Shown here piece by piece: positions 1 through 63,318 of a stretch of DNA of 63,318 nt (its first letter is position 1; each line of letters opens with the position of its first letter). Position numbers and translations under genes: made by a program. This DNA is from a virus, in IMG/VR virus record IMGVR_UViG_3300037993_001113, positions 1-63,318 of that record. One strand, given 5' to 3'. Under the pieces are notes generated by a model. That model saw only the letters and a list, made by a program, of their open reading frames with translations, made no database searches and was not told the DNA's origin.

Positions 1-132
1 CAGAGTTCAATATTGGCCAAAGCAACTGGACCGACGTCCTGATAAAGATCAACGACCTTACCCGGGTAGGGACTGATCCGTCTCTCGGACTGAGCTACGT
101 CAATGTCGTCGGAATACTGATCTATGGGAGCG
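1..132. repeat. Terminal overlap, left copy (pairs with 63187-63318)
   Basis: Bases 1-132 match 63187-63318 at 131 of 132 positions. The single difference is G at 127 against T at 63313. The reading frame of the tail gene that runs off the right end (frame of 61701) coincides with the frame entering at position 3 here. This makes the repeat either an assembly overlap of a circular or permuted genome or a short direct terminal repeat. With one copy removed the genome is 63,186 bp. Confidence 0.93.
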
Positions 133-3068
133 GGGGAACGGTTAACGCCAGCGTGGGGGGGTGCTGGGTTGGGGGAGGTTACGGGCCTGACTGTAATTTC
201 AATATCTACGGCAATCAGGATCCCGAGATTCAGTGGCGCTATCGTTATCGAAACTCATCCACCGGAGCTCACTCGACGGTCAGTCCCGAAACGCGCAATG
301 GTGAAATACTTCGCCGGCAGGGAATTAATTTGACCGCTGCGGCCAGCAGTGATGCACAGGTTGATTATGTGGACTGGGAGCGCAGAGGAGGTTCAAACCC
401 GGACTGGCATTACGTTGGCTCGCAGCCTGTGGCCCTAGGCTACACATTCACCGACACCGTAACCGAAGCAGCAGCACAAATCGGCGATCCGCTGGAGGTT
501 ACATCTTATCAGCCATGGCCGGTAACCGATGTCCCGCATTCCGGGATGGCTCTGGTGGTCGGAACTTCGGTGGTTTATGAATCGGGAGATGAGTTCAATC
601 CGCGCTGGCTGAGAGGCACCGAAATCATCATTGGCGGTAATACATACAGTCTGTTCCAGCCGCCAACAAGCGACACGACGCTGACGCTGGCGCAGTCCGT
701 TCCGGGGACTCCGGGAACGATTTCCTTCTCGGTCCCGGAAGCGACAATCGAAGGTCAGTCGTTGTATGCGGGATGGCTTGATGAGGCCAACAACCGCATC
801 TGTGCCGTGGGGGACCCTCTGAATCCCGGCCTGATGTATTTCAGCAACAACGACAACCCCGACGGGGCCTCCGACAGTGGTTATATCGAGGTCACCACGC
901 CGTCAGAGCCGTTGCTAAACGGATTCTACGCCGAAGGCAGCAACTACGTGTTTACGTCTTCTTCGCTGTACCGGGTCGAGTCCACTCCGGGACAGGCTAA
1001 CCCATACACCAGTTATCGACTTGCAGGGATCGACGGGCTCGCCGGCCCGTGGGCCTTCGATGCGCAGCGCTTCATGTTGTTCTGGTGGGGTCCCGACGGG
1101 ATCTACATGTACAATTTCGGTGCGCAGGCGGTGAACATTACTGCACCGGATTTGTATCCGTTATTCCCCCATTCCGGCCAGTCCGGGCAGCAGGGTATTC
1201 CCGGAGTTCCGGTAAGCATCGGTGGCCAGACAATTTATCCGCCCGATTATGCCGAGACTACTTCGCTTCGGGTGGCCTACAGCGAGTCGTTTGTGTATTG
1301 CTCTTATCTGAACAATGCCTTGCTTTCCAACTACAACGAAACGCTGGTTTTTTCGCTGGACTCCAAAGGGTGGAGAAAAGACGCTTACAGCCCGAATGTG
1401 ACCAATTTTCTGCTGGAGAGAGGAGTTCCTAATCCGCTGCTTCTGGCGGGCGGAAGCGACGGTAATCTGTATCAGGTTTCATCCACAGCGACCGCAGACG
1501 CCGGAGGAGCTATCGCCTGGGCGGTTCTACCGCCTGCGCAAGACGCCGGCGACAGCCGCGCCAACAAGCAATGGGGGGATCTGCTGCTGGACTACAGCAC
1601 CGCTGCCAATGCCAATGCTCCGACGCTGGCGGTTTTCTGGGACGACCTTCTGGTTTCGGGACCGACTCCGGCGGTTGCTTTGTCCTCGTCGAGAACACAG
1701 AAGGTTCTCGATCTGATAACTCCCCCGCAAACCAGTGATACCCTGATTATTCATCGCAACATCACTACGCTGATCTCCGGAACGGGTCCGATCTGGCTTT
1801 ACGAATGGCAACCGTCGTACCTTCCGTTGCCCGAAAACACCACCGCACGCGTGGGGGACTGGCAAATCGGAGGACAGCCCGGTTATAAGTGGATCAATGG
1901 TGTGGTGATCCATATGGACACCGGCAACATCGCCAAGAGCTTCACAATCGAGTACGACAATCAGGTATCTACTGCGGCAATCACCGTTCAGCATAACGGT
2001 GAGCAAAGACTGCCGTATTACTTCGCTCCGATCTACGCCCATGAAGTCCGGCTCGTCCCGCAGGACGATGTGGTTTGCCGGGACTGGCATGATGAGGCGT
2101 GGATTTTCAACCCCGAGCCGGAATACGGGGGAGCTCTGGCGGTCAACTGGGTGAACGGAGGTCAGGAAGGGTATAAGTGGATCAACGGGATTCTTCTGCA
2201 TGCCGACACCTACAACAACGCCAAGGTCATTCAGGTTCAGTTTGATGGCAATGCCGGCCCGACGGTAAACATCACCATTCAGCACAACGGCGAGGAGGCT
2301 TTACCGTACTACTTCACTCCCGTTTACGCCCACGAGATGAGAATTGTCCCTCAGGACGCAGTGGTTTGGCGCTATTGGCCGGATACCGCCTGGATGTTCA
2401 ACATGGAGCCGGAGTACGGTGGGGCACTGGCCGTGAACTGGGTGGATGGAGGAACCCCACATTACAAGTTCGTGCAGGGCTTCCGTTTACATGCGGATAC
2501 GTTCGGCCAGAACAAGCAGATTCAGATCCTCTACGAAGGCGGGATTGCAGGACCCGTCCTGACGATCAACCATAACGGTGAAGAGACGCTTCCGTATTCG
2601 TGGACGCCTCCGTTCAAAGCTCATCTGATGTATATCAAGCCGCTGGATAACGTCCCCTGGCGTTACTGGCCCAATACAGAATGGGTCTATGAGATCGAAC
2701 CAGAGCCGGCGAATTACTGGATCACCCAACCTACGGCGATGGGACAGCAGGGCTATCTGCATACACGAGAGATGTGGCTGGCGTTCGCCGGCGCCACTGC
2801 CGGGGGTGTGGTCAGCGTGATAGTCGACGGAAATCTGACGGTTTTAGCCACTCTTCCTACCGCGGCATCACCGGTGAAGAAATACTTCCCTCTGCCGCCG
2901 CTGAAAGGGCTGTACTGGCAGCTCACCGGATCGGGCACAGGATTGCAGTTCTACGAAAAGGATATCGAGTTTCTGGTGAAGCCGTGGGCTTCGACCGGTC
3001 CCTATCAGAGGGTAAAGCCATTCGGCGACGTATCCGGTGGTGCCGGAGTATCGGGAGCGAAAATCTGA
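1..3068 (+). CDS. Large tail protein, tail-tubular-protein-B-like, C-terminal part
   Basis: This is the C-terminal two thirds of a gene that starts at 61701 and crosses the window ends. Joined over the 132-bp overlap it is about 1517 residues. The frame is open from base 3. The visible part is beta-rich with many Gly/Asn/Trp. At about 1857, 2139 and 2430 there are three tandem modules of roughly 96 residues, each with a GYKWINGhhhHxDT-type start, an HNGEE motif and a WRYWPDTAW-type end. The position after two adaptor genes and before the collar fibre matches T7-type tail tubular protein B, although this protein is about twice the usual length. The triplicated modules may be carbohydrate- or receptor-contacting; that is inference. 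The stop overlaps the next start (TGATG). Confidence 0.75.
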   Translation, partial: EFNIGQSNWTDVLIKINDLTRVGTDPSLGLSYVNVVGILIYGSGGTVNASVGGCWVGGGYGPDCNFNIYGNQDPEIQWRYRYRNSSTGAHSTVSPETRNGEILRRQGINLTAAASSDAQVDYVDWERRGGSNPDWHYVGSQPVALGYTFTDTVTEAAAQIGDPLEVTSYQPWPVTDVPHSGMALVVGTSVVYESGDEFNPRWLRGTEIIIGGNTYSLFQPPTSDTTLTLAQSVPGTPGTISFSVPEATIEGQSLYAGWLDEANNRICAVGDPLNPGLMYFSNNDNPDGASDSGYIEVTTPSEPLLNGFYAEGSNYVFTSSSLYRVESTPGQANPYTSYRLAGIDGLAGPWAFDAQRFMLFWWGPDGIYMYNFGAQAVNITAPDLYPLFPHSGQSGQQGIPGVPVSIGGQTIYPPDYAETTSLRVAYSESFVYCSYLNNALLSNYNETLVFSLDSKGWRKDAYSPNVTNFLLERGVPNPLLLAGGSDGNLYQVSSTATADAGGAIAWAVLPPAQDAGDSRANKQWGDLLLDYSTAANANAPTLAVFWDDLLVSGPTPAVALSSSRTQKVLDLITPPQTSDTLIIHRNITTLISGTGPIWLYEWQPSYLPLPENTTARVGDWQIGGQPGYKWINGVVIHMDTGNIAKSFTIEYDNQVSTAAITVQHNGEQRLPYYFAPIYAHEVRLVPQDDVVCRDWHDEAWIFNPEPEYGGALAVNWVNGGQEGYKWINGILLHADTYNNAKVIQVQFDGNAGPTVNITIQHNGEEALPYYFTPVYAHEMRIVPQDAVVWRYWPDTAWMFNMEPEYGGALAVNWVDGGTPHYKFVQGFRLHADTFGQNKQIQILYEGGIAGPVLTINHNGEETLPYSWTPPFKAHLMYIKPLDNVPWRYWPNTEWVYEIEPEPANYWITQPTAMGQQGYLHTREMWLAFAGATAGGVVSVIVDGNLTVLATLPTAASPVKKYFPLPPLKGLYWQLTGSGTGLQFYEKDIEFLVKPWASTGPYQRVKPFGDVSGGAGVSGAKI

Positions 3069-4387
3069 TGGCACGCAGAGCCGGTCCTCCTCCGGTAGGA
3101 ATTAACCCGAATATTCCTCTTCCGATACAGCGTGATCTCCGCAAAGTTGCCGATTTCGCTTTTGATGCGCAGAGCAGGGCAGAAGCAGCCCAGGCGACAG
3201 CAGCAACAAAGTTTGGCAAAGAAGACCTGCTGGAGATCGCCACGGCCGTGCGTGCGGAGTTTCAACCTGGCGGCGAGGTCCCTTTCAGTATCACCGGGCT
3301 TCTGGGGCAGGCGGCGCAGCCGCAGATCGCGGGTCTGCCTACGCTGACGGCGCTTCCCATCGCCGGGGTTTACAATCAGGTCAACACCGCTGTGGTGGTG
3401 AATGGCGTGCTGTACGTGTATGCACGTCCGATAGGGAATCCTTCAGCACCTCCGGCGTGGACGCCGGTGTCCGCAGTCACGGTGATTGAAGACACCCATG
3501 CCAACCGCGTATCTCTGCCTCAGTATGCCGCCGCCAACTACCCGGCCGGACCGCACTTTGGAACGACGTTTTTCTGGGAGACAAACTCAACCCTGACTGA
3601 CCGTCAAAGTCTCTATGTTGTCCAGCAGATCAGCGGCGTAAATAAGTGGGTTTTCGTTACCGGACTCTACCGTGATGTAATCGGCAACATTCCAACGGAT
3701 TTGGGTACGCTCGATACTGGTTTCCTGTTCAGAATAACCGGGCAGTCACTTACCCTCCGTTGGCTTGGGACCGTGTGGTCTTACGACTCCGGCATCTACA
3801 TAGGCACATTTTCGGCAGTCGTTTCATTTGCGGCAGCACTTTCCGGCGTAGGAGCAGGGCCGCCGGCCTTTGATTCCACCTACGAACACAACTGGATATG
3901 GAACGGCTCAACGTTCATTCTGAACGGCGAGAGTTCCCAGCAACGGGTCATGACGGGAGGATCCGCCCCCCAAGGCGGCGTCTGGTATCCGTGCGATGGG
4001 GGAACTTATACGTGCGTAACGTCACCCATTGGCACCGCGAGTATACCTACTCAAAACCTGAACAATCCGGTTGGAACCCCACCCGAGCCAGCCCTGCTGA
4101 TGACTGGCGGAACGGCGGCGCTATCTCCAGCGACAGCACCGAAATGGGACGCCGCGGCGGTTACGGACGATGAAAGCTCGCATGCGCACAGTGTGGGAGA
4201 TACAACCGCAAATATCACCACCGTCGCCGGGGCCACGACGGTGGTAACCAGCGTGAACGGAACGACAGGCCCCGGGAGCGCGCACCATCACGCGCTAAGC
4301 AATGCAAACGCGAAGATCAACCCGCCGGGCGTGGCGAACGGCGGTCTTGCACAGTATTATGGAACGAGTTGGTTTATGAGGGCATGA
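3068..4387 (+). CDS. Tail fibre with tail-collar-like C-terminal domain
   Basis: 439 residues. The ATG at 3068 overlaps the upstream TGA, implying translational coupling. The N-terminal 60 residues are charged and helical, probably the virion-attachment part. The middle is beta-rich with repeated 'FVTGLYRDV' and 'WIWNGSTF' blocks of the kind seen in fibre shafts. Near residue 300 the sequence PQGGVWYPCDGG resembles the P-x-GW-x-x-CDG signature of phage tail collar domains. The C-terminus has HAH and HHH clusters, typical of metal-bound fibre tips, and ends in WFMRA. It is the first of four adjacent receptor-side genes. Exact fold is unproven. Confidence 0.7.
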   Translation: MARRAGPPPVGINPNIPLPIQRDLRKVADFAFDAQSRAEAAQATAATKFGKEDLLEIATAVRAEFQPGGEVPFSITGLLGQAAQPQIAGLPTLTALPIAGVYNQVNTAVVVNGVLYVYARPIGNPSAPPAWTPVSAVTVIEDTHANRVSLPQYAAANYPAGPHFGTTFFWETNSTLTDRQSLYVVQQISGVNKWVFVTGLYRDVIGNIPTDLGTLDTGFLFRITGQSLTLRWLGTVWSYDSGIYIGTFSAVVSFAAALSGVGAGPPAFDSTYEHNWIWNGSTFILNGESSQQRVMTGGSAPQGGVWYPCDGGTYTCVTSPIGTASIPTQNLNNPVGTPPEPALLMTGGTAALSPATAPKWDAAAVTDDESSHAHSVGDTTANITTVAGATTVVTSVNGTTGPGSAHHHALSNANAKINPPGVANGGLAQYYGTSWFMRA

Positions 4388-6639
4388 TGAGATTGTTAAT
4401 TGGTTTTCTTATAGCAGCGGCCGCTTATGCTCAGTCCTACTGCCGGGTGTGGAACTGGGCTGAGCAGGGTAACCAGACCATTGCGGTTCTCGGGTATCAG
4501 TCCTCTCCGACAACGCCGGTCCAGGCGTCCTACCCCAACGCCACGATTACGGTTTTCACCAGCGGATCACAGAGCATCGCTTCAGCGACATACGTGAGCG
4601 GAGGGTCATTCACCGGTGCCCAGGGTTCCACAGCCACGGTCGCGTTCCTGGGTGTTCCGTTATCCGCGGGCAGCGGAGCCATCGGAACCCTGACACTGAC
4701 GGGAACCAACACGGTAGCTCCGGGTACGCCGATCGCCATCAATGCATCGGGCAGCGGGTTCCTCAACCCATCGGTCAGCGGTGTTTTGAGCAACGGGACC
4801 GCAACTGCTTCGGGAACCATTGTTTTGAAGAGTGTGATGACCGGCACGCTGGCAACGATCTATTCGGACAGTCTTGGAAACCCACAAACGAACCCGTTCA
4901 CTCTGACTGCCGGAAGCACAGCCAGTGGCAACGGCTACTCATTCTTCTACGCGCTGTGCGGGGCGCATGTAGATGTTCAGATTTCAGGAACCGGGGTTCC
5001 CGTACCCTTCACTCTGGGAGACATAATCGCTGGCGGAGGAGGAAGCAGCGGAGGAAATTCGGTAACGATATCATGTCCCGCTACAGGTGGTGATGTGGCT
5101 CCGGCAATCAATGCCGCGATCACTTACATTCAATCAGGCAGTGGCAGAGGTGGAGTGATATCGTTTACGGGAAGTTCGCAGACATGTACCATTGGCTCAA
5201 CCGTTGTTATTCCTGCTGGCATCACGCTGAATGTTCAGAGCGCCCAACTATCCAGCACGATAAATCCGGTGGTTCAGTTGGGCGGAAACTATTCCGCACT
5301 GGTCGGAGCACCTGGGGGAAGCGCTGAAATAAGTTCTTCGTGCACAACCGGGCGAGTCGTGTTCATTTCAAGCAGTATACCGAATAACGCAGTCTGGCAT
5401 CCCGAGGTCTCCAATCTGCACATTGACGTAACGGGAAGCGCGGGAAGCTGCAATGGTCTTGAAGCACAATCCTGGTACGGACATTATAACGATCTGTACA
5501 TCACACACTCCGGGGCTTCAGGAGGACTGGGCACAGGCAATGCCGTAGTGCTGGAGGATCAGGACCCGTCAGGAAACGGCGTCGGAGCTTATCTGAACAA
5601 TTTCACGAACCTGCGAGCCGGAGATAATCCCGGAGGCGTTCCTATGGGCTTCGGAACGGGGATTTTTCTGCACAATGAAAACGCCGCATGGGGAGTCACC
5701 CAAACCAATTTCTTCAACACATACTCGACTTGGAACAACGTGGCGCTGAAAACGCAGGCTACCACCAGCGTGCAGGTTCGCTGGACCAGCTTCTTCGGAG
5801 GAGGCCTGTCCTACAGCAACAGTGACAATGTGCAGTTGTCAGGCAGCGACCAGATTTCGTTCCATGGCGTGGACAACGAGGGCTCTGCAACCGGATACGG
5901 GATCAACTGCAACGGCTCAAACGGTGAGTTGTACGCAGGATTTGGCAGTTCCTTTGGAAATAACTCACTGGGGACCTATGCGGCAGCGTGCAGCGATACG
6001 GACGGTTTTGGTAAATCATGGGATGCCAGCGATCATGCGGGAGTTGACGAAGAAACGATCCTGTTCAACGGAAGTCTTCAGCGGCTGAAAATGCAAAATC
6101 TGGGTTACACCACTCCGACCGAGATCGGCTACCACTGGACCGGGAATATTTGGGAAATCGGAAATAATCTTAAGCGCATTTCAAGCACCCAGGCGAACCT
6201 CATTGATCCAACGCAGGGCGGCGGTATTCTTTCCATGGGTCTGGGTTCGCTTTGCTGGTATACGGCAACCGCCGGAAGCAATCCCAGAACCCTCACGCAG
6301 GTGTGGTGTTCGGCTCCGAATATGGTTGCCTCTTCCCTGCAATCGACTGGTCTGACGACTATCGGAACAAACCTTCAATTTGGAGCGGTTGGTTCTCATA
6401 TTCAGGAGGATGGGGCAAACGCCGACGCATCAGGGAAGTGCGGCATCAGCGGGACCACCTGCACCTATACTTTCAATACGCCCTATACGTCGAATGCTCC
6501 GGCATGTACGGCAAGCGATGAGAACAATCCGGCTCCCGTTCAGGTTGCGGTGAGCACGACGGCGGTTACGTTCACAATCGGGACCGGTGGAGCAAGCGGA
6601 GATAAGATTGATTTCCATTGCTTTGGATACCCGAATTAG
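4387..6639 (+). CDS. Tailspike, pectate-lyase-like beta-helix protein with signal peptide
   Basis: 750 residues from the ATG at 4387, which overlaps the previous TGA; the adjacent ATG at 4384 is equally possible. Residues 1-17 are a Sec-type signal peptide ending AYAQS. The first 220 residues are Ser/Thr/Gly-rich. At about residues 240-300 the pattern APAINAAI, GGVISFTG, then VVIPAGITLNV is the hallmark of the Pectate_lyase_3 / right-handed beta-helix family used by phage tailspikes that cleave or bind surface polysaccharide. Repeated short strand-turn units follow to about residue 580, then a small Cys-containing C-terminal domain. A leader peptide is odd for an intracellularly assembled virion protein. 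No catalytic residue could be assigned. Confidence 0.7.
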   Translation: MRLLIGFLIAAAAYAQSYCRVWNWAEQGNQTIAVLGYQSSPTTPVQASYPNATITVFTSGSQSIASATYVSGGSFTGAQGSTATVAFLGVPLSAGSGAIGTLTLTGTNTVAPGTPIAINASGSGFLNPSVSGVLSNGTATASGTIVLKSVMTGTLATIYSDSLGNPQTNPFTLTAGSTASGNGYSFFYALCGAHVDVQISGTGVPVPFTLGDIIAGGGGSSGGNSVTISCPATGGDVAPAINAAITYIQSGSGRGGVISFTGSSQTCTIGSTVVIPAGITLNVQSAQLSSTINPVVQLGGNYSALVGAPGGSAEISSSCTTGRVVFISSSIPNNAVWHPEVSNLHIDVTGSAGSCNGLEAQSWYGHYNDLYITHSGASGGLGTGNAVVLEDQDPSGNGVGAYLNNFTNLRAGDNPGGVPMGFGTGIFLHNENAAWGVTQTNFFNTYSTWNNVALKTQATTSVQVRWTSFFGGGLSYSNSDNVQLSGSDQISFHGVDNEGSATGYGINCNGSNGELYAGFGSSFGNNSLGTYAAACSDTDGFGKSWDASDHAGVDEETILFNGSLQRLKMQNLGYTTPTEIGYHWTGNIWEIGNNLKRISSTQANLIDPTQGGGILSMGLGSLCWYTATAGSNPRTLTQVWCSAPNMVASSLQSTGLTTIGTNLQFGAVGSHIQEDGANADASGKCGISGTTCTYTFNTPYTSNAPACTASDENNPAPVQVAVSTTAVTFTIGTGGASGDKIDFHCFGYPN

Positions 6640-8853
6640 ATGAGAGCTCGAATTACGATCATGCAGCTTTACCTTCTTCCCGGAAATTTCACGCGCCCTG
6701 ACAAACTGCATTGTCTGCGATTGTGGTTGTCAGCAGCGATTGTTAGCGCATCTCTCTGTGCTCAGAATGCAATCCCGGTAGTGTCGGCAGCCAATCCCGT
6801 ACAGGAGGGGCAGCCGTCAATCGGGGCCACCTGCATCATTCCCTCGCCTTTCTATGTAAACCTGAACACCGGCGCAATGACTTCGTGCCAGCACGTGCTC
6901 AGCGGGTACGGCGTGTGGACGGGGATATCCGGTTCGGGGAGCATTTTCGCCTCCTACCAGTTCGGAACGCAGGCGGCGCTTACCGGGACGGGGCTGTACC
7001 TGCAAACCACTTACCCGGCGATGTTCACGACCACGCAGACCGGCTCGGGAACGTCAGGAGCGCCCTATGTGGACGCGATCACGCTCACGTCTCAGAACGC
7101 TAATCAGGTGTTTGCCGCCCCGAACGGCTCTGCCGGTGCTCCTGGATTCAGGGCGCTCGTTGGCGCGGACCTTCCATTGCCTACAGCCAGTACTATCGGC
7201 GGTATCGAATCAATTACGGAAGCCACCCATAACTGGATTTCGTATATCGATACTTCCGGCGTTCCGCATCAATCTCAACCGGCCTGCGGTGACCTAAGTA
7301 ACGCGGGCACCGCGTGTCAGTCTAATACCTCGGCATTCCAGGCTGCTGCTGCTTCTGCGGTTGACCTTGGCGGTTCCTCCACTCCATTCCGCTATCTCTA
7401 CCTATACGGCGGGGGCTCGTTCGGCTCGAATGCCTATCAGTTTCTTGGGACCCCTACAGCCGCGCGAACCTTCACGCTCCCGGACGCAAACTCGAATCCA
7501 ATCCAGGGAATCGCCAACCCGAGCGATACGGAAGTTGTTAACTACATCGATACCAGCGGCGTTCAACATCGCATCGCGCAAAGCGGCGGGGGCACCGTCA
7601 CCGTAGTAGGCTCCGGGTCGCTCACAAACACGGAATGCGTCACGGGCGGCGGGACAACCACAATCCAGACACCAAGCGCGAATTGCACCGTGGACTCCAG
7701 CGGGAACCAGACTGTCAACAGCCTGCACACCGGCGGTGCTTCGCCGACCGACAGCGGCAGCGCGGTTTTCAACGGGATATCGAGCGGCGCAGTCGGTATC
7801 GGAGCTGCGGACGCGGCGGGAGCGTCAATCCTCTACGTTCTTCCGAGTACGAACGGGCTGGCCAATCAGGCTCTTATCGACACCGGCGCGACAACCTGCC
7901 CGACGCTTCCGGCGGGGTCTCCGACAGTCTGCCACCTGCTGCAGTTTGTCACGACGGTCGCCTCGGCCACGACCGCAACTAATGTGGCCGGCGGTGCGGT
8001 GGGTTCGCTTCCCTATCAAAGCGCAGCAGCAACTACACTGTTTGTTTCCGGCAATACGGCGGCTACCGATGAGGTCCTTGTGAGCCATGGAACCGGTTCA
8101 GCCGCGCAGGCACCTACGCTCACTAATACCCCCGCACTTGGCGGGGCCAATTTCACAGGAGTTCCGCTTGCCAGCATCATCAACGGCACGCAGGGTGGTT
8201 TGGTTGCGGGCGGCGGCAGTGCGGCTGCCCCTCAGGTTGGCGCGGCGGGAACAGCGAAGCAACTTGCACTATCGGGCGGCACGGGAGCACCGACATTCAT
8301 CGACTTCCCTGAACGCTACATGATCCCGGCGGCGAACTGCAACAACGCAACGGCTGGAGCAGGGTGGTCTATCGGATCGGGCGGCACGGTGACCTGTCGC
8401 GCGGGCACCAATAATCTCGGCGGGTTCGTATCAATCTCAGACACGGCGGGAACGTTCGCGCAGTTCATGGTGAGTATCCCGGCAGATTGGGACACGAGCA
8501 CATTGCCATATGTCGGTGTTGGATTCGAGGTTGCCAGTGACACTACCAGCGGGCACACCGTCATTCCTGAAGTGGCGATCTCCTGTCCAGGCGCAGTGAA
8601 CGGCACGGTTTCTGATGACCACGCACTGACCGGATATCTCGCGCTTACCACGGTCACTCTCGGCGGGAGCGCCGTTGCGCACGGGTTCTACACGACCTCA
8701 ATTCAGCTTGATTCGACGCGCATGAGCGGATGCGTGGCAGGTGGGTTCATGATCGTCTCGATAGGCAGGGCCACGGATACAGCAACGGGGGTGACCGGGT
8801 TCTACTATGCCGATGTGACCTTCCCGAGACTGCTAGCTGTACAGGCTAATTAA
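6640..8853 (+). CDS. Tail fibre-like repeat protein with signal peptide
   Basis: 737 residues if the ATG at 6640 is used; it directly abuts the previous stop. An in-frame ATG at 6661 is an alternative. A hydrophobic stretch at about residues 28-40 ends SLCAQN, a signal-peptidase-I-like site. The body is low-complexity Gly/Ser/Thr/Ala with repeats of the 'NYIDTSGVQHRI / NWISYIDTSGVPHQS' type and 'TPAARTFTLPDANSNP', a segment recurrent in phage fibres with multiple short shaft modules. The last 200 residues form a denser beta domain with several cysteines, likely the tip. No enzyme motif is seen. Its place between the spike and the 237-residue protein suggests a receptor-binding component. Confidence 0.6.
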   Translation: MRARITIMQLYLLPGNFTRPDKLHCLRLWLSAAIVSASLCAQNAIPVVSAANPVQEGQPSIGATCIIPSPFYVNLNTGAMTSCQHVLSGYGVWTGISGSGSIFASYQFGTQAALTGTGLYLQTTYPAMFTTTQTGSGTSGAPYVDAITLTSQNANQVFAAPNGSAGAPGFRALVGADLPLPTASTIGGIESITEATHNWISYIDTSGVPHQSQPACGDLSNAGTACQSNTSAFQAAAASAVDLGGSSTPFRYLYLYGGGSFGSNAYQFLGTPTAARTFTLPDANSNPIQGIANPSDTEVVNYIDTSGVQHRIAQSGGGTVTVVGSGSLTNTECVTGGGTTTIQTPSANCTVDSSGNQTVNSLHTGGASPTDSGSAVFNGISSGAVGIGAADAAGASILYVLPSTNGLANQALIDTGATTCPTLPAGSPTVCHLLQFVTTVASATTATNVAGGAVGSLPYQSAAATTLFVSGNTAATDEVLVSHGTGSAAQAPTLTNTPALGGANFTGVPLASIINGTQGGLVAGGGSAAAPQVGAAGTAKQLALSGGTGAPTFIDFPERYMIPAANCNNATAGAGWSIGSGGTVTCRAGTNNLGGFVSISDTAGTFAQFMVSIPADWDTSTLPYVGVGFEVASDTTSGHTVIPEVAISCPGAVNGTVSDDHALTGYLALTTVTLGGSAVAHGFYTTSIQLDSTRMSGCVAGGFMIVSIGRATDTATGVTGFYYADVTFPRLLAVQAN

Positions 8854-8854
8854 C

Positions 8855-9568
8855 ATGCCTCATTCACTGATCGCCATTCTCTGCTGGCTGTTTGCTGGGC
8901 AGTATGTGCCTTTCTCGTTCACTCCGGCTTCATCCAACAGTTTCACTCCGCAGAACCCCCTGACAAACTACACTTCAAACTGCGGCGGAACATCGGGGGG
9001 AACCTGCGCCACGGGATCACAGCCAACCGTGCCGATACACGTAACACGTCTCGTCGGATTCTGGATACTCGGGAACGGCTGTCCTACGGCTGGCACAACT
9101 GATGTGACCAGCACGAACGGAGACATCTGGACTAATAATGGCGGGACATACGATGGGGCTACCGGTTATGCAGTATGCGTCGCTGGGGTAGCAAACTCTC
9201 TCGGCGGAACGAATGACATCGTGACCGCATCGGTGCCAACCGGAGCTGCCCGAGGCATTTCCTATATGGACCTGACGTGGATGGGGACCACACCCACGTT
9301 GTCTTTTGTTTCAGCCAATACAACAAATTCAAGTCCGTGGGCGCTGGTAAATCCCTCGATATCCACAAATTCCGCAATCCTTCAGGTGTGTGGCGTCGCC
9401 ACGACTGGTTCGTACACAAGCGTGACAGGCGGATACGCTGGCGTGGCAGGTTCTAACCCGGCGAGCCGTTATAGTTGGTTTGTCTACAACACGTTAGTGG
9501 GCACGGGGAATGTTACGTGGCCGAGCACGACTGCTCAGAATTGCGCGGCAGTAATAGCCTACCAATAA
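8855..9568 (+). CDS. Ser/Thr-rich secreted or virion protein, unknown
   Basis: 237 residues, starting one base after the preceding stop. The N-terminus (MPHSLIAILCWLFAG) is a hydrophobic leader. The rest is Thr/Ser/Asn/Gly-rich beta protein with six or more cysteines, including CGGTSGGTC near residue 45. It has no recognised domain. Composition and tandem position match the flanking fibre genes, so it is probably a receptor-side accessory protein or a chaperone-like small fibre. Confidence 0.55.
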   Translation: MPHSLIAILCWLFAGQYVPFSFTPASSNSFTPQNPLTNYTSNCGGTSGGTCATGSQPTVPIHVTRLVGFWILGNGCPTAGTTDVTSTNGDIWTNNGGTYDGATGYAVCVAGVANSLGGTNDIVTASVPTGAARGISYMDLTWMGTTPTLSFVSANTTNSSPWALVNPSISTNSAILQVCGVATTGSYTSVTGGYAGVAGSNPASRYSWFVYNTLVGTGNVTWPSTTAQNCAAVIAYQ

Positions 9569-9569
9569 C

Positions 9570-12500
9570 ATGAAACCTGTCATCGTTTTCCTTCTCTTCG
9601 CGGTCGCTCTCGGCGCGACGACCTGCAACATCACGACCACCGGAACCATCCAGTCCGACGGCTCGGTAAGCGGGTCACCAAACCAGGGCGACGTGTATCA
9701 GATACAGGGGACCAACACCGGATACGCCTACGTAGACGATGACGCGGTTGCCAACGGTACTCTTGTTGTCACTTCGCCGAGCGGCGGGCACACTGTAACG
9801 ACAGGATTGTTCCTGCTGAACCAGCATTCAAACGGCGGCACGAATACATTCGCCGCACGTATTGCGGCGGGATACGTGGCGCCAGGTTCGTGGATGGCCG
9901 GGGTGTGGACATGGCAACTGAATTTCTCGGACGAACTAAGCAACACCTGCACAGCAACCGGATCGTATACGGTCGCCTCAACATGGAATGCTGCGAATGG
10001 CTTCCTGCGCCAATACCCCGGAACGACCAATCTCGTCACCGATGGCAATAATCAGGCATTCTGGGGTCTGGGGGGTCAATGGGTTGCGCCTTGGAACAGC
10101 AGCCCTTCATATTCCGTTTCGCCTAATTACGCAGGCACTCCTGCCAGCGCGATGGTGACCGTGAGCGGAACTGCCGTTACGTGGTCGAGCGGTGCACAGT
10201 TCTCCACCCAAACTCTTTCGGCGGGGGTCTACAACCAGATTTACATTTGCCCGACCGGTCCGTCAAGCTGCGTCTACTATGGCGGTCCCGGCGTAGTAGT
10301 CAACAACGCTACTTCCCTGACCCTCCCATCAAGCGGCGGCACCTATTCCACTCCGGTTCCTGCATACCTTGGCTTTGTTCGTGATTTCGGTTCAGGAGGA
10401 GGCCGCGCCATAGATTATCAGTCCACCTTTACGCAGGCAGCACAATTCATGAAGCAGTGGGGTGTTAACCTCACTCGCTTGTCGGACCTCAATAATCAGC
10501 CGGAAGGCATTGGCGGGACGTTCCTCGGAACAGGCTACAACACTTACAACTTCAATATGAGCGGGAACACTAACTGGGGCGCTCCGCATATCGATTCAGT
10601 GCTGGCTGCAATGCACGCGGCAGGAATCCATTTGAATATGGGTCCAATAACAGGGTTCAGCGGTGCCAGTAGTATCTGTCCAAGCTACGTCTGCACATCC
10701 GCCGAGCAATCGAACCTCCAGCATTACATTGCTTACGTTTCTGCCAGGTGGGGAGCATTTTCGGACTTCTATGAAATAGCTGCCGAGATGCATCCGACGC
10801 AGACCTGGGTTGATCATATCGGTGCTGCCCTGGCCACCGGAGTAAGCGGCATTGCCGGAGGAAATCCCGCGGATCCATACGGTCACTTCATCACGGTGTC
10901 CGACTGGCCTCCGTATCAGACAGGCTCGCTCCAGTACGGTCCCGGCACATCGACGCCCGACGCCTACATGAATCAGATTTCCATGGACAACGTGGACTCG
11001 ATGAACGGGACGGCGATCTACTCGTACGCCAGCAGTGGGTTCGGGTCGCCGGGGACCTATTACTGCGGAAACCAGAGTCCTTTACTGCCGAGCAATCAAA
11101 GCGAGGGTCCTTCGGGACCAAGTGCAGCTCCTCTCCCCGGAGGAAGCGGCGTGCTCGGAACCTATCCCGCAACCCAGAGTCCCGCTGTTCCGAACGATGA
11201 AGTAAACGGCGCGCGGATCGTTGATGAATTCTTTTCGCTGTGCGGAAAATCCACGGCTACGGCTTTCAATTTTCTGAGCGATTTCTTCCCGGTCAATTCA
11301 AGCACTCCGTTCATCGCCGAGACATGGCTGGACTTCACCCTGGGCAAGTACAACATCGGGAACTTCATGGTCGGTCTGGATCCGGCTGCCGTTCCGATCT
11401 CGGTTACTCTGGGCGGCGGCTGTGCGGGGGCTGCCTGTAATACTACCGGTCTTGGTTCGACTAACCACATGCGCTTTGGTATTCTCAGTTCGACCGGAAA
11501 CGCCACAACCGGCGTGCCCAACGCGGTGACTAATCCTACGGTAACCCTCACGGTCCCCCAGGCGTCCATGACGGGGGCCTGGGTGTTGCCTTCGACCGGG
11601 GCCACGCTCGCCACGTTTACAACTTCCGCTACGGCTGGTTCCCAGAGCTTCACTTACACCGGGACATTCAATGTGGACTTGTGGCTCCAGTTGGACGCCC
11701 CCACCGCAACAGTCACGCTGAACGGAGTGAATTACAACCTTCAGCAGCATCCGCGCGTGATGCTCGATGGTCCGAGCGGTGCTCTTTCGACAGCCCTGCA
11801 GAACACCGCCACCAGGGCGAACGTCAGCAACATCGCTTACGCGGCCCTGCAGACCCAGACTAACAACTACGTTTCGCAGGGCTATCAGAACCCCATGACC
11901 GACTACGCTCTGTGGTCGGACACTGGCAGCAGCAGCTACAACGCCTATCCCGGCAACAACACTCTCATGTGCGCCCTTATGTGGTGGGCACAGGGCGGCC
12001 CGAGCCAGTCGCCCATCGATCCGAATGGCTACCTGGCCTGCGCCGAGTACGGCATCGAAAATGCCATCCGCATCGTGGGGAACAGCGCGGCATGTCCGAC
12101 CGGCAGCAACTACTGCGGCCCGGTCTCCGCCGGCGAGCGCACCAACGATACTGACTATGTTCGGCAGTACATCATAGCCTATGCCCAGGCGTATTCCATC
12201 ATTCGCAGTCAACTGACGACCGGGCAACGGCAAACATTTGCCAACTATATGCTGAACGACTGGACGGCTTCGCAGGGTGGAATAGACACGACAGCCTGTA
12301 CACCCCAGTCAGTCACCCAGGGAACGGGAACTCTTTCGACAAGCGGCTCCAGCCAGACGGTGACCATTACCGGCGGGACGACATCTCAGATCGGAGTCGG
12401 ATACGTAATCTTCAACACTACCAGCACCGTGGGTCCAGGCTTTCAAAGTCAGTGGTCCCCTGCCACTGTCGTAACCGGGATCACCAACTCGACGACATTT

Positions 12501-14927
12501 ACGGTCAGCAATTCCGTCAACATCCCGTCAGGACTCTCGTTTCCGCTTATCTATTCGCCGCCATGGACGACCGGAAACTGCGGCATCGTCTGGTTCATGA
12601 AGCATCACTCGGCCAGCCCGCCGATTGCGCCAAACTATGTGGGAAATTATAACAGCGGCGGCGGGGATCTTGCTCCTGATTTGAACCTGAACCTGACCGG
12701 TATTATTGGCGAGTTAGCCATTGGTGACGCTTTGGCCGACGACGACCCCCGTGCCGTCACGCTGTTTGAGCAGGCATACAACTGGTACTACGCGAATCAG
12801 TACGGATTTTATCTCTCGGCGGACACTGGGTTTAGTTCGTCCGGTAACGCCTACTCCAACGCACGCACGCATCGGTTCAAGCATCAGGTGTATGAGATGA
12901 TCCAGAAGTCCGTTATCAGCGGACCGAACCTCGGTGGCCAGTATTTGACGCGGGAAATTCCTTTCGAGTTCATGGGGATGTTACCGGATTCGGTGCAGGG
13001 CAGCACTTACGATGTGATCCCGTTCCAACAGGCCGACGCAAACAAGTGGGGAACCGGATCGGGCGGAATTGAGACACTGTATACGATTGCCGGGATTCAA
13101 AGCACAGACCCCAGCACTCCATATCTCAACTACTATCTGATGACAAGGCGCGGCGACTATGTTGCTTCGAGTATGGGATCGAGCACAAGCTGGTCCGAAC
13201 CGACCGTCTACGCTTATATCTTTATGGACCCGGCGGCTACGCAGACGAACATTACCGGTTTTTCTACGCAATACCTTTTCAATGACACAGAATACTCAAC
13301 CTGCGTCAGTCTCGGACTAACCTGCTACCCGAACCAGACATGGTCACAAGTCCTGACCCGTTCGGGATGGTCATCAACGGACGACGTGGCGATGCTGGAG
13401 GCGGGATGGACCAACGGGTCAGACCACAGTTCCGGCGATACATCTGACGGCATGGGCAACTGGGGGGATTTTCGTATCTACCGTAACAGTGCGTTTCTGC
13501 TGGCCGACGACACCGGAGCGCAAACGGATCATACGAACAGCCCCGAACAGATGAACATGATCGAACTGGGCGCGGGAGCGAACTGGGCCCAGGGAACCAC
13601 ATATGAAAACTGGCCCACCCCATCTTATGATGTGTATTGCAGCAACGGAAGCGGGGGCGGCGGGTCTCGCTCTTACGGCGGCACATACGGCGGTTGCAAC
13701 GCACCGATCCTGCGCTGGGCTTCGACCGATCCGACCGGAGACAGTTCGAACCGGTACATGTACGTGATGACGGACATGAAGAATGTCTACAATCCAAATA
13801 ACATCACGAGCGCTCCGGTCCGGGTGCAGCGGCACATCATGCACTTCAAGAAGCCTTCCTATCAGGATTACTTTGTGGTTTATGACGACGTAGCGACGGG
13901 AGCGGCAACGACCATTGCAGCGCTGTGGCAGTACGGGCTGTGCGCCTGGGTTCCCGGTCAGGGTTCCAGTTCCCTCGGAACATGCGGGACGCCGGCCTCG
14001 GTAATCAACTTTTCGGGAAATACAGTCAGCGACACGCAGGCAAGTTCCCAACTGAATTCGACTTTCATCTATCCGGGCGCGGCAGGAACGCTGATCAATC
14101 AGGGCAACACGTACACCGGGCACAACATCCCCACCGGCCTCACCAACCGTCTCTACTCCTGCCAGGGTTCGAGCGGGACCTGCAATACTTCCGCAACCAG
14201 CTTCGAGGAGATCGTGGTTCACCAGCCGGTCAACGGCACCGGAACCATGCCGACGCTCACCGCGCTGACATGTTCAGGGACCGGAGGAAACTGTGCGGCA
14301 CAGCAGATTGCAGACAGCGGCTATCCGCGGGTGGCGATGTTTGCGCGCCAGGGCGTTTTATTGACCGGCGCGAGCTTCACGAGCACGCACAGCGGTACGG
14401 CGCAGTATCTTCTCGCGGGGTTCGCGCCGGCCTCGTACAACGTCACGGTGGGCGGCAGCGCGGTAACGGGATCTCCGTTCACGGTCAATTCCGGTGACAA
14501 CACGATCTACTTTGAGAGCACCGGCGGGGCGGTAGCCGTCTCGCAGGTTGGCGGCGTCGTAGTGCCCACGGTGACGACCACGACGGTCTCAGGTGTCACC
14601 TCGTCAGGCGGAACTACCGGGGGTACCGTAACGAGCAATGGCGGGGCATCGGTGACGAGCGAGGGAGTCTACTACGGGTTGTCTTCGCCTCCCGGCACGC
14701 TGTGCGCCGCCGGGGGAACGAGTTCACCGTTTACGGTTACGCTGGGAAGCGGCGGATGTACGGCGTTGAGTCCGAACACGGGCTATTATTATCAGGCTTG
14801 TGCGACCAACTCGGCGGGGCAGGGCTGCGGGAGCATTCTGAGCTTCACAACGCTGGTTTCTGCCGCTGGTCCGAGTGTGACCGTAAGCGGCGCGGTAAAG
14901 TTGAGCGGTAACACGGTGTTTCACTAA
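9570..14927 (+). CDS. Giant polysaccharide-degrading protein: glycoside hydrolase barrel plus heparinase II/III-like domain
   Basis: 1785 residues, one of the largest proteins here. Residues 1-16 are a signal peptide (MKPVIVFLLFAVALGA). Residues 20-135 form a beta-sandwich. From about 143 the GFLR...DGNNQAFWGLG start, then NLTRLSD, AAGIHLNMG and FYEIAAEMHP (about 400), read as a (beta/alpha)8 glycoside hydrolase of the DUF4038/GH5-like type. From about 727 HPRVMLDGPSG opens an alpha/alpha-toroid. From about 1270 the stretch EAGWTNGSDHS...GNWGDFRIYRNSAFLLADD matches heparinase II/III-like lyase C-terminal domains. A Fn3-like domain ends the protein (about 1660-1785). It is probably a capsule or exopolysaccharide depolymerase borne on the tail or secreted. 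Catalytic residues are not assigned. Confidence 0.68.
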   Translation: MKPVIVFLLFAVALGATTCNITTTGTIQSDGSVSGSPNQGDVYQIQGTNTGYAYVDDDAVANGTLVVTSPSGGHTVTTGLFLLNQHSNGGTNTFAARIAAGYVAPGSWMAGVWTWQLNFSDELSNTCTATGSYTVASTWNAANGFLRQYPGTTNLVTDGNNQAFWGLGGQWVAPWNSSPSYSVSPNYAGTPASAMVTVSGTAVTWSSGAQFSTQTLSAGVYNQIYICPTGPSSCVYYGGPGVVVNNATSLTLPSSGGTYSTPVPAYLGFVRDFGSGGGRAIDYQSTFTQAAQFMKQWGVNLTRLSDLNNQPEGIGGTFLGTGYNTYNFNMSGNTNWGAPHIDSVLAAMHAAGIHLNMGPITGFSGASSICPSYVCTSAEQSNLQHYIAYVSARWGAFSDFYEIAAEMHPTQTWVDHIGAALATGVSGIAGGNPADPYGHFITVSDWPPYQTGSLQYGPGTSTPDAYMNQISMDNVDSMNGTAIYSYASSGFGSPGTYYCGNQSPLLPSNQSEGPSGPSAAPLPGGSGVLGTYPATQSPAVPNDEVNGARIVDEFFSLCGKSTATAFNFLSDFFPVNSSTPFIAETWLDFTLGKYNIGNFMVGLDPAAVPISVTLGGGCAGAACNTTGLGSTNHMRFGILSSTGNATTGVPNAVTNPTVTLTVPQASMTGAWVLPSTGATLATFTTSATAGSQSFTYTGTFNVDLWLQLDAPTATVTLNGVNYNLQQHPRVMLDGPSGALSTALQNTATRANVSNIAYAALQTQTNNYVSQGYQNPMTDYALWSDTGSSSYNAYPGNNTLMCALMWWAQGGPSQSPIDPNGYLACAEYGIENAIRIVGNSAACPTGSNYCGPVSAGERTNDTDYVRQYIIAYAQAYSIIRSQLTTGQRQTFANYMLNDWTASQGGIDTTACTPQSVTQGTGTLSTSGSSQTVTITGGTTSQIGVGYVIFNTTSTVGPGFQSQWSPATVVTGITNSTTFTVSNSVNIPSGLSFPLIYSPPWTTGNCGIVWFMKHHSASPPIAPNYVGNYNSGGGDLAPDLNLNLTGIIGELAIGDALADDDPRAVTLFEQAYNWYYANQYGFYLSADTGFSSSGNAYSNARTHRFKHQVYEMIQKSVISGPNLGGQYLTREIPFEFMGMLPDSVQGSTYDVIPFQQADANKWGTGSGGIETLYTIAGIQSTDPSTPYLNYYLMTRRGDYVASSMGSSTSWSEPTVYAYIFMDPAATQTNITGFSTQYLFNDTEYSTCVSLGLTCYPNQTWSQVLTRSGWSSTDDVAMLEAGWTNGSDHSSGDTSDGMGNWGDFRIYRNSAFLLADDTGAQTDHTNSPEQMNMIELGAGANWAQGTTYENWPTPSYDVYCSNGSGGGGSRSYGGTYGGCNAPILRWASTDPTGDSSNRYMYVMTDMKNVYNPNNITSAPVRVQRHIMHFKKPSYQDYFVVYDDVATGAATTIAALWQYGLCAWVPGQGSSSLGTCGTPASVINFSGNTVSDTQASSQLNSTFIYPGAAGTLINQGNTYTGHNIPTGLTNRLYSCQGSSGTCNTSATSFEEIVVHQPVNGTGTMPTLTALTCSGTGGNCAAQQIADSGYPRVAMFARQGVLLTGASFTSTHSGTAQYLLAGFAPASYNVTVGGSAVTGSPFTVNSGDNTIYFESTGGAVAVSQVGGVVVPTVTTTTVSGVTSSGGTTGGTVTSNGGASVTSEGVYYGLSSPPGTLCAAGGTSSPFTVTLGSGGCTALSPNTGYYYQACATNSAGQGCGSILSFTTLVSAAGPSVTVSGAVKLSGNTVFH

Positions 14928-15014
14928 GCATCGCACATACGTCCATTGGGGCAGGCAGAATCGGCGCACTACCGTTCATTGCCTTACACATGCTCCCTGA
15001 TGTAAACTTCACCC

Positions 15015-15383
15015 ATGGGCGCACCAGCTACCGGATACCCGCTGCAGCCACCTGCTTATATCGCAGGTACGATCACCATCAGCGCGGCGCAGGCGAACAC
15101 GCCGCAGCAGCTGCTGGCGCTGATTCAGGCGCAGCTGGACGCCAATTGTCCCGGCGTATGCCGGGCAATGAGCGTGCAGATCGACAACACCGTGCTGTAC
15201 GGCGGCTGCCAGTCGCAGGGCGGTACTTCCACCGCTCTCAGCACGAGCAATTACGGCTGGGAGCTGACCAGCACTTTCCCGATAAAAACATGGGGGAGCG
15301 ATTTCCCCGGATCGCAGGTTCCCATCGGCAACATGCAGATTTTCATGGCCGCCGGGACATTTCACGTCGAGGTACTGGTTTAA
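15015..15383 (+). CDS. Small virion-associated protein, unknown
   Basis: 122 residues beginning MGAPATGYPLQPPAYIAG. Residues 22-40 (AAQANTPQQLLALIQAQLDAN) resemble N-termini of small structural proteins that follow tail genes in soil podoviruses. The rest is a compact beta domain with three Cys. It lies 87 bp after the giant fibre gene and 9 bp before the next gene, in the same direction as the probable ejection proteins. Function is not recognised. Confidence 0.55.
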   Translation: MGAPATGYPLQPPAYIAGTITISAAQANTPQQLLALIQAQLDANCPGVCRAMSVQIDNTVLYGGCQSQGGTSTALSTSNYGWELTSTFPIKTWGSDFPGSQVPIGNMQIFMAAGTFHVEVLV

Positions 15384-15392
15384 AGCCATTCC

Positions 15393-15995
15393 ATGAGCGG
15401 GTCACCCAGTCCCGGCAGCGGTTTGGCGCTGGAGCCGATCAGCGGCAACAGCCTGACGCAGTTCATCAGATCCATCGAAGGGCTCACCGGGACGCAGGGA
15501 CAGAACATCCTCGGGCAGGGATTGCAGGAGGAACAGTCCGGCATCAACGCCGCCGGTCCGGCACTCAGTTTCCTGACCAATCTTGTGAAAGGCGACCAGG
15601 CTGATGTAACGCAGGCCGCGCAGCCGCAGATCGACCAGATCACCCAGCAGTTCGATGCGATCCGTAACATGATATCGCTGCAACCGCGCGGCGGCGGCAA
15701 GACTACCGCGCTGGCGGAAGCGCCGTTTCAGAAGGCCGGCGATATTCAGCGCACCGAAGGCGCAATGCGCACACAGGCAGCCGGGCAGCTTGGCAACCTG
15801 TCTGTACAACTGGCTAATCTCGGTTTGGGCACCGCCGGTCTGGGCGAAGGGCTGGAATCGCTTTCGGCTACCACCGCACTCACCAAGGAAGGGCAGGATT
15901 ACAGCCAGCCATCGGCGCTGACGCAGGTACTGCAGGGATTGTCGTGGGCGACCGGCGCGGCCGAAACCGGAGCGCAGATATCGCAGTTGATCTAG
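15393..15995 (+). CDS. Probable internal virion / DNA-ejection protein (small)
   Basis: 200 residues, Gln/Gly/Ala-rich and largely amphipathic-helical (for example AQPQIDQITQQFDAIRNM and QLGNLSVQLANLGLGTAGLG). It has no catalytic motif. Its position after the fibres and ahead of two longer Ala-rich proteins parallels the internal core/ejection protein cluster (gp14-16) of T7-like phages. The call rests on gene order and composition only. It ends 3 bp before one of the TGTAGACTCTACA palindromes. Confidence 0.45.
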   Translation: MSGSPSPGSGLALEPISGNSLTQFIRSIEGLTGTQGQNILGQGLQEEQSGINAAGPALSFLTNLVKGDQADVTQAAQPQIDQITQQFDAIRNMISLQPRGGGKTTALAEAPFQKAGDIQRTEGAMRTQAAGQLGNLSVQLANLGLGTAGLGEGLESLSATTALTKEGQDYSQPSALTQVLQGLSWATGAAETGAQISQLI

Positions 15996-15998
15996 TTA

Positions 15999-16011
15999 TG
16001 TAGACTCTACA
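15999..16011. promoter_or_regulatory. 13-bp palindrome, site 1
   Basis: TGTAGACTCTACA, perfect arms TGTAGA/TCTACA around a central base. It lies in the gap between 15995 and the gene at 16038, directly before an AAAGGA stretch. It is one of seven copies in the genome and a likely protein-binding site. Confidence 0.65.
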
Positions 16012-16037
16012 AAGGAACCGCACACAGGACCTCCTTC

Positions 16038-17840
16038 ATGGGCGCACTAACACAGTTGATCCAGATGAAACGCCAGCAGGAAGCGCAGGGCGTGGTGGAT
16101 TCGCTCGCGCCGTCGCAGTTCATCCTGAAGAGTTTCGAGAAAGACCCGTCGAGCGTGGACCCGACGGTGCTGGAACAGGCGTTGAAGAACATTCAGGAAA
16201 TCGGCAACGCCGAAAGTGGGCAGTCCGGTGGCGCAGGCGGAAAAGGTGGCAAGGGTAAAGGCGGGGGCGCGGGCGGTAAGGGCCTCGGCGATCTGTTCGC
16301 CAACATCGCATCGTTGGGTATCGCGGGCGTGCGCAAGCAGGAGCTGTCGCGACGCGAGCGAATGCAGACCGCCGAAACCGACGTGGCCCGCAGCAACCCG
16401 CTGTTGAAGTTGCGAACGCCGGAAGCCCGGCAGGAGATCGCCTTGCGCATGCAGGCGGTCGAAGCCGCTGAACAGCGCAAGCAGCAGCGGATCGCCGATC
16501 AGGAAGCGTACGAAGACCGGGTGAAACGCGCCGATGCCACCGGGGTTACCGGGCGCGACCGCACCGAATACCTGCTCACCGGGAAGTTTCCGACCGGCAC
16601 CGGTGCCACCGGGGGCGCGCCGCGTGTAGTTTACGGCAAGATCAAAGGGCAGGAAGCCGAAGGCGTGCAACCGTTGTCGTTCAACCCGCGCGACCCGAAC
16701 GGCTATATCGACGTCAACGGGCGCACTTACACCAAAGAACAGGTGGAGCTGACCGGGCCGCCCGCGCCCACCGACCGGTTGTTCGGGCGGTCGCTTGAAA
16801 TCGCCAAGATCGTGGAAGGGGAAGGATACAAGCGAGGCACCCCGGAGTACAATCAGCGGTTTGGGCAGATCGCCGCGGCGGATATCGGCACGTCGATTGC
16901 CGCGCAACAGCAACGGATGGGCATCGCCGGGTACGAATCCGGGATCGGCGCCGGGCAGGGGATACCGCCGGATCGCAGTGGGGGACCACCGGCACCGCCT
17001 GCCGCAACCGCTACGCCGTCTGCAGCACCTGCCGCAACCGCCGCCACACCTACCGCCACGCCGCCCGCGAAACCCCGGCTTACTCCGCGCACTGCAACCG
17101 CCACCCCGACACCTGCAGCCGTAAAATCCGACGTTATGACCGACCGGTTCGTGTCCATGTATATCGACTCGGTCTTCGGCAACCGTCCACCCGGTGGCGG
17201 CGCCGCCAACATCGGTGTGATCAAGGGACGCGATGCGCTGCGTAAGCGGCTGGGACTGGACCCGGTGACGTTCAGCGCGGTGATGGCTGGCGACAAGGCC
17301 GAAGTGAAAGCGATGTTCGACACGGTTGAGCGCAAGGTGGCTATCGAGCGCGTCAACAACGTGCTGGCGCTGGTGGGCGACCGCACCATCCAGAACGCGC
17401 AGCGGGTGGTAAATACGGGCAGTCCGTGGCTTACCCGTCCGTGGCGGAAGATCGAACGCGGCGCTACAGGCGACCCGGCGCTTGAAGCGTTCCTGATCGA
17501 TATGAACGAGATGACCCGGCAGTACACCACGCTGACCGCCGGCGGGGCGCTCAGCAAGGCGATGCTGCCTGAAGGCGCTGCCGAAAAGGTGGAAGCGATC
17601 CTCGACCCAAACGCGACCCTGCAGGAAGCCATCGCGCAAGTACAGGAAGTCAAACAGTTTGGCAGGATGGAGCAACAGGGTTTTGCCACCACGCAGCAGC
17701 ATATCGTGCAGAAGATCCTGAGCGACGTTGGCGGGCGTGGTGGTACCACGCATTTCACGGAAGGCAGTGATGCCTGGGACATCCCGGCGGACAAGGTTGA
17801 CGCGTTCAAACGCAAACATCCCAACGCAAGGGCACAGTAA
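16038..17840 (+). CDS. Probable internal virion / ejection protein (large)
   Basis: 600 residues. The start follows an AGGACC-type site. The N-terminal 65 residues are helical, then comes a Gly/Lys-rich linker (about 60-85, GGKGGKGKGGG). A long charged helical segment rich in RxxQ heptads follows (about 100-170), then a Pro/Ala/Thr-rich linker (about 320-375) and an alpha-helical C-terminal domain. This modular architecture with disordered linkers is common in proteins that pass down the tail with the DNA. No enzymatic motif, including a transglycosylase signature, was found. The stop and the next start overlap (TAATG). Confidence 0.45.
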   Translation: MGALTQLIQMKRQQEAQGVVDSLAPSQFILKSFEKDPSSVDPTVLEQALKNIQEIGNAESGQSGGAGGKGGKGKGGGAGGKGLGDLFANIASLGIAGVRKQELSRRERMQTAETDVARSNPLLKLRTPEARQEIALRMQAVEAAEQRKQQRIADQEAYEDRVKRADATGVTGRDRTEYLLTGKFPTGTGATGGAPRVVYGKIKGQEAEGVQPLSFNPRDPNGYIDVNGRTYTKEQVELTGPPAPTDRLFGRSLEIAKIVEGEGYKRGTPEYNQRFGQIAAADIGTSIAAQQQRMGIAGYESGIGAGQGIPPDRSGGPPAPPAATATPSAAPAATAATPTATPPAKPRLTPRTATATPTPAAVKSDVMTDRFVSMYIDSVFGNRPPGGGAANIGVIKGRDALRKRLGLDPVTFSAVMAGDKAEVKAMFDTVERKVAIERVNNVLALVGDRTIQNAQRVVNTGSPWLTRPWRKIERGATGDPALEAFLIDMNEMTRQYTTLTAGGALSKAMLPEGAAEKVEAILDPNATLQEAIAQVQEVKQFGRMEQQGFATTQQHIVQKILSDVGGRGGTTHFTEGSDAWDIPADKVDAFKRKHPNARAQ

Positions 17841-19117
17841 TGCCGGACGAATTCGACCAGTACAAAGCGCGGTCGGCCGGCAGCGCATCGGGCGACGAAT
17901 TCGACCGGTACCGTGTCGCTGCGGGGCCGCCCAAACCGAAACTCAAACCCAAATCGGAGCAGAAAAGTCCTGCGGCGAAGTTCGGTGGCGCATTCTGGGA
18001 GAACCTGTCCGCTGCATTCAGTCCCGCTAATGTGCTGCGCGGACTGAGCGATATGGCTATCGCTTTTTCCGGCGATCCGGCGGCGTTCAGCGAAGAGAAT
18101 GTAAAACGAAAAGAACAGGTTTACGAAGGTTTGGCGGGCAGCACGGAACAGCCTTTTCGGGAGATCGCGCATGGCGCTCCCGCTGAGGGTGCCGGACATC
18201 TGCTGGGCATAGCGGCGCCTTACGCAGTGGATGAAGTTGTCGGCCGCGGGCTGGGTAAGATTGCGCGCAAAACCCTGCCCGCCGCGGCCCGATCCGTGTA
18301 CGAAGCCGAACTACGCCCCGGTACGAAACCTTCGCTTGCGCAGCGCGCCGAAATGGTTGAGCGCGGGATCGAAGGCAACCTGCCGATAGAAGAGAAGTCG
18401 CTGGGCAAACTGGAAGCCGCAATAAAAGCCAACAAGGACAAGATCGACACACTAACCAAGGACCCGGCGAGTCCGTACGCGGCGCGCACGGTACCGGTAG
18501 CGGACGTATTGTTGCCGGTAGACCAGTTTATTCAGCGTGTCGCCCGCGTGGACAAGGGCGCGGCAAAGGCGCTCATGCAGCGGCGTGCGCAGTGGGCAAG
18601 GTCGCTCGGCGGAGGACCGGATACTACTATCGCGGCGGCGCAGGCGCTCAAGGAAGACCTGTATGCGGCGATTAACAGCGGGTCCTATGCCGGAACCGCT
18701 GAACCGGGCACGCTGGTACAGGGGCGTAAACTTGCGGCGCGCGGAATCAAAAAGGCAATCGAAGACGCGGTACCGGAGCAGCCAATCCGAAAGATCAACC
18801 ACGCGATAGAAACCGACATTCGGCTGAAGGACACGATCAACAGCGCAATCAAACGGCACCCGTCATGGATCAACGACTGGGCGGTGTTCGTATTGGGAGC
18901 CGGGGCGGGAGAGGCGTTGGGCGGGCATATCGGCGGAGGCGCGGCGGCGGTTGGAGCGCTGACCCGGATGGCCGCGCGCAACCCCCGTATTATGAGCCGT
19001 CTGGCTATTGCGCTGGACCGCAGCGGCAACGCGGATCTGGCCGCGGCGCTTAAACCGGCAACGGCGGCGGCACAGGTCGGCGCTGCGGTAAACGGGGGAG
19101 CGACATCAAACTGGTAA
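17840..19117 (+). CDS. Probable virion protein, Ala-rich, unknown
   Basis: 425 residues, ATG overlapping the previous TAA by one base. The start MPDEFDQYKARSAGSASGDEFDRY contains two DEFD(Q/R)Y boxes about 17 residues apart, a short internal duplication. Residues 140-330 are mostly helical and basic. Around residues 355-375 GAGAGEALGGHIGGGAAAVGALT is Gly/Ala-rich and hydrophobic and may be membrane-active. Together with the two genes before it this looks like an ejection-protein set; there is no direct evidence of function. Confidence 0.45.
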   Translation: MPDEFDQYKARSAGSASGDEFDRYRVAAGPPKPKLKPKSEQKSPAAKFGGAFWENLSAAFSPANVLRGLSDMAIAFSGDPAAFSEENVKRKEQVYEGLAGSTEQPFREIAHGAPAEGAGHLLGIAAPYAVDEVVGRGLGKIARKTLPAAARSVYEAELRPGTKPSLAQRAEMVERGIEGNLPIEEKSLGKLEAAIKANKDKIDTLTKDPASPYAARTVPVADVLLPVDQFIQRVARVDKGAAKALMQRRAQWARSLGGGPDTTIAAAQALKEDLYAAINSGSYAGTAEPGTLVQGRKLAARGIKKAIEDAVPEQPIRKINHAIETDIRLKDTINSAIKRHPSWINDWAVFVLGAGAGEALGGHIGGGAAAVGALTRMAARNPRIMSRLAIALDRSGNADLAAALKPATAAAQVGAAVNGGATSNW

Positions 19118-19119
19118 CC

Positions 19120-19371
19120 ATGCCGGAAATCAACTGGAAACTGGATGTCGGACACATCATTACGATCCTTGCGCTGCTGATCGGAGGCGCGGTAGGCTGG
19201 GGTGCCGTCAATCAGAAAATGGAGGAACACACACGCGCGCTACAGGATATGCGCACGGAACTGACTCTGATTCACGAGAAAGTGGATGCCATCAGCATTC
19301 AGCAGGCCGTTACCGCCACGCAGTTGCAGGAACGGGAGCGGCTGGCGGACGAAAAACAATCAAGCAAGTAG
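19120..19371 (+). CDS. Small membrane protein with coiled coil, holin- or spanin-like
   Basis: 83 residues: a short N-terminus, one transmembrane segment at about 12-29 (IITILALLIGGAVGWGAV), then a charged coiled coil to the end. It starts 2 bp after the previous stop. The topology (one TM plus an exposed helix) is found in small holins and in inner-membrane spanins, and the location at the end of the late operon is where lysis genes often sit. There is no lipobox, so an outer-membrane spanin is excluded. Confidence 0.45.
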   Translation: MPEINWKLDVGHIITILALLIGGAVGWGAVNQKMEEHTRALQDMRTELTLIHEKVDAISIQQAVTATQLQERERLADEKQSSK

Positions 19372-19401
19372 AGTAGACTGGTTACAGGAAGGAGTTCCGT
19401 T

Positions 19402-19605
19402 GTGGATCTCATCACATTGCTTGTCGCGGTGATTGTCGTGGTCGCGGTCGTCTGGGGCGGTTTCTGGGTGTGCGACCGCGCCGGGTTCCCGGTGCCCGTC
19501 AAATGGATCTGGGGCGCGGTGTGCCTGATCGTGCTCATCTGCCTTGTGCTAAATCAGGTAGGTGGTGGCGCCGGGCTGCGCACGCCGTTGTGGCACGGCA
19601 GGTAA
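19402..19605 (+). CDS. Small two-TM protein, candidate holin
   Basis: 67 residues from a GTG at 19402, preceded at 8 bp by a strong AGGAAGGAG ribosome site. TM1 at about 3-23 (LITLLVAVIVVVAVVWGGFWV) and TM2 at about 35-50 (WIWGAVCLIVLICLVLNQV) surround a short basic loop. The size and two-TM plan fit class II holins. It is the last rightward gene; its stop touches the end of the convergent leftward operon with no spacer. Confidence 0.5.
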   Translation: MDLITLLVAVIVVVAVVWGGFWVCDRAGFPVPVKWIWGAVCLIVLICLVLNQVGGGAGLRTPLWHGR

Positions 19606-19983
19606 TCACTCGATATCGAACGGAACGATCCGCGCGTACACGAACGGTTCGCTCTCCGCATACGCCGCGTCGATCTGTTCGGCACTCACCCCCTGCGCCA
19701 GCAGCCGCTCCTTGCTGAGTGTCTTCCGCGTGGTCCACCCGCTGTAGGAGAACCCGTTGAGCCCGTGGCGCAAACCCTTCAGCCCGTACGCCTCGCAGAT
19801 AGCGCCGAGTTCAGCTTTAATGCGCTCAATCTCTTCTTCGGCTTCGGACTTCTTCGCCGCCTGTCTCACAGCCTTCTTCAACAGCTCGACGGCGCGGGCG
19901 AAGGTGTCGTGATCGTCGATTACCGACGCGATGGGCAGGTTGCTGCCGGATGCGGACAACAAACGCTTCTTTTCTTCTGACAT
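19606..19983 (-). CDS. Conserved phage protein downstream of DNA polymerase
   Basis: 125 residues from the ATG at 19983, 11 bp after AAGGAG; a GTG at 19995 overlapping the polymerase stop is an alternative. Residues 30-75 are a charged helix (LLKKAVRQAAKKSEAEEEIERIKAEL). The C-terminal half has TTRKTLSKERLLAQGVSAEQI, a pattern I associate with small phage proteins beside replication genes (Gam-like or recombination accessory proteins), but I cannot assign it. It is the last gene of the long leftward operon. Confidence 0.5.
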   Translation of the reverse strand: MSEEKKRLLSASGSNLPIASVIDDHDTFARAVELLKKAVRQAAKKSEAEEEIERIKAELGAICEAYGLKGLRHGLNGFSYSGWTTRKTLSKERLLAQGVSAEQIDAAYAESEPFVYARIVPFDIE

Positions 19984-19991
19984 TGCTGCGT

Positions 19992-21455
19992 TCACTCCTT
20001 ATCTTTCCAACGTCGTAAAACCTCGCAATCGGCGCGGATGGGCACACGCCACAGGCGCTCGCCGGTGTCGCGGTCGTCCATCACATGCTCGAAGATACCG
20101 ACCATGCAGGCGCCCACCGCGTCGGCGTAGTCTTCGTCCACTTCAGCAACGATTTGATCGTGTATGCTCAACAATGCTTCACAGTGCAGTCCGGTACCGC
20201 GGAACGTGTCGAACGTGTCCTCGGTTTCCGCCATTACCAGCTTTGTCTGTTCCGCATTGCTGGCGGTAATCGCATGATTCTGCGCCTCGCGCAGTCCTTC
20301 GCTTACCTTATACGGCAGGCTGGAGCGCACCTGCGGGATGTAGCGGGGACGGCCCCACGGGTCCCATACGAATCCGTAGCGTCGAGCCCGGTAGTGTTCC
20401 TGAGCGAAGTACGCGGCAACCTCGGGGTGTTCCCGGTACCACTGCTGTATAAACCGGTCGCACCATTCCTCCGTAAGCCAGTCCGGCGGGGATATTCCCG
20501 CCGCCCAGTAGTCGCCAACCAGTTGCGACAGCAATCCCTTTTTGGTGACACCGTTCTGGATACCGAAGTTGGTCCGTTTGCTTGGCATCCGGTGCAGGTA
20601 CTTGTCCACTTTAGCCGGATCCTCAATGTGGAACGTCTGCATCGCGGTGTGCATGTGCGGATCGAAGAACGGGTCTTCATTGAACCGCGCGATCAGCACC
20701 GGGTCATTGGCTAAATGCACCATGTCGCGGAACTCCATGCCGGAGAAGTCAACCGACACAAGGCGCGTGCCTGGGGAGGCAACGAACGCCGCGCGGATGC
20801 GGGCGCCCAGCGAACTGCGGATAGGTATCTGCTGCAGGTTCGGCTTGCGGCTGCTGAGCCTTCCTGTGATCGCCCGTGTGGTGGTGAATGTCGTGTGCAA
20901 ACGGTTTGTAGACTCTACATGGGGAAGTTCGCACAGCGGGCAGCAGGGGCCTGCCGGGTGTAACCGTGCCATTGCGGGCAGGGCGTCGCAGAACGCACTG
21001 CGCAGTTTCGCGCGTTCCCGGTAAGCAATCACCAATGGCACCACCGGGTGCTGATCGCGTACCAGATCGAGGTTCTTCCGTCCGGTCGATACCTTGCCGC
21101 CGCCGGTAGACTTAAGCTTTGTATTGCGGCCAACGCCCAGCAGATCGAACAGCAGCTCGCGGATCTGTTCGGCGCTGGATGCGTTGATGCCGGCCGATCC
21201 TTCTTCTTCTTCAATTGCTGCGGCGGATGCGCTGAACCGGTCCAGAGCGAACGGCGGAATGTAGGACGCTATCTGCTTTTGCAGGTCCGCCATTTCGGCG
21301 GCGAACTGCACCGACAGTTCCTGCAGGTATGGCACGTCAACCGCGATCCCGACACGCGACATCCGGTTGAGCGTTGGCAGGATGGATAAGTCCAAACGCC
21401 GGACGTTTTCAAGATCCGGCTGTCCGGGCAGCGTTATGCCGTTATAGAGAGGCAC
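19992..21455 (-). CDS. Family A DNA polymerase, polymerase domain only
   Basis: 487 residues, shorter than a full Pol I because the 3'-5' exonuclease lies on a separate protein two genes upstream. Motif A is at 233-243 (SVDFSGMEFRD, catalytic D236). Motif B is at 293-304 (KRTNFGIQNGVT). Motif C is at 432-438 as HDQIVAE instead of the usual HDExxxE, leaving the catalytic Asp but replacing the Glu. TGRLSS at 197-202 is the standard template-contact motif. A CCPLC cluster at 171-175 could bind metal. A copy of the 13-bp palindrome lies inside the gene (20907-20919), encoding HVESTN. It is expected to replicate phage DNA with the clamp encoded at 39645-40349. Confidence 0.9.
   Translation of the reverse strand: MPLYNGITLPGQPDLENVRRLDLSILPTLNRMSRVGIAVDVPYLQELSVQFAAEMADLQKQIASYIPPFALDRFSASAAAIEEEEGSAGINASSAEQIRELLFDLLGVGRNTKLKSTGGGKVSTGRKNLDLVRDQHPVVPLVIAYRERAKLRSAFCDALPAMARLHPAGPCCPLCELPHVESTNRLHTTFTTTRAITGRLSSRKPNLQQIPIRSSLGARIRAAFVASPGTRLVSVDFSGMEFRDMVHLANDPVLIARFNEDPFFDPHMHTAMQTFHIEDPAKVDKYLHRMPSKRTNFGIQNGVTKKGLLSQLVGDYWAAGISPPDWLTEEWCDRFIQQWYREHPEVAAYFAQEHYRARRYGFVWDPWGRPRYIPQVRSSLPYKVSEGLREAQNHAITASNAEQTKLVMAETEDTFDTFRGTGLHCEALLSIHDQIVAEVDEDYADAVGACMVGIFEHVMDDRDTGERLWRVPIRADCEVLRRWKDKE
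20907..20919. promoter_or_regulatory. 13-bp palindrome, site 2 (inside polymerase gene)
   Basis: TGTAGACTCTACA, exact. It is embedded in the polymerase coding sequence, where it encodes part of HVESTNR just before the RLHTTF segment. Confidence 0.6.
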
Positions 21456-21458
21456 GGG

Positions 21459-21665
21459 TCAGTCTTCGTCGTCGCCTTCTTCGTCGTTGCCTTCCCGGTC
21501 GTCTTCATCCGGTTCGTCGTCTTCATCCGGCGCGTCGTCCGCTTCGATCATGCAGTCTTCGCTGCAATAGGGCTTGCCGGAATCGCCGATCCACGGATCG
21601 CCATCGAATTCCGCTTCGCATTCGGCGCAGGTTGTAATTTCGTTCTCGTCAGGCGTGGAACTCAT
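21459..21665 (-). CDS. Small zinc-ribbon protein with acidic tail
   Basis: 68 residues, ATG at 21665 after AAGGAGACAG. Residues 12-36 hold CAEC and CSEDC pairs (four-Cys ribbon), followed by a 25-residue Asp/Glu tail. It sits between the exonuclease and polymerase genes, overlapping the exonuclease 3' end by 17 bp. It may be an accessory that bridges the two halves of the split polymerase, or a DNA mimic; both ideas are inference from position and charge. Confidence 0.6.
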   Translation of the reverse strand: MSSTPDENEITTCAECEAEFDGDPWIGDSGKPYCSEDCMIEADDAPDEDDEPDEDDREGNDEEGDDED

Positions 21666-23076
21666 CTCTGTCTCCTTCGTGTATTCGGAACGCATCGCCG
21701 CGCCGGCGCGCCAGTTCAACCGCGACCCGCCCCGTCCAGTCCGCGTCGCCCACGGCGTAGTTTACAGCCTCTTCCATGGTGCAGTTGGCTATCCCCGGCA
21801 CGGGGTAGCCCCCGCATCTTGCCTCCACATGCGACACCATCCATTCGTTCAGCGGGTCCTGCCAGAACGCGTTCAGCCTGGGTTCGTCGTTGGCGCCCCA
21901 CGGGTTGTATTCGCCGTCAGGCGCGGTGTTGTCCAGCAGACGTTTGAGCAGCGACTCCAGATCGCTTTTACGTACCTCATCCGCCAGCGGTTTGCCGGTC
22001 TTCTTATGAAATCTGCTGCTGCGCCACTGCAGATCCAGCACCGCGACCCGATACGCTTCGAGCATCCAGTCCTGCAGGGCGCGGATCGACGCCGGCCATA
22101 CGGTTTCCTGATAACTGGTCATGGTGTGGCGGAACAACCGGTAGACCAGCGGCTTAAGGCCCTGCGGCAGGTTGCCAAGGTGGAATGCTTCCTGCATGGT
22201 GTCGCCTGAGGGCAGAATGTCGCATCCCAGCTTATGCAACACTTCCATATCGTAGGAGGCGTTGTGGAAGATCGTACGGTATAGAGACAGACCGGCAAAC
22301 AAATGACGCAGTGTGCGTTTGTCTACAGCTCGTATGAGAACACCCTGTCTGGGTTGCCATGACACCTGCACCGACCACGGATGGCCCGCATGGCTTTCCG
22401 TATCGATGGCCAGCACTGATGCGTTCTCCATCCCACGCAGACCTTCAGTATCCGTTATCAGTTTGTAGTCGACCGGTTCAGGCGCCGGGCCCCCGATGAA
22501 CGCTTCGTAACCTCTGCGGTGCATGTCCAAAGTGCCGCTCAGCCCCTGCCAGTCGTCCATACACACCTGCATCCAGCGGGACTCGTGCAGGCCGATAGCG
22601 GGATGGTACATTGGCACCAGCCAGCCTTCCCACCCGAACAGCGTGCCGACCTTGCCAGTGTGTTGTGGGATGCCGTGGTGAAGCTCCAGTCGGATACCCG
22701 GCACCAGACTGCAGGCGCTGCTGCCGCACAACACGATCACTTCCGGTTGCGTTCGCGCGATCTCTTCCGCTACGTGGTGCCGGGCGCACGCGGCAATGGT
22801 CTTGTCGTCCGGCGCTTTGTTGGCAGCGTGTCCGCATAACACGGTGTTGCAGACGCGGACCTGCGAGCGGTCGAGCCCGGCCAGCGGCAGGTAAAGCTCG
22901 TCCAGTTCCTGGCCGGTTTTCCCGCAAGCAACCCTGCCCTGCCGGTTCTCGTCCTGCCCCGGACGCTCCATGACGATCAGCACGGATGACGGTTGCGGTC
23001 CGTCCCCGCCTATCGCATGGAGCGATTCGTTGCCCGCGTTAGGGCAGTCCGGGCAGCGCTGGCACCAGGCAGGCAT
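21649..23076 (-). CDS. Uracil-DNA glycosylase (family 4/5-like) fused to DEDDy 3'-5' exonuclease
   Basis: 475 residues. N-terminal glycosylase: Cys 5, 8 and 11, then Cys 51 and 76, likely iron-sulfur ligands. ERPGQDENRQGRVACGKTG (37-55) matches the GExPGxxEDxxGxPFVGxAG motif, and MYHPA at 156-160 matches the HPS(Y/A) motif. C-terminal exonuclease: IDTE at 224-227 (motif I), HNASYD at 271-276 (motif II), YAVGDAD at about 440-446 (motif III, DEDDy). This supplies the proofreading domain missing from the polymerase at 19992-21455. Coupling glycosylase and proofreading suggests removal of uracil or quality control during replication. In the first Pro-Gly motif, E39-R-P-G replaces G-E-x-P-G. Confidence 0.82.
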   Translation of the reverse strand: MPAWCQRCPDCPNAGNESLHAIGGDGPQPSSVLIVMERPGQDENRQGRVACGKTGQELDELYLPLAGLDRSQVRVCNTVLCGHAANKAPDDKTIAACARHHVAEEIARTQPEVIVLCGSSACSLVPGIRLELHHGIPQHTGKVGTLFGWEGWLVPMYHPAIGLHESRWMQVCMDDWQGLSGTLDMHRRGYEAFIGGPAPEPVDYKLITDTEGLRGMENASVLAIDTESHAGHPWSVQVSWQPRQGVLIRAVDKRTLRHLFAGLSLYRTIFHNASYDMEVLHKLGCDILPSGDTMQEAFHLGNLPQGLKPLVYRLFRHTMTSYQETVWPASIRALQDWMLEAYRVAVLDLQWRSSRFHKKTGKPLADEVRKSDLESLLKRLLDNTAPDGEYNPWGANDEPRLNAFWQDPLNEWMVSHVEARCGGYPVPGIANCTMEEAVNYAVGDADWTGRVAVELARRRGDAFRIHEGDRDEFHA

Positions 23077-23080
23077 AGCG

Positions 23081-23281
23081 CTACGCGTCCCTTGTCACCG
23101 TGCCATTGTCGGCACTGACGCTTTCGACAAACTCTTCCCGGATGCGCCAGATATCAACGGTGCAGTGTTCCGCGGCAGCAGTGATCTTCGCCCAGGCCTC
23201 GATATTGATCAGGTCCTGCGCGAACGATTGCACCGGGTGGCCGTCGCGGGTGACACCGACAGCTACAGCGCGGTATTTCAT
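23081..23281 (-). CDS. Small hypothetical protein
   Basis: 66 residues from the ATG at 23281 (MKYRAVAVGVTRDG), which overlaps the TGA of the nuclease gene upstream (ATGA). It is predicted beta-alpha with no motif recognised. The tight coupling to the nuclease and the UDG-exonuclease genes supports it being real. Confidence 0.55.
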   Translation of the reverse strand: MKYRAVAVGVTRDGHPVQSFAQDLINIEAWAKITAAAEHCTVDIWRIREEFVESVSADNGTVTRDA

Positions 23282-24048
23282 TGCGGTTCTTCTCCTCTCA
23301 GCCATGCGACAATACCCGTCGCGCTGCCTGCCCCGAAGTGTTTTACGTTACCCTTGCGATCCGTCCACGCTACCCGCCGCCAGTCGCGCGGTGTGGCCAG
23401 CACCATGTCGGAAACGCTGGCAAAATGCTTGCCCACGTCCCATGCCTTCGCGTCGATACCCGGTATCTGCGCCGCTACCAGCGTCACCGGGTTCGCCTCG
23501 CCGTGCATGATGTTCACCGCCCCGCGCTTCTGCTGGCTGGGGTCGTTGGTGAACAAGGCATCATGAGACCGATGCAGCTCGTAATCCTTGTCCCACCAGA
23601 ACCAGCGGGATGCGTAGAGCGCGGCGGTTTCGGCAGGAGACTGTGTGCGCCACACGCGTACCCCGGTCAGCTCCGTCATGCTGTACAGGTAGCTGTCCAC
23701 CTGCCGGTAGCTGATTCCCGCGCCGCGGTGGTACAGCGGTATCCACCGTCCCTGCGCGGGAACCTCGATTTCGCCGTTCGGTCCGGGGCGCCAGATGGAT
23801 TCGATCACCAGTTCCACACGGTCGTACAGACCGAACATGCCGCGCAGCTGATGACCGCTGAGCCGACGGTCCTGCATGCAGGCGATCAGATCGGTGATGC
23901 GCTTGCGTTCGTAACCGATCAGCAGGCCCTGTGAGGAGCGGATAGCCAGGTCGCCGAAGTCCAGCCTGGTAACGGTAAGCGGCAGACCGTACTGCTGCAG
24001 GTGGTCGAGCAGCGTGCGGTCCTCGCGGTCGTCCAGCAATAGTGACAT
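23278..24048 (-). CDS. ERCC4-type nuclease
   Basis: 256 residues from the ATG at 24048 (a GTG at 24054 is possible). DDRED near residue 6, GDLAI near 33 and IGYERKRITDLIACMQDRRL at about 45-64 are the G/VERK-x3-D core of the XPF/ERCC4 nuclease fold, here with an Asp-rich first motif. The C-terminal 80 residues include AAQIPGIDAKAWDVGKHF, a helix-hairpin-helix-like segment, as in related structure-specific endonucleases. The probable role is processing of branched DNA in replication or packaging. Its neighbours are replication genes of the same operon. Confidence 0.72.
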   Translation of the reverse strand: MSLLLDDREDRTLLDHLQQYGLPLTVTRLDFGDLAIRSSQGLLIGYERKRITDLIACMQDRRLSGHQLRGMFGLYDRVELVIESIWRPGPNGEIEVPAQGRWIPLYHRGAGISYRQVDSYLYSMTELTGVRVWRTQSPAETAALYASRWFWWDKDYELHRSHDALFTNDPSQQKRGAVNIMHGEANPVTLVAAQIPGIDAKAWDVGKHFASVSDMVLATPRDWRRVAWTDRKGNVKHFGAGSATGIVAWLRGEEPQ

Positions 24049-24067
24049 TGGCACACCGGTACACCGG

Positions 24068-24412
24068 CTAATTACCGCGCGGATTGCTTCGTCCCGGCGG
24101 CCCGCCGAATCCCGGATCGCCGGGCATCAGCACACTGCGCTTCGCCGCTTCCGTTGCAGCGCGTTCACGCTCCCGCGCTTCGTACCGTTCGACTTTCGCA
24201 TCGCCGATCAGTTTGTTAAAGCACTCGGTGAAACCCGCCGTTCGTTTGGCCGGTCCGCGTGTACCGAACAACCGCCGCCCCAGCAGTTCCGCGAACGTTG
24301 CGACGCTGGCCAGCTGATTGGCGGACACATTAGTATTCCGGTAATGCTCGATCTGCTCCAGCAGCGCCTGATCGAACTGCGCGGCGGTAACCCGGTCCTT
24401 TTGGCGTTTCAT
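24068..24412 (-). CDS. Hypothetical protein, helical
   Basis: 114 residues beginning MKRQKDRVTAAQFDQALLEQIEHY. It is helical and basic with a Gly/Pro-rich tail. It starts 4 bp after the stop of the glycosyltransferase gene. No domain is recognised. Confidence 0.5.
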   Translation of the reverse strand: MKRQKDRVTAAQFDQALLEQIEHYRNTNVSANQLASVATFAELLGRRLFGTRGPAKRTAGFTECFNKLIGDAKVERYEARERERAATEAAKRSVLMPGDPGFGGPPGRSNPRGN

Positions 24413-24416
24413 CGCT

Positions 24417-25313
24417 TCACCGCGCCTCCTGCCGTAACGCCAGTTCCGCGTCCATCCAGGTTTCCTGCACTATCCTGCGTTCGTTCGGGTCGCGGCTCAT
24501 CCTGAAATCCCGCCAGTCGCGCAGCGCGGTGCGGTCGTCGGTCTGCACGGACTTTGCGAAATGCGCGCCCCACTGCGCTTCGCTGAGGCTGCCCCCGTAA
24601 CACCCGGTGCCGCCGGAGCGGCTGTAATCCGGCCACAGCATAAACAACCCGTGCAGGTACATCAGCCAGTGGGCGCTGTAATCGAAGCCTTTGGGTTCGG
24701 CCTGTTTGCAGTTCCACTGCGGGCTGAGCAGCCGCAGGTACGGGTCGCGCAGGAACGCGGTGCCGCCGCAGGTGTTGATGCCGTTGCCCATATGCACCAG
24801 CGCCGGGTCGGGTATGCGGCGTTCGGCGGCGTACTGCGCCGGGATGGTTTCGTGATAGCAGCAGCAACCGATCGCACAAGGCGACGGGTTTCCTTCGCCG
24901 TCCGTTTCCGCCAGCTCCAGCCTTTTTGTGTATTCGCAAAGCAGGAACGCATCGGGCGACAGCACCACGTCGTCTTCGACATACACCGCGATGTCCGCCC
25001 CGGCGCTGAAGGCGTAGTCGAGCAGCCATTTGCTTAATACATGTGGGTCAGACTCGCAGGCTTCCTCCACAATTTCAAATGGTATATCCCGGTTGTCTTC
25101 AATAACCGTGTGCACAACCTGACGCACCAGCGGGTGCTCGTGCCAGTTGACCGGCATACCGATCAGGATGCGGTCGGCCCAGCGGCCGAGCAGTCCGCGT
25201 TTCGCGTACGATCTTCCGCTCCACCGCTGCGCCCGCGCAATCGATTCCAGACATAACCGGGTTTGCAGCGGACGCCGGAACGTGCTGACCACAACGATAT
25301 TGCTTCCGTCCAT
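24417..25313 (-). CDS. Glycosyltransferase family 2-like (GT-A fold)
   Basis: 298 residues from the ATG at 25313, which overlaps the TAA of the upstream membrane protein. IVVVSTFRRP at 6-15 is the GT-A nucleotide-binding start, and VYVEDDVVLSPDAF at about 110 carries the DxD-like acidic pair (EDD). A Cys-rich segment (AIGCCCYHET) follows. It lies in a block with a second glycosyltransferase and a SAM methyltransferase, so it may modify phage DNA bases, a virion protein or host glycans; the sequence does not say which. Confidence 0.65.
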   Translation of the reverse strand: MDGSNIVVVSTFRRPLQTRLCLESIARAQRWSGRSYAKRGLLGRWADRILIGMPVNWHEHPLVRQVVHTVIEDNRDIPFEIVEEACESDPHVLSKWLLDYAFSAGADIAVYVEDDVVLSPDAFLLCEYTKRLELAETDGEGNPSPCAIGCCCYHETIPAQYAAERRIPDPALVHMGNGINTCGGTAFLRDPYLRLLSPQWNCKQAEPKGFDYSAHWLMYLHGLFMLWPDYSRSGGTGCYGGSLSEAQWGAHFAKSVQTDDRTALRDWRDFRMSRDPNERRIVQETWMDAELALRQEAR

Positions 25314-25492
25314 TACACGATCCTCCACAACAAAACGGCGATTACCGCCAGCAGCAGGATTATTACGCCGCAGGCCCATACGAACATAGTACGCGCAAAG
25401 CAGAACCTGCGGAACCAGTAGCCAATAGTGTCGGTATTTATTTCTTCCAGTGTCCTCAGCCTGCCTGTTTTTCCATTGGTATATTTAGTCAC
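25313..25492 (-). CDS. Small C-tail membrane protein
   Basis: 59 residues from a GTG at 25492 overlapping the previous TGA (GTGA). A Lys/Arg-rich N-terminus is followed by a single strong C-terminal TM (MFVWACGVIILLLAVIAVLL). This tail-anchored topology, between two sugar/methyl transferase genes, suggests a membrane anchor or a superinfection-type protein. There is no family match. Confidence 0.55.
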   Translation of the reverse strand: MTKYTNGKTGRLRTLEEINTDTIGYWFRRFCFARTMFVWACGVIILLLAVIAVLLWRIV

Positions 25493-26175
25493 CCTTCGAT
25501 ACCTCCCCGCACAATCCACGATGTCCCGCGCACTTCCACGGTTTTTCTCTTTACTTTGCCCAGGCCGTCCGCAAAGAACGCTTTGGTCGCGCGCCTCACC
25601 CCGTCGAATTCTTCGGTGTAGTCGTGCCCGGCGATCATCCCGCCGGGGGCTATCAGCGGGTACCATGCTTTCAGCTCCCGCAGCACGTGATCGTATTCGT
25701 GATCGTCATCCAGAAATACGAAATGCACCGGGTGCACGGGGGGCGCGCCCATGTGCGTTACCGCCGAAGCGCGGAACAGCCAGGCGGCCTCCAGCGAGTC
25801 CATACGCAGGATGCGCAGCGGGTCGGGGCTGAGCCCGCTTTGCTCCACGAAATACGCGAAGGTCTCGAACATATTGTTGTTGTGCTCGCGGTGCACGCGC
25901 GGTTCGATATGCCCCGCGGCGAACGATTCATCGCTGAACATGCCGGGGTTGTTCTTCGGAGTGCATCCCCAGGTGTCCACGCAGTATACGCGCAGCCGTT
26001 TATCCGCGTTGCGGGCGGCTTCGGCCAGGTATACCGCGCTTTTACCCCAGAACGAGCCGCATTCGATCAGCAGGCTTCCGGGCGGAGCTGTAGCGACTGC
26101 TTCGTCGTATATATCGAGGAACGGACTCCAGTCCGAAGGGATGGCGTTATGCAGGGTTGGTTTTTGCGTTTGCAT
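25489..26175 (-). CDS. Class I SAM-dependent methyltransferase (Methyltransf_24-like)
   Basis: 228 residues; the ATG at 26175 (MQTQKPTLHN) is preferred over 26202. LLIECGSFWGKSAVYLAEA at about 36-54 is motif I (E/DxGxxxGxS), and YCVDTW at about 64 supplies the ribose-binding acid. FVFLDDDHEYDHVLRELKAW (about 152-171) and APGGMIAGHDY are the signature of the O-methyltransferase/Methyltransf_24 group that often acts on sugars. It fits a glycan-modification cassette with the two glycosyltransferases beside it. Confidence 0.72.
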   Translation of the reverse strand: MQTQKPTLHNAIPSDWSPFLDIYDEAVATAPPGSLLIECGSFWGKSAVYLAEAARNADKRLRVYCVDTWGCTPKNNPGMFSDESFAAGHIEPRVHREHNNNMFETFAYFVEQSGLSPDPLRILRMDSLEAAWLFRASAVTHMGAPPVHPVHFVFLDDDHEYDHVLRELKAWYPLIAPGGMIAGHDYTEEFDGVRRATKAFFADGLGKVKRKTVEVRGTSWIVRGGIEG

Positions 26176-27520
26176 CGATGTCTTCCAGTACCTGATCGGC
26201 AATGTCTTCGGCGATCCAGTGCAACGGTTCCTGCTGCCGGTACAGCCGCATGGCCGGACTGTACCAGCGGCACGGTTCGCCGGGAAGTCCCCAGCGCCAG
26301 CACGACGACACCGGCAGCAGCACCGTGCAGGGAATCTCCAGCACGCCGCACAAATGCGCCAGCGCAGTATCCACGGTCAGCACATGGTCCATGCTGCAAA
26401 GGTATTCGGCGGTCGTCCGCCAGTCCTGCATACGGTCGTATTCGCAGATCAGCCGAGGCGGCTGCGCGAACGACGTTTTGCTGTAGATATCCGCGCGTTC
26501 CGGCGACAGGCAGTATAGTTCCAGCCCGGATGCCGCAAATAACCCGCCTTCGGTTTCCGTCTGCGCGTGCAACCAGTCGGTTACCTCGCAGGCGACACCG
26601 TACGGCAGGCTTTTGGTGCGTATCGGCGAGGAGTTTTCTTCGGCGCGCCAGCATACGCCAAGACGGAACGGACCGCCGGTGCGTCGATCGGTCCGGTAGA
26701 AAGGTATGTCCCCCCAAGGAAGCAACGGCTGCTGCGGTATGTCCCCCCAGCCGCGTACGCCGAAAACCGCGGGCAGGCTCATAATACTCGTGCAGTATTT
26801 CCATTCGCCGAACCGGATGTTGTCCCGATGCACAACAAATACCTGATCGACGCCCAGGCCGCTCCAGTCGCAAAGATCCGCGCATGATTGCGACATGACC
26901 ATAAGACCGACGCGCGGCAGGTGGTATTGCCGCTTCAGCAACGGCAGCCAGCGCATGCACATAAACAGGTCGCCATAGCCGCCTTCAGCCTGCACCAGCA
27001 GACTACCCGGCTGATCGGGCTGATCGGTGAGCGAGTCGTCGCAGGGTTGGAACAACGCACTGCCCGGCCACGGCTGCCAGCTCACATTACACCGTCCGGC
27101 TTCGTAATAATACAATCCTTCCTCGAACCTGCCCAGCCGCATCAGCGACTGCCCGTACCCCAGCGCGCTGTACTGAAACTGGACGGCGTGGGTGGTCGGT
27201 GTGCCGTGAGCGCGCAACAGGTCCAATGCCTGACCGTAGTAAGCGACAGCACGTTCGAATTCTCCCTCGGCGGTAGCCAGCTGTCCACCCTGATGCCATA
27301 CACTGGATTCGTCTCCACGCGCTTTCATTATGTTAGTTGCGACCATCCTGGCTTGCGCCTGGTACCCGTATTTGCGCAGCGCTGTTACCGCCTGCAACAG
27401 GTCCAGGTACTGCCGGTCGCACATAGGCGTATCCGTATCGCCAGGCCCCGGTCCGGGTGCGGTGGACGGCACCTTCGGATCTTCGGTGCGGTGTTGTATT
27501 ACCTGCGTGTCGCCCGGCAT
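26147..27520 (-). CDS. TPR-containing glycosyltransferase (GT-B, GT9-like)
   Basis: 457 residues from the ATG at 27520, overlapping the preceding small gene by 22 bp. Residues 35-150 are tetratricopeptide-like (GEFERAVAYYGQALDLLRAHG, LGYGQSLMRLGRFEEGLYYYEAG). The remainder resembles the heptosyltransferase/GT9 fold: SLLVQAEGGYGDLFMCMRWLP (a G-x-GD nucleotide motif), PFRLGVCWRAEEN, and the C-terminal LTVDTALAHLCGVLEIPCTVLLP typical of these enzymes. TPR-GT fusions occur in phages and bacteria. The substrate is unknown. Confidence 0.7.
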   Translation of the reverse strand: MPGDTQVIQHRTEDPKVPSTAPGPGPGDTDTPMCDRQYLDLLQAVTALRKYGYQAQARMVATNIMKARGDESSVWHQGGQLATAEGEFERAVAYYGQALDLLRAHGTPTTHAVQFQYSALGYGQSLMRLGRFEEGLYYYEAGRCNVSWQPWPGSALFQPCDDSLTDQPDQPGSLLVQAEGGYGDLFMCMRWLPLLKRQYHLPRVGLMVMSQSCADLCDWSGLGVDQVFVVHRDNIRFGEWKYCTSIMSLPAVFGVRGWGDIPQQPLLPWGDIPFYRTDRRTGGPFRLGVCWRAEENSSPIRTKSLPYGVACEVTDWLHAQTETEGGLFAASGLELYCLSPERADIYSKTSFAQPPRLICEYDRMQDWRTTAEYLCSMDHVLTVDTALAHLCGVLEIPCTVLLPVSSCWRWGLPGEPCRWYSPAMRLYRQQEPLHWIAEDIADQVLEDIDANAKTNPA

Positions 27521-27768
27521 GGCTTCATTTCCTCCAGTAGTATGCTCGCGATCAGATCGATCCTGCGTACCCGGCGGATGTTCGCCGACGCGTAGCCCGC
27601 GAACGCGTCCGGGTCGATATTCTCTATCCGGTGCGCGGCGCGGTATGCGGCGGCCTCGGCCTCCCTGCCGGATATCGCCGGGCGCCTGCGGGGCGCGGGC
27701 ACAATCGCAACATGCGCGTCCGGTGCTGGCCGGTCCGGCAGATTGGTTCTTACCGCCTGTAGCTTCAT
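27499..27768 (-). CDS. Hypothetical protein
   Basis: 89 residues; the ATG overlaps the stop of the Sak4-like ATPase (ATGA). It is Arg/Ala-rich with a helical C-terminal half (RIDLIASILLEEMKP). No domain is recognised. Kept because of the translational coupling on both sides. Confidence 0.45.
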   Translation of the reverse strand: MKLQAVRTNLPDRPAPDAHVAIVPAPRRRPAISGREAEAAAYRAAHRIENIDPDAFAGYASANIRRVRRIDLIASILLEEMKPCRATRR

Positions 27769-28565
27769 TCCCAGTCCTCCGAAGCGCTGTCAGGGCGCAA
27801 CTGCTGCGCCAGATACTTGAATTCGCACAGATCCCCCAGCAACAGCCGCTGCCCCTGTTCGCCCTGTAACGCCGCGCGGTCCTGGCACATACGCACGTCG
27901 ATCCAGAACCCGTCGGCGATGTCGAACCTTGTTTCCACCAGAGCGTTGGCGTGAAAACCGATCTGTTTGTACCCTTTGGGCTCGTCGAATCCCTGCGCAA
28001 CGTCCTTCACATAGGCTTCCCCGCCCTGAAAGGACATCACTACGTTTTTGCTCTCCAGGCTTACCAGAAACTCCTGGAATTCATCGTTGATCGGACCGTA
28101 CGCTTTCTTCGCCGAAGCGGCGTCCGCACTGAACCGGCTCGACTTTCCGTAGTAAGCGCACGCCATCATGTTGTAAAGCGTCGTGCCATCGTCGATACCG
28201 ATGGTCTTCACCTCCGGCCGCGCCAGCAGCGCCCATGCAGACGCCTTGATCTTGTCCACCAGTTCGCGATGAAACTTCTTGCTTTCCTCGCGCTCCATCA
28301 GCGCCATGGTCATCGGGTTGGCATACTTGTACAGCTCGTCCGGGTTCTTCGGCCACAGAATGGTGCGGTGCGGGTACAGTTCGCGCTTGACCTGTTCGAT
28401 GGTCGGGAGCGTTTTGCGCTGCAACGGTATAACTCCCAACCCCGGCGCGGTTCCGATCAATCGGGTTTTGCCTGTGCCCGGCCGCCCGAATACCGCGATA
28501 AACAGGTTGCCAGGCGGACCGAGGCGCAAGGGCTCGAACACAACCGGTATAACGGTGTCCTTCAT
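27765..28565 (-). CDS. RecA-like P-loop ATPase, Sak4-type recombinase candidate
   Basis: 266 residues; the ATG at 28565 overlaps the nuclease stop (ATGA). Walker A FGRPGTGKTR at about 26-35 and Walker B-like KTIGIDDGT at about 130. The length and the RecA-core-only plan fit the Sak4 family of phage single-strand-annealing ATPases, also annotated 'AAA family ATPase / phage nucleotide-binding protein'. It is encoded directly after a PD-(D/E)XK nuclease, as expected for a phage recombination pair (resection plus annealing or strand invasion). Confidence 0.68.
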   Translation of the reverse strand: MKDTVIPVVFEPLRLGPPGNLFIAVFGRPGTGKTRLIGTAPGLGVIPLQRKTLPTIEQVKRELYPHRTILWPKNPDELYKYANPMTMALMEREESKKFHRELVDKIKASAWALLARPEVKTIGIDDGTTLYNMMACAYYGKSSRFSADAASAKKAYGPINDEFQEFLVSLESKNVVMSFQGGEAYVKDVAQGFDEPKGYKQIGFHANALVETRFDIADGFWIDVRMCQDRAALQGEQGQRLLLGDLCEFKYLAQQLRPDSASEDWE

Positions 28566-29182
28566 TCTCCGTACCCCGCTGCAACCGCCGCGTCCCGGTT
28601 GACTTCGATCATCGTTTGCATTTCCGCGAGCTCCTTTGCGCTGAACCCGACCAGATAGCGGGTGTACACCGGGTCCGGCCACTCCATCGCGCTCAGCACA
28701 TGCCAGCGCACGATGTCGCATCCGTACCCAAGGCAATAACCAGCGCCCTGGCACATCCACAGCCATTTGCGTTTGATAAGGTCGGCACCGGTGTACTTTT
28801 TAGCGCGATTGAATTTGAATTCTTCCACACACGGCAACCCGGCGTCCTTCAGCAGCGACAACCCGTCGCAGGTCATAATCACCGGGTCGTTCGCTTCGCC
28901 GGGCTGCCACAGAATCTCCCGATACAGGCTGACCGCAAACTCCTCCCAGGCATGGCCCATCAGCCAGCGCAGCGGGAATTCCTCTTCGGAGATCTGCTCC
29001 AGGTATGCAGTAATACGCGACTTCTCAGCGACGTACTTCAGCAACCCGGACAGGTGCAGGCCGGGCGTGCGCGGCGCGGGCATTATGTAACCGTCTGCAC
29101 CGACGGACCGGGGCAAAGGTACCCGGCGCAGAAGATCCATGCGGTCGAGCGTCACATCGGTTTCGCTGATGAGGGTTGGCAT
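28562..29182 (-). CDS. PD-(D/E)XK exonuclease (RecB/Cas4-like)
   Basis: 206 residues from the ATG at 29182. Translation upstream of this point enters a tandem repeat and is not the real start. GHAWEEFAVSLY near 76 is the conserved helix Glu motif. MTCDGLSLL near 104 and VEEFKFNRA near 119 give the D...ExK catalytic core. It is the probable 5'-3' exonuclease partner of the ATPase encoded immediately after it. It starts 5 bp after the stop of the SR-repeat ORF. Confidence 0.68.
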   Translation of the reverse strand: MPTLISETDVTLDRMDLLRRVPLPRSVGADGYIMPAPRTPGLHLSGLLKYVAEKSRITAYLEQISEEEFPLRWLMGHAWEEFAVSLYREILWQPGEANDPVIMTCDGLSLLKDAGLPCVEEFKFNRAKKYTGADLIKRKWLWMCQGAGYCLGYGCDIVRWHVLSAMEWPDPVYTRYLVGFSAKELAEMQTMIEVNRDAAVAAGYGE

Positions 29183-29187
29183 GGCGT

Positions 29188-29424
29188 TTACGACCCCGAC
29201 CGCGACCGCGACCACGGCCCTGACCGCGACCCCGACCGCGACCACGGCCCTGACCCTGACCGCGACCCTGACAGCGACCACGACCGCGACCCCGACCGCG
29301 ACCACGACCGCGACCCCGACCGCGACCCCGACCGCGACCACGACCGCGACCCCGACCGCGACCCTGACCGCGACCACGACCACGACGACCTCTCGTATCC
29401 GGCCCGCAACAGCGCCCCGTTCAT
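29188..29424 (-). CDS. Ser-Arg/Gly/Trp dipeptide-repeat protein
   Basis: 78 residues: a unique start MNGALLRAGYERS, then an uninterrupted (Ser-X) repeat with X = Arg, Gly or Trp (rarely Leu or Pro) to the end. Support for it being a gene: the ATG at 29424 lies 3 bp after the stop of 29428-29730 with AGGTAAGG upstream, and its TAA is 5 bp before the nuclease ATG, so it fills an operon gap exactly. Caution: a hexamer repeat leaves all frames open, and the plus strand could read Asp-Pro/Asp-Arg repeats. Such a tail would be disordered and basic, possibly nucleic-acid binding. Confidence 0.5.
   Translation of the reverse strand: MNGALLRAGYERSSWSWSRSGSRSGSRSWSRSGSRSGSRSWSRSGSRSWSLSGSRSGSGPWSRSGSRSGPWSRSRSGS
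29191..29388. repeat. Hexanucleotide tandem repeat (CGACCN), about 33 units
   Basis: An almost pure array of CGACCN where the sixth base is C, G or A, with a few CGGCCC, TGACCN and TGACAG variants. On the minus strand each unit is Ser plus an NGG codon (R, G, W), so the common variation changes only the second residue of each dipeptide. It is a slippage-prone microsatellite inside 29188-29424. Confidence 0.9.
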
Positions 29425-29427
29425 TTG

Positions 29428-29730
29428 TTACCTTACCTGCCGCGGGGCATGAACAATCTGCACCGCATCGATAATCGTTCCGCGGCCAATCGCTACCAGA
29501 CCATCCGGGAACGGTTCCACTTCATTAAGTTCAGACGGGTCGCGGAGGGCCTTGTGAAACCGCCCGGTGTCGGCAATCCACGCGGCATCCCGCAGGATAA
29601 CTTCATGATCGTCGATTGACACAAGTACGCCGGTGTCGATCATGGTGACAGTGCGAATCAGATAAGGTTTGCCGGGTTGCCAGAAACGTTCCGGTAACGG
29701 CTTTGACTTTGTGTTTTTGGTTTTTTCCAT
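29428..29730 (-). CDS. Hypothetical protein
   Basis: 100 residues, MEKTKNTKSKPLPERFWQPG at the start, with a GGAGT ribosome site. The core LIRTVTMIDTGVLVSIDDHEVILRDAAWIADTGRFHKAL is a compact alpha/beta region similar in style to small phage proteins of unknown function. It is first in a sub-block with the SR-repeat ORF and the nuclease, downstream of a perfect 16-bp palindrome. Confidence 0.55.
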   Translation of the reverse strand: MEKTKNTKSKPLPERFWQPGKPYLIRTVTMIDTGVLVSIDDHEVILRDAAWIADTGRFHKALRDPSELNEVEPFPDGLVAIGRGTIIDAVQIVHAPRQVR

Positions 29731-29752
29731 ATTTCGACTCCATTAAATGTTG

Positions 29753-29768
29753 GGGAATTATAATTCCC
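29753..29768. promoter_or_regulatory. 16-bp perfect palindrome GGGAATTATAATTCCC
   Basis: It lies in the 145-bp gap between 29730 and 29876, 23 bp upstream of the ATG at 29730, in an AT-rich patch unusual for this genome. It contains a TATAAT-like core readable on both strands, so it could be a -10 region overlapped by an operator. No good -35 box was found. Confidence 0.5.
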
Positions 29769-29875
29769 AAATGTTGTTGGGGGCTGGGCCGCCGCATTGG
29801 CAGTACGTTTGTTGCCTGAGCCCCCGTAAGCAGTGACTACACTGCGTGCTGTCCGGCGGTTGCGGTGGCTTACCG

Positions 29876-30841
29876 TTACGCCGGAAACTCGAACCCTCCG
29901 GCTTCGGTTGGCACCGCTCCGTAAACCTGCGCCATGGCGATGCAGTACTCTTCGGTCAGCAGATCCATAACCGCCTTCTTTTGTCCCTGCGGCACCGGCG
30001 GTTTGTGTGTGCCCATGCCCATGAGGCACTGCATGCGCAGCTTTTTACCGTCGGCTATGGTCTTACCTTTGAGCGATGGCACTACCGTATTGGCGATAAT
30101 CGCTTCGGCAAGCGTGTCGGCGTCAGAAGCGTCGCTGCCGGCGGGTGCGGCCGCAGGTGCGGGTCCGGTCGCGCCCGCTGCCGCCGCCTTCGCCGGCGCC
30201 TTACCCTTTGCCGCCGGTGCCTTCGCTGCTGCGGCAGCCTTTTCGTACGGAAACTGCCGGATTTCCTTCACCACAAACCTGGTGCTGTCGAAGTCGTCGC
30301 CTGCGCGTTTCTCGTTCTGCAGCGTGGTGAAGTACGCGCGCAACCCGATCAGATCCGGGAAGTACGTGCGCTTGAGCACTGCAGGTTTGAAACCCCTCTC
30401 TTCCAAACTCTTGCAAAACCGCATCCACTTGGTGTTTTCGTTGATGCGGTAGCCATCCTGCACGGCGAACAACGTGTCGCCTTCGGCACCCAGTTCGCCG
30501 CCCATATCTGCAGGGTCTACGTCCGTGTCGCCGTCGGGAAAACGGCCTGGCCTGCAGGTTTCGAGCAGCCCGGTAGCTTTGTCGGGAGACTGTATGGATA
30601 ACAATACCTGCTCGGGCTGATCGGCGGCCCTGTTGCCGTCGCCGTCCAGATGACGCTGGATAGTCAGTTCGGCAAACAGCGCCGGCGGGCTCTGAAACCC
30701 GGCGGGCCGGTTGCCCTTCGCCTCTTTCATCGGCTGAAACTGGAATACGACCGCCTTGCAGTCGATCACTTCGCCCCAGCCGTCCTGATATGTGCCCTGA
30801 AAATGGAAAGCATCCTCCGGGGCGCTGGATACACGTGGCAT
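29876..30841 (-). CDS. Putative single-stranded-DNA-binding / replication accessory protein
   Basis: 321 residues. The N-terminal 200 residues are a mixed alpha/beta domain (GEVIDCKAVVFQFQPM, ELTIQRHLDGDG, TKWMRFCKSLEERGFKP). An Ala/Lys/Pro linker (about 205-245) separates it from a 75-residue C-terminal helical domain. It is encoded between the helicase and the recombination nuclease genes. The assignment is inferred from context and the two-domain plan; no diagnostic motif is visible. Confidence 0.4.
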   Translation of the reverse strand: MPRVSSAPEDAFHFQGTYQDGWGEVIDCKAVVFQFQPMKEAKGNRPAGFQSPPALFAELTIQRHLDGDGNRAADQPEQVLLSIQSPDKATGLLETCRPGRFPDGDTDVDPADMGGELGAEGDTLFAVQDGYRINENTKWMRFCKSLEERGFKPAVLKRTYFPDLIGLRAYFTTLQNEKRAGDDFDSTRFVVKEIRQFPYEKAAAAAKAPAAKGKAPAKAAAAGATGPAPAAAPAGSDASDADTLAEAIIANTVVPSLKGKTIADGKKLRMQCLMGMGTHKPPVPQGQKKAVMDLLTEEYCIAMAQVYGAVPTEAGGFEFPA

Positions 30842-30863
30842 TAAAGATCCTCCTGTGGACCGG

Positions 30864-32477
30864 TTAAGTGTTTTTCGGTGTCGCCACCGGTGTTACCCGC
30901 GGCGGCGCGGGCGGAACGGACTGAACGGTAAAAATACGGAATCCGGGCGGTGTGTACGACCTGCCGTCCGGTCCGCCAAGCTGCCTGACCGCGTTGTCCA
31001 GAACGAACAGTTCGGAGCGGTCGGTTTCGCTGCGCACCGCGCGCCCGCGCATTTGCACAAGTTTCTGCGCGGCATAGTGCAAACGGTATCCCGGAATCTG
31101 CGCACAGCGTTCTTTAATTACCCGCTGCGTTTCGTTGGGGAACGGGAATTTAAGGCAGATCTGGACTTCACACTGGGTGTCGGGGAAGTCGAATCCCTCT
31201 TCAACACTGGGTGTGACAAGGATAGTTCCCGGACCTGCGGACCGGAATCGGTCCAGACAATCCGGCAGTTCGCTTCCTGCTGTATTCCTAATAAATCTTC
31301 CAGCGTGACGCGAATATCGCAGGGCTCGTTCGGAGCGAGCATAACTGACAGTATGGACGATTGTCTTCCGGTCTGCACGGCTGTCGATAATCGCGTCCAT
31401 CGCTTCGATGACTTTTTTGTAGTCTTCATCGGTAGATTTCCATGTGAGCTTTACGGTGGGCAGGTGGTACACCGGCGCGTTGGACGGCGGAAACACGCTC
31501 GGCCACGCGCGGTAATTATACGGTTGGTCCTGCGACATGAGCAGGCGTAAAGTGAATTCGTTGAGCGAGGCGCTCATCATGAGCACACGGGGGATGCCGG
31601 AAAACAGTGAGCGCGTGTAACCGTTGAGCCGGACAGGTTCGAAGGTGACGTGCCCGGTGCGCTCGTCCGCCTGCCAGATCCAGTTCGGAGTCATCTTCAG
31701 AATGCGTCTGCACCGGTCTGCCAGATCCACGTCGTCTTCGTCCGTGCTGTTACCCAGTGCTTCCAGTTTGTCCTTCGCCCAGACACGCCACAGGTGTGCG
31801 TCTTCTTCCGGTCCGGGGTACATTACGCCCGAGGCAGCGAACGCTTTATATTTGCCTGTTTCACCGGCATGCAGCCGCACCGATACGAATTCCGAAAGTT
31901 GCTGACCGGCATTGTGTGCTTCGTCGCAGATCAGCAGGCCGATAGGATCGTACTTTTCCAGCGCTTCGCTGTTGTGTTTGCGCGCGTGCAGCCAGTACGC
32001 GTAGTTGGTGACCGCCAGCGGTGCGAGGTTGGCAGCTTCCACGGCGCGTGTATATGGACAGCCATCCGTTTTGCTGCGGCTGCATTCGGCGTCGTACCCG
32101 GCTTCGCAGTTGCCGTATGCACTGCAACGGTAGTTTGCACGTCCCCGAATGTCCGCGACCAGCCCGCCGAAGTCGCCGAGGATCTGCTGTTGCAACGCCT
32201 TCGTGGCGACAACGTATACCGCGCGAACGCCAAGCAGTCTGGCCAGCGCTACGGCGATCAGCGTTTTGCCAGCGCCGGTTGCCAGGCACGCGGCGTTTGT
32301 AGACTCTACACATTCGTTAAGGAGCCAGTCCAGCGCCTGCCGCTGGGGTTGCCGGAACGATGTGAACTTAGCCGGGAGGCCAAGGGACTGCGGGTCGCTG
32401 GCGACCCCCAACGGGTTTTCGGCGTGCTGTGTCATCTCAGCAATACAATACTTATCAGATTGGTTATCGGTTGTCAA
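30864..32477 (-). CDS. DinG/XPD-like superfamily 2 helicase with iron-sulfur cysteines
   Basis: 537 residues. Walker A ATGAGKT at 66-72; DEAH box at 185-188. Between them Cys 118, 124, 132 and 140 match the four-Cys iron-sulfur insertion of XPD/DinG 5'-3' helicases. The C-terminal half has TILVTPSVEEGFDFPDTQ (motif V/VI region) and QMRGRAVRSETDRS (Q-x-x-GRxxR, arginine finger). It is expected to unwind phage DNA. The start overlaps the stop of the ATPase gene at 32474. One 13-bp palindrome lies inside (32298-32310) five residues before Walker A. Confidence 0.85.
   Translation of the reverse strand: MTTDNQSDKYCIAEMTQHAENPLGVASDPQSLGLPAKFTSFRQPQRQALDWLLNECVESTNAACLATGAGKTLIAVALARLLGVRAVYVVATKALQQQILGDFGGLVADIRGRANYRCSAYGNCEAGYDAECSRSKTDGCPYTRAVEAANLAPLAVTNYAYWLHARKHNSEALEKYDPIGLLICDEAHNAGQQLSEFVSVRLHAGETGKYKAFAASGVMYPGPEEDAHLWRVWAKDKLEALGNSTDEDDVDLADRCRRILKMTPNWIWQADERTGHVTFEPVRLNGYTRSLFSGIPRVLMMSASLNEFTLRLLMSQDQPYNYRAWPSVFPPSNAPVYHLPTVKLTWKSTDEDYKKVIEAMDAIIDSRADRKTIVHTVSYARSERALRYSRHAGRFIRNTAGSELPDCLDRFRSAGPGTILVTPSVEEGFDFPDTQCEVQICLKFPFPNETQRVIKERCAQIPGYRLHYAAQKLVQMRGRAVRSETDRSELFVLDNAVRQLGGPDGRSYTPPGFRIFTVQSVPPAPPRVTPVATPKNT
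32298..32310. promoter_or_regulatory. 13-bp palindrome, site 3 (inside helicase gene)
   Basis: TGTAGACTCTACA, exact, encoding CVESTN on the minus strand just upstream of the helicase Walker A motif. Confidence 0.6.
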
Positions 32478-33784
32478 CGGATTTCGTCATCGTCCGACAT
32501 CCGCAGGAACGCTTCCGACTGCGCCGTCAGCTTCCACAACCCGCTGCCGTTCGGCCGGTCGGTATCGGTGAGCCCGTGCATGCGCAGGTCTTCGAGCGTT
32601 CTTGCCGCCGCGCCGTTACCGATGCGCAGCGCGGCGGCTACGGTAACCAGCGCCTGCGCGCCGGTCTGCAACACGCGCACCGCTTTGGCGCGTACCGCCG
32701 GCAGGCTGTCGATGGCGCACTGGCACAGTACCCTGCGTATCTCGCTCGGTTCGCATCCGATATGCTCCATCCCCCGCTGCAGATGCGCAAATGTATTGGC
32801 CAGCCGCGGTCCCAGCGCGCTGCGGCTGACACCTACGATTTCCCCGGTGCCGCGTTTGTCCCGCATAACGGCGGACCTGCCCCTGGCCGTAAACATTGCC
32901 AGCATTCCGATAAACCGCTTTTCCGGTGCGCTCAGTTCCCTGGGCGGTTTCGGCGCGTTCCAGTCCAGATCGGCATCGCGAAACCAGGTTTCGAACAATC
33001 CGCGCAGCATATCCGTTTTGTCCGTTCCGTCGGGACTGCTTAGTGCGCTGGCAATCTCGTGGTAACCGTCGCTTTCCGGGTACCGGTACATTATGCACCG
33101 CTCCCCCATTTCCGCATTGGCCTGCGCGTGATCGGGGTGATCGATCGCGTCGGTACACGCCGCCAGAAACCCGATACGTCCGTGAAAACTGATGGTGCGT
33201 CCGCCGTCGGTGCCGGTGTCGCGCTGATAATGCTGATCGTGCAGCATGCCTATCGCGCCCATCAGCGCGCGCGTTTCGCGCGGGTCGCAGGCAAGCACGG
33301 TACGGGCGAAGTCGAGCATGACAAGCGCGCCGCGGTATTTGCCTCCGGCGTCCCTGACGGCCAGTCCTTTGAGCAGTCCGCCGGTGGCGTCGGCAGCGGT
33401 GTCGCGTTTCGACGACGCCGACAGCAGCGCAGCCTTGCCGGACAGGTCGCCGCATTCGCGCACACCGGGCAGTCCGAGCAGTGGGCGCAGCAGTTCGGTT
33501 TTGCCGCTTTCCGGCGGGCCGATCAGCATCAGCCACACCGGGTAGCCGCGCAGCGTGTTGGCCGCCAGCGCTCCGCAGACCGCATACAGCGGACCGGGGT
33601 CGGGAAAATACAGCAGCGACTGCACGGCTGCGGCCAGCCGGTGAATCGGCGTGCGCGGCGATGCCAGCGGCGAACGCGTGGATGAAACCAGGAAGGGACG
33701 CAGGCGCGGCGGTTCGCGCGGGTCGCCGGAGACGGAAGCGGCACTGGCAGCAGGCAATATCGGCACACGGATTCCCGGCAGCAA
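32474..33784 (-). CDS. P-loop ATPase, putative replicative helicase or loader
   Basis: 436 residues if the TTG at 33784 is used; no ATG is available and the start is uncertain. Walker A is LIGPPESGKTELL, and ALVMLDFA about 60 residues later may be Walker B. GRIGFLAACTDAIDHPDHAQANAEMGERCIMYRYP is the sensor-like segment seen in phage/plasmid helicase proteins of the DUF927/Cch-like type. The C-terminal 90 residues look like a winged helix. It is coupled to the DinG-like helicase by overlapping start and stop. A primase domain is not visible. Confidence 0.6.
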   Translation of the reverse strand: MLPGIRVPILPAASAASVSGDPREPPRLRPFLVSSTRSPLASPRTPIHRLAAAVQSLLYFPDPGPLYAVCGALAANTLRGYPVWLMLIGPPESGKTELLRPLLGLPGVRECGDLSGKAALLSASSKRDTAADATGGLLKGLAVRDAGGKYRGALVMLDFARTVLACDPRETRALMGAIGMLHDQHYQRDTGTDGGRTISFHGRIGFLAACTDAIDHPDHAQANAEMGERCIMYRYPESDGYHEIASALSSPDGTDKTDMLRGLFETWFRDADLDWNAPKPPRELSAPEKRFIGMLAMFTARGRSAVMRDKRGTGEIVGVSRSALGPRLANTFAHLQRGMEHIGCEPSEIRRVLCQCAIDSLPAVRAKAVRVLQTGAQALVTVAAALRIGNGAAARTLEDLRMHGLTDTDRPNGSGLWKLTAQSEAFLRMSDDDEIR

Positions 33785-33912
33785 AATAACAGCAATTAAC
33801 AGTATTTACCGAACGGGTCTTACATTATCACCGAAAGGGATGGGAATGCAACAGCCATGAAAATGCGGCGGTGTCCTTATATCCACACGTCCGAGCCGTA
33901 TCGCGCATGTGC

Positions 33913-34143
33913 TCAATCAGCCTGACCTTGTTCGGCGAACTTAGGCTTTGTTCCCATGCACCTGATTGCTACACGGAAACATCGTGGAGAATCCTGGGGC
34001 CATAGCTTCACGCTGATCACCGCGGTGAGGCCCTCACGCACGTCATCGCCGCTGAGGTTCAGTTGCGAGGTTGGATCGCGCCCAGCGATGATCTTTGAGG
34101 AACTGCGCCTGAATCGATCCGTCTCAGTATTGCGACTTTTCAT
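33913..34143 (-). CDS. 76-residue protein carrying an isolated GyrB motif block
   Basis: Residues 29-46 read LNLSGDDVREGLTAVISV, essentially identical to the transducer-domain block of bacterial DNA gyrase subunit B, which normally lies in a protein of about 800 residues. The flanking 28 N-terminal and 30 C-terminal residues do not resemble GyrB in any frame. It starts 8 bp after the preceding gene's stop and is the third gene of a small leftward cluster with lower GC than its surroundings. It could be a captured host gyrB fragment, a gyrase-interfering peptide or a decaying remnant. Confidence 0.55.
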   Translation of the reverse strand: MKSRNTETDRFRRSSSKIIAGRDPTSQLNLSGDDVREGLTAVISVKLWPQDSPRCFRVAIRCMGTKPKFAEQGQAD

Positions 34144-34151
34144 TGTTGTTC

Positions 34152-34439
34152 CTATTGTTGTTCCTTCCTGTTCCTTCCATCCCTCCCGCTCTCCTCAGCC
34201 TGATCTATTGCCGGAGTTGAGTTCGTTAGCGCCTTCAACAATGGATACTTGTCGCTCCATCGGAATGTGCAGTTCTGATGCTGACGACACAGCCCATTAG
34301 CGATGGGACGGCGCTTGCATGGACGTTGTTCGTAATATCTCTCGAAGCCGCTTCGTCCTCGACCGCTGTAACGCAACTGCTCGCGCACGTAAACGATAGC
34401 ATCGCAGGATTCGTCCGGAGTTGTGGGCTCTCCCGTCAT
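34152..34439 (-). CDS. Small zinc-finger-like protein
   Basis: 95 residues. CKRRPIANGLCRQHQNC (about 51-67) is a C-x9-C-x2-H-x2-C type cluster often seen in small phage/HNH-like zinc fingers. The rest is charged, with a Lys/Arg/Gln-rich tail. The ATG overlaps the upstream TGA (ATGA). The function is unknown; nucleic-acid binding is plausible. Confidence 0.5.
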   Translation of the reverse strand: MTGEPTTPDESCDAIVYVREQLRYSGRGRSGFERYYEQRPCKRRPIANGLCRQHQNCTFRWSDKYPLLKALTNSTPAIDQAEESGRDGRNRKEQQ

Positions 34440-34693
34440 TGCGGACGTTCAATCCTCACGCGGATACCGGGAATCTTGGCAAGATTGCGTTCGGCAGCGT
34501 TGACAGCAAGCAGGTCATATAGGTAGAACACCTGGTCTCGCGTCCGGTCTCCGAATAATGCACACCCCGAATCGCAACCGAGCACCGCGCCGTCACTGTC
34601 GAAAGAGTAGCCTACAGCTTTCATGATGTCCTGATCCTTCTCGATGTCCACTCCGCCGTCGTACTCGACAAAAATCCGATACGATGTTTCCAC
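34436..34693 (-). CDS. Hypothetical acidic protein
   Basis: 85 residues from a GTG at 34693, nine bases after a strong AAGGAGG site. The start is METSYRIFVEYDGG. Two Cys (LGCDSGCALFG) and an alpha/beta pattern are visible, with no family recognised. It heads the three-gene low-GC cluster that includes the GyrB-block ORF. Confidence 0.55.
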   Translation of the reverse strand: METSYRIFVEYDGGVDIEKDQDIMKAVGYSFDSDGAVLGCDSGCALFGDRTRDQVFYLYDLLAVNAAERNLAKIPGIRVRIERPQ

Positions 34694-34797
34694 TAGCTAG
34701 AACCTCCTTCCATCCCTTCCCTCCGTAGGCGATGAGCGCGAGAGGGCTGTCATCCGCGACCTGAGGAACGCAATAGTCTCCTGCCCAGCCTTTTTAA

Positions 34798-36078
34798 TTA
34801 CGCTTTGCCGCTTTGCCGCTTTGCCGCTTTCTTCGCAGGCTTCGCTGTTGTGTGCCGCGCCTGCGCTTCCTCCACCAGCACGGCAATCCGGTTCCAGTGC
34901 GCGATAACATCCTTGCCGGCTGCGTCGCCGCGCGTCCACGCGGTCTTCAGCACGGCGCAGAACGACCGCATGATATCCGGGTAAGCGGCTGAACACAGCG
35001 AGTCCAGCAGGCAGATAAGATCGGCAACGGTACGGGTGACCGCATGCGGACCTTTGCCGGTGTCGCGGTCGCGGGTGGCCTTAAGTTCACGGGCAGCTTC
35101 GGCGATCTGCGCGCGGGTGGGCACAACGGGCCGGTCAGGCGCTTCGGCCTCCGCGCGTCCGGTTTTTTCCTTTGCGCGTTCAGCCTTTTTCGTTGCGCGT
35201 TCAGCCTTTTCCTTTTCCCGCCGCGCCGCGCTTTCCCGGCGCAGCTGCGCCATCCACTCTTTCCGTTGCGCCGGGGTACGCTCCGCGGCAGGTACCGCCT
35301 GGGTAGTTTTGCCTGTCCCGGCCGGCTTACCGGATACTGTTTGCCGCGCATTAGCGCCCGCTGGCGTGTTCGCGCCAGGCTTCCCCGTGGTTTGGTCCGG
35401 GGACGGCTGCGCAACCGCTTCCCGCTCGGCTTTCTGCACAGCCAGTTCGACTACCGCGTCCGCCTGCGCCGGTTCGACGTGGGTGAGCGTGTAGAATGCG
35501 GCATCCGCGCCCATCCTGCCGTCCGCAACCAGTGCCAGCAGACTGTCGTACACGTCCTGCGCCATACCCTCCGGTTTGTGCAGCAGTTTGTCGCACTGGC
35601 TGACGGTTGCTCTGGACACCCCGCAGTACTGCGCGACCTCGCGGGTGCCGGTCCAGCCGTGGCGCTCGCGCACCGCCCGGAACAAATGCGCCATCTGGAC
35701 GGCGGTGTAACCCTGCCGGTCTAAGTTGGCGCGAACCGCCAGCCGCAGCGGGTCGCCGCCGGTTGCTCCGTCCACCACGCACTCCAGCGGAAACGGCGTG
35801 CCGTCGCCTTCGATCGTCAGCGCGGCAGTCAGCCTGCGCCGCCCGTCGAGCACCCGATGCTGCGGGTCTACGATCAGCGGGACAAGCTGACCTTCGCTCA
35901 GCAGCGAACGCTTAAGCGCTTCGAGCCGGCGGGCTTCGTTTGCGGCCGGCGGGCCGGGCCTTGCTTCCGCTGTTTCCGGCAGCAGGCCGATTTCGGACGG
36001 CGCGAGCATTATTGTCGCTCTTGGCGCGGGCAGCGGCGGGTATGTTTCCCCGCCTAGTACGTATTCGACTCTGGGCAT
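34798..36078 (-). CDS. ParB-like DNA-binding protein
   Basis: 426 residues; the ATG at 36078 follows AGGAGA. Residues about 46-86 form the ParB/Spo0J N-domain (LLSEGQLVPLIVDP..HRVLDGRRRLTAAL, containing the G-x-RR-x-x-A motif). Residues about 118-160 are a helix-turn-helix (TREVAQYCGVSRATVSQCDKLL). A long Lys/Glu/Ala coiled-coil linker (about 255-335) and a helical C-terminal domain follow, ending in AAKRQSGKA repeats. No ParA partner was found, so partition, plasmid-like maintenance or regulation are all possible. A parS-like palindrome at 40985-41004 is a candidate target. Its 5' end overlaps the HTH gene by 167 bp. Confidence 0.75.
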   Translation of the reverse strand: MPRVEYVLGGETYPPLPAPRATIMLAPSEIGLLPETAEARPGPPAANEARRLEALKRSLLSEGQLVPLIVDPQHRVLDGRRRLTAALTIEGDGTPFPLECVVDGATGGDPLRLAVRANLDRQGYTAVQMAHLFRAVRERHGWTGTREVAQYCGVSRATVSQCDKLLHKPEGMAQDVYDSLLALVADGRMGADAAFYTLTHVEPAQADAVVELAVQKAEREAVAQPSPDQTTGKPGANTPAGANARQTVSGKPAGTGKTTQAVPAAERTPAQRKEWMAQLRRESAARREKEKAERATKKAERAKEKTGRAEAEAPDRPVVPTRAQIAEAARELKATRDRDTGKGPHAVTRTVADLICLLDSLCSAAYPDIMRSFCAVLKTAWTRGDAAGKDVIAHWNRIAVLVEEAQARHTTAKPAKKAAKRQSGKA

Positions 36079-36382
36079 CGGGGGTTTCTCCTGGCAGTTC
36101 GGACGGCGTTGTTCCCGCCGGTTTGTGCAATGCCGCCACCTGCGCAAGGTCCCAGCCGAGGTAGGCGGCCAGCCGTTCGGCAAACCGCATCGACGGCCGG
36201 GCCGCGCCGTGCAGCACCCGCGACAGGTAATCGGGCACTACCTGCAGCGATTCGGCCATGGCGGCGATGTTGTAGGGACGCCACGGTCCCTTGGGGGGTT
36301 GTCCGGTGCGCGACGGCGCGCGGCGCGGCACCAGCGGGGATACCGGAGGGAGCGCGGCGGCGGAATGTACGCGTTTGCTCAT
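35912..36382 (-). CDS. XRE-type helix-turn-helix regulator
   Basis: 156 residues from the ATG at 36382 (MSKRVHSAAALPP). Residues about 37-80 (YNIAAMAESLQVVPDYLSRVLHGAARPSMRFAERLAAYLG) form a Cro/C1-type HTH. The C-terminal 70 residues are Arg/Ala-rich and probably disordered; they are encoded in the region that overlaps the start of the ParB-like gene in another frame. It is the first gene after the leftward promoter and 30-bp leader element, as expected of a phage regulator. Confidence 0.6.
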   Translation of the reverse strand: MSKRVHSAAALPPVSPLVPRRAPSRTGQPPKGPWRPYNIAAMAESLQVVPDYLSRVLHGAARPSMRFAERLAAYLGWDLAQVAALHKPAGTTPSELPGETPDAQSRIRTRRGNIPAAARAKSDNNARAVRNRPAAGNSGSKARPAGRKRSPPARSA

Positions 36383-36418
36383 ACACGTTCGGTCCCCGGC
36401 GGCGCGTGCGAACCATTG

Positions 36419-36448
36419 CTGCCTCTGCCCTGCTGTGCTTCCGGGAGC
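36419..36448 (-). promoter_or_regulatory. 30-bp leader element, leftward copy
   Basis: On the minus strand this begins GCTCCCGGAAGCACAG and ends GGGCAGAGGCAG. All 30 bases are identical to 54740-54769 on the plus strand. It starts 68 bp from the first base of the -35 box at 36515 and so falls about 30 nt into the transcript, before the first leftward gene. Confidence 0.75.
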
Positions 36449-36486
36449 AACGGCCCGCATGACAACGCCTGCCGGGTACGCTACGA

Positions 36487-36515
36487 ATCATTACATAACC
36501 GTACCGGTAAGTCAA
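36487..36515 (-). promoter_or_regulatory. Leftward promoter for HTH/ParB operon
   Basis: On the minus strand the -35 is TTGACT (36515-36510). The -10 is TAATGA at 16 bp spacing (36493-36488), or AATGAT at 17 bp. It lies upstream of the 30-bp element and the HTH gene. Confidence 0.6.
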
Positions 36516-36598
36516 GAATGAAAAATGGTAAACCGCACTGGTGCGCCGGGCTGGCACCGCCACGCGCCGCCGGTACGCGCACAAGGACCATGACCTAC

Positions 36599-36751
36599 GG
36601 GAGAGAAATATAAATTTTATCCAAATGTCGCAACCCTAAGAAGAAGAATGCGCGCGCGCGGGCGCGCCGGGCGCGGTAAGAGAATCTGTATAGCTTTCCT
36701 TTTTCTTATCTTAGGGATGCGACATATGGATAAATAATTTTTTTCTCTCCC
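36599..36751. repeat. Long inverted repeat with GC-only core in divergent intergenic region
   Basis: Arms 36599-36646 and 36704-36751 are reverse complements at roughly 40 of 48 positions, the inner part (ATGTCGCA.CCCTAAGA) being best conserved. Between them lie about 57 bp, including a run of alternating CG (cgcgcgcgcgggcgcgcc). The stretch lies between the leftward HTH/ParB promoter and the rightward gene at 36777, a typical place for an origin, operator cluster or cruciform. Confidence 0.75.
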
Positions 36752-36776
36752 GCTTGTTTTGTTGTATCCTGTTGTT

Positions 36777-37601
36777 ATGAAAGCACCTTATCGAAGCGTG
36801 AAGAAAAGATCGGACCTGTTTTACGTCGGTCAGCGCCTGGGTAAGGACAGCATGCTGCAGGTCAGCGGGTCGGTCGATCCGCTGTCATGGCGTCAGGTAA
36901 TCTGCCTGTGCGACTGCGGAAACACCGTTGTGCTGCCCTATCAGCACGCTTACGCGGGAAGGTTTTCCTGCGGCTGCAGACGCCGCATACGGCAGGATTG
37001 TGCCGATCATGCCGGGTTACGGGTGCACAACGGCGCCGGAAATAACGGCGAAGGACGCACGCTGACGGTATTGTGCCGCGATGAAAAAACCCAGTTGTGG
37101 ATTTACCTGTGCGAGTGCTGCGCCGCAACTTTCGATGTGCCGCGCGGAATGGAGCGCGGTGTGCGCGGCAGCCTGCGCGGCATCGCCGGCGAAACCTGCC
37201 CTAACTGGATTCCGTTTTACCCGAACGGCGGATGCGGTCTGAGCGATGCATACTGGGAACGTTACGGGCGGCCCGTGGAAGCCGATTACGGACTGGCCAT
37301 GCACAACCCGCCGGGGCATAACAGCGCCGATAAAGACTATACCTGGGCGGCGCCGTTTTACAAACCGGAACGGGTGAAGCGCGGCAGTGGCGGCGAAGTG
37401 CTCGGGGTATACGGGCTGCCGACCGAGGGGACGCCGCCGGGGCCGCGGCCAACCAGCGTATGGGCGCACCCGGAACTGCCGGATCTGCCTGCAGCAGTCT
37501 TTGCAACGCCGGTACCCGAAGATATGGACGGAATGGCTGCAGTGCTGGCGGAAATAGACTGGATCGCGCCGCCCGTGCCGGAGCGAAGCGGACGGATGTA
37601 G
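36777..37601 (+). CDS. Zinc-binding DNA-binding-like protein
   Basis: 274 residues, ATG at 36777. CLCDCGNTVVLPYQHAYAGR followed by FSCGC (about 43-68) matches the CxCG...G...SCGC zinc motif found in phage and plasmid AP2/HNH-associated proteins. A second motif, YLCECCAATFDVPRG, and a later Cys follow. It is the only rightward gene inside the leftward early block, faces away from the HTH regulator across the long inverted repeat, and ends at a 13-bp palindrome variant. This suggests a regulator or origin-associated protein; that is inference. Confidence 0.55.
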   Translation: MKAPYRSVKKRSDLFYVGQRLGKDSMLQVSGSVDPLSWRQVICLCDCGNTVVLPYQHAYAGRFSCGCRRRIRQDCADHAGLRVHNGAGNNGEGRTLTVLCRDEKTQLWIYLCECCAATFDVPRGMERGVRGSLRGIAGETCPNWIPFYPNGGCGLSDAYWERYGRPVEADYGLAMHNPPGHNSADKDYTWAAPFYKPERVKRGSGGEVLGVYGLPTEGTPPGPRPTSVWAHPELPDLPAAVFATPVPEDMDGMAAVLAEIDWIAPPVPERSGRM

Positions 37602-37609
37602 TCTCTACA
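37597..37609. promoter_or_regulatory. 13-bp palindrome, site 4 (one-base variant)
   Basis: TGTAGTCTCTACA overlaps the stop codon of the gene ending at 37601. Outer arms TGTA/TACA are intact. Confidence 0.55.
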
Positions 37610-37657
37610 AACGCAAACGGCGGGTGAGGGGTTGGCCTTTCCACCGCATCGCCCGGA

Positions 37658-37942
37658 TCACTCGAACCCGATCCAGTCGCCAGCGTTCGCTTCCAGCCCC
37701 GTGCGTGTGTACACTTCCGTTGTGCGTACGCTGGCGTGTCCGAGCGTTGCCTGTATCGTTTCGAGCGGGCAGCCTGCGTTGCGGGCAAGCCGTGCATGAG
37801 TGCGGCGCAGGTCGTGCGGCTGCAGGTCCGGTATACCGATGGCCGCGCCGTAACGCCGCACGATGTCGCGTACTGCGGCGGGAGACAGCGATCCGTTGAT
37901 AGTGCCGGTGGAAGTGATACTGCGGAGGATATAGTCAGGCAT
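37658..37942 (-). CDS. Tyrosine recombinase, C-terminal catalytic half
   Basis: 94 residues from the ATG at 37942, which overlaps the end of the CSx-repeat gene by 8 bp. It contains HDLRRTHAR (H43, R46), LGHASVRTTEVYTR (H69, nucleophile Y78): boxes II of integrases. The first Arg and the beta-hairpin Lys are missing because they are encoded at 39013-39648. Read back to back, the two halves would make one ordinary integrase of about 300 residues. Either a split enzyme is assembled from two chains or the integrase is disrupted. Confidence 0.8.
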   Translation of the reverse strand: MPDYILRSITSTGTINGSLSPAAVRDIVRRYGAAIGIPDLQPHDLRRTHARLARNAGCPLETIQATLGHASVRTTEVYTRTGLEANAGDWIGFE

Positions 37943-38336
37943 CGGGCTTCGCTGTCCATACCGCATACTGATCTTTAGTAAGCTGTACATTAGCAACCAT
38001 ATAGCGGGAGTCCTTTACGTCTGCGGTGTACGAGCAGTGCGAGCAGCCCGAGCAGCGCGAGCAGCGCGAGCAGACCGAGCAGTCCGAGCAGCGCGAGCAG
38101 TCCGAGCAGAGCGAGCAGTCCGAGCAGCCCGAGCAGTCCGAGCAGAGCGAGCAGCCCGAGCAGTCCGAGCAGTCCGAGCAGCCCGAGCAGTGCGAGCAGC
38201 CCGAGCAGTGCGAGCAGAGCAAGCAGTCCGAGCAGCCCAAGCAGCCCGAGCAGTCCGAGCAGTCCGAGCAGGATAGATCTGCTTTAACCGCTACTTCCCG
38301 TTTTGTTGCCGCTGTCATAATTTCGTCGATTGTCAT
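37935..38336 (-). CDS. Cys-Ser-X tripeptide-repeat protein
   Basis: 133 residues: N-terminus MTIDEIMTAATKREVAVKADLS, then about 27 C-S-X units with X = Asp, Gly, Arg, His, Leu or Val, then a unique C-terminus (YTADVKDSRYMVANVQLTKDQYAVW). ATG at 38336 after AAGGA. A Cys every third residue, about 29 in all, implies dense metal binding or disulfide cross-linking if folded. It lies between the two halves of the tyrosine recombinase. Confidence 0.65.
   Translation of the reverse strand: MTIDEIMTAATKREVAVKADLSCSDCSDCSGCLGCSDCLLCSHCSGCSHCSGCSDCSDCSGCSLCSDCSGCSDCSLCSDCSRCSDCSVCSRCSRCSGCSHCSYTADVKDSRYMVANVQLTKDQYAVWTAKPDA
38032..38274. repeat. 9-bp tandem repeat GAGCAGNNC, about 27 units
   Basis: Units differ almost only at bases 7 and 8 (TC, CC, TG, CG, AG, AC); two units start AAG. 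On the minus strand the invariant part is TGC TCG (Cys-Ser) and the variable pair falls in the third codon, so coding variation is confined to one residue per unit. Confidence 0.92.
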
Positions 38337-38357
38337 TGGTTTATGTCCTTAATTTCA

Positions 38358-38419
38358 TTCATCCATTCGGTTAGTATTTCCGCCGTCCAGACGGGCACTG
38401 CGATTGTGCGCGTGCGGCC
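38358..38419. repeat. 62-bp direct repeat, copy A
   Basis: Identical to 39029-39090 (offset 671 bp). Copy B encodes the C-terminal end of the integrase N-half. Copy A sits after, and is fused to, the truncated gene 38371-38568. It marks a tandem duplication or a deletion-prone segment carrying 38420-39028. Confidence 0.9.
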
Positions 38420-38568
38420 CGGGCCGCGCCGTGCAGCACCTCGCCGATAGCGTCTTCACGCGCCTGCGCGTAATCGTATGACGGGCCGGACCGGATCGCC
38501 GTTTCGCGAACCTGCAGAATGCGTTCGAACAATTCCACAAGTAAAACAACATCGCGTCGCGTCAACAT
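38371..38568 (-). CDS. Small hypothetical protein, chimeric C-terminus
   Basis: 65 residues, ATG at 38568 after AAGGAGACAG. Residues 1-48 (MLTRRDVVLLVELFERILQV...) are an ordinary helical sequence. From about residue 50 the frame enters the 62-bp repeat in a frame other than the integrase frame, giving AARAQSQCPSGRRKY. The native C-terminus was therefore probably lost when the repeat was joined here. Confidence 0.5.
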   Translation of the reverse strand: MLTRRDVVLLVELFERILQVRETAIRSGPSYDYAQAREDAIGEVLHGAARAARAQSQCPSGRRKY

Positions 38569-38581
38569 CGCGCTGTCTCCT

Positions 38582-39016
38582 TTATCCGTTGATTTCGTAA
38601 TGTATGCTGATCGACGTAGTTAGCAGACACAGCACCAGTGCGGTTGTGCCATCCGGCGGATAGGATGACAGGATCATGTTGCCTTTGTGCTCTCCGCACA
38701 CCGAAACACACCAGGTACCTGCAAAAAACGATGCAGTGCCTTTAATATCATGCGATGTGACACCGGTGTGCTTGTCCGCGTGTGGCGTAGCGATCTCGAA
38801 CGGTTCTGCCAGTTCCGGTATCTCGTGGTGCCTGAACCATAAATACAAACTGCGGATCGCACCGCGTTTTACATTAGGTTCGAGCATTACCTCCATACGT
38901 CCCCAGCGTTCGTGCTTCAACTGCGGAATGGGTATACGGTAGTCCCATCCGTACTTTTGGTCCTGATATTGTGCCGCATCGCGGAACACCACAGGCTTAT
39001 CGGCTTTCTTTGTCAT
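38582..39016 (-). CDS. Hypothetical protein
   Basis: 144 residues, MTKKADKPVVFRDAAQYQDQ at the start, ATG overlapping the stop of the integrase N-half (ATGA). It appears soluble alpha/beta, with a hydrophobic stretch TTALVLCLLTTSISI near the end. No domain is recognised. It is one of the genes lying between the two integrase halves. Confidence 0.55.
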   Translation of the reverse strand: MTKKADKPVVFRDAAQYQDQKYGWDYRIPIPQLKHERWGRMEVMLEPNVKRGAIRSLYLWFRHHEIPELAEPFEIATPHADKHTGVTSHDIKGTASFFAGTWCVSVCGEHKGNMILSSYPPDGTTALVLCLLTTSISIHYEING

Positions 39017-39648
39017 CTTTCAAGCTCCTTCATCCATTCGGTTAGTATTTCCGCCGTCCAGACGGGCACTGCGATTGTGCGCGTGCGGCCGCCCTTGCCG
39101 GTCAGATTGGCTATCAGCATACGGCCGCTGCGGGTGACAATGTGATCGGTGGTAAGCGCGCAAGCCTCGCTCCTGCGCAGGCCGCAACCCACCAGCAACG
39201 CCAGCACCGCGCGGTCGCGTTTGCCCTGTAAAGTGCTGCCATCCGGCGCCGTCAGCAGCGCGTAAGCCTGCTCCGCATTGAGCCAGCAACCCGTTTTTGT
39301 GCCGCGCACGGGCCTGGCGCGGATACGCTCTATTTGTGCTGCGGTTGTTTGTGCGATCCACCCGAGGTCGGCGGCTTCGCCTGCCAGCCGTTTGAGCGCC
39401 GCCAGCGCCTGGTTCAGCGTTGCAGCGCCTTTACCCTGCGCGGCGAGCGACCGTAAATGCCGTTGCACGGTTTCGCGGTCGAGCGTTGCATTGCCGGCGC
39501 GCATGTAACCGGCGATCTGTGCCTTGTAACTGCGCTGCGTGGACGGCGACAGGCCGGTCAGCGCTGCGGCGATACAGCGGGCCGGAAGATCGGTGGCCGC
39601 AGGCGTGGCGGTCACGGTTGTCACGGCATTCGCAGTCGCGGTTGTCAT
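39013..39648 (-). CDS. Tyrosine recombinase, N-terminal half with Arg I and Lys
   Basis: 211 residues from the ATG at 39648 (overlaps the clamp stop). Residues 25-105 form the SAM-like core-binding domain. GCGLRRSEACAL (154-165) contains the box I arginine, and TGKGGRTRTIAVP (183-195) the catalytic beta-hairpin Lys. It stops after TEWMKELER, exactly at the interdomain loop before the H-x-x-R/H/Y part that is found at 37658-37942. Alone it could bind DNA but not cleave it. Confidence 0.82.
   Translation of the reverse strand: MTTATANAVTTVTATPAATDLPARCIAAALTGLSPSTQRSYKAQIAGYMRAGNATLDRETVQRHLRSLAAQGKGAATLNQALAALKRLAGEAADLGWIAQTTAAQIERIRARPVRGTKTGCWLNAEQAYALLTAPDGSTLQGKRDRAVLALLVGCGLRRSEACALTTDHIVTRSGRMLIANLTGKGGRTRTIAVPVWTAEILTEWMKELER
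39029..39090. repeat. 62-bp direct repeat, copy B
   Basis: Perfect partner of 38358-38419. It encodes the last residues of the integrase N-half (from RTRTIAVPVW to TEWM). Confidence 0.9.
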
Positions 39649-40349
39649 TGGCTTTTCTGCGGTAACCGCGCCTTCCAGAAACCGTTGCATACGTCTGTAC
39701 TGCAACCCATGAGCGCTACGGTTACATCCTGTCCGTCTTCCGTTTCGGCTTTGAACATGGCCGGTCTGTACGCAATGCTGTCGCTGCCTGCGCGTTTCGG
39801 CGTTTCAAAGTACACGGTCACCTCGCGTACGGGTTTGTTCGTACCGGCATCGGTCACCTTTTTGAGCAGTGCGCATACCTCGTACAATTGTTCGACCGCG
39901 AAGCTGCAGGCGAACGCGGCATTGCGCGGGTCGGATATTACGCGATCGATGTCCGGGAAGCGGTTGCCGGTTTCGTTCGCTTCCGCGCATTTGACAACAG
40001 TGCTGTTAGTACCATCGCTTACGGCAAGCGCGAACCCGTCCGGCGACTGCGTAACGGCGGCGCACGCAAGCACGGGGATAGTGTTTTTGGCGGGTATCGC
40101 CCCGGCCAGCATTTTTGCGTCGCCGGCGGGCAGCAGCAGGTGCGGAAATATGTCGGTCGCGGTTGCTTCGCCGTTACCGGGCACCGGGAACGATTCGGCT
40201 TTCAGCTCGGGCACGGCTGCAATCCGCGCGAGCTTTATACCATCGGTCGCCGCGGTGTACTCCGGGGCGATCAGTATGTTGGAAAGCCTAAAGCTGTTTT
40301 GCTCCGTTGAGCAGAACGCGGCTACCGCGAGGTTGTGTTTATTCAGCAT
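39645..40349 (-). CDS. DNA polymerase sliding clamp (beta-clamp-like)
   Basis: 234 residues; the ATG at 40349 follows AGGAAAGGAA. LNKHNLAVAAFCSTEQNSFRL...EYTAATDGIKLARI (about 2-43) matches the clamp pattern '..FxSKExxRYxLxGV...TDGhRLA'. FPDIDRVI near 137 matches the F/YPDxxRVIP motif, and VTVALMGCS near the end matches the VLMPM element. It is shorter than host DnaN (about 370), as in several phages. It is likely the processivity factor for the split family A polymerase, an unusual partner since such polymerases often use none or thioredoxin. Confidence 0.7.
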   Translation of the reverse strand: MLNKHNLAVAAFCSTEQNSFRLSNILIAPEYTAATDGIKLARIAAVPELKAESFPVPGNGEATATDIFPHLLLPAGDAKMLAGAIPAKNTIPVLACAAVTQSPDGFALAVSDGTNSTVVKCAEANETGNRFPDIDRVISDPRNAAFACSFAVEQLYEVCALLKKVTDAGTNKPVREVTVYFETPKRAGSDSIAYRPAMFKAETEDGQDVTVALMGCSTDVCNGFWKARLPQKSQ

Positions 40350-40530
40350 CGGTTCCTTTCCTGTCGCCGAACCATGCACTGGACAGCCTTGTATCCTGAC
40401 CGCGCCCCCGCTGGTGATCGGTCCAGTAGCTTACGCCGTTAACGGCGCCCCACAGCGTATCGCGTGCGGTTACAAGATCGCTGCCCGGTGAGCTTAAGAT
40501 TGCTTCGAGCTGCCGTACCCATGCTGCCAT
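40339..40530 (-). CDS. DUF932-like C-terminal remnant or mini-protein
   Basis: 63 residues: TLWGAVNGVSYWTDHQRGRGQDTRLSSAW ends as in DUF932 (phage/plasmid-like TIGR03299) proteins, where the motif T-x-W-G-x-x-N-A-V-T-x-x-x-D-H...RL-x-S-A-WFG lies at the extreme C-terminus of a protein of roughly 300 residues. The rest of the domain is absent upstream. It overlaps the clamp start by 11 bp. It could be a decayed gene now serving only as a translational coupler. Confidence 0.55.
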   Translation of the reverse strand: MAAWVRQLEAILSSPGSDLVTARDTLWGAVNGVSYWTDHQRGRGQDTRLSSAWFGDRKGTDAE

Positions 40531-40984
40531 AACCTAACAGGCAAGTCAAGTATATAATGATGTCAATAGCGAAAGTATTTGTACAAGCGGCGAAACGGTA
40601 AGGCAGGTAAACCGACAGCTGGCACAACAGGCAGCCAGGCACATTGCAGCCAAGCACAACGGGAGCAGGATGTTCAGCGAAACGACGGGCGAAGCCCGGC
40701 GTAAGCTGCACAGACTGCGACCTATAGCAGCAACCGTGTAAGCGCACCGCAGGCCGCAGGCGACAGCAGACCTTGCAACATGCAACATCGCTTGCAACCC
40801 GTATGCGCATCGTGCTACGAATTAACAGGTTCGTGCTACGGCAGTGAGCCTGTTGACCCGTTGCGTATCGACGGTAAGGCAGCGGCGCAGGCGGCAATAA
40901 AGGGCACTTATTTGCGCACATCAGGTGGGAAAGGGTATGCGCGGCAGCCGGCAGGGACGCAAGCCGTGCGCACACATACACGCA

Positions 40985-41004
40985 TACGTTCCACGTGGAA
41001 CGTA
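40985..41004. promoter_or_regulatory. parS-like 20-bp perfect palindrome
   Basis: The centre GTTCCACGTGGAAC is the core of the bacterial chromosomal centromere parS (consensus TGTTnCACGTGnAACA); only the two outermost consensus bases differ (C and G in place of T and A). The symmetry extends to 20 bp, TACGTT..AACGTA. It is the only copy noticed. Confidence 0.75.
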
Positions 41005-41023
41005 GCACGAATGCCTGTGCAAC

Positions 41024-41039
41024 TGTAATACAGCTTACA
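41024..41039. promoter_or_regulatory. 16-bp motif TGTAATACAGCTTACA, copy 1
   Basis: Identical to 54687-54702, where it overlaps the spacer and -10 of the capsid-operon promoter. TGTAA/TTACA arms flank a 6-bp centre. Here it lies 20 bp beyond the parS-like palindrome. Possibly an operator. Confidence 0.5.
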
Positions 41040-41289
41040 CAATTGTACTCACGCTAATGTACGTTATCGGCAGCAGCACGGGTGTGGCGCCCGGCAGGTG
41101 TGCGGTTAATAGTGAAGGGGGTGTGGCGTGCAGATTGCGGCTTGACTCCGTCCCCGCATTCCTGCAATGATTTTCAAAATAATAAGCGATTTTTTAGGTA
41201 GGTTATTTTTCAATCGCTTCATGGCGGCAACGGCGCCGCAGCAACGCGCGCTGAGACCGCGAAAGCGGGATCGAGCGCAATAGTACACG

Positions 41290-41946
41290 TTACAGCAACG
41301 CGATGATTTGTTTGCCGATGTACTCGCTGTAAGCGGGCGGGATAGCTTCGCGGGTCTCATGCCTGCCCATCCACGGCACGCCCATTTCATCGCGCCATAG
41401 TTTCTCCGGGTCCTGTCTGCCGAACTCGCGGTAGATGCGCTCGCGGCTTTCCGCCCGGTGCGGGTTGAGCACACGCACACTGCGATTGCACTGTATGCCA
41501 TCCGGCGGCAGCAGCGGCACCGCGCTTTCGAACAGCCTGTGGCGGTGCACCCGCATGCCGAACGCGGTGCCGCACAGCACCAGCGGGTTGCGCAGTGGGG
41601 CTCCGGGTACGTTCTCGATCACCCATATTGCGCCGCTGGCTTCCAGCCGTTCGCGCACCGGATCGATCAGCCTCGGCTTTGGCGTTGCCAGATGCCGCAT
41701 GGCGATGCTGTAACTCTGGCACGGCGGGCTCGCCCACACAAAATCGGGAGCAACACTGTCAATCGTGAAGGTCATCGCGTCGTCCTGTATAAACACTTCC
41801 CCGCAGTAGCGCGGTTGCGACTTAATATCCACGCCGACAACGAAGAAACCCGCGCGCTGCAGGCCTTTGGTCGCTCCGCCTGCCCCGCAGAACAGGTCGA
41901 GCGCGACAGGGCGGTCAACGGGGTGCGTGTCCGGTGTGACTATCAT
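41290..41946 (-). CDS. C5-cytosine DNA methyltransferase
   Basis: 218 residues, short for this family. ALDLFCGAGGATKGLQRAG (14-32) is motif I; ASPPCQSYS (about 71-79) is catalytic motif IV with the nucleophilic Cys; WVIENVPGA (about 109-117) is motif VI (ENV). The target-recognition part is minimal, and the C-terminal MGVPWMG...IPPAYSEYIGKQI fits motifs IX-X. It may protect phage DNA from host restriction or mark it; the specificity cannot be read from the sequence. Confidence 0.88.
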   Translation of the reverse strand: MIVTPDTHPVDRPVALDLFCGAGGATKGLQRAGFFVVGVDIKSQPRYCGEVFIQDDAMTFTIDSVAPDFVWASPPCQSYSIAMRHLATPKPRLIDPVRERLEASGAIWVIENVPGAPLRNPLVLCGTAFGMRVHRHRLFESAVPLLPPDGIQCNRSVRVLNPHRAESRERIYREFGRQDPEKLWRDEMGVPWMGRHETREAIPPAYSEYIGKQIIALL

Positions 41947-42020
41947 ATACGCCTGCGCATGCGCAACGCGATCCCGTACGGCTTCCGAGCCGGGCGTGGA
42001 TCGCTATGGCAGTGTTACGT

Positions 42021-42470
42021 TCACTCCATCCAGTTGACGCAGCCTGCCGTAATGCATTTTGCATGCATGTGGCCGTTGTATCCCGCGACGCTGTAGCCTA
42101 GTGTGCCGCCGCATCCGGCCGGACAGTCCATCTGCCCGGTACCGCCGTGACCGCGACCCAGCCCGGCAGCCTTCGCGTGTTCGTGCGCGGCGTTAATGCA
42201 CCGCACGGTGAGTTTGGCGCGTTCGTGATGACTACGCTCCTCCGCTTCTGCCTGTTCGCGCGTCGGCGTCTCTCGTTTGTCGCATGTGGTCGTTGCCTCC
42301 GGGTCGCCTGTGCACAGCAAATGTGCGTAGCATCCCGGCCCGGTGCCGAACAGATCGCTGTATACAACACCCGCTTTGCAGGATTCGTTGACAAACACCC
42401 CGTTGAAGTGCACGCAGGTGCGCATGCGGTCTTCAATGCTCTTCTGAAATCGTATCTCGCTTCTGGTCAT
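42021..42470 (-). CDS. Cys/His-rich hypothetical protein
   Basis: 149 residues from the ATG at 42470, overlapping the stop of the upstream gene (ATGA). An N-terminal CVHFNGVFVNESCKAGVVY and a C-terminal CPAGCGGTLGYSVAGYNGHM..KCITAGCV look like two zinc-binding modules. Such proteins are frequent in phage early regions and are of unknown function. Confidence 0.55.
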   Translation of the reverse strand: MTRSEIRFQKSIEDRMRTCVHFNGVFVNESCKAGVVYSDLFGTGPGCYAHLLCTGDPEATTTCDKRETPTREQAEAEERSHHERAKLTVRCINAAHEHAKAAGLGRGHGGTGQMDCPAGCGGTLGYSVAGYNGHMHAKCITAGCVNWME

Positions 42471-43540
42471 GTCAGTATCCTTTGTGTCCGGTCCGCCAGC
42501 GTTCTGTAATCCGCATTGGCAATTCTGAACCTCCACGGGTGCCATGCATACCCGGTCGGCATGGAGTAGTTAATCCGTTCGGTCACAATCCCGTGCGCGC
42601 GCAGGCGTTTCAGCTCTCTTTTTACATAGGTGTCTATCTGCGCGCCCGCCGCGATGAACTCTTTGTGCCGGGATTTGCCGCCGCTGCGCAGCAGCGCGCA
42701 CTGCTCCAGCAACCATCCGGTCATATACGGCACCGTGTCGCGCATGACGCGTTCAGCCGCCCGCCAGTCCGGCGGTCTGCCGTCGCCGTACAACATTGCA
42801 ATCCCCCGCGCAATCGCCGCGAGGTTACCGGTGAGCGCTTCCCAGTCGGTCTGTATCGGGCAGAGCTTCTGCAGTAGTTCGCACCAGTAAAGAAACGACG
42901 GCGGATGCAGTGGTGCCGCGATGCCATGCACAAGCGTGACATTACCCTGCTGTTCGCCGTGGCAATGCAGGGGTGCGAGCGCCGCTGCTGTGGCAGCGGA
43001 GAATGCCGACCGCCGCAGATCGATGTCTAATACGCGCCGGGTCAAACGCGCAAGCTCCGTTGCGTCCGCGTCCCGGTTCAGCAGGCATGCCTGACTGCTT
43101 TTCGGATGCGTCATGCGCAACCGTACGCACATCGCCAGCAGGATTGCGTAGCTGTGTGTGGCCATCAGCAGACCGGCGCCCCGGCCGCTGGCCGGCAGCC
43201 TGCGCCATTCGGCATCTACCCAGACGCCCGGCGCATCGGTGCGCCGCATGCCGATCCAGGCCTGCAGCATTGTCTCCGCGGCCTGCGACCGCGACACTCT
43301 GGGAACCGCCAGCGAACGCACCGTAAGCCCTTCGCAGCCGCCACCCAGGCTGAACCACGCGCCCGCGGTATCCCGGTTGGGATAGTCGGTTTCGAGTATC
43401 ACCCACGGCCGCTTCATACCGGTGCAGCCGGCAGGCAGGCACGCGGACAATAACACATCCACCGCCTGCGTGTCGGTCACGCCCCACCGGGCGGACAGAT
43501 GCGCGTGCAGGTCGGCGATACGCTGCGGGAAAGGGTTCAC
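42467..43540 (-). CDS. Hypothetical protein with possible winged-helix C-terminus
   Basis: 357 residues from a GTG at 43540 that overlaps the preceding TGA (GTGA). It is mainly helical. The last 70 residues (IDTYVKRELKRLRAHGIVTERINYSMPTGYAWHPWRF) resemble a winged helix with a wing hairpin. No P-loop or nuclease motif is seen. It is the second gene downstream of the early leftward promoter at 43862. Confidence 0.55.
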   Translation of the reverse strand: MNPFPQRIADLHAHLSARWGVTDTQAVDVLLSACLPAGCTGMKRPWVILETDYPNRDTAGAWFSLGGGCEGLTVRSLAVPRVSRSQAAETMLQAWIGMRRTDAPGVWVDAEWRRLPASGRGAGLLMATHSYAILLAMCVRLRMTHPKSSQACLLNRDADATELARLTRRVLDIDLRRSAFSAATAAALAPLHCHGEQQGNVTLVHGIAAPLHPPSFLYWCELLQKLCPIQTDWEALTGNLAAIARGIAMLYGDGRPPDWRAAERVMRDTVPYMTGWLLEQCALLRSGGKSRHKEFIAAGAQIDTYVKRELKRLRAHGIVTERINYSMPTGYAWHPWRFRIANADYRTLADRTQRILT

Positions 43541-43815
43541 AAAATGCCCGTGTATTGTCGTAAAGCCATGTCGATGTACCGCGCGTCTTCACCCGTGAAG
43601 CGCAGGCAGTCTTCCTGTGAGGCCAGCCACACATGAGTGTGCTCGCCGGGGCCTGCGCAGTAAAGCCACTGCACGACAGCGGACAGGTTCAGGTAGTGCA
43701 TGAACGGCCCGACTTCCCAGTGAAACCAGTTTACCGGCACGGCTGGAGGCACTACGTGCATGGCGGTTGTGTTGGCTGTCTTACGGCTCACTGGTGCTTT
43801 ATTTGGATTTTTCAT
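43537..43815 (-). CDS. First leftward early gene, hypothetical
   Basis: 92 residues from the ATG at 43815 (MKNPNKAPVSRKTANTT); longer versions would start inside the promoter. The C-terminal two thirds (WFHWEVGPFMHYLNLSAVVQWLYCAGPGEHTHVWLASQEDCLRF) are aromatic-rich. It is the first gene of the 24-kb leftward block and therefore possibly an early host-takeover protein. No family is recognised. Confidence 0.55.
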   Translation of the reverse strand: MKNPNKAPVSRKTANTTAMHVVPPAVPVNWFHWEVGPFMHYLNLSAVVQWLYCAGPGEHTHVWLASQEDCLRFTGEDARYIDMALRQYTGIL

Positions 43816-43833
43816 TTTCCACTTGCGAAGTCT

Positions 43834-43862
43834 AGTATACCCGTGGCATGATGGCAATGCAA
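43834..43862 (-). promoter_or_regulatory. Leftward early promoter
   Basis: On the minus strand: TTGCAT (43862-43857), 17-bp spacer, TATACT (43839-43834), 18 bp upstream of the ATG at 43815. It is in the divergent gap between the early and the packaging blocks. Confidence 0.55.
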
Positions 43863-43917
43863 CAGGCGTATGCAACAGCAATGTGGCTTAATGACGCAAC
43901 GGAGGTACACTGTCGCC

Positions 43918-44700
43918 ATGGCTCGTTTACCTTCGAACCTGACCTACAACGATATGACCGGCGCGGAGTGGACGGAAGTCGCCGTGGACTGGTTTCGCCG
44001 CCTGTTGCAGCAGCAGCCCTGGGCGCAGCCGCACATCACGCTTCCTAACGCTAAAATGACGCTGGACTGCCATGTCGCTATCGACATGTGGCCCGGCGGT
44101 ACGGTGCCTGTAGCCAGTCCGCCCGAGCGTCTGGATATCGCCGGGGCGGTCACGGTGGAAAATGTGGTTGGCGCAACCGGCGCAACCGGCGCATTGGAGC
44201 ACAGCGAAACCGACCTGCATGCCGTGGTCAGCGCCGCCCCGCAGCCCGGCGGGTCGCCCCCGGATATGATCCGTGAAGCGCACGGTTTGCCGATCCCCGT
44301 GCCCGGTTACGGCCCCCGCGACACCGGCAGCCATTTGTTCCTGCATGATGTCATGGTTGAAACCGAGCGCCGCGGAACGCCTGCGGAAGGCTATACATTT
44401 GCCGCCGAACCCGTGCCGCCTCCGGTGAATGTTACCGGTCAGGAGATCCCGGTGGAACGCGGCGCGATCACGCTGCGCGCCGACGGCGAACCATTGCGGC
44501 ATGAAAGCGGCATGCAGGTTACCGCCGGCAAGCACATCGCATCGGTGAAGACCTTCGGCGACGAGCGCGGCGCCGCCTACGGCAGCGTTAATGGCGTATA
44601 CGACGCAGGGCCGGCCGGGCTGATGAGCGGACGCGGAGGCGGCGGGCTGTACAGCGACGGGCGGTCGCGGTTGTCGTTCGGCAATAACAACAAAGGGTAG
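43918..44700 (+). CDS. Hypothetical protein, first gene of packaging block
   Basis: 260 residues, ATG at 43918 after CGGAGGT. It is Gly/Pro-rich and probably beta. GATGATGALEH (about 85) is a short collagen-like run, and the C-terminus is GLMSGRGGGGLYSDGRSRLSFGNNNKG. No domain is recognised. It is co-directional with, and 15 bp from, the next gene; structural or accessory by position. Confidence 0.5.
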   Translation: MARLPSNLTYNDMTGAEWTEVAVDWFRRLLQQQPWAQPHITLPNAKMTLDCHVAIDMWPGGTVPVASPPERLDIAGAVTVENVVGATGATGALEHSETDLHAVVSAAPQPGGSPPDMIREAHGLPIPVPGYGPRDTGSHLFLHDVMVETERRGTPAEGYTFAAEPVPPPVNVTGQEIPVERGAITLRADGEPLRHESGMQVTAGKHIASVKTFGDERGAAYGSVNGVYDAGPAGLMSGRGGGGLYSDGRSRLSFGNNNKG

Positions 44701-44715
44701 CAAAGGAGATCGACG

Positions 44716-45240
44716 ATGAATACAACAGCGGACCCGCACGGGGTTGTAACCGGCAGCGGCGGTATGCAGCAGACCGGCGTTGACGAACAGGGATCGCGCA
44801 TTGTTCGCTCGCTTGCCCCGCCCATCGCATTGGAACCCGGCAGTATCGTAACCGTGCGCATGGCCGCGCACGTGCGTTCGCCGGGTATGTCCGAATACTT
44901 CTCCCCCGCCGTGGTGCTCGCTCAGTACGATGACGACTGGGGCAGCATCGACGCGCTGGTGTGGGATTCGAGCGCCGGTACGCATTTCGCCAATGGTTAC
45001 CATACCCGCGAACTGGCTGCCGATATGCAGAACGGCCGTCCGACCGGCGGAATGGTTGAAACGCGGAGCAACATAGGCAGAGTGCTGTTCAGTCCGGATG
45101 TGTTCGCTTCCATGCAGCAGACGCTCGAAGAACTGCATCTGGATTTTATTTCGCTGAAACGGCTGGTGCAGGATTTGCAGGGAAAACCTGCGGTGCAACC
45201 GGTGCAGCCGATAACGGTGCAACCGGCTAAACCGAAGTAG
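44716..45240 (+). CDS. Hypothetical protein
   Basis: 174 residues with a strong AAAGGAGAT site. The N-terminal half is beta-like (SIVTVRMAAHVRSPGM). The C-terminal half is a helix (SMQQTLEELHLDFISLKRLVQDLQGK) followed by a Pro/Gln/Val repeat tail (PVQPITVQPAKPK). Oligomerisation through the helix is plausible. The function is not recognised. Confidence 0.5.
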   Translation: MNTTADPHGVVTGSGGMQQTGVDEQGSRIVRSLAPPIALEPGSIVTVRMAAHVRSPGMSEYFSPAVVLAQYDDDWGSIDALVWDSSAGTHFANGYHTRELAADMQNGRPTGGMVETRSNIGRVLFSPDVFASMQQTLEELHLDFISLKRLVQDLQGKPAVQPVQPITVQPAKPK

Positions 45241-45258
45241 CTCTGTTGCAATGCCGCT

Positions 45259-45690
45259 ATGCCGCTTTTGTCCATTATCGCCGATGTAACTGGTCTTACC
45301 GGCGAGATCCGCGAGTCCAACGTACTGCTGCGCCGTATCGCCGAAGCTCTGGAACGAGTGAGCCCGCCGTTGCCCTCCCGCGACCTGCCCGGCCACCCTC
45401 CCGCAGACCCCGATGCCCCGCCCCCCGCTCACTCGTTCGCCGAATCGCCGCTCGAATACGAATCGCGCACGTCGCGCGAAGCAGCGCTTGCGCAATCGCT
45501 CGGTTTCGCCGGCTGGTCCCCGGACTTTCAGAAGCTGTTGTGGGAGGAGCGCGAGCGCCTTATGCAGCCGTCGAGGTACCGAAATGAAGAAGGCGAATGG
45601 GTCGAAACCCCCGAGCGCACCGAAAGCGAAGCGGAAGCGTGCCTCCGGGAAGCGGTCGGGATCGCTAAAAGCGCGTACAACACGCGGTAG
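45259..45690 (+). CDS. Hypothetical protein
   Basis: 143 residues. It begins with an amphipathic helix (LTGEIRESNVLLRRIAEALERV) typical of small coiled-coil phage proteins. A Pro-rich stretch follows, then a charged helical region (SPDFQKLLWEERERLMQ). Its 3' third overlaps the start of the next gene in another frame by 107 bp. Confidence 0.5.
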   Translation: MPLLSIIADVTGLTGEIRESNVLLRRIAEALERVSPPLPSRDLPGHPPADPDAPPPAHSFAESPLEYESRTSREAALAQSLGFAGWSPDFQKLLWEERERLMQPSRYRNEEGEWVETPERTESEAEACLREAVGIAKSAYNTR

Positions 45691-46450
45691 CAAAGCGGAA
45701 GCGATCGAAATCGCTCCCGTAACGCAGAACCCGCCCCCGGCGCGTCCGGTGCTGCCCGCGCCGCTGACCACCGATCACCGTGTAACGCCGCATGAGCCGC
45801 TTTCACTGCCTTTGCCTCCGACCCCCATGTCGGCGGCCTTCCGGTTTGTGGAACCGGTATGGCGCAACTACATCATGTATGTGGATATGGAATCCCGCGA
45901 GGGCAACGCAGATGCCGCCCGTTACCTTCATTGCTGGCAGTCGCTTACCCCCGAGGAACAGCGCCTGCACATGCCCGAGCAGCTGTGCGAGCTTGCTTCC
46001 GTGCATTCCTGGGACGTGGTCGGCTGGGTATCCCGGCAGATGTTCGCGGAAGGCAACGCGCAGGCGGCGATGTGTATGAGCGTCAACCGGTCGCGGGTGT
46101 TGCAGAAGGTCGCCGAGTACGCCGCCGCCGACGCAGCCAACTACAAAGATCGGGAGCTGTTCGCGAAGACCGCCGGGCTGATGCCGGTTGCGTCCCGCGG
46201 CGGCGGCGGTAGTGTACCGGTGACCATCTTCAACGCGCCGATGGCTACCAGCAACGCGGTCGCGGGGGTCAGGAGCGAATCCGGCCCGGTGCATGCAAGC
46301 GGACTGCGCGATATGGACAGCGAGATCGTGGAACTGTCCCGTGTGATGCAGCAGGGCGGCACCGCGTGCCGGGCAGAACGCGAACCGGCGGAACCGGACG
46401 ACGATGAGGACGAGGACAAAACCGATGACGACTACGAAGAAGACACCTGA
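45584..46450 (+). CDS. Candidate terminase small subunit
   Basis: 288 residues from the ATG at 45584 (MKKANGSKPPS). A basic, Pro-rich N-terminal tail of about 85 residues precedes a helical domain (about 90-190: NYIMYVDMESREGNADAARYLHCW, EQLCELASVHSWDVVGWVSRQM) and KDRELFAKTAGLMP, a segment like the oligomerisation region of small terminases. The C-terminus is highly acidic. It is two small genes upstream of the large terminase. Neither an ATPase nor a clear HTH is visible, so the call depends on context. Confidence 0.45.
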   Translation: MKKANGSKPPSAPKAKRKRASGKRSGSLKARTTRGSKAEAIEIAPVTQNPPPARPVLPAPLTTDHRVTPHEPLSLPLPPTPMSAAFRFVEPVWRNYIMYVDMESREGNADAARYLHCWQSLTPEEQRLHMPEQLCELASVHSWDVVGWVSRQMFAEGNAQAAMCMSVNRSRVLQKVAEYAAADAANYKDRELFAKTAGLMPVASRGGGGSVPVTIFNAPMATSNAVAGVRSESGPVHASGLRDMDSEIVELSRVMQQGGTACRAEREPAEPDDDEDEDKTDDDYEEDT

Positions 46451-46649
46451 CCCGGTCCGCGAGCACCGCGACTTGCTGGACATATACTGGTCGCTGGTGC
46501 GCGACGCCGCAGCGGACTACCCGGAGCGCTACACGGACACGCAGGTGGCCATGATCCATACCGCGGCGGACCTGCAGCCGGCGGTGCGGGATGCATGGAT
46601 GGCTGTGCCGGAGACGCAACGTTCACCGCATCCGTTCATGCCGGGGTAA
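46425..46649 (+). CDS. Small hypothetical protein
   Basis: 74 residues (MTTTKKTPDPVREHRDLLDIYW), start inside the 3' end of the previous gene. Mostly helical; no motif. Coupled position in the terminase operon supports it. Confidence 0.5.
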   Translation: MTTTKKTPDPVREHRDLLDIYWSLVRDAAADYPERYTDTQVAMIHTAADLQPAVRDAWMAVPETQRSPHPFMPG

Positions 46650-46659
46650 ATGTACAACC

Positions 46660-46863
46660 ATGTGCGCTTATGTAAAAACCGGATGTCCTCCCGGACGAAA
46701 ACAAACCTGCTGGTGCGGTTCCTGCCTTAAATGCAGACATCGAATGTATATGACGAACTGGCGGCTGCGCGGTCAGGAGAAGTTAAACCGGCGTGACGCG
46801 GATAAAGAGGACGGCGAAGCGGTGCGTGTGTTGTATTTTCTTGCTTCCAAATCGACGATGTAA
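46660..46863 (+). CDS. Small zinc-ribbon-like protein
   Basis: 67 residues (MCAYVKTGCPPGRKQTCWCG). Cys at 2, 9, 17, 19, 22 and 25 form a compact metal-binding cluster, followed by a basic helix (WRLRGQEKLNRRDADKEDGEAV). It lies immediately before the large terminase gene. Nucleic-acid binding is likely but the role is unknown. Confidence 0.5.
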   Translation: MCAYVKTGCPPGRKQTCWCGSCLKCRHRMYMTNWRLRGQEKLNRRDADKEDGEAVRVLYFLASKSTM

Positions 46864-46888
46864 AGCGGAACAACGGTATGCTGTTGTT

Positions 46889-49201
46889 GTGTACAGCCGT
46901 CGTATCGTCGCGCGCAATCTGGACCGGTACCTTGCTTCCCTGAAACCGGATGCGCTCCCGACGGCGCAAAAGCACCTCGCCCCGGTCAGCCGTATCGAAT
47001 TCGCCCGCGCCGTCGCTCACTTCGACACGCTGGTCGAACGCGACAACGACACCGGACGGCTGATCCCGGTGCGCAACGTCACCCCGGACGGCAGGCAGGT
47101 GTTCGACTCGCAGGGCCGGGTGCTGCTGCAATGGCAGGACACGCTGACACCGGAGGAAGCGCAATGGCTCAAATATCAGCGTATCCTGTGCGCGCTGGAC
47201 TTCTGGTACTGGGTGGAGCGTGCAGTATGGATCAAAGACACAGACAACGAAACGGTGCGGATGACCCTGTGGCGGTCGCAGGAGATCTTTCTGGAGATCG
47301 TCGCGGACATGGAGGATCAGGAGATCGCGATCTTCCTGATTATCCTGAAGGCAAGGCAGCTCGGGATCTCACGGATTATCACGTTGATCCTCTTACACAG
47401 GGTCGTTTTCGACTCGAATATCAACGCCTATTTGGCCAGTTCGACGGACAAAAAAACGCTGAAGCTGTTCAAGCTGATTTCCTTCGTGCTTGTCAGAATG
47501 CCGTTCTGGATGCAGCCCGGAAGTTCGCAGCCGGGCAAACTAGGCAAGGTAGACCAGGCCGGTAAACTATTGGAGTTTTTCAATGGCTCAGCTATCACGA
47601 TGGAACACGGTCAGCAGACCACCGGCATGGCCAGAGGCGATAGTCCTAACGTTGCTCACCTCAGCGAACTCGCCGAATTCGATGATATGGACTCACTCGT
47701 GGATTCAGCACTGCTGCGCGGCATGCACCCTTCGCCACGAAGTTTTCTGGCTCTCGAAGGCACCGCTGCCGGTATTCACAACTCCTGGCATGACCACTGG
47801 GAAGCCGCCAAGGAGCAGTGGCCGCAGCGCCGCGGCCGCCTCCGCCCGTTGTTCCTCCCCTGGTTCGTAGGCGGGCTCTACCCCAAACCCGTAGACCTGC
47901 TGTCACGTCCGGTGCCCGCCGATTACTCCACATCCATGGCCCCATGGGCGCTGACCCATGCGCGTATGGCCGAAGAGTCCGTACGGCAGTCCGACTACCT
48001 GTCCAAAGCCCTCGGCTCCAACTGGTTCATGCCGCTGGAGCAGATCTGGTACTACGAATGCGAACGCGCCGACGCGATCCGTAAGAACACGCTGAACAAG
48101 TTCCTGTCCGAAATGCCCGCGACCGACGATGAAGCATTCAACAGTACGAATGTGACTGTCTTTGACGTTGACACAATCAACTTTTACACCGCCAATGTGC
48201 GCACGCAGCCCGTATGGGGTGTGTTCGGCATTCGCGGACCGTCCGAATTCGTCCCTCCGCGCATCCAGCCGCATGACATCCTTGTAGACTCTACAAAGCC
48301 GCCCATCGATATTCTGGCCGATGCCGGCGGCGGGGTGAAAATACCGTTTCAGCTGGTGCCGCTGCAGTTTCGCGGATGGGATTACGAAGGCGACAGCAAA
48401 AAGGGTTCGGTGGACAAGATTTACGTATTCCAACCGCCCATGGACGGTTTCGAATACTACTTCGGGGTAGACACCGGCGACGGCATCGACAAGGACCGGA
48501 CGGTTATCGAAGGCTTGCGCAAATACTCGCTGGAAGGTCCCACCGCGCAGGTGCTCGAATTCGCCAGCGGGCACATGGGCGCCCTCGATGTGTGGCCGCT
48601 GCTGCTGGCGCTCGGTACATGGTACAGCGTTCCCGACCGCCGCGGCAACCGCCGTCAGCCCTGTATGGCTATCGAATGCCGCGGCAAGGGTGATATGCCG
48701 CAGCACGTGCTGCGCCTGATGAACTGGCATAATTTCCATTTGTGGAACGACAACCGGATCGATCACAAACAACTGGACCTGTCGCGCGCGCAGAAGTTGG
48801 GGGTGTTCACTAATTTCTACTTTCGCGCGGCCATGATCGATCACATCGTCACTTCGCTGCGCAACGGCGAAATAGAAATCCATTCGCCGTTCTTCGTGAA
48901 GGAAATGCGGTCGCTCGAAGGCGACGAATACGAACAGCAGCTGCGCGCCGGTCACGGCGGACACGACGACCGGATTATGGCGCTGGGGTTTGCCTTAACG
49001 TCGTTCAGCAAGTTCGACGCGGAATACTGGCGGGCGACCAAGGTAATGGCTTACTCGGGGCGCAACCCGGCGATGGCCGCATACGGTACGACCGGACTGC
49101 TGCCCGGAACCGAGGGAAGCGCATTGCAGGTTCAGCGCGGCGGACAGCGGCAGTACGCGTCCTGGGTTTACGGGGCGCAGTGCGATACGTCGGGGCTGTA
49201 G
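46889..49201 (+). CDS. terL: Terminase large subunit
   Basis: 770 residues from a GTG at 46889 with a weak ribosome site; no in-frame ATG fits better. ATPase: LKARQLGISR at about 153-162 (deviant Walker A) and VAHLSELAEFDD at about 255 (Walker B/Glu). Nuclease: YFGVDTGDGIDKDRTV at about 524, IECRGKGD at about 592, and HDDRIMALGFALTS at about 692 (RNase-H-fold catalytic acids). It powers DNA packaging and cuts concatemers. A 13-bp palindrome lies within (48283-48295), encoding LVDSTK in the nuclease-domain approach. Confidence 0.88.
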   Translation: MYSRRIVARNLDRYLASLKPDALPTAQKHLAPVSRIEFARAVAHFDTLVERDNDTGRLIPVRNVTPDGRQVFDSQGRVLLQWQDTLTPEEAQWLKYQRILCALDFWYWVERAVWIKDTDNETVRMTLWRSQEIFLEIVADMEDQEIAIFLIILKARQLGISRIITLILLHRVVFDSNINAYLASSTDKKTLKLFKLISFVLVRMPFWMQPGSSQPGKLGKVDQAGKLLEFFNGSAITMEHGQQTTGMARGDSPNVAHLSELAEFDDMDSLVDSALLRGMHPSPRSFLALEGTAAGIHNSWHDHWEAAKEQWPQRRGRLRPLFLPWFVGGLYPKPVDLLSRPVPADYSTSMAPWALTHARMAEESVRQSDYLSKALGSNWFMPLEQIWYYECERADAIRKNTLNKFLSEMPATDDEAFNSTNVTVFDVDTINFYTANVRTQPVWGVFGIRGPSEFVPPRIQPHDILVDSTKPPIDILADAGGGVKIPFQLVPLQFRGWDYEGDSKKGSVDKIYVFQPPMDGFEYYFGVDTGDGIDKDRTVIEGLRKYSLEGPTAQVLEFASGHMGALDVWPLLLALGTWYSVPDRRGNRRQPCMAIECRGKGDMPQHVLRLMNWHNFHLWNDNRIDHKQLDLSRAQKLGVFTNFYFRAAMIDHIVTSLRNGEIEIHSPFFVKEMRSLEGDEYEQQLRAGHGGHDDRIMALGFALTSFSKFDAEYWRATKVMAYSGRNPAMAAYGTTGLLPGTEGSALQVQRGGQRQYASWVYGAQCDTSGL
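48283..48295. promoter_or_regulatory. 13-bp palindrome, site 5 (inside terminase gene)
   Basis: TGTAGACTCTACA, exact, flanked as CTTGTAGACTCTACAAAG, so the symmetry extends beyond 13 bp. Confidence 0.6.
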
Positions 49202-49315
49202 CGGGTGCGCTTTCGCAACGCCTGCGCTTTCGCAATGCTTGCTATTCCCGATCTGACCGGTATATAATCGTCCACGAAATTCAGTCAGTGAAGCCAAAGG
49301 AGGCTTTAACCCGTT

Positions 49316-49804
49316 ATGCCTATCGATCTTACCGCTCCGCCCGCAGTGCTAAATCCTAACTCGGGCGAGATAGCGCTCAATATGAAACTGATGATCGAGG
49401 AAGCGCTTGACGACCGCAGGCGCCGCAACAACAACGCCGCGACGTTCGACAAGGCTATCGACGCCATAACCGTAGCCGGTCGCGAGGACGCGCAGGTGCT
49501 GAAATACCTCGCTACCACCGGGCTGTTGCAGCTCGGACAGACCGGCGCAACCGAGAATCAGGCTGCCGCCGGGCCGCAGTACACCGCTGCCGGAGCCGAG
49601 GACACAGCTAATGCCGGTGTGTCCGTTTCCGCACAGGCGGTCGCCACTTCACTGGGCAACCTGGCCAGCGCGCTGGTGCCGATCATTACAGCGGCGGGCG
49701 GTATCGTTACCGCGCAGACTCTCGCGGCGCTGCTGCCGGTTGTGGTCACCGCTGTCGGCGGTGCTTCGACCCCTTCGCAGACGCAGGCCAAACCTTCAAG
49801 CTAA
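49316..49804 (+). CDS. Hypothetical Ala/Thr-rich protein
   Basis: 162 residues with AAAGGAGGC upstream. Residues 25-75 are helical (MKLMIEEALDDRRRRNNNAATFDKAIDAI). The C-terminal half is strongly hydrophobic Ala/Val/Gly (ALVPIITAAGGIVTAQTLAALLPVVVTAVGG), possibly membrane-interacting. Unknown; small virion or holin-like proteins are both possible. Confidence 0.5.
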   Translation: MPIDLTAPPAVLNPNSGEIALNMKLMIEEALDDRRRRNNNAATFDKAIDAITVAGREDAQVLKYLATTGLLQLGQTGATENQAAAGPQYTAAGAEDTANAGVSVSAQAVATSLGNLASALVPIITAAGGIVTAQTLAALLPVVVTAVGGASTPSQTQAKPSS

Positions 49805-49851
49805 CTGGCGCTGCGTGGTGCGGATACAATTTTCAATGGAGTGAGGTGCAC

Positions 49852-50112
49852 ATGTTGTCGTTTCTTTCCGCTTTGAAGCATATTGGAGAAGATATCGAAG
49901 CAGGCATTACGGTGGCCGCTCCGATTATCGGCATCTTCGTTCCGGCTGCCGGTCCGATCCTTACCGATATCGCCGAAATCATCGTCGAACTGGAAGGCAT
50001 CGGGGCCAACCCGGCGAACACCAACCTGAGCCCGGTCACGCAGGCGGTGGCAACTGTAAGCGCGGTAAAACAGCATACCGCGTCCAAAGCCACGGCCACT
50101 GTGTCCGGTTAG
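49852..50112 (+). CDS. Small hydrophobic protein
   Basis: 86 residues from the ATG at 49852 (GGAGTGAGG upstream). The centre AGITVAAPIIGIFVPAAGPILTDIAEIIVELEG is hydrophobic with a helix break at the Pro-Ala-Ala-Gly, reminiscent of holin-like hairpins or phage 'immunity' membrane peptides. No family call. Confidence 0.5.
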   Translation: MLSFLSALKHIGEDIEAGITVAAPIIGIFVPAAGPILTDIAEIIVELEGIGANPANTNLSPVTQAVATVSAVKQHTASKATATVSG

Positions 50113-50205
50113 ATACCCATAACGGGTCCGTTCCGTCCGGCGCACAGCTCCTCCCACCGCAACACCGTGCGCCGGCCGGGATACGGTAAGAAGGATCTCC
50201 ACGTA

Positions 50206-50460
50206 ATGGCCTGGCGCGCTTTGCAGTCAACCCATCTGAACGGCGGAGATTACGACCCGGATACGCAGACGCTGATGCTCCAGTTCGTTAACGGCGCGGT
50301 GTACCGGTATACCGGAGTACCGCAGCACAAAGCGGATACGCTTTTCCAGTCTTCTTCTCCGGGCGGGTACTTTCACGACCACATCCGGGGGCAGTACACT
50401 GAAGTGAAGATCGGCGAAGGGAGCACACGCACCGGACGCCGCAGCACACGAAAGTATTAA
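50206..50460 (+). CDS. KTSC-domain protein
   Basis: 84 residues from the ATG at 50206. STHLNGGDYDPDTQTLMLQFVNGAVYRYTGVPQHKADTLF with SSSPGGYFHDHIRG is the KTSC fold (named after the C-terminal extension of lysyl-tRNA synthetase), common as a stand-alone small phage protein. The typical Ser-x-x-hxxhxYd...L-xhxFxxG..Y-x-Y-x-x-VP pattern is intact. A basic tail follows. Its biological role is unknown. Confidence 0.78.
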   Translation: MAWRALQSTHLNGGDYDPDTQTLMLQFVNGAVYRYTGVPQHKADTLFQSSSPGGYFHDHIRGQYTEVKIGEGSTRTGRRSTRKY

Positions 50461-50474
50461 AGTATTATCGCGTT

Positions 50475-51200
50475 ATGCCCATGATTTCCTACCGCTGCCC
50501 GGACTGCGGATCGGACGACGAATGCTTTAAGCATGTTGCCGCCGACGCACCTGACACCATGCCCTGTCGCGGTGTGCGGATCGCCGAGGCGCAAACGGAG
50601 CGTATCGAACGCCGTGTTCCACAGCCGGACGGAACGGAGCTGATCGAATATGAAGAGGTCTGCCTCGCCCCGGTTATGGAAGTGTGTGGCGGTACTGCGC
50701 GTAAACGAGAGTCTTTTCCCGGCGAGTTGTGGAATCGACCTGCTCGCGGTTTCGAACCCCTAGTTGTCTTTGAAGCGGCGAACCCGGAAAGCCTACCGCC
50801 AGGACGCAGCAAATACTACATCCCCGGCCGCAACTACGAGCCGACTGAGCCCGGCTACCGCCGCATCGAACTTACTTCGATGGCCGAGTACAACCGGTGG
50901 GTGAAGGCTGCCAACACTTACGAAACCGACCGGATGAAGGACCACCGCAGCATGCATGAGTACTACTGGAATGCGCGGCGCACCGCCATGCGCGACCATG
51001 TGAACGCGCGCATCCGGCACAATTCGGTGCTGCAGTCGATTGCGCGGCTGGTGCGCGCCCGCAGCGACGCCAAAACGCTGAAGCGTTACGGCAAACCGCT
51101 CGACGCGCATTTTCACGCGCAGCTGTTGGAATTCACCCAGGGCAACATGCAGGATTACTGCGATAAGGACACCGGATGGAAAGCGACAAGAGCGCGATGA
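50475..51200 (+). CDS. Zinc-ribbon protein of the packaging block
   Basis: 241 residues. MPMISYRCPDCGSDDECF opens an FmdB-like ribbon whose second half is CGGTARKRE (about 76-85). A linker (RPARGFEPLVVFEAANP) and a helical domain (about 135-240) with many Arg and Tyr follow. Proteins with a ribbon plus a long helical tail next to portal genes are common in phages, but I know no function. The stop overlaps the next start (ATGA). Confidence 0.55.
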   Translation: MPMISYRCPDCGSDDECFKHVAADAPDTMPCRGVRIAEAQTERIERRVPQPDGTELIEYEEVCLAPVMEVCGGTARKRESFPGELWNRPARGFEPLVVFEAANPESLPPGRSKYYIPGRNYEPTEPGYRRIELTSMAEYNRWVKAANTYETDRMKDHRSMHEYYWNARRTAMRDHVNARIRHNSVLQSIARLVRARSDAKTLKRYGKPLDAHFHAQLLEFTQGNMQDYCDKDTGWKATRAR

Positions 51201-51565
51201 GTTTCAGGACGGATGAAAATTACAACCCCTGCGCGTTTACAACCGATATCGCGCATGAAGCGGGCCTTGCAATCGGCGTCGATTACGCAGTCGGAACGCA
51301 GTTTCCGCCTCTGCCGGACGGATCGCCGTCACCGTATTTCACCGCAAAGCTGCTCGGCGACCCGGTGCAAACGTCCATTCGGGTGATCGACGCCATCGGT
51401 TACTACACGCGCTCGGGCGGCGAACGCTGGACTTACATCGCTGTGCCGAAGTTCGTATGGAATGCGCTCACGCCCCCGCAGCAGCGCGACGTGATCGGTT
51501 TTCACTACGAACGCGAGGGCGGCACCGCTATGCGCGGGTTGTTCCCGAACTACGGCAAGGGGTAG
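51197..51565 (+). CDS. Hypothetical protein upstream of portal
   Basis: 122 residues from the ATG at 51197. NPCAFTTDIAHEAGLAIG (about 9-26) has a Cys-containing helix start, a pattern also found in cysteine-peptidase-like lysins, but no matching catalytic His block follows, so an enzyme call is not justified. A compact alpha/beta domain ends in MRGLFPNYGKG. Confidence 0.5.
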   Translation: MSFRTDENYNPCAFTTDIAHEAGLAIGVDYAVGTQFPPLPDGSPSPYFTAKLLGDPVQTSIRVIDAIGYYTRSGGERWTYIAVPKFVWNALTPPQQRDVIGFHYEREGGTAMRGLFPNYGKG

Positions 51566-51574
51566 ACTTACACT

Positions 51575-53791
51575 GTGAACCGTCACCCCGGTTACAGTCC
51601 TGTAGACACCGCCTACCTGTGCCCGCAGCCCTTTGAACACGACCGTTCGCGGCAGGAATGGCGGGCATGCGACCCGTCGGACCTGTTTGCCTGGACACAG
51701 CAGATGCTTGCTGACGGTCGATCGTATCTAAGATTACAAAGCGCTTACAATTACATCAGCGACGGTATGGACATTATCAACGGCGAATTCCTCGTCACCG
51801 ATGTGCAGTCGCTGTCTAATGTACGGACAGAGGCTACGGCGCGTAATACCCGCGAAATCGTTGCCGCGCAGACCAACCTGCGCATGATCCCGTCGTTCAA
51901 ATCGGAAGCCGAACAGTACCGTGAACAAAATCAGATCCTTAATAACAGCTTTCTGTGCTGGCAAAACCTTACTTTTGCCGACCGTGCGCTGCGCCGCGCC
52001 TGGCAGTGGGCCTGCGTCGGCGGCACCGGCTATATAGGCCCGCGTTACGATCCGAACTACTACTACCGCGGCGAGGGAGACATCGTCTGGGACGCTTACG
52101 GACCTCTGGATGTAATCCCTCTGGGGCTTCCGCCGTCACTGTCCGTTCAGGGCGCCTACGCGGTCGGGCTGCGTAAACGGATGCCGGTACACCAGGTGTG
52201 GCGGATGTTCCCGTTGCAGCGCGACAATATCAAAGCCGCCCGTGTCAACACCGCCGGACGCGGCATGGTGATCGCGCAGTCGGTAAAGTATGCGACGGCG
52301 GTACTGAAACGATTTTCGCAGGGCGCCCGTCAGCCGGAACAGACCAACACCTGGGATGACGTAGACGTTTATTACATCTATGTAGATGACGACAGCGTTA
52401 ACGAAACCGGGCATCCGCTGAATATCTGCGGCCCCGACGGCCAGTGGGGCACGTCGTGGAGCTACACGGTTCCGTTTGTCGGGCAGGACATCCCGACCGG
52501 ACGTATGTTGCAGGGTGGCGTGCCGGAGCGTCGGCAGGCGCGCCGGGAAGATTGTCTGATCTACCCGAACCGCCGCCTGATCATTTGCACCGACACCTGC
52601 GTGGTGAACCCGGCGCCGGAGCACCAGTCGTCCTACCGCTGGGACGGCCGTGTGCCCATTGTGCAGTTCCGCGCCGACGACTGGGCATGGAATTTTCTGG
52701 GCTTCCCGGTAACCCGGTATGGGCAGTCAATCGAAAAACTGATGATCGAGCTTTGGCGCGGCGTCGGCGACCAGATGAATTGCCGTCTGAATCCGCCCGC
52801 GTTCTTCGACCGCAACAGCACCGCGATGAGCCTGCTGCAAACAGCCAACCCTCGTATTCCCGGTCTGCGCACGGGGCTCGATATGAACCTCAACCCCGCT
52901 GCCGGCCAGTGGACTCCCATGATGCCGCGCGACTGGTACGATACCAACCCGGCGATTATAGAGACTGCGGCGAAGATCCTTCCCGAAATTCTTAAAGAGC
53001 AGATGGGTCTTGCCGACACACAGGCGATGGCGCGCGCCAGGCAGGTCCCTTCCGGCGACACCGCGCAGCGCCTGCTCGAATCTATGGGCGCATTGCCGAA
53101 AGATCAGTCCCGCAACATGGAAGAAGGCATTCGTATGCTGGGCGAATTGTGGAAATCGGACTGGTTCCAGTTCGCCACGGCCAAACGGCGTATGCAGATG
53201 CTGGGGGCGGACGGCGTTACCGAAGAGGATTTCGACTACGAACCCGGCACGCTGGTGCCGTTAACGGAAGATCCGCAGGCAAAAGGCAAATGGCTGGAAA
53301 TGACGCAGGGGCCGGGGGGCACCTGGAACTATCAGCCAAACGCCGGATCGGATGGTACCGGCGTTCGCATGCCTTCCATGGCTGTGGCGCAGTTTGAGCG
53401 CGCCCGGTGGCACGCGCGTAATTTCACTTTCAGCGTCACCCCGTACAGCCTGCACGATTTCAACAGTACAACCCGTAAGCTGATGCTGATGCAGGCGTTA
53501 AAACTCGGTTTCCCGTTGTCCTGGTGGACGCAGGCGCGGGAGATACTGGATATCAAAGACTTTGGGCCATGTCTGGTGCCCGACGGCGCAGGCGGGATGC
53601 GGGAGGCGCGTACAGAGGTGGAGCGTTACACCGCGCAGCTGGAGATTATGGCACGGGTTGCGCAGGCAACCGGCGGAGGTAAAGGCGGGCAGGGCGGGCG
53701 CGGACGCGGGCATCCGCAGACGTTTCAGGCAAGCCCTAAAATAGAGCAGAAGGGCGGCGGGGACAGCACGACCAGGACTTCGCGGCAATAG
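51575..53791 (+). CDS. Portal protein
   Basis: 738 residues from a GTG at 51575. Large helical/beta protein with YNYISDGMDIINGEFLVTDVQS near the N-terminus, a central WNFLGFPVTRYGQSIEKLMIELW segment followed by DQMNCRLNPPAFFDRNS (long helix and stem region), and a Gln/Gly-rich tail. The length and the location after terminase and before scaffold and capsid fit head-to-tail portal proteins of podoviruses. It forms the dodecameric DNA gate. Confidence 0.8.
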   Translation: MNRHPGYSPVDTAYLCPQPFEHDRSRQEWRACDPSDLFAWTQQMLADGRSYLRLQSAYNYISDGMDIINGEFLVTDVQSLSNVRTEATARNTREIVAAQTNLRMIPSFKSEAEQYREQNQILNNSFLCWQNLTFADRALRRAWQWACVGGTGYIGPRYDPNYYYRGEGDIVWDAYGPLDVIPLGLPPSLSVQGAYAVGLRKRMPVHQVWRMFPLQRDNIKAARVNTAGRGMVIAQSVKYATAVLKRFSQGARQPEQTNTWDDVDVYYIYVDDDSVNETGHPLNICGPDGQWGTSWSYTVPFVGQDIPTGRMLQGGVPERRQARREDCLIYPNRRLIICTDTCVVNPAPEHQSSYRWDGRVPIVQFRADDWAWNFLGFPVTRYGQSIEKLMIELWRGVGDQMNCRLNPPAFFDRNSTAMSLLQTANPRIPGLRTGLDMNLNPAAGQWTPMMPRDWYDTNPAIIETAAKILPEILKEQMGLADTQAMARARQVPSGDTAQRLLESMGALPKDQSRNMEEGIRMLGELWKSDWFQFATAKRRMQMLGADGVTEEDFDYEPGTLVPLTEDPQAKGKWLEMTQGPGGTWNYQPNAGSDGTGVRMPSMAVAQFERARWHARNFTFSVTPYSLHDFNSTTRKLMLMQALKLGFPLSWWTQAREILDIKDFGPCLVPDGAGGMREARTEVERYTAQLEIMARVAQATGGGKGGQGGRGRGHPQTFQASPKIEQKGGGDSTTRTSRQ

Positions 53792-53815
53792 ATGACAGGA
53801 AACACGGGGGCTGAT

Positions 53816-54001
53816 ATGCCGTCATCACAGGTAATGCACGAATACAAGGCCGGGCGGCTGCATTCCGGCAGCAAACACGGGCCGAAGGTTAAGAACCGTA
53901 AGTAGGCCGTCGCGATCATGCTGTCGGAAAAGCGTAAGGAGAAGTCGCAGGGCGGCAGTTACCATGGAAAACGGAAACGGTCGCGGTCCAAAAGCAGATA
54001 G
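53816..54001 (+). pseudogene. DUF6496-like small protein interrupted by in-frame TAG
   Basis: Translation from the ATG at 53816 gives MPSSQVMHEYKAGRLHSGSK then HGPKVKNRK, a TAG at 53903-53905, and in the same frame AVAIMLSEKRKEKSQGG to a second TAG at 53999. The conserved family core, from memory, is VMHEFKxGKLHSGSKxGPxVKxRKQAIAIALSE, so the TAG occupies the Gln position and is one transition from CAG. TAG ends many other genes here, so global recoding is unlikely. Nonsense mutation, sequencing error or amber read-through remain. Confidence 0.6.
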
Positions 54002-54239
54002 CACCGGCAGCACCGGCAGCCTGCTGAACGGACACTCCCTGTCCCGTCTGGCCGGCGCGGTACCTTCCGCGAAGCTCGTGCAGGAAGTCCGCCTGCCCGC
54101 CGCCCGTATGGCCGATGTGCTCGAAACCATCCACCAGCTCGGGCACGCGGGAAAGTTGTCGATCAACTTCGCGCACGGCAAAGCCGTGGACATGGTGTGG
54201 TCGATCACGCGCGAGGCGAAACCGCATGGCGACCTGTAG
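53964..54239 (+). CDS. Small hypothetical protein
   Basis: 91 residues (MENGNGRGPKADSTGSTGSL), overlapping the DUF6496-like frame. The C-terminal half (RMADVLETIHQLGHAGKLSINFAHGKAVDMVW) is alpha/beta. Similar short Ser/Gly-headed proteins occur beside portal genes. No function is recognised. Confidence 0.5.
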   Translation: MENGNGRGPKADSTGSTGSLLNGHSLSRLAGAVPSAKLVQEVRLPAARMADVLETIHQLGHAGKLSINFAHGKAVDMVWSITREAKPHGDL

Positions 54240-54242
54240 GTT

Positions 54243-54255
54243 TGTAGAGTTTACA
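54243..54255. promoter_or_regulatory. 13-bp palindrome, site 6 (variant)
   Basis: TGTAGAGTTTACA inside TTTGTAGAGTTTACAAA, 4 bp before the ATG at 54260. It matches the inverse strand form of the motif with one change. Confidence 0.55.
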
Positions 54256-54259
54256 AACA

Positions 54260-54679
54260 ATGAAGAACAAAAGGAGTAAAGGTGAGCTGGATCGATTTCG
54301 CGTGAATCGGATTGAGCTGAAACGTAAGTATCTCTGGTTGGAAGTCATTGTCTTCAGTAGACCGGGTTACATGGCGCGTGGGTCTTACCACCTGGGTATA
54401 AATGCGCGTAACACAATGGGATTATGGCGTCCTGTATTTCCCAAGGATGTACGTATCAATCGTGGTCGTATTGGTACTATGCGACTGGTGCGTGGACGTA
54501 ATTTGGAACTTATTGCAATGCACGAGTCGGTGCATGCCGCGTTTGGTCTTTCGGCGTATCGAAAGAGATGGCCTGTTGACGGAGATGATCGTGAGGAGTT
54601 TATTGCGCGTGTTGCCGAGTACATTTTCGGCCAGATCCAGCGTCGCCTGCGCGTCATGAATTATTATCGTTACACTTGA
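54260..54679 (+). CDS. HExxH metallopeptidase-like protein
   Basis: 139 residues. IAMHESVHAAFG (86-97) is a zincin HExxH (H88, E89, H92), and REEFIARVAEYIFGQ about 25 residues later supplies a candidate third-ligand Glu. A basic beta-rich N-terminus precedes it. Its DNA is visibly AT-richer, with more TTG/CGT/TAT codons than its neighbours, suggesting recent acquisition. Position between portal and capsid operons suggests prohead or host-protein processing, or a moron; unproven. Confidence 0.62.
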   Translation: MKNKRSKGELDRFRVNRIELKRKYLWLEVIVFSRPGYMARGSYHLGINARNTMGLWRPVFPKDVRINRGRIGTMRLVRGRNLELIAMHESVHAAFGLSAYRKRWPVDGDDREEFIARVAEYIFGQIQRRLRVMNYYRYT

Positions 54680-54704
54680 CATCCGTTGTAATACAGCTTA
54701 CAGT
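54676..54704 (+). promoter_or_regulatory. Rightward promoter of the capsid operon
   Basis: -35 TTGACA (54676-54681), 17-bp spacer, -10 TACAGT (54699-54704). The spacer and -10 overlap the 16-bp motif TGTAATACAGCTTACA (54687-54702), also at 41024-41039. It overlaps the end of the metallopeptidase gene. Confidence 0.65.
54687..54702. promoter_or_regulatory. 16-bp motif TGTAATACAGCTTACA, copy 2
   Basis: Same 16 bases as 41024-41039. It overlaps the promoter core, so a bound protein would block or modulate transcription of the capsid operon. Confidence 0.5.
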
Positions 54705-54739
54705 CATTGCTGAAGGGCGTTCGTCGCGGCACGACCGGC

Positions 54740-54769
54740 GCTCCCGGAAGCACAGCAGGGCAGAGGCAG
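54740..54769 (+). promoter_or_regulatory. 30-bp leader element, rightward copy
   Basis: Identical over 30 of 30 bases to the reverse complement of 36419-36448. It starts 65 bp after the start of TTGACA (68 bp in the leftward copy) and lies upstream of a strong terminator. Proposed antitermination or attenuation site. Confidence 0.75.
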
Positions 54770-54808
54770 TAACGCAGTACGGTTCGGTTCCTTTCTCCCG
54801 GTTGACAG

Positions 54809-54868
54809 CTGAAGGCAGACCGATACGGTGTTGTCATCCACCGTACCGGGCTGCCTTCGGCGTTTTTT
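54809..54868 (+). terminator. Strong intrinsic terminator in the capsid-operon leader
   Basis: Nested hairpin: GAAGGCAG (54811-54818) pairs with CTGCCTTC (54851-54858), and within it ACGGTG pairs with CACCGT around an 8-nt loop, followed by TTTTTT at 54863-54868. It is between the promoter at 54676 and all capsid genes, so read-through must be provided for their expression from this promoter. Confidence 0.8.
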
Positions 54869-54957
54869 GGGGTGCCTTTCTTACTGCCGTGGCGTACCGC
54901 TCTCCTCCGTGAGTAACGATAGCCGGATATACCGGCGGTCGTGGAAAGGAGTATGCC

Positions 54958-55026
54958 ATGGAACTTTTTGGCGTGCAGGAGACTGCAAACCGCCGACGGG
55001 GCAAGCACCGCAGCAAAAAGCGTTAA
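54958..55026 (+). CDS. 22-residue basic mini-ORF
   Basis: MELFGVQETANRRRGKHRSK then KR and stop, preceded by GGAAAGGAG at good spacing. It is the first translatable ORF after the leader terminator. Highly basic second half. It may be a leader peptide or a tiny DNA/RNA-binding protein; too short for family assignment. Confidence 0.4.
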   Translation: MELFGVQETANRRRGKHRSKKR

Positions 55027-55046
55027 GCGCCGATGTTGTGAGGTAT

Positions 55047-55083
55047 CGCCGCCGGACAGGTAATCGACTACCCGATCCGGCGG
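55047..55083 (+). other. Hairpin without T-run
   Basis: CGCCGGA at about 55049 pairs with TCCGGCG at about 55076 (7-bp GC stem, long loop) 20 bp after the mini-ORF. No uridine tract, so it is a processing or pausing structure rather than a terminator. Confidence 0.4.
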
Positions 55084-55139
55084 TGTTCCTTTAACCGTTA
55101 ACATTTAACCCTTTGTAAAACCGTTCGTATCACGTTTCG

Positions 55140-55487
55140 ATGCCTGATGTTCACTCACCCGCGTCAGCGTCCCCGTCCATGATGGCCGGTATGAACCCGC
55201 CCCCGCCGGACACCGGCGGCGACGATATGTCCGGGCGTATTCCCGGCGCGGGGCAGCCCGGTCCCTCCGGGGCGCAATCGCAGCAAAACAGTTCGGCGGA
55301 CGCGAAGCTGAACAAGGACATTCAGATACTGCGGGCGGCGGAAGCGCAGCTGATGGAGATGGCATCGAGCTATCCGGCGGCTACCAAGGCTCTCCGCACC
55401 GCTTCGGAAGCGATCCGCGCGGCACAAAGGCAGATTGTCAGTTCGCCGGGTACGGCCGAGCCCCCGGTGCCCAATACCACCGCGTGA
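55140..55487 (+). CDS. Small head-associated protein, unknown
   Basis: 115 residues. A Pro/Gly/Ser/Asp-rich disordered N-terminus (about 55 residues) precedes a helical C-terminus (LNKDIQILRAAEAQLMEMAS, LRTASEAIRAAQRQIV). It lies directly upstream of the scaffold gene. It could be a head-assembly or scaffold accessory protein. No family is recognised. Confidence 0.5.
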   Translation: MPDVHSPASASPSMMAGMNPPPPDTGGDDMSGRIPGAGQPGPSGAQSQQNSSADAKLNKDIQILRAAEAQLMEMASSYPAATKALRTASEAIRAAQRQIVSSPGTAEPPVPNTTA

Positions 55488-55554
55488 CAGGCGGGGCGCT
55501 GATAAGGCATCCGGGATAAGCCGCAACCGTCCCATGGCGGCGGAAGGATAGTGA

Positions 55555-56598
55555 ATGCCGGTCGATAAAGCACTGCTCGAATCGTGTATTGCCGAAGCCG
55601 CCGGAGGCGACGCCGAAATGGCGGCGTTCCTGCTGGACCGGTACACGAAGAACGACGCACTGGCGGTAAAATTCGTCGGCGGGTACACGCGTACCGCCGA
55701 TTACACGAAGAAGTCGCAGGAATTAGCCGAGCAGCGCAGGCAGCTTGGCGATGTGGACGGACAACTGAAGGCCGCGCGCGCCGCGCTGGTCGCCGCCGAC
55801 GCGGAAAAAGCCGCGATTATGAAAGAAGTGGCGGTTGGCAGGATCAGCACGGCCAAGGCGAAGGCGCTGATGGAGATTTTGCGCGACAAGTATCAGTTGA
55901 CCGACGAGGACCTTCCCGGCATGTCGGAACTGATCGAAACACGCAAACAGGGCGCTGTGGTGGATAACACCCCGGATCTGGACACCCGGCTGGCCGTTTT
56001 CAAAGCGGACATCCTGAAGGAAGCGGAAGCGAAGTTCGCCGGTCAGATGATTCCCGAACTGGGCGCGATGGCGTCGCTGCCGATCATCTGGTCGGAAATC
56101 AACCGCGAACATCAGGAACTTACCGGCAAGCCGCTCACCTTCGCCGAACAGCAGGAAATCCTGAAGGTTGCCCGTGAGGGCACGCACGGCGGCCTGCGCG
56201 ACGTATGGGAGCAGAAGTTCAACATTGCCGGAGACAGCGGACTGCGCATGCAGAAACGCCTTGAAAGTGAAAAGGTACGCTGGGCCGAGGAACGCGACAG
56301 GGCCGATGCGGACGCCCGCAGCAAAGCGGCATTGGAAGTGGTTACCGGCCCCAGGCCGAACGACTTCACCGACGGCGGGGCGGGGATCAGCGGCGCGTTC
56401 AAAACCAGGTTCCGTACATTTGAGACCGATCCCGTAAAGGCTGCCGGACCGGCGGGAGATGGCATTCCTGTATTGCAGGTCGCGCCGGGGCAGCATGTGC
56501 GGCAGGGCGGCGCGGGCCGCATGCCGGCGGCGCAGCGGGCTGCGCAGAAGTTTCTGGAGCGCGGAGGCTCTGCCGGTTACGGCAGGAAGGCGTCCTGA
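55555..56598 (+). CDS. Capsid scaffold protein
   Basis: 347 residues, highly charged and helical, with the coiled-coil KKSQELAEQRRQLGDVDGQLKAARAALVAADAEKAA (about 52-87). It has a basic, Gly-rich C-terminus (AQRAAQKFLERGG) expected to bind the coat protein. It lies immediately before the major capsid gene, which is the standard location. No protease motif. Confidence 0.7.
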   Translation: MPVDKALLESCIAEAAGGDAEMAAFLLDRYTKNDALAVKFVGGYTRTADYTKKSQELAEQRRQLGDVDGQLKAARAALVAADAEKAAIMKEVAVGRISTAKAKALMEILRDKYQLTDEDLPGMSELIETRKQGAVVDNTPDLDTRLAVFKADILKEAEAKFAGQMIPELGAMASLPIIWSEINREHQELTGKPLTFAEQQEILKVAREGTHGGLRDVWEQKFNIAGDSGLRMQKRLESEKVRWAEERDRADADARSKAALEVVTGPRPNDFTDGGAGISGAFKTRFRTFETDPVKAAGPAGDGIPVLQVAPGQHVRQGGAGRMPAAQRAAQKFLERGGSAGYGRKAS

Positions 56599-56633
56599 CG
56601 CAGGACAACAGATCATTTTAGGAGGTAACTGCT

Positions 56634-57761
56634 TTGGCAGACCCGTTGTTAGATCCTATCAACGAGACCACGCTTCCCGAAGTTAACCAGGACGCTATCG
56701 AGGATGAGTTTTTCCTGTCCTCGGTATTTCAGGCTCACCTTCGCAGCAAGTGTCTCATACCCTTCGAAGGCGGCGCGTTCATGCGCAACCTGCAATTGTA
56801 CGCGCCGCTTCTCGGTGGTGCCTACCCCAAAGGCATGGGCGGTTTCAACCTGACCAAACCGCTCACTATCAGCAGCAATGTGTTCGACCCGCGTTATTAC
56901 GTGGTGATGATTATCGAATACCTCGAAGACATTTCGGTCCTGAACACCGGCGATCTCGCGGTCTTCTCGCTGCTTGAAACCGATATGGCGAACGCATACC
57001 TGACAATGTCCACGATCATGGCTTTGGACATCCAGCAGAACGGACAGATCGCGCCCCGCACAATCAATATTAACGGCTGGGTTGAAGCCTACAACAACGG
57101 TGTGGACCCGTCTTACGAAGGCGGGGTCTACGGTACCTACGGCACCGCGCAGCGCAACGGTAACATCGGTGCGGCGCTGAACGGCAATACCTACTGGGGC
57201 GGGCAGGCATCCGGTGCCGCCGGAACCATCCAGTACGCGCAGTTCAACGCGATGTACATTCTGGCGGTGCGCGGGCAGGATCAGCCGGATCTGTTCACCT
57301 GCAACAAGCCGCTGAACAACTTCGTCGAGAACCGTATTCAGCAGCAGCAGCGGTTCGGCATGGACGGCGCGGGTGTGCGCGACCCGTTCTTCGGCGCGAT
57401 GGGCTTCCGTTTCAAAAACGCCATCGTGATGATCGACGATTACTTTCCGTCGAGCTTCAACTCGTTCGGGAAGACCAATAACCCCGGCGGCAGCAATCTG
57501 ACCGGTACTGTAACTACCGGTCCGGCGACGCTCAGCAACTTCCCGGTGAGCACCGCCTGCACCGTCGGCGAGGTCGGTTGCTTCCATAACCTCGGACGGA
57601 TCGCTTTCCGTCTGTCGGCATCCAGCGAATTCGGCTTTATGCCGACCGATTTCATCCGGGCTCCCGACAACACCCGCGTTGCCTCGCAGTTAAAGGCCGC
57701 GGTCAACCTCGAAGACGTTGCGCCGTGGTCCGCCGTACAGGGTTACGGCTGGGTCAGCTAA
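56634..57761 (+). CDS. Major capsid protein
   Basis: 375 residues from a TTG at 56634, 9 bp after a strong AGGAGG. Typical HK97-type features by eye: an acidic N-terminal arm (NQDAIEDEFFLSSVFQAHLRSKCLIPFEGG), a long spine-helix region (ISVLNTGDLAVFSLLETDMANAYLTMSTIMALDIQQ) and the C-terminal beta domain ending WSAVQGYGWVS. No prodomain cleavage site is evident. Rare TTG start with a near-perfect ribosome site suggests initiation is driven by Shine-Dalgarno strength. Confidence 0.82.
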   Translation: MADPLLDPINETTLPEVNQDAIEDEFFLSSVFQAHLRSKCLIPFEGGAFMRNLQLYAPLLGGAYPKGMGGFNLTKPLTISSNVFDPRYYVVMIIEYLEDISVLNTGDLAVFSLLETDMANAYLTMSTIMALDIQQNGQIAPRTININGWVEAYNNGVDPSYEGGVYGTYGTAQRNGNIGAALNGNTYWGGQASGAAGTIQYAQFNAMYILAVRGQDQPDLFTCNKPLNNFVENRIQQQQRFGMDGAGVRDPFFGAMGFRFKNAIVMIDDYFPSSFNSFGKTNNPGGSNLTGTVTTGPATLSNFPVSTACTVGEVGCFHNLGRIAFRLSASSEFGFMPTDFIRAPDNTRVASQLKAAVNLEDVAPWSAVQGYGWVS

Positions 57762-57776
57762 AGGAGGACATGAGAG

Positions 57777-58463
57777 ATGCCGGCAAATCGCAGTGCTAAT
57801 CAGTCCATCCAGATCACGCAGAAGTATCTGAACACCGCCAGCTACGCGGGCGATCCGACGCCCGGAGCGGTTATTTCCACAGCGCAGGTATCGGGCAGCA
57901 TCGTGCAGCCTTACGCGGGGTTTATCGGCGGTATACTGACGCTCTCCACCGCTCAGGCGGCGAACCTGAGCGATCCGGTTAACGGTCCGCTGCTGTTCGG
58001 CGGAGACTACCAGTACGTGCAGTTCTACGCTGCGTCCAGCGGCACCGCCGCGCAGGGGCAGATCGTTTTCTGGCTGTCGCAGCCTACCGGCAACTTCCAG
58101 CAGGGTAATTTTATCGTTACCCCGGATATCGCATTGCTGGGCGGCGGCGACCCGCAGCAGATCGCCGGTATCGCTCTGTGCAACACCGGTAAAGGCAACT
58201 ACTGGTTTATTCAGGTCGCCGGTATCGCCGAAGTGAAGTTCAAGGCGTCGCCGCTGAACGTATTCTCGCCGATGGTCGAGGACTACGTCTCAATCGACTT
58301 CAACACGCCCAGCGCGAATGCGGACGTGATCGGCGCCAACGCCACCCTGACCCCGGCGATCCTCAAAGGTCTGATCGGGCGCGCCTGGTACCGCGTCCCG
58401 GTTGCCGGTCAGATTTCGCCGGTATTTCTCGGCGTTGCCGGTCCGACGTACATGCCGTCGTAA
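57777..58463 (+). CDS. Head decoration / minor capsid protein
   Basis: 228 residues, AAGGAGG upstream. Gly/Ala/Ser-rich beta protein (GFIGGILTLSTAQAANLSDPVNG...YYQFYAASSGTAAQGQIVFWLSQPTG style) with no Cys-rich or catalytic motif. It follows the capsid gene by 15 bp with a similarly strong ribosome site, implying high expression, as for decoration proteins. Confidence 0.6.
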   Translation: MPANRSANQSIQITQKYLNTASYAGDPTPGAVISTAQVSGSIVQPYAGFIGGILTLSTAQAANLSDPVNGPLLFGGDYQYVQFYAASSGTAAQGQIVFWLSQPTGNFQQGNFIVTPDIALLGGGDPQQIAGIALCNTGKGNYWFIQVAGIAEVKFKASPLNVFSPMVEDYVSIDFNTPSANADVIGANATLTPAILKGLIGRAWYRVPVAGQISPVFLGVAGPTYMPS

Positions 58464-58481
58464 GGGAGGATCATCGATACC

Positions 58482-58868
58482 ATGATTATCACTCCTTTCG
58501 CGGACTCGCCCCGCAACGGCGCATGGGGAGATCGTCCCTATGCGCCTCTTGACTGGACCGGACCGGCCAGCTACGTGCCGGTTGTCAACAATTCAGCAAA
58601 TCCGCTCGCACCGCCAACCGGCGGGCAGGCAATTAACGCGGCTAACTTCGGTTTGGCTACGCCAAATATCGAAGGTATCTTCGTTGTTGGAAGCAGCATT
58701 TCTGGCACTTACACCGTGCAGGCTTTTCAGTACGCCGCTTACAATCAGGGGCAGGGCAATAATACTTGGCTGCTGCGGTGGATCGTAGCGGCCACCGGGG
58801 CCGAAGTCGGCGCGGGCGTCAATCTGTCCGCCGAGATCGTGCGTCTGGTAGCGTTCGGTTTGCAGTAG
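58482..58868 (+). CDS. Small head/neck protein
   Basis: 128 residues. The N-terminal half is Pro/Gly/Asn-rich and extended; the C-terminal half is beta (IEGIFVVGSSISGTYTVQAFQYAAYNQGQGNNTWLLRW). A strong ribosome site (GGGAGGAT) and location between decoration protein and adaptor suggest a virion protein. No family call. Confidence 0.55.
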   Translation: MIITPFADSPRNGAWGDRPYAPLDWTGPASYVPVVNNSANPLAPPTGGQAINAANFGLATPNIEGIFVVGSSISGTYTVQAFQYAAYNQGQGNNTWLLRWIVAATGAEVGAGVNLSAEIVRLVAFGLQ

Positions 58869-58890
58869 CGCAGGAGCGCAGCGGGTATCC

Positions 58891-59967
58891 ATGCCCACCA
58901 ATCCATATCCGCTGCTGACCTTCCAGCAGCTCTACAAGGAGCTGACCGGGGAGATATCGCCGCTGCCCGATCCGATGGCGGCGCGCATTATCAACCGCGC
59001 ATGGAAGCGCATCAACGACTGGCGGATGTGGTCGTGGCAGGTAATAGCCAATGCGCAGTTATTTGTGCCCGCTGTAATCTCGGTCGGCACATGTAGTGTT
59101 GTTTTTAACAGCACAATGGTGGTTATGTCTCCGTCGGCAACGGCGGCTCTAAACACGGTGGCTTTCGGCAATCCGCCGCTGGCGTCGCCGATCCTCGGTG
59201 TAGGTTATCAGATCAGGCTGGGCAGCAGCGCAACCGCTCTGCAGTCGCCTGTCGGACCGAATTACACTATCACCGGCTGGGACGGCAACGGCAATATGAC
59301 CATCGACGCTCCTTACGGCCAGGCGTCCGGCACCGGCCTGCAATACCAGGTGCTCAAAGCCTTCTACGCCGCGCCGTTTCTGCCGGTTACTTCCACCGGT
59401 ACGGACGGTCAGTTTGCCCGGTATCTGTCGATTACCAACCTGCTGGACGGTTATGCGATCACCGGCCGCCAGTTGTATTTTTCGCAGGAGGAGCTGAACC
59501 GGATCGACCCGCAGCGCGGCGGGCAGGGCGATGCGTACATCCTGGCGTACCTGCAACATAACTCGCGGGGACAACCGGTGTATGAAATGTATCCGAACCC
59601 GGTGAATACCGCAAACACCTACCAGGCAAACTACGTAAGCAAAGGGCCGCTGCTGACAATGACCGCGCAGCTGCCGCAGGTCAGCTACGCTCTCGACGAC
59701 GCGGTGACGTTTCAGGCCAAAGTGTTCGCGGGCCAGTGGGCGATGGCGAACGTTACCCGATTTAAGGATCTGCAGGGCACCAACTGGGTGCAGTACTGCG
59801 CGGAGATGGAACGGGAACGAAAGGTAACATTGCTGAGCTGTTGCAGGGAGGATGACGAGATCATGCCGTCGCCGAAGCCGTTCGTGTTCAACGGCGGGTT
59901 CAGCTTCCCGCTGGGCGGTGAATTCCTGCAGTCGCACGATATCAGCAGTATTCTGCCTCCGGTATAA
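58891..59967 (+). CDS. Head-tail adaptor, tail-tubular-protein-A-like (first)
   Basis: 358 residues. The helical start LTFQQLYKELTGEISPLPDPMAARIINRAWKRINDWRMWSWQVI resembles the N-terminal helices of gp11/adaptor-type proteins that bind the portal (x-x-h-x-x-hN-x-A-x-x-x-I). A beta-rich middle is followed by a helical C-terminal domain (ALDDAVTFQAKVFAGQWAMANV). The TAA stop is contiguous with a 13-bp palindrome. Confidence 0.6.
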   Translation: MPTNPYPLLTFQQLYKELTGEISPLPDPMAARIINRAWKRINDWRMWSWQVIANAQLFVPAVISVGTCSVVFNSTMVVMSPSATAALNTVAFGNPPLASPILGVGYQIRLGSSATALQSPVGPNYTITGWDGNGNMTIDAPYGQASGTGLQYQVLKAFYAAPFLPVTSTGTDGQFARYLSITNLLDGYAITGRQLYFSQEELNRIDPQRGGQGDAYILAYLQHNSRGQPVYEMYPNPVNTANTYQANYVSKGPLLTMTAQLPQVSYALDDAVTFQAKVFAGQWAMANVTRFKDLQGTNWVQYCAEMERERKVTLLSCCREDDEIMPSPKPFVFNGGFSFPLGGEFLQSHDISSILPPV

Positions 59968-59980
59968 TGTAGACTCTACA
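59968..59980. promoter_or_regulatory. 13-bp palindrome, site 7
   Basis: TGTAGACTCTACA, exact, starting at the base after the stop at 59967. It runs into the AAAGGAG ribosome site of the gene at 59993, so a bound protein could affect both transcription and expression of that gene. Confidence 0.65.
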
Positions 59981-59992
59981 AAGGAGATCTGA

Positions 59993-60181
59993 ATGCGCAA
60001 AACAACGCATGGCGGATCGGGCATGATCGGCGGGGTCCGCTCGCCCATGGCCGCCAGAGGACACGGTATTGTCGTCGATAAACCGAAAATGCACCCACCC
60101 GGCTGCGACATTTCGCGGCGCAGCGGCACCGGGCGCACTCCGCCGGTCAGTTCGCCGCAGAAAGCGAGGGACAACGTATGA
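59993..60181 (+). CDS. Small basic protein, paralogue of next gene
   Basis: 62 residues (MRKTTHGGSGMIGGVRSPMA). It shares HGGS...G.hRSPMA then a hydrophobic 'IV/LI' and basic positions with 60178-60372, suggesting tandem duplication. Likely disordered and basic. Overlaps the next gene by ATGA. Confidence 0.5.
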   Translation: MRKTTHGGSGMIGGVRSPMAARGHGIVVDKPKMHPPGCDISRRSGTGRTPPVSSPQKARDNV

Positions 60182-60372
60182 AAACCAGCAAAGGCGGCAG
60201 TGCACATCTTGGGCCGCTGCGCTCGCCAATGGCGAAGGACAGCAACGGGCTGATAAAAAAGGGAAGCCTGCGCCCGAAGGTTGCCGATAACACGATGCGC
60301 CCGGAGATCCCGGTGGCCGGGGCGCGTGTGCGTTCGGCGCAGACAGCGGGCAAAGTAGTCAAGCCGTTCTAG
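60178..60372 (+). CDS. Small basic protein, paralogue of previous gene
   Basis: 64 residues (MKTSKGGSAHLGPLRSPMAK). KGGSAHLGPLRSPMA aligns with HGGSGMIGGVRSPMA of the previous gene. Arg/Lys/Pro-rich tail. It is the last gene before the codon-style shift at the tail module. Confidence 0.5.
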   Translation: MKTSKGGSAHLGPLRSPMAKDSNGLIKKGSLRPKVADNTMRPEIPVAGARVRSAQTAGKVVKPF

Positions 60373-60387
60373 GAGGCTGGCCCGGCG

Positions 60388-61701
60388 GTGGCGTTCCAGT
60401 ACATCACCTTCACTACCGCCGCCCAGCAGCTTGCCGGTCGGCTGCAGGACCCGAACCTCGTCTACTGGAACCAGCCGAATGAGCTTCTGGAGTGCCTGTA
60501 CGAGGCTGTTCGCTTTAATCAGGCGCTCACGGGATCTTACAAGCAAAAGCTGAACTTCAACACTGCTGCGAGGAAGAACTACTACAGTCTTAGCGATCCT
60601 TCGGTAGTCCCCAACACCCCTCTTCAGAACTTCGTCACTGATGTTGAGGTCGCCAACAACATCCTCGCGGCATTGCTTGAGCCGCCGCTGACCACGGGAT
60701 GGACCGGGACCGGACAATTTACCTTTGCTCAGTTACAGGCGGCCATGCAGGCGCGTCTGAACCGCTTTATCGGCGATACGGGGCGGCAGGTTACGCAGCA
60801 GAACATTGGCGGTCCTTCCCCTCCGATTGATCTGGTTTCTCTTCCTGACGGGGTTCTGGACGTTCGCAGGGCCGCCTGGATGCCTCTTCCCGGAGTGCAG
60901 ATTTATCCGCTGGGAAGAATGGACGAGTGGGCGGAACAGACCTACATCCCCGCGGCCACCCAGCAACCCACCCAGCCGATAGCTTACAGCGTGTACGGAG
61001 TGCCTCCGCAGACGCTTCGGTGCATTCCTCCTCCATTGTCCAACGGAGAAATCGATCTGCTGATCGTTCAGTCCGGTGTGACTCTTAACCTGAATCCGGC
61101 GAGCCCGGTAGTTATCGGTATCAGCGACGACCTGACCCCTGCTGTTAAATGGGGAGCGCTGGCGGATCTGCTGGGGTCGGACGGTCCTTCCCGCGATTAC
61201 GCTCGGGCCGCGTATTGTGAACAGCGGTATCGGGAATTCGTCGAGGTCGCCCGTATCTATGCTTCGGTGCTGACCGGATCCATCAACAACGTCACCTGCG
61301 GGATCGGGTCCGTGTTTGATCTGGACTTCTATCAGCCGGACTGGCAGCAGACTTCGGGTCCTCCCACATTCGTGGGGATAGCCGGGCGTCATCTTGCCTG
61401 TGTGGGGCAGACCCCCGACGGAGTTTACGGCATTAGCCTGTGGACCTGCGCAAACGCCCCCGTCAGCGGCTACATGCAGATCGGCCGGGACCAGATCGAT
61501 CCTGTTCTCGACTATGCCCAGCACATCGCTTCTTTCAAAATGGGCGGAGCGGAGTTTGACGGAACTGATCGTCTGTATCAGAATCTGATCACCAGCGCCA
61601 AAGCACAGAACGGACGGCTGGAGGCCATTGCGTTCTACAAGTGTCAGGCTGAACTTCCTGCGACCAAAGGCGACATGGAAATGGCGAGGATGATTGCCTG
61701 A
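60388..61701 (+). CDS. Head-tail adaptor, tail-tubular-protein-A-like (second)
   Basis: 437 residues from a GTG at 60388 after AGGAGG. The start FTTAAQQLAGRLQDPNLVYWNQPNELLECLYEAVRFNQAL is a helical portal-contact-like region. A beta-rich middle (INRGLTRFIGDTGRQV...LPDGVLDVRRAAWMPL type) and a helical region DYARAAYCEQRYREFVEVARIY (about 270-290) follow. Third-base usage leans to GGA/TCC/CCT compared with the GC-extreme neighbours on the left, marking the start of the tail module. TGATG coupling to the next gene. Confidence 0.6.
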   Translation: MAFQYITFTTAAQQLAGRLQDPNLVYWNQPNELLECLYEAVRFNQALTGSYKQKLNFNTAARKNYYSLSDPSVVPNTPLQNFVTDVEVANNILAALLEPPLTTGWTGTGQFTFAQLQAAMQARLNRFIGDTGRQVTQQNIGGPSPPIDLVSLPDGVLDVRRAAWMPLPGVQIYPLGRMDEWAEQTYIPAATQQPTQPIAYSVYGVPPQTLRCIPPPLSNGEIDLLIVQSGVTLNLNPASPVVIGISDDLTPAVKWGALADLLGSDGPSRDYARAAYCEQRYREFVEVARIYASVLTGSINNVTCGIGSVFDLDFYQPDWQQTSGPPTFVGIAGRHLACVGQTPDGVYGISLWTCANAPVSGYMQIGRDQIDPVLDYAQHIASFKMGGAEFDGTDRLYQNLITSAKAQNGRLEAIAFYKCQAELPATKGDMEMARMIA

Positions 61702-63318
61702 TGGACTTCAGGAGAATTCCCGGAAAGTTCGCCTATACCGGGATGGACATCCACCATCCGCCCGATCTGCTTCCTGACGGAAGATGCTCGCTTTTGTTCA
61801 ATCTTCAGCCCGACACGCAGACCGGAGCACTGACCACCCGCCCGGCAATTGCATCGCTTGCCACGACCGCTGCGGACGTTCCGATTCACTCCATCTGCCG
61901 GATGAACGACAGCACCCCTGAGGCTTCATCCAACCCATTCAGCCGCTTCGTGGGGGCCGGGACAGTGCTCTACTCGGGCGCCGGAGGCTCTCTTTCTTCT
62001 CTCGACACCGGTTTCAGCGGGAATCCTCTGGCAATGGTTCCGTATCGCCCCCCACAGTCCCCCGAACCATGGCTGTATGTATTCGATTCGGCAAAGCAGC
62101 AGCGCTACAAGACCGACAACTCCAGCAAACAGAATATCGGCATAGCCGCCCCGATTTCGGAGCCATCTTCGGCTAGGATCGAGCCGCTCTACAAGATTTT
62201 CAGCAACACGGAAGCCGGGGAAAATGCCTGGTCCGGTCTCTACGGAACCGGCGGAACCATTGGCTCGGTCCTGAGCGCGGTCGCGCGTATTCCGGCGGGC
62301 GCCACGGCTCCGGTGATCCTGTACGACTCCGGGACTACCGGAATGGCCTGCATTGCGGCTTCAGCTTCAAATTATGGCTGGATGACTGCTTCATCCATGG
62401 TGATTGTCGGCGGGGAAAACGTAGTAATCGAACAGGTTTTTCCGGCGATAGTTTCAACCGGCACTACGGTAGCCGCGATTCAGTACGACAGTGGTTCATC
62501 CGGGTTATGCACAATTGTTCCGGCAACGCCGCTTCCGGGCGTCGCGCGTAATCAACTGCTGCTGCTGGGAATAGGACCGACTCCGGTAAGAGTGCTCAGT
62601 GTCACCGCGGCTCCTGACGGATCGTACAGTTTCCGTTGCAATACCGGGGGAACTACCATATCTGCCGGGGCTGCGATAACCTCACCGCCAAACTTCCGTG
62701 CCTGGACCACCAGCAACCATGTCGGCGGGGTCGGTCTTACCGGAGACTGCGTTACCGCTACGCTGACTCCCACCGTCGCAAATGGTTCGATGTCTGCGGT
62801 CATGGCAGGGGCGACCGGTCCGGTTACTTCTTCGCTGGATCTCACCAATGTCGGCGGCAGGCCGATCCAGAACGAAGACTATCTGCATGTGAGTCTCTGG
62901 TTTGACAATCCGCAGTGGGTGACCGAGGTTCATCTGATGCTGAACGTTGACGCCGCCGATGCGGATTTTCAGCACAATTACTATTACTACGTTCTTCGTC
63001 AGTCCGATTTTGCGCAATCTGCTCTGGGGGGGGCTACACCGGGCACCCTTCCGACCGTCAGCGCACAACTTTCCGCCGTTGAGTACGGGATTGCTTCACA
63101 ACTAACCAGCGAGGAAGTTGTGCCGATCGCTCCCCAGCCTGCTTATCCGATCCCGGAGAATCCGTCCACAGCTTCACCGGACCCCGCAGAGTTCAATATT
63201 GGCCAAAGCAACTGGACCGACGTCCTGATAAAGATCAACGACCTTACCCGGGTAGGGACTGATCCGTCTCTCGGACTGAGCTACGTCAATGTCGTCGGAA
63301 TACTGATCTATGTGAGCG
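61701..63318 (+). CDS. Large tail protein, tail-tubular-protein-B-like, N-terminal part
   Basis: The first 539 codons of the gene continued at the start of the window. The N-terminus (MDFRRIPGKFAYTGMDIHHP) and LLPDGRCSLLFNLQPDTQTGALTTRPAI match the start pattern of tail tubular B proteins (leading 'P-x-x-L..G....N-h..D.xGxLxxRPG'). The rest is propeller-like beta repeats. The frame is open to the last base. Codon 538 reads GTG (Val) here and GGG (Gly) in the left copy of the overlap. Confidence 0.72.
   Translation, partial: MDFRRIPGKFAYTGMDIHHPPDLLPDGRCSLLFNLQPDTQTGALTTRPAIASLATTAADVPIHSICRMNDSTPEASSNPFSRFVGAGTVLYSGAGGSLSSLDTGFSGNPLAMVPYRPPQSPEPWLYVFDSAKQQRYKTDNSSKQNIGIAAPISEPSSARIEPLYKIFSNTEAGENAWSGLYGTGGTIGSVLSAVARIPAGATAPVILYDSGTTGMACIAASASNYGWMTASSMVIVGGENVVIEQVFPAIVSTGTTVAAIQYDSGSSGLCTIVPATPLPGVARNQLLLLGIGPTPVRVLSVTAAPDGSYSFRCNTGGTTISAGAAITSPPNFRAWTTSNHVGGVGLTGDCVTATLTPTVANGSMSAVMAGATGPVTSSLDLTNVGGRPIQNEDYLHVSLWFDNPQWVTEVHLMLNVDAADADFQHNYYYYVLRQSDFAQSALGGATPGTLPTVSAQLSAVEYGIASQLTSEEVVPIAPQPAYPIPENPSTASPDPAEFNIGQSNWTDVLIKINDLTRVGTDPSLGLSYVNVVGILIYVS
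63187..63318. repeat. Terminal overlap, right copy
   Basis: Copy of 1-132 with one mismatch (T63313 versus G127). See the left copy for interpretation. Confidence 0.93.

Follow-up and report, generated by a model that had tools for sequence, protein, structure and literature searches.

Late transcription in phage lambda is controlled at a promoter and terminator, PR'-tR', with the antiterminator Q and its qut site, and we know of no second copy of qut on the leftward operon of lambda. The putL site of phage HK022 is laid out as a leader of about 70 nt with hairpins (PMC9378689). The virus record analysed here over its whole length (63,318 bp with a 132-bp end repeat, henceforth the window) contains a 30-bp element in exactly two copies, identical at 30/30 positions and on opposite strands, one (L) in the leader of a leftward operon that begins with HTH and ParB-like genes and the other (R) in the leader of the capsid operon (Table 1). 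No further site with three or fewer mismatches was found in the window (shuffles give 0.00).

The R arrangement resembles lambda PR'-tR'/Q in that a constitutive-type promoter is closely followed by a strong terminator ahead of the structural genes (24/25 R regions) and in that the leader varies between lineages while the layout stays, and it has the architecture by which promoter-terminator late control is defined; it differs in the conservation of a leader hairpin within the close group, and in the second, partial copy that one lineage has on its leftward operon. The Q-family domains PF06530 and PF03589 were absent from 10 genomes in searches that detected their controls, the silence of PF06323 carries no weight, its control being silent too, and a scan of the window proteins against PHROGs gave no antiterminator. 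With HK022 putL and putR, whose RNAs give terminator read-through by way of the beta' zinc-binding domain and without a further factor, the locus shares copies on leftward and rightward transcripts just behind the promoters and hairpins in a leader of ~70 nt, but instead of two stem-loops with the same fold in both copies R forms one hairpin (hairpin I) and L another, and the leftward copy is found in one genome only; local alignment of eight leaders with putL and putR was no better than with shuffles. As with nutL and nutR of the lambda N system, identical short sites lie on opposite operons, one of them (L) on a hairpin, but R is at a late rather than an early promoter. No boxA/boxB layout was noticed by eye at the element and no N-like gene was identified; an arginine-rich micro-ORF exists here, but behind the terminator. 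The locus may work like the PR'-tR'/Q or put systems, but it is not assigned to either as a member.

Table 1. Features of the two element copies and their operons (window coordinates).
Feature	Position	Strand	Description
Leftward promoter-like site P_L	36487..36515	-	TTGACT-17-AATGAT, TG before -10
Outer stem enclosing L hairpin	36394..36476	-	CCCGGCAGGCG / GCGCCGCCGGGG
L hairpin	36407..36459	-	Arms 36459-36446 and 36420-36407; 14 contiguous pairs including three G-U; element apical
L element copy	36419..36448	-	
HTH_31 protein gene	35912..36382	-	First of leftward block; PF13560, E 2.5e-6
ParB-like gene ORF	34798..36183	-	Second of leftward block; phrog_2159, E 5.8e-7; true start inside ORF
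Late promoter P_R	54676..54704	+	TTGACA-17-TACAGT, promoter-like hexamers
R leader hairpin I	54715..54743	+	Conserved in close relatives
R element copy	54740..54769	+	3' side of hairpin I, conserved CCCGGAAGC and 18 lineage-specific nt
Intrinsic terminator	54808..54868	+	21-24 bp stem, about -38 kcal/mol, then six T
Second conserved leader block	54911..54951	+	GAGTAACGATAG-hairpin-GGTCGTGGAAAGGAG
Arg/Lys-rich micro-ORF	54958..55026	+	22 codons; head of capsid operon

Including that of the window, 25 R regions were tabulated, from relatives identified by their portal protein (67-76% identity) or by their major capsid protein (identity down to 65%). A TTGAC-N17/18-type promoter precedes the capsid operon at the same place in all 25, followed in 24 by a leader and then an intrinsic terminator (stem 16-26 bp, -26 to -43 kcal/mol; distance from the -10 to its start 35-100 nt). 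In the window it is the strongest terminator on either strand, and the best of 100 dinucleotide shuffles for the R terminator reached -34.9 kcal/mol. Any promoter match of 9/12 within 500 nt past the terminator occurs in only two of the 24 regions, and with downstream promoters almost absent P_R seems to be what the capsid genes rely on. The exceptional region without a terminator (L007) is also without the CCCGGAAGC leader. The simplest reading of R, by analogy with lambda PR'-tR', would be conditional late expression by antitermination.

The R leader of the window's sub-clade contains a hairpin and CCCGGAAGC, both of which the element overlaps. In the eleven closest leaders the hairpin starts ~5 nt into the transcript (GGGCGUUC...GAACGUCCC) and is followed by CCGGAAGC or a variant and usually by a second, unrelated hairpin. 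With hairpin I in its proposed register 89% of cells pair, versus 41-57% with the register slid; covariation in the aligned stems appears weak, with few paired changes. The 18 nt after CCCGGAAGC are conserved in no relative, and more distant relatives keep the promoter and terminator with different leaders. A covariance model of the R leader (R1) found exactly one strong site, always R, in each of seven genomes, and since these genomes are among the sequences from which the model was built, the informative part is that L was not recovered. No Rfam family matched at its gathering score in the window or in six related loci, the matches at R being weak ones to microRNA models below the cut-off.

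Further downstream, directly before the first ORF of the capsid operon, the second conserved block (GAGTACCGATAG-variable hairpin-GGTCGGAGAAAGGAG) recurs at the same place in related R regions, is present even in the terminator-less L007 and has no Rfam match. In the window, L006, L007, L018, L069, L073 and others, the first ORF of the capsid operon is a conserved micro-ORF rich in Arg and Lys (~13-30 codons), and in some genomes a second micro-ORF follows the first (e.g. MAKKRRGMRRMKKR in L018).

An earlier note, made from the letters of this DNA, had described the element as duplicated behind two promoters, and this is borne out by the identity of the copies and by promoter-like hexamers at both: P_L and P_R are sigma70-like, each reading towards its own copy. 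The end of the -10 is separated from the element by 38 nt at L and 35 nt at R (67 and 64 nt from the start of the -35, in agreement with the 68 and 65 bp that the note had given). The intervening sequences were rightly called unrelated, as the two promoter-element spacers are not significantly alike (345/5000 random genome windows and 655/5000 shuffles align equally well); an extra likeness upstream of the element, GGCGTT, was dropped as chance after alignment against random windows and shuffles. As evidence that position in the transcript matters, the near-equal distance had been given too much weight, coincidence being only mildly unlikely: in leaders of ~100 nt, the positions of two elements would agree to within 3 nt by chance in an estimated 7% or so of cases. 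The likeness of L and R reaches 38 nt at 92% (36416-36453 at L). An assembly artefact at L was set aside, the flanks being the expected neighbours (the HTH gene and a divergent gap with an inverted repeat) and not a join to the R flank. No evidence was found of inversion of the segment between the inverted copies, and a near-identical contig (G001) has the same orientation at R.

On the leftward strand, the HTH gene is taken to start at 36382, which matches its relatives; an in-frame ATG at 36460 would place the element inside the coding region. The predicted fold of the 100-nt L leader is a rod (-49.1 kcal/mol, z -2.4), and its 14-pair stem was reached by only 2/20,000 flank shuffles (p about 1e-4). 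The three G-U pairs of this stem exist only in the leftward RNA, which favours, as far as the modelled fold goes, a structure acting on that RNA strand. The R equivalent of the stem has only three contiguous pairs; as L is without hairpin I and R without the 14-bp stem, the two RNAs share sequence and not fold.

Among the 15 genomes searched for a second copy of their own R leader, only the window has one (score 63 versus 28 for the reversed-sequence control); weak second copies in the other genomes (23-30) were rejected as no better than their controls (23-32). A looser search gave HTH-gene orthologues in eight relatives, and in most of the relatives inspected a promoter of the TTGAC type reaches almost to the ATG, leaving no room for an element; the leader ahead of the HTH gene is ~100 nt longer in the window than in relatives. 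In G005 (33838), G006 (31604), G007 (19228) and G002 (54263) the -10 of the HTH-gene promoter is just a few nt upstream of the start codon, and such spacing suggests that the messengers of relatives' HTH genes may be leaderless or nearly so. Since the other genomes searched have no second copy and the HTH genes of relatives no leader, L was most likely added in this lineage. Viral contigs scanned for the exact pattern yielded only near-identical phages with R; the longer of their contigs does not include L, and the shorter covers 6.5 kb around R. No close relatives of the window HTH and ParB proteins were found in viral contigs, and no prophage relatives in the genome collection.

The reading that we tentatively favour, while placing it somewhat short of an even chance, is that L is a lineage-specific second target of the regulator acting at the late leader R. 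Transcripts from the constitutive-type P_R would pass through a structured leader into the strong terminator, and the capsid genes would stay off until RNA polymerase is let past. The element would be part of the R-leader site recognised by the regulator of this lineage, probably in nascent RNA, and the regulator would there allow read-through of the terminator into the capsid operon. Copied into the 5' leader of the HTH/ParB/replication operon, the element would be displayed on a stable RNA hairpin, and the same regulator would also act on the leftward transcript, through elongation, translation or RNA stability. We infer the binding of the regulator, the antitermination at R and the action at L alike; antitermination at R is a reasonable inference from the architecture, favoured by the terminators in 24/25 R regions, by the few downstream promoters and by L007, which lacks terminator and CCCGGAAGC leader alike. 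A shared regulator is favoured by the overlap of the element with the CCCGGAAGC conserved in the R leaders of relatives, the 30/30 identity, the near-equal distance behind both promoters and the L hairpin with its strand-specific G-U pairs. Against it stand the second copy in 1/15 genomes, the different RNA contexts of L and R, the failure of L with the R1 model, the absence of a recognised antiterminator gene and the weak covariation in hairpin I.

Two rivals are each credible, though we consider both unlikely. L may be a neutral or nearly neutral copy of a ~38-bp piece of the late leader in a non-coding gap, its similar distance being coincidental. Insertion is probable, as relatives are without a leader at this place. 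The copy is found in the window only among the 15 genomes, and the shared stretch includes the 18 nt conserved nowhere else, so that L and R may be identical simply because the copying was recent. Such phages have little non-coding DNA, however; all three mismatches of the 38-nt match fall outside the 30-nt core, and the L-side letters at these positions complete the 14-bp stem around it. Alternatively, the element may act as duplex DNA, an operator bound by a phage protein (e.g. the HTH protein) that blocks or activates both promoters from +30, as might fit the exact 30-bp identity despite unrelated RNA context, the imperfect palindrome GCTCCCGGAAGC in the element and the HTH protein encoded by the first gene of the L operon; yet eight relatives have HTH genes and none of them a second copy of its own R leader, the G-U pairs of the L stem would be mismatches in DNA, and the conserved features of R (hairpin, terminator) are RNA-like.

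The earlier note had suggested that the element could control a leftward block of about 17 kb to 19606, over which processive antitermination would be of use. The extent of this block is confirmed, the ORFs running from 36382 to 19606 and encoding, after the HTH and ParB-like proteins, a helicase, a Sak4-like annealing protein, a DNA methyltransferase and a DNA polymerase; both copies do lie in promoter-proximal leaders, and antitermination is a sensible proposal at R. The leftward part of the proposal is possible but not supported: to be processive over 17 kb, antitermination must have terminators to act on. None was found after L, and a scan of the leftward 36.4-19.6 kb for intrinsic terminators gave one candidate, an imperfect -20.5 kcal/mol hairpin at 31000-30936, which does not appear convincing; L is moreover without hairpin I and relatives are without an L copy. 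A pair like putL/putR or nutL/nutR, in which both nascent leaders make RNA polymerase terminator-resistant and L serves the 17-kb block, is thus improbable even with the element 35-38 nt after the -10 of opposed early and late transcripts and with an R leader (~70-100 nt, hairpin I, often a second hairpin, then the terminator) that resembles the HK022 putL layout (PMC9378689), for besides these objections its likeness to putL or putR is no better than that of shuffles, and an antiterminator sufficient by itself would leave the terminator right after P_R without a purpose, unless that terminator serves to filter out unmodified polymerase.

Several other features of the window were observed. A long imperfect inverted repeat (about 36606-36737) lies in the divergent gap upstream of the HTH gene; the layout recurs with different sequences in G002, G005 and G007, with GTGGACT repeats between the arms in G002, and is possibly an origin or partition site. 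The DNA polymerase is split into adjacent ORFs (19992-21455 and 21649-23076) matching consecutive parts of phrog_17. A 65-bp direct repeat, 98% identical (38355-38419 and 39026-39090), flanks a 144-aa ORF that is next to an integrase-like gene (39013-39705), and repeat arrays of 9 bp (CGAGCAGTC) and 12 bp (GACCGCGACCAC) lie inside ORFs at 37977-38298 and 29155-29430, respectively.

Among annotated phages, a related capsid protein was found only in Tunturi_1 and Tunturi_2 (26% identity; shared gene order; ~63 kb), which are cultured phages of Tunturiibacter (PMC11924767). No such promoter-terminator was recognised in them at the corresponding place. On the strength of these relatives, an Acidobacteriota host is no more than our guess for the phage of the window.

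Combining a shared regulator with antitermination at R, a doubtful but possible whole is that, in a group of uncultivated phages whose distant cultured relatives infect Acidobacteriota, the capsid operon is under conditional antitermination through its leader RNA and an antiterminator of a type not recognised here, and that one lineage has exported the element to its leftward HTH/ParB/replication operon, putting both operons on one factor. If so, the ~25 promoter-leader-terminator cassettes at R would be a ready collection in which to look for a new system of phage antitermination, beyond the hosts studied most; at L, nature would have carried out the experiment of reusing the recognised sequence on a second operon, and the part recognised would be narrowed down to about 30 nt. 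Should L be inert, the conserved late layout would still hint at how this group of phages times the expression of its capsid genes.
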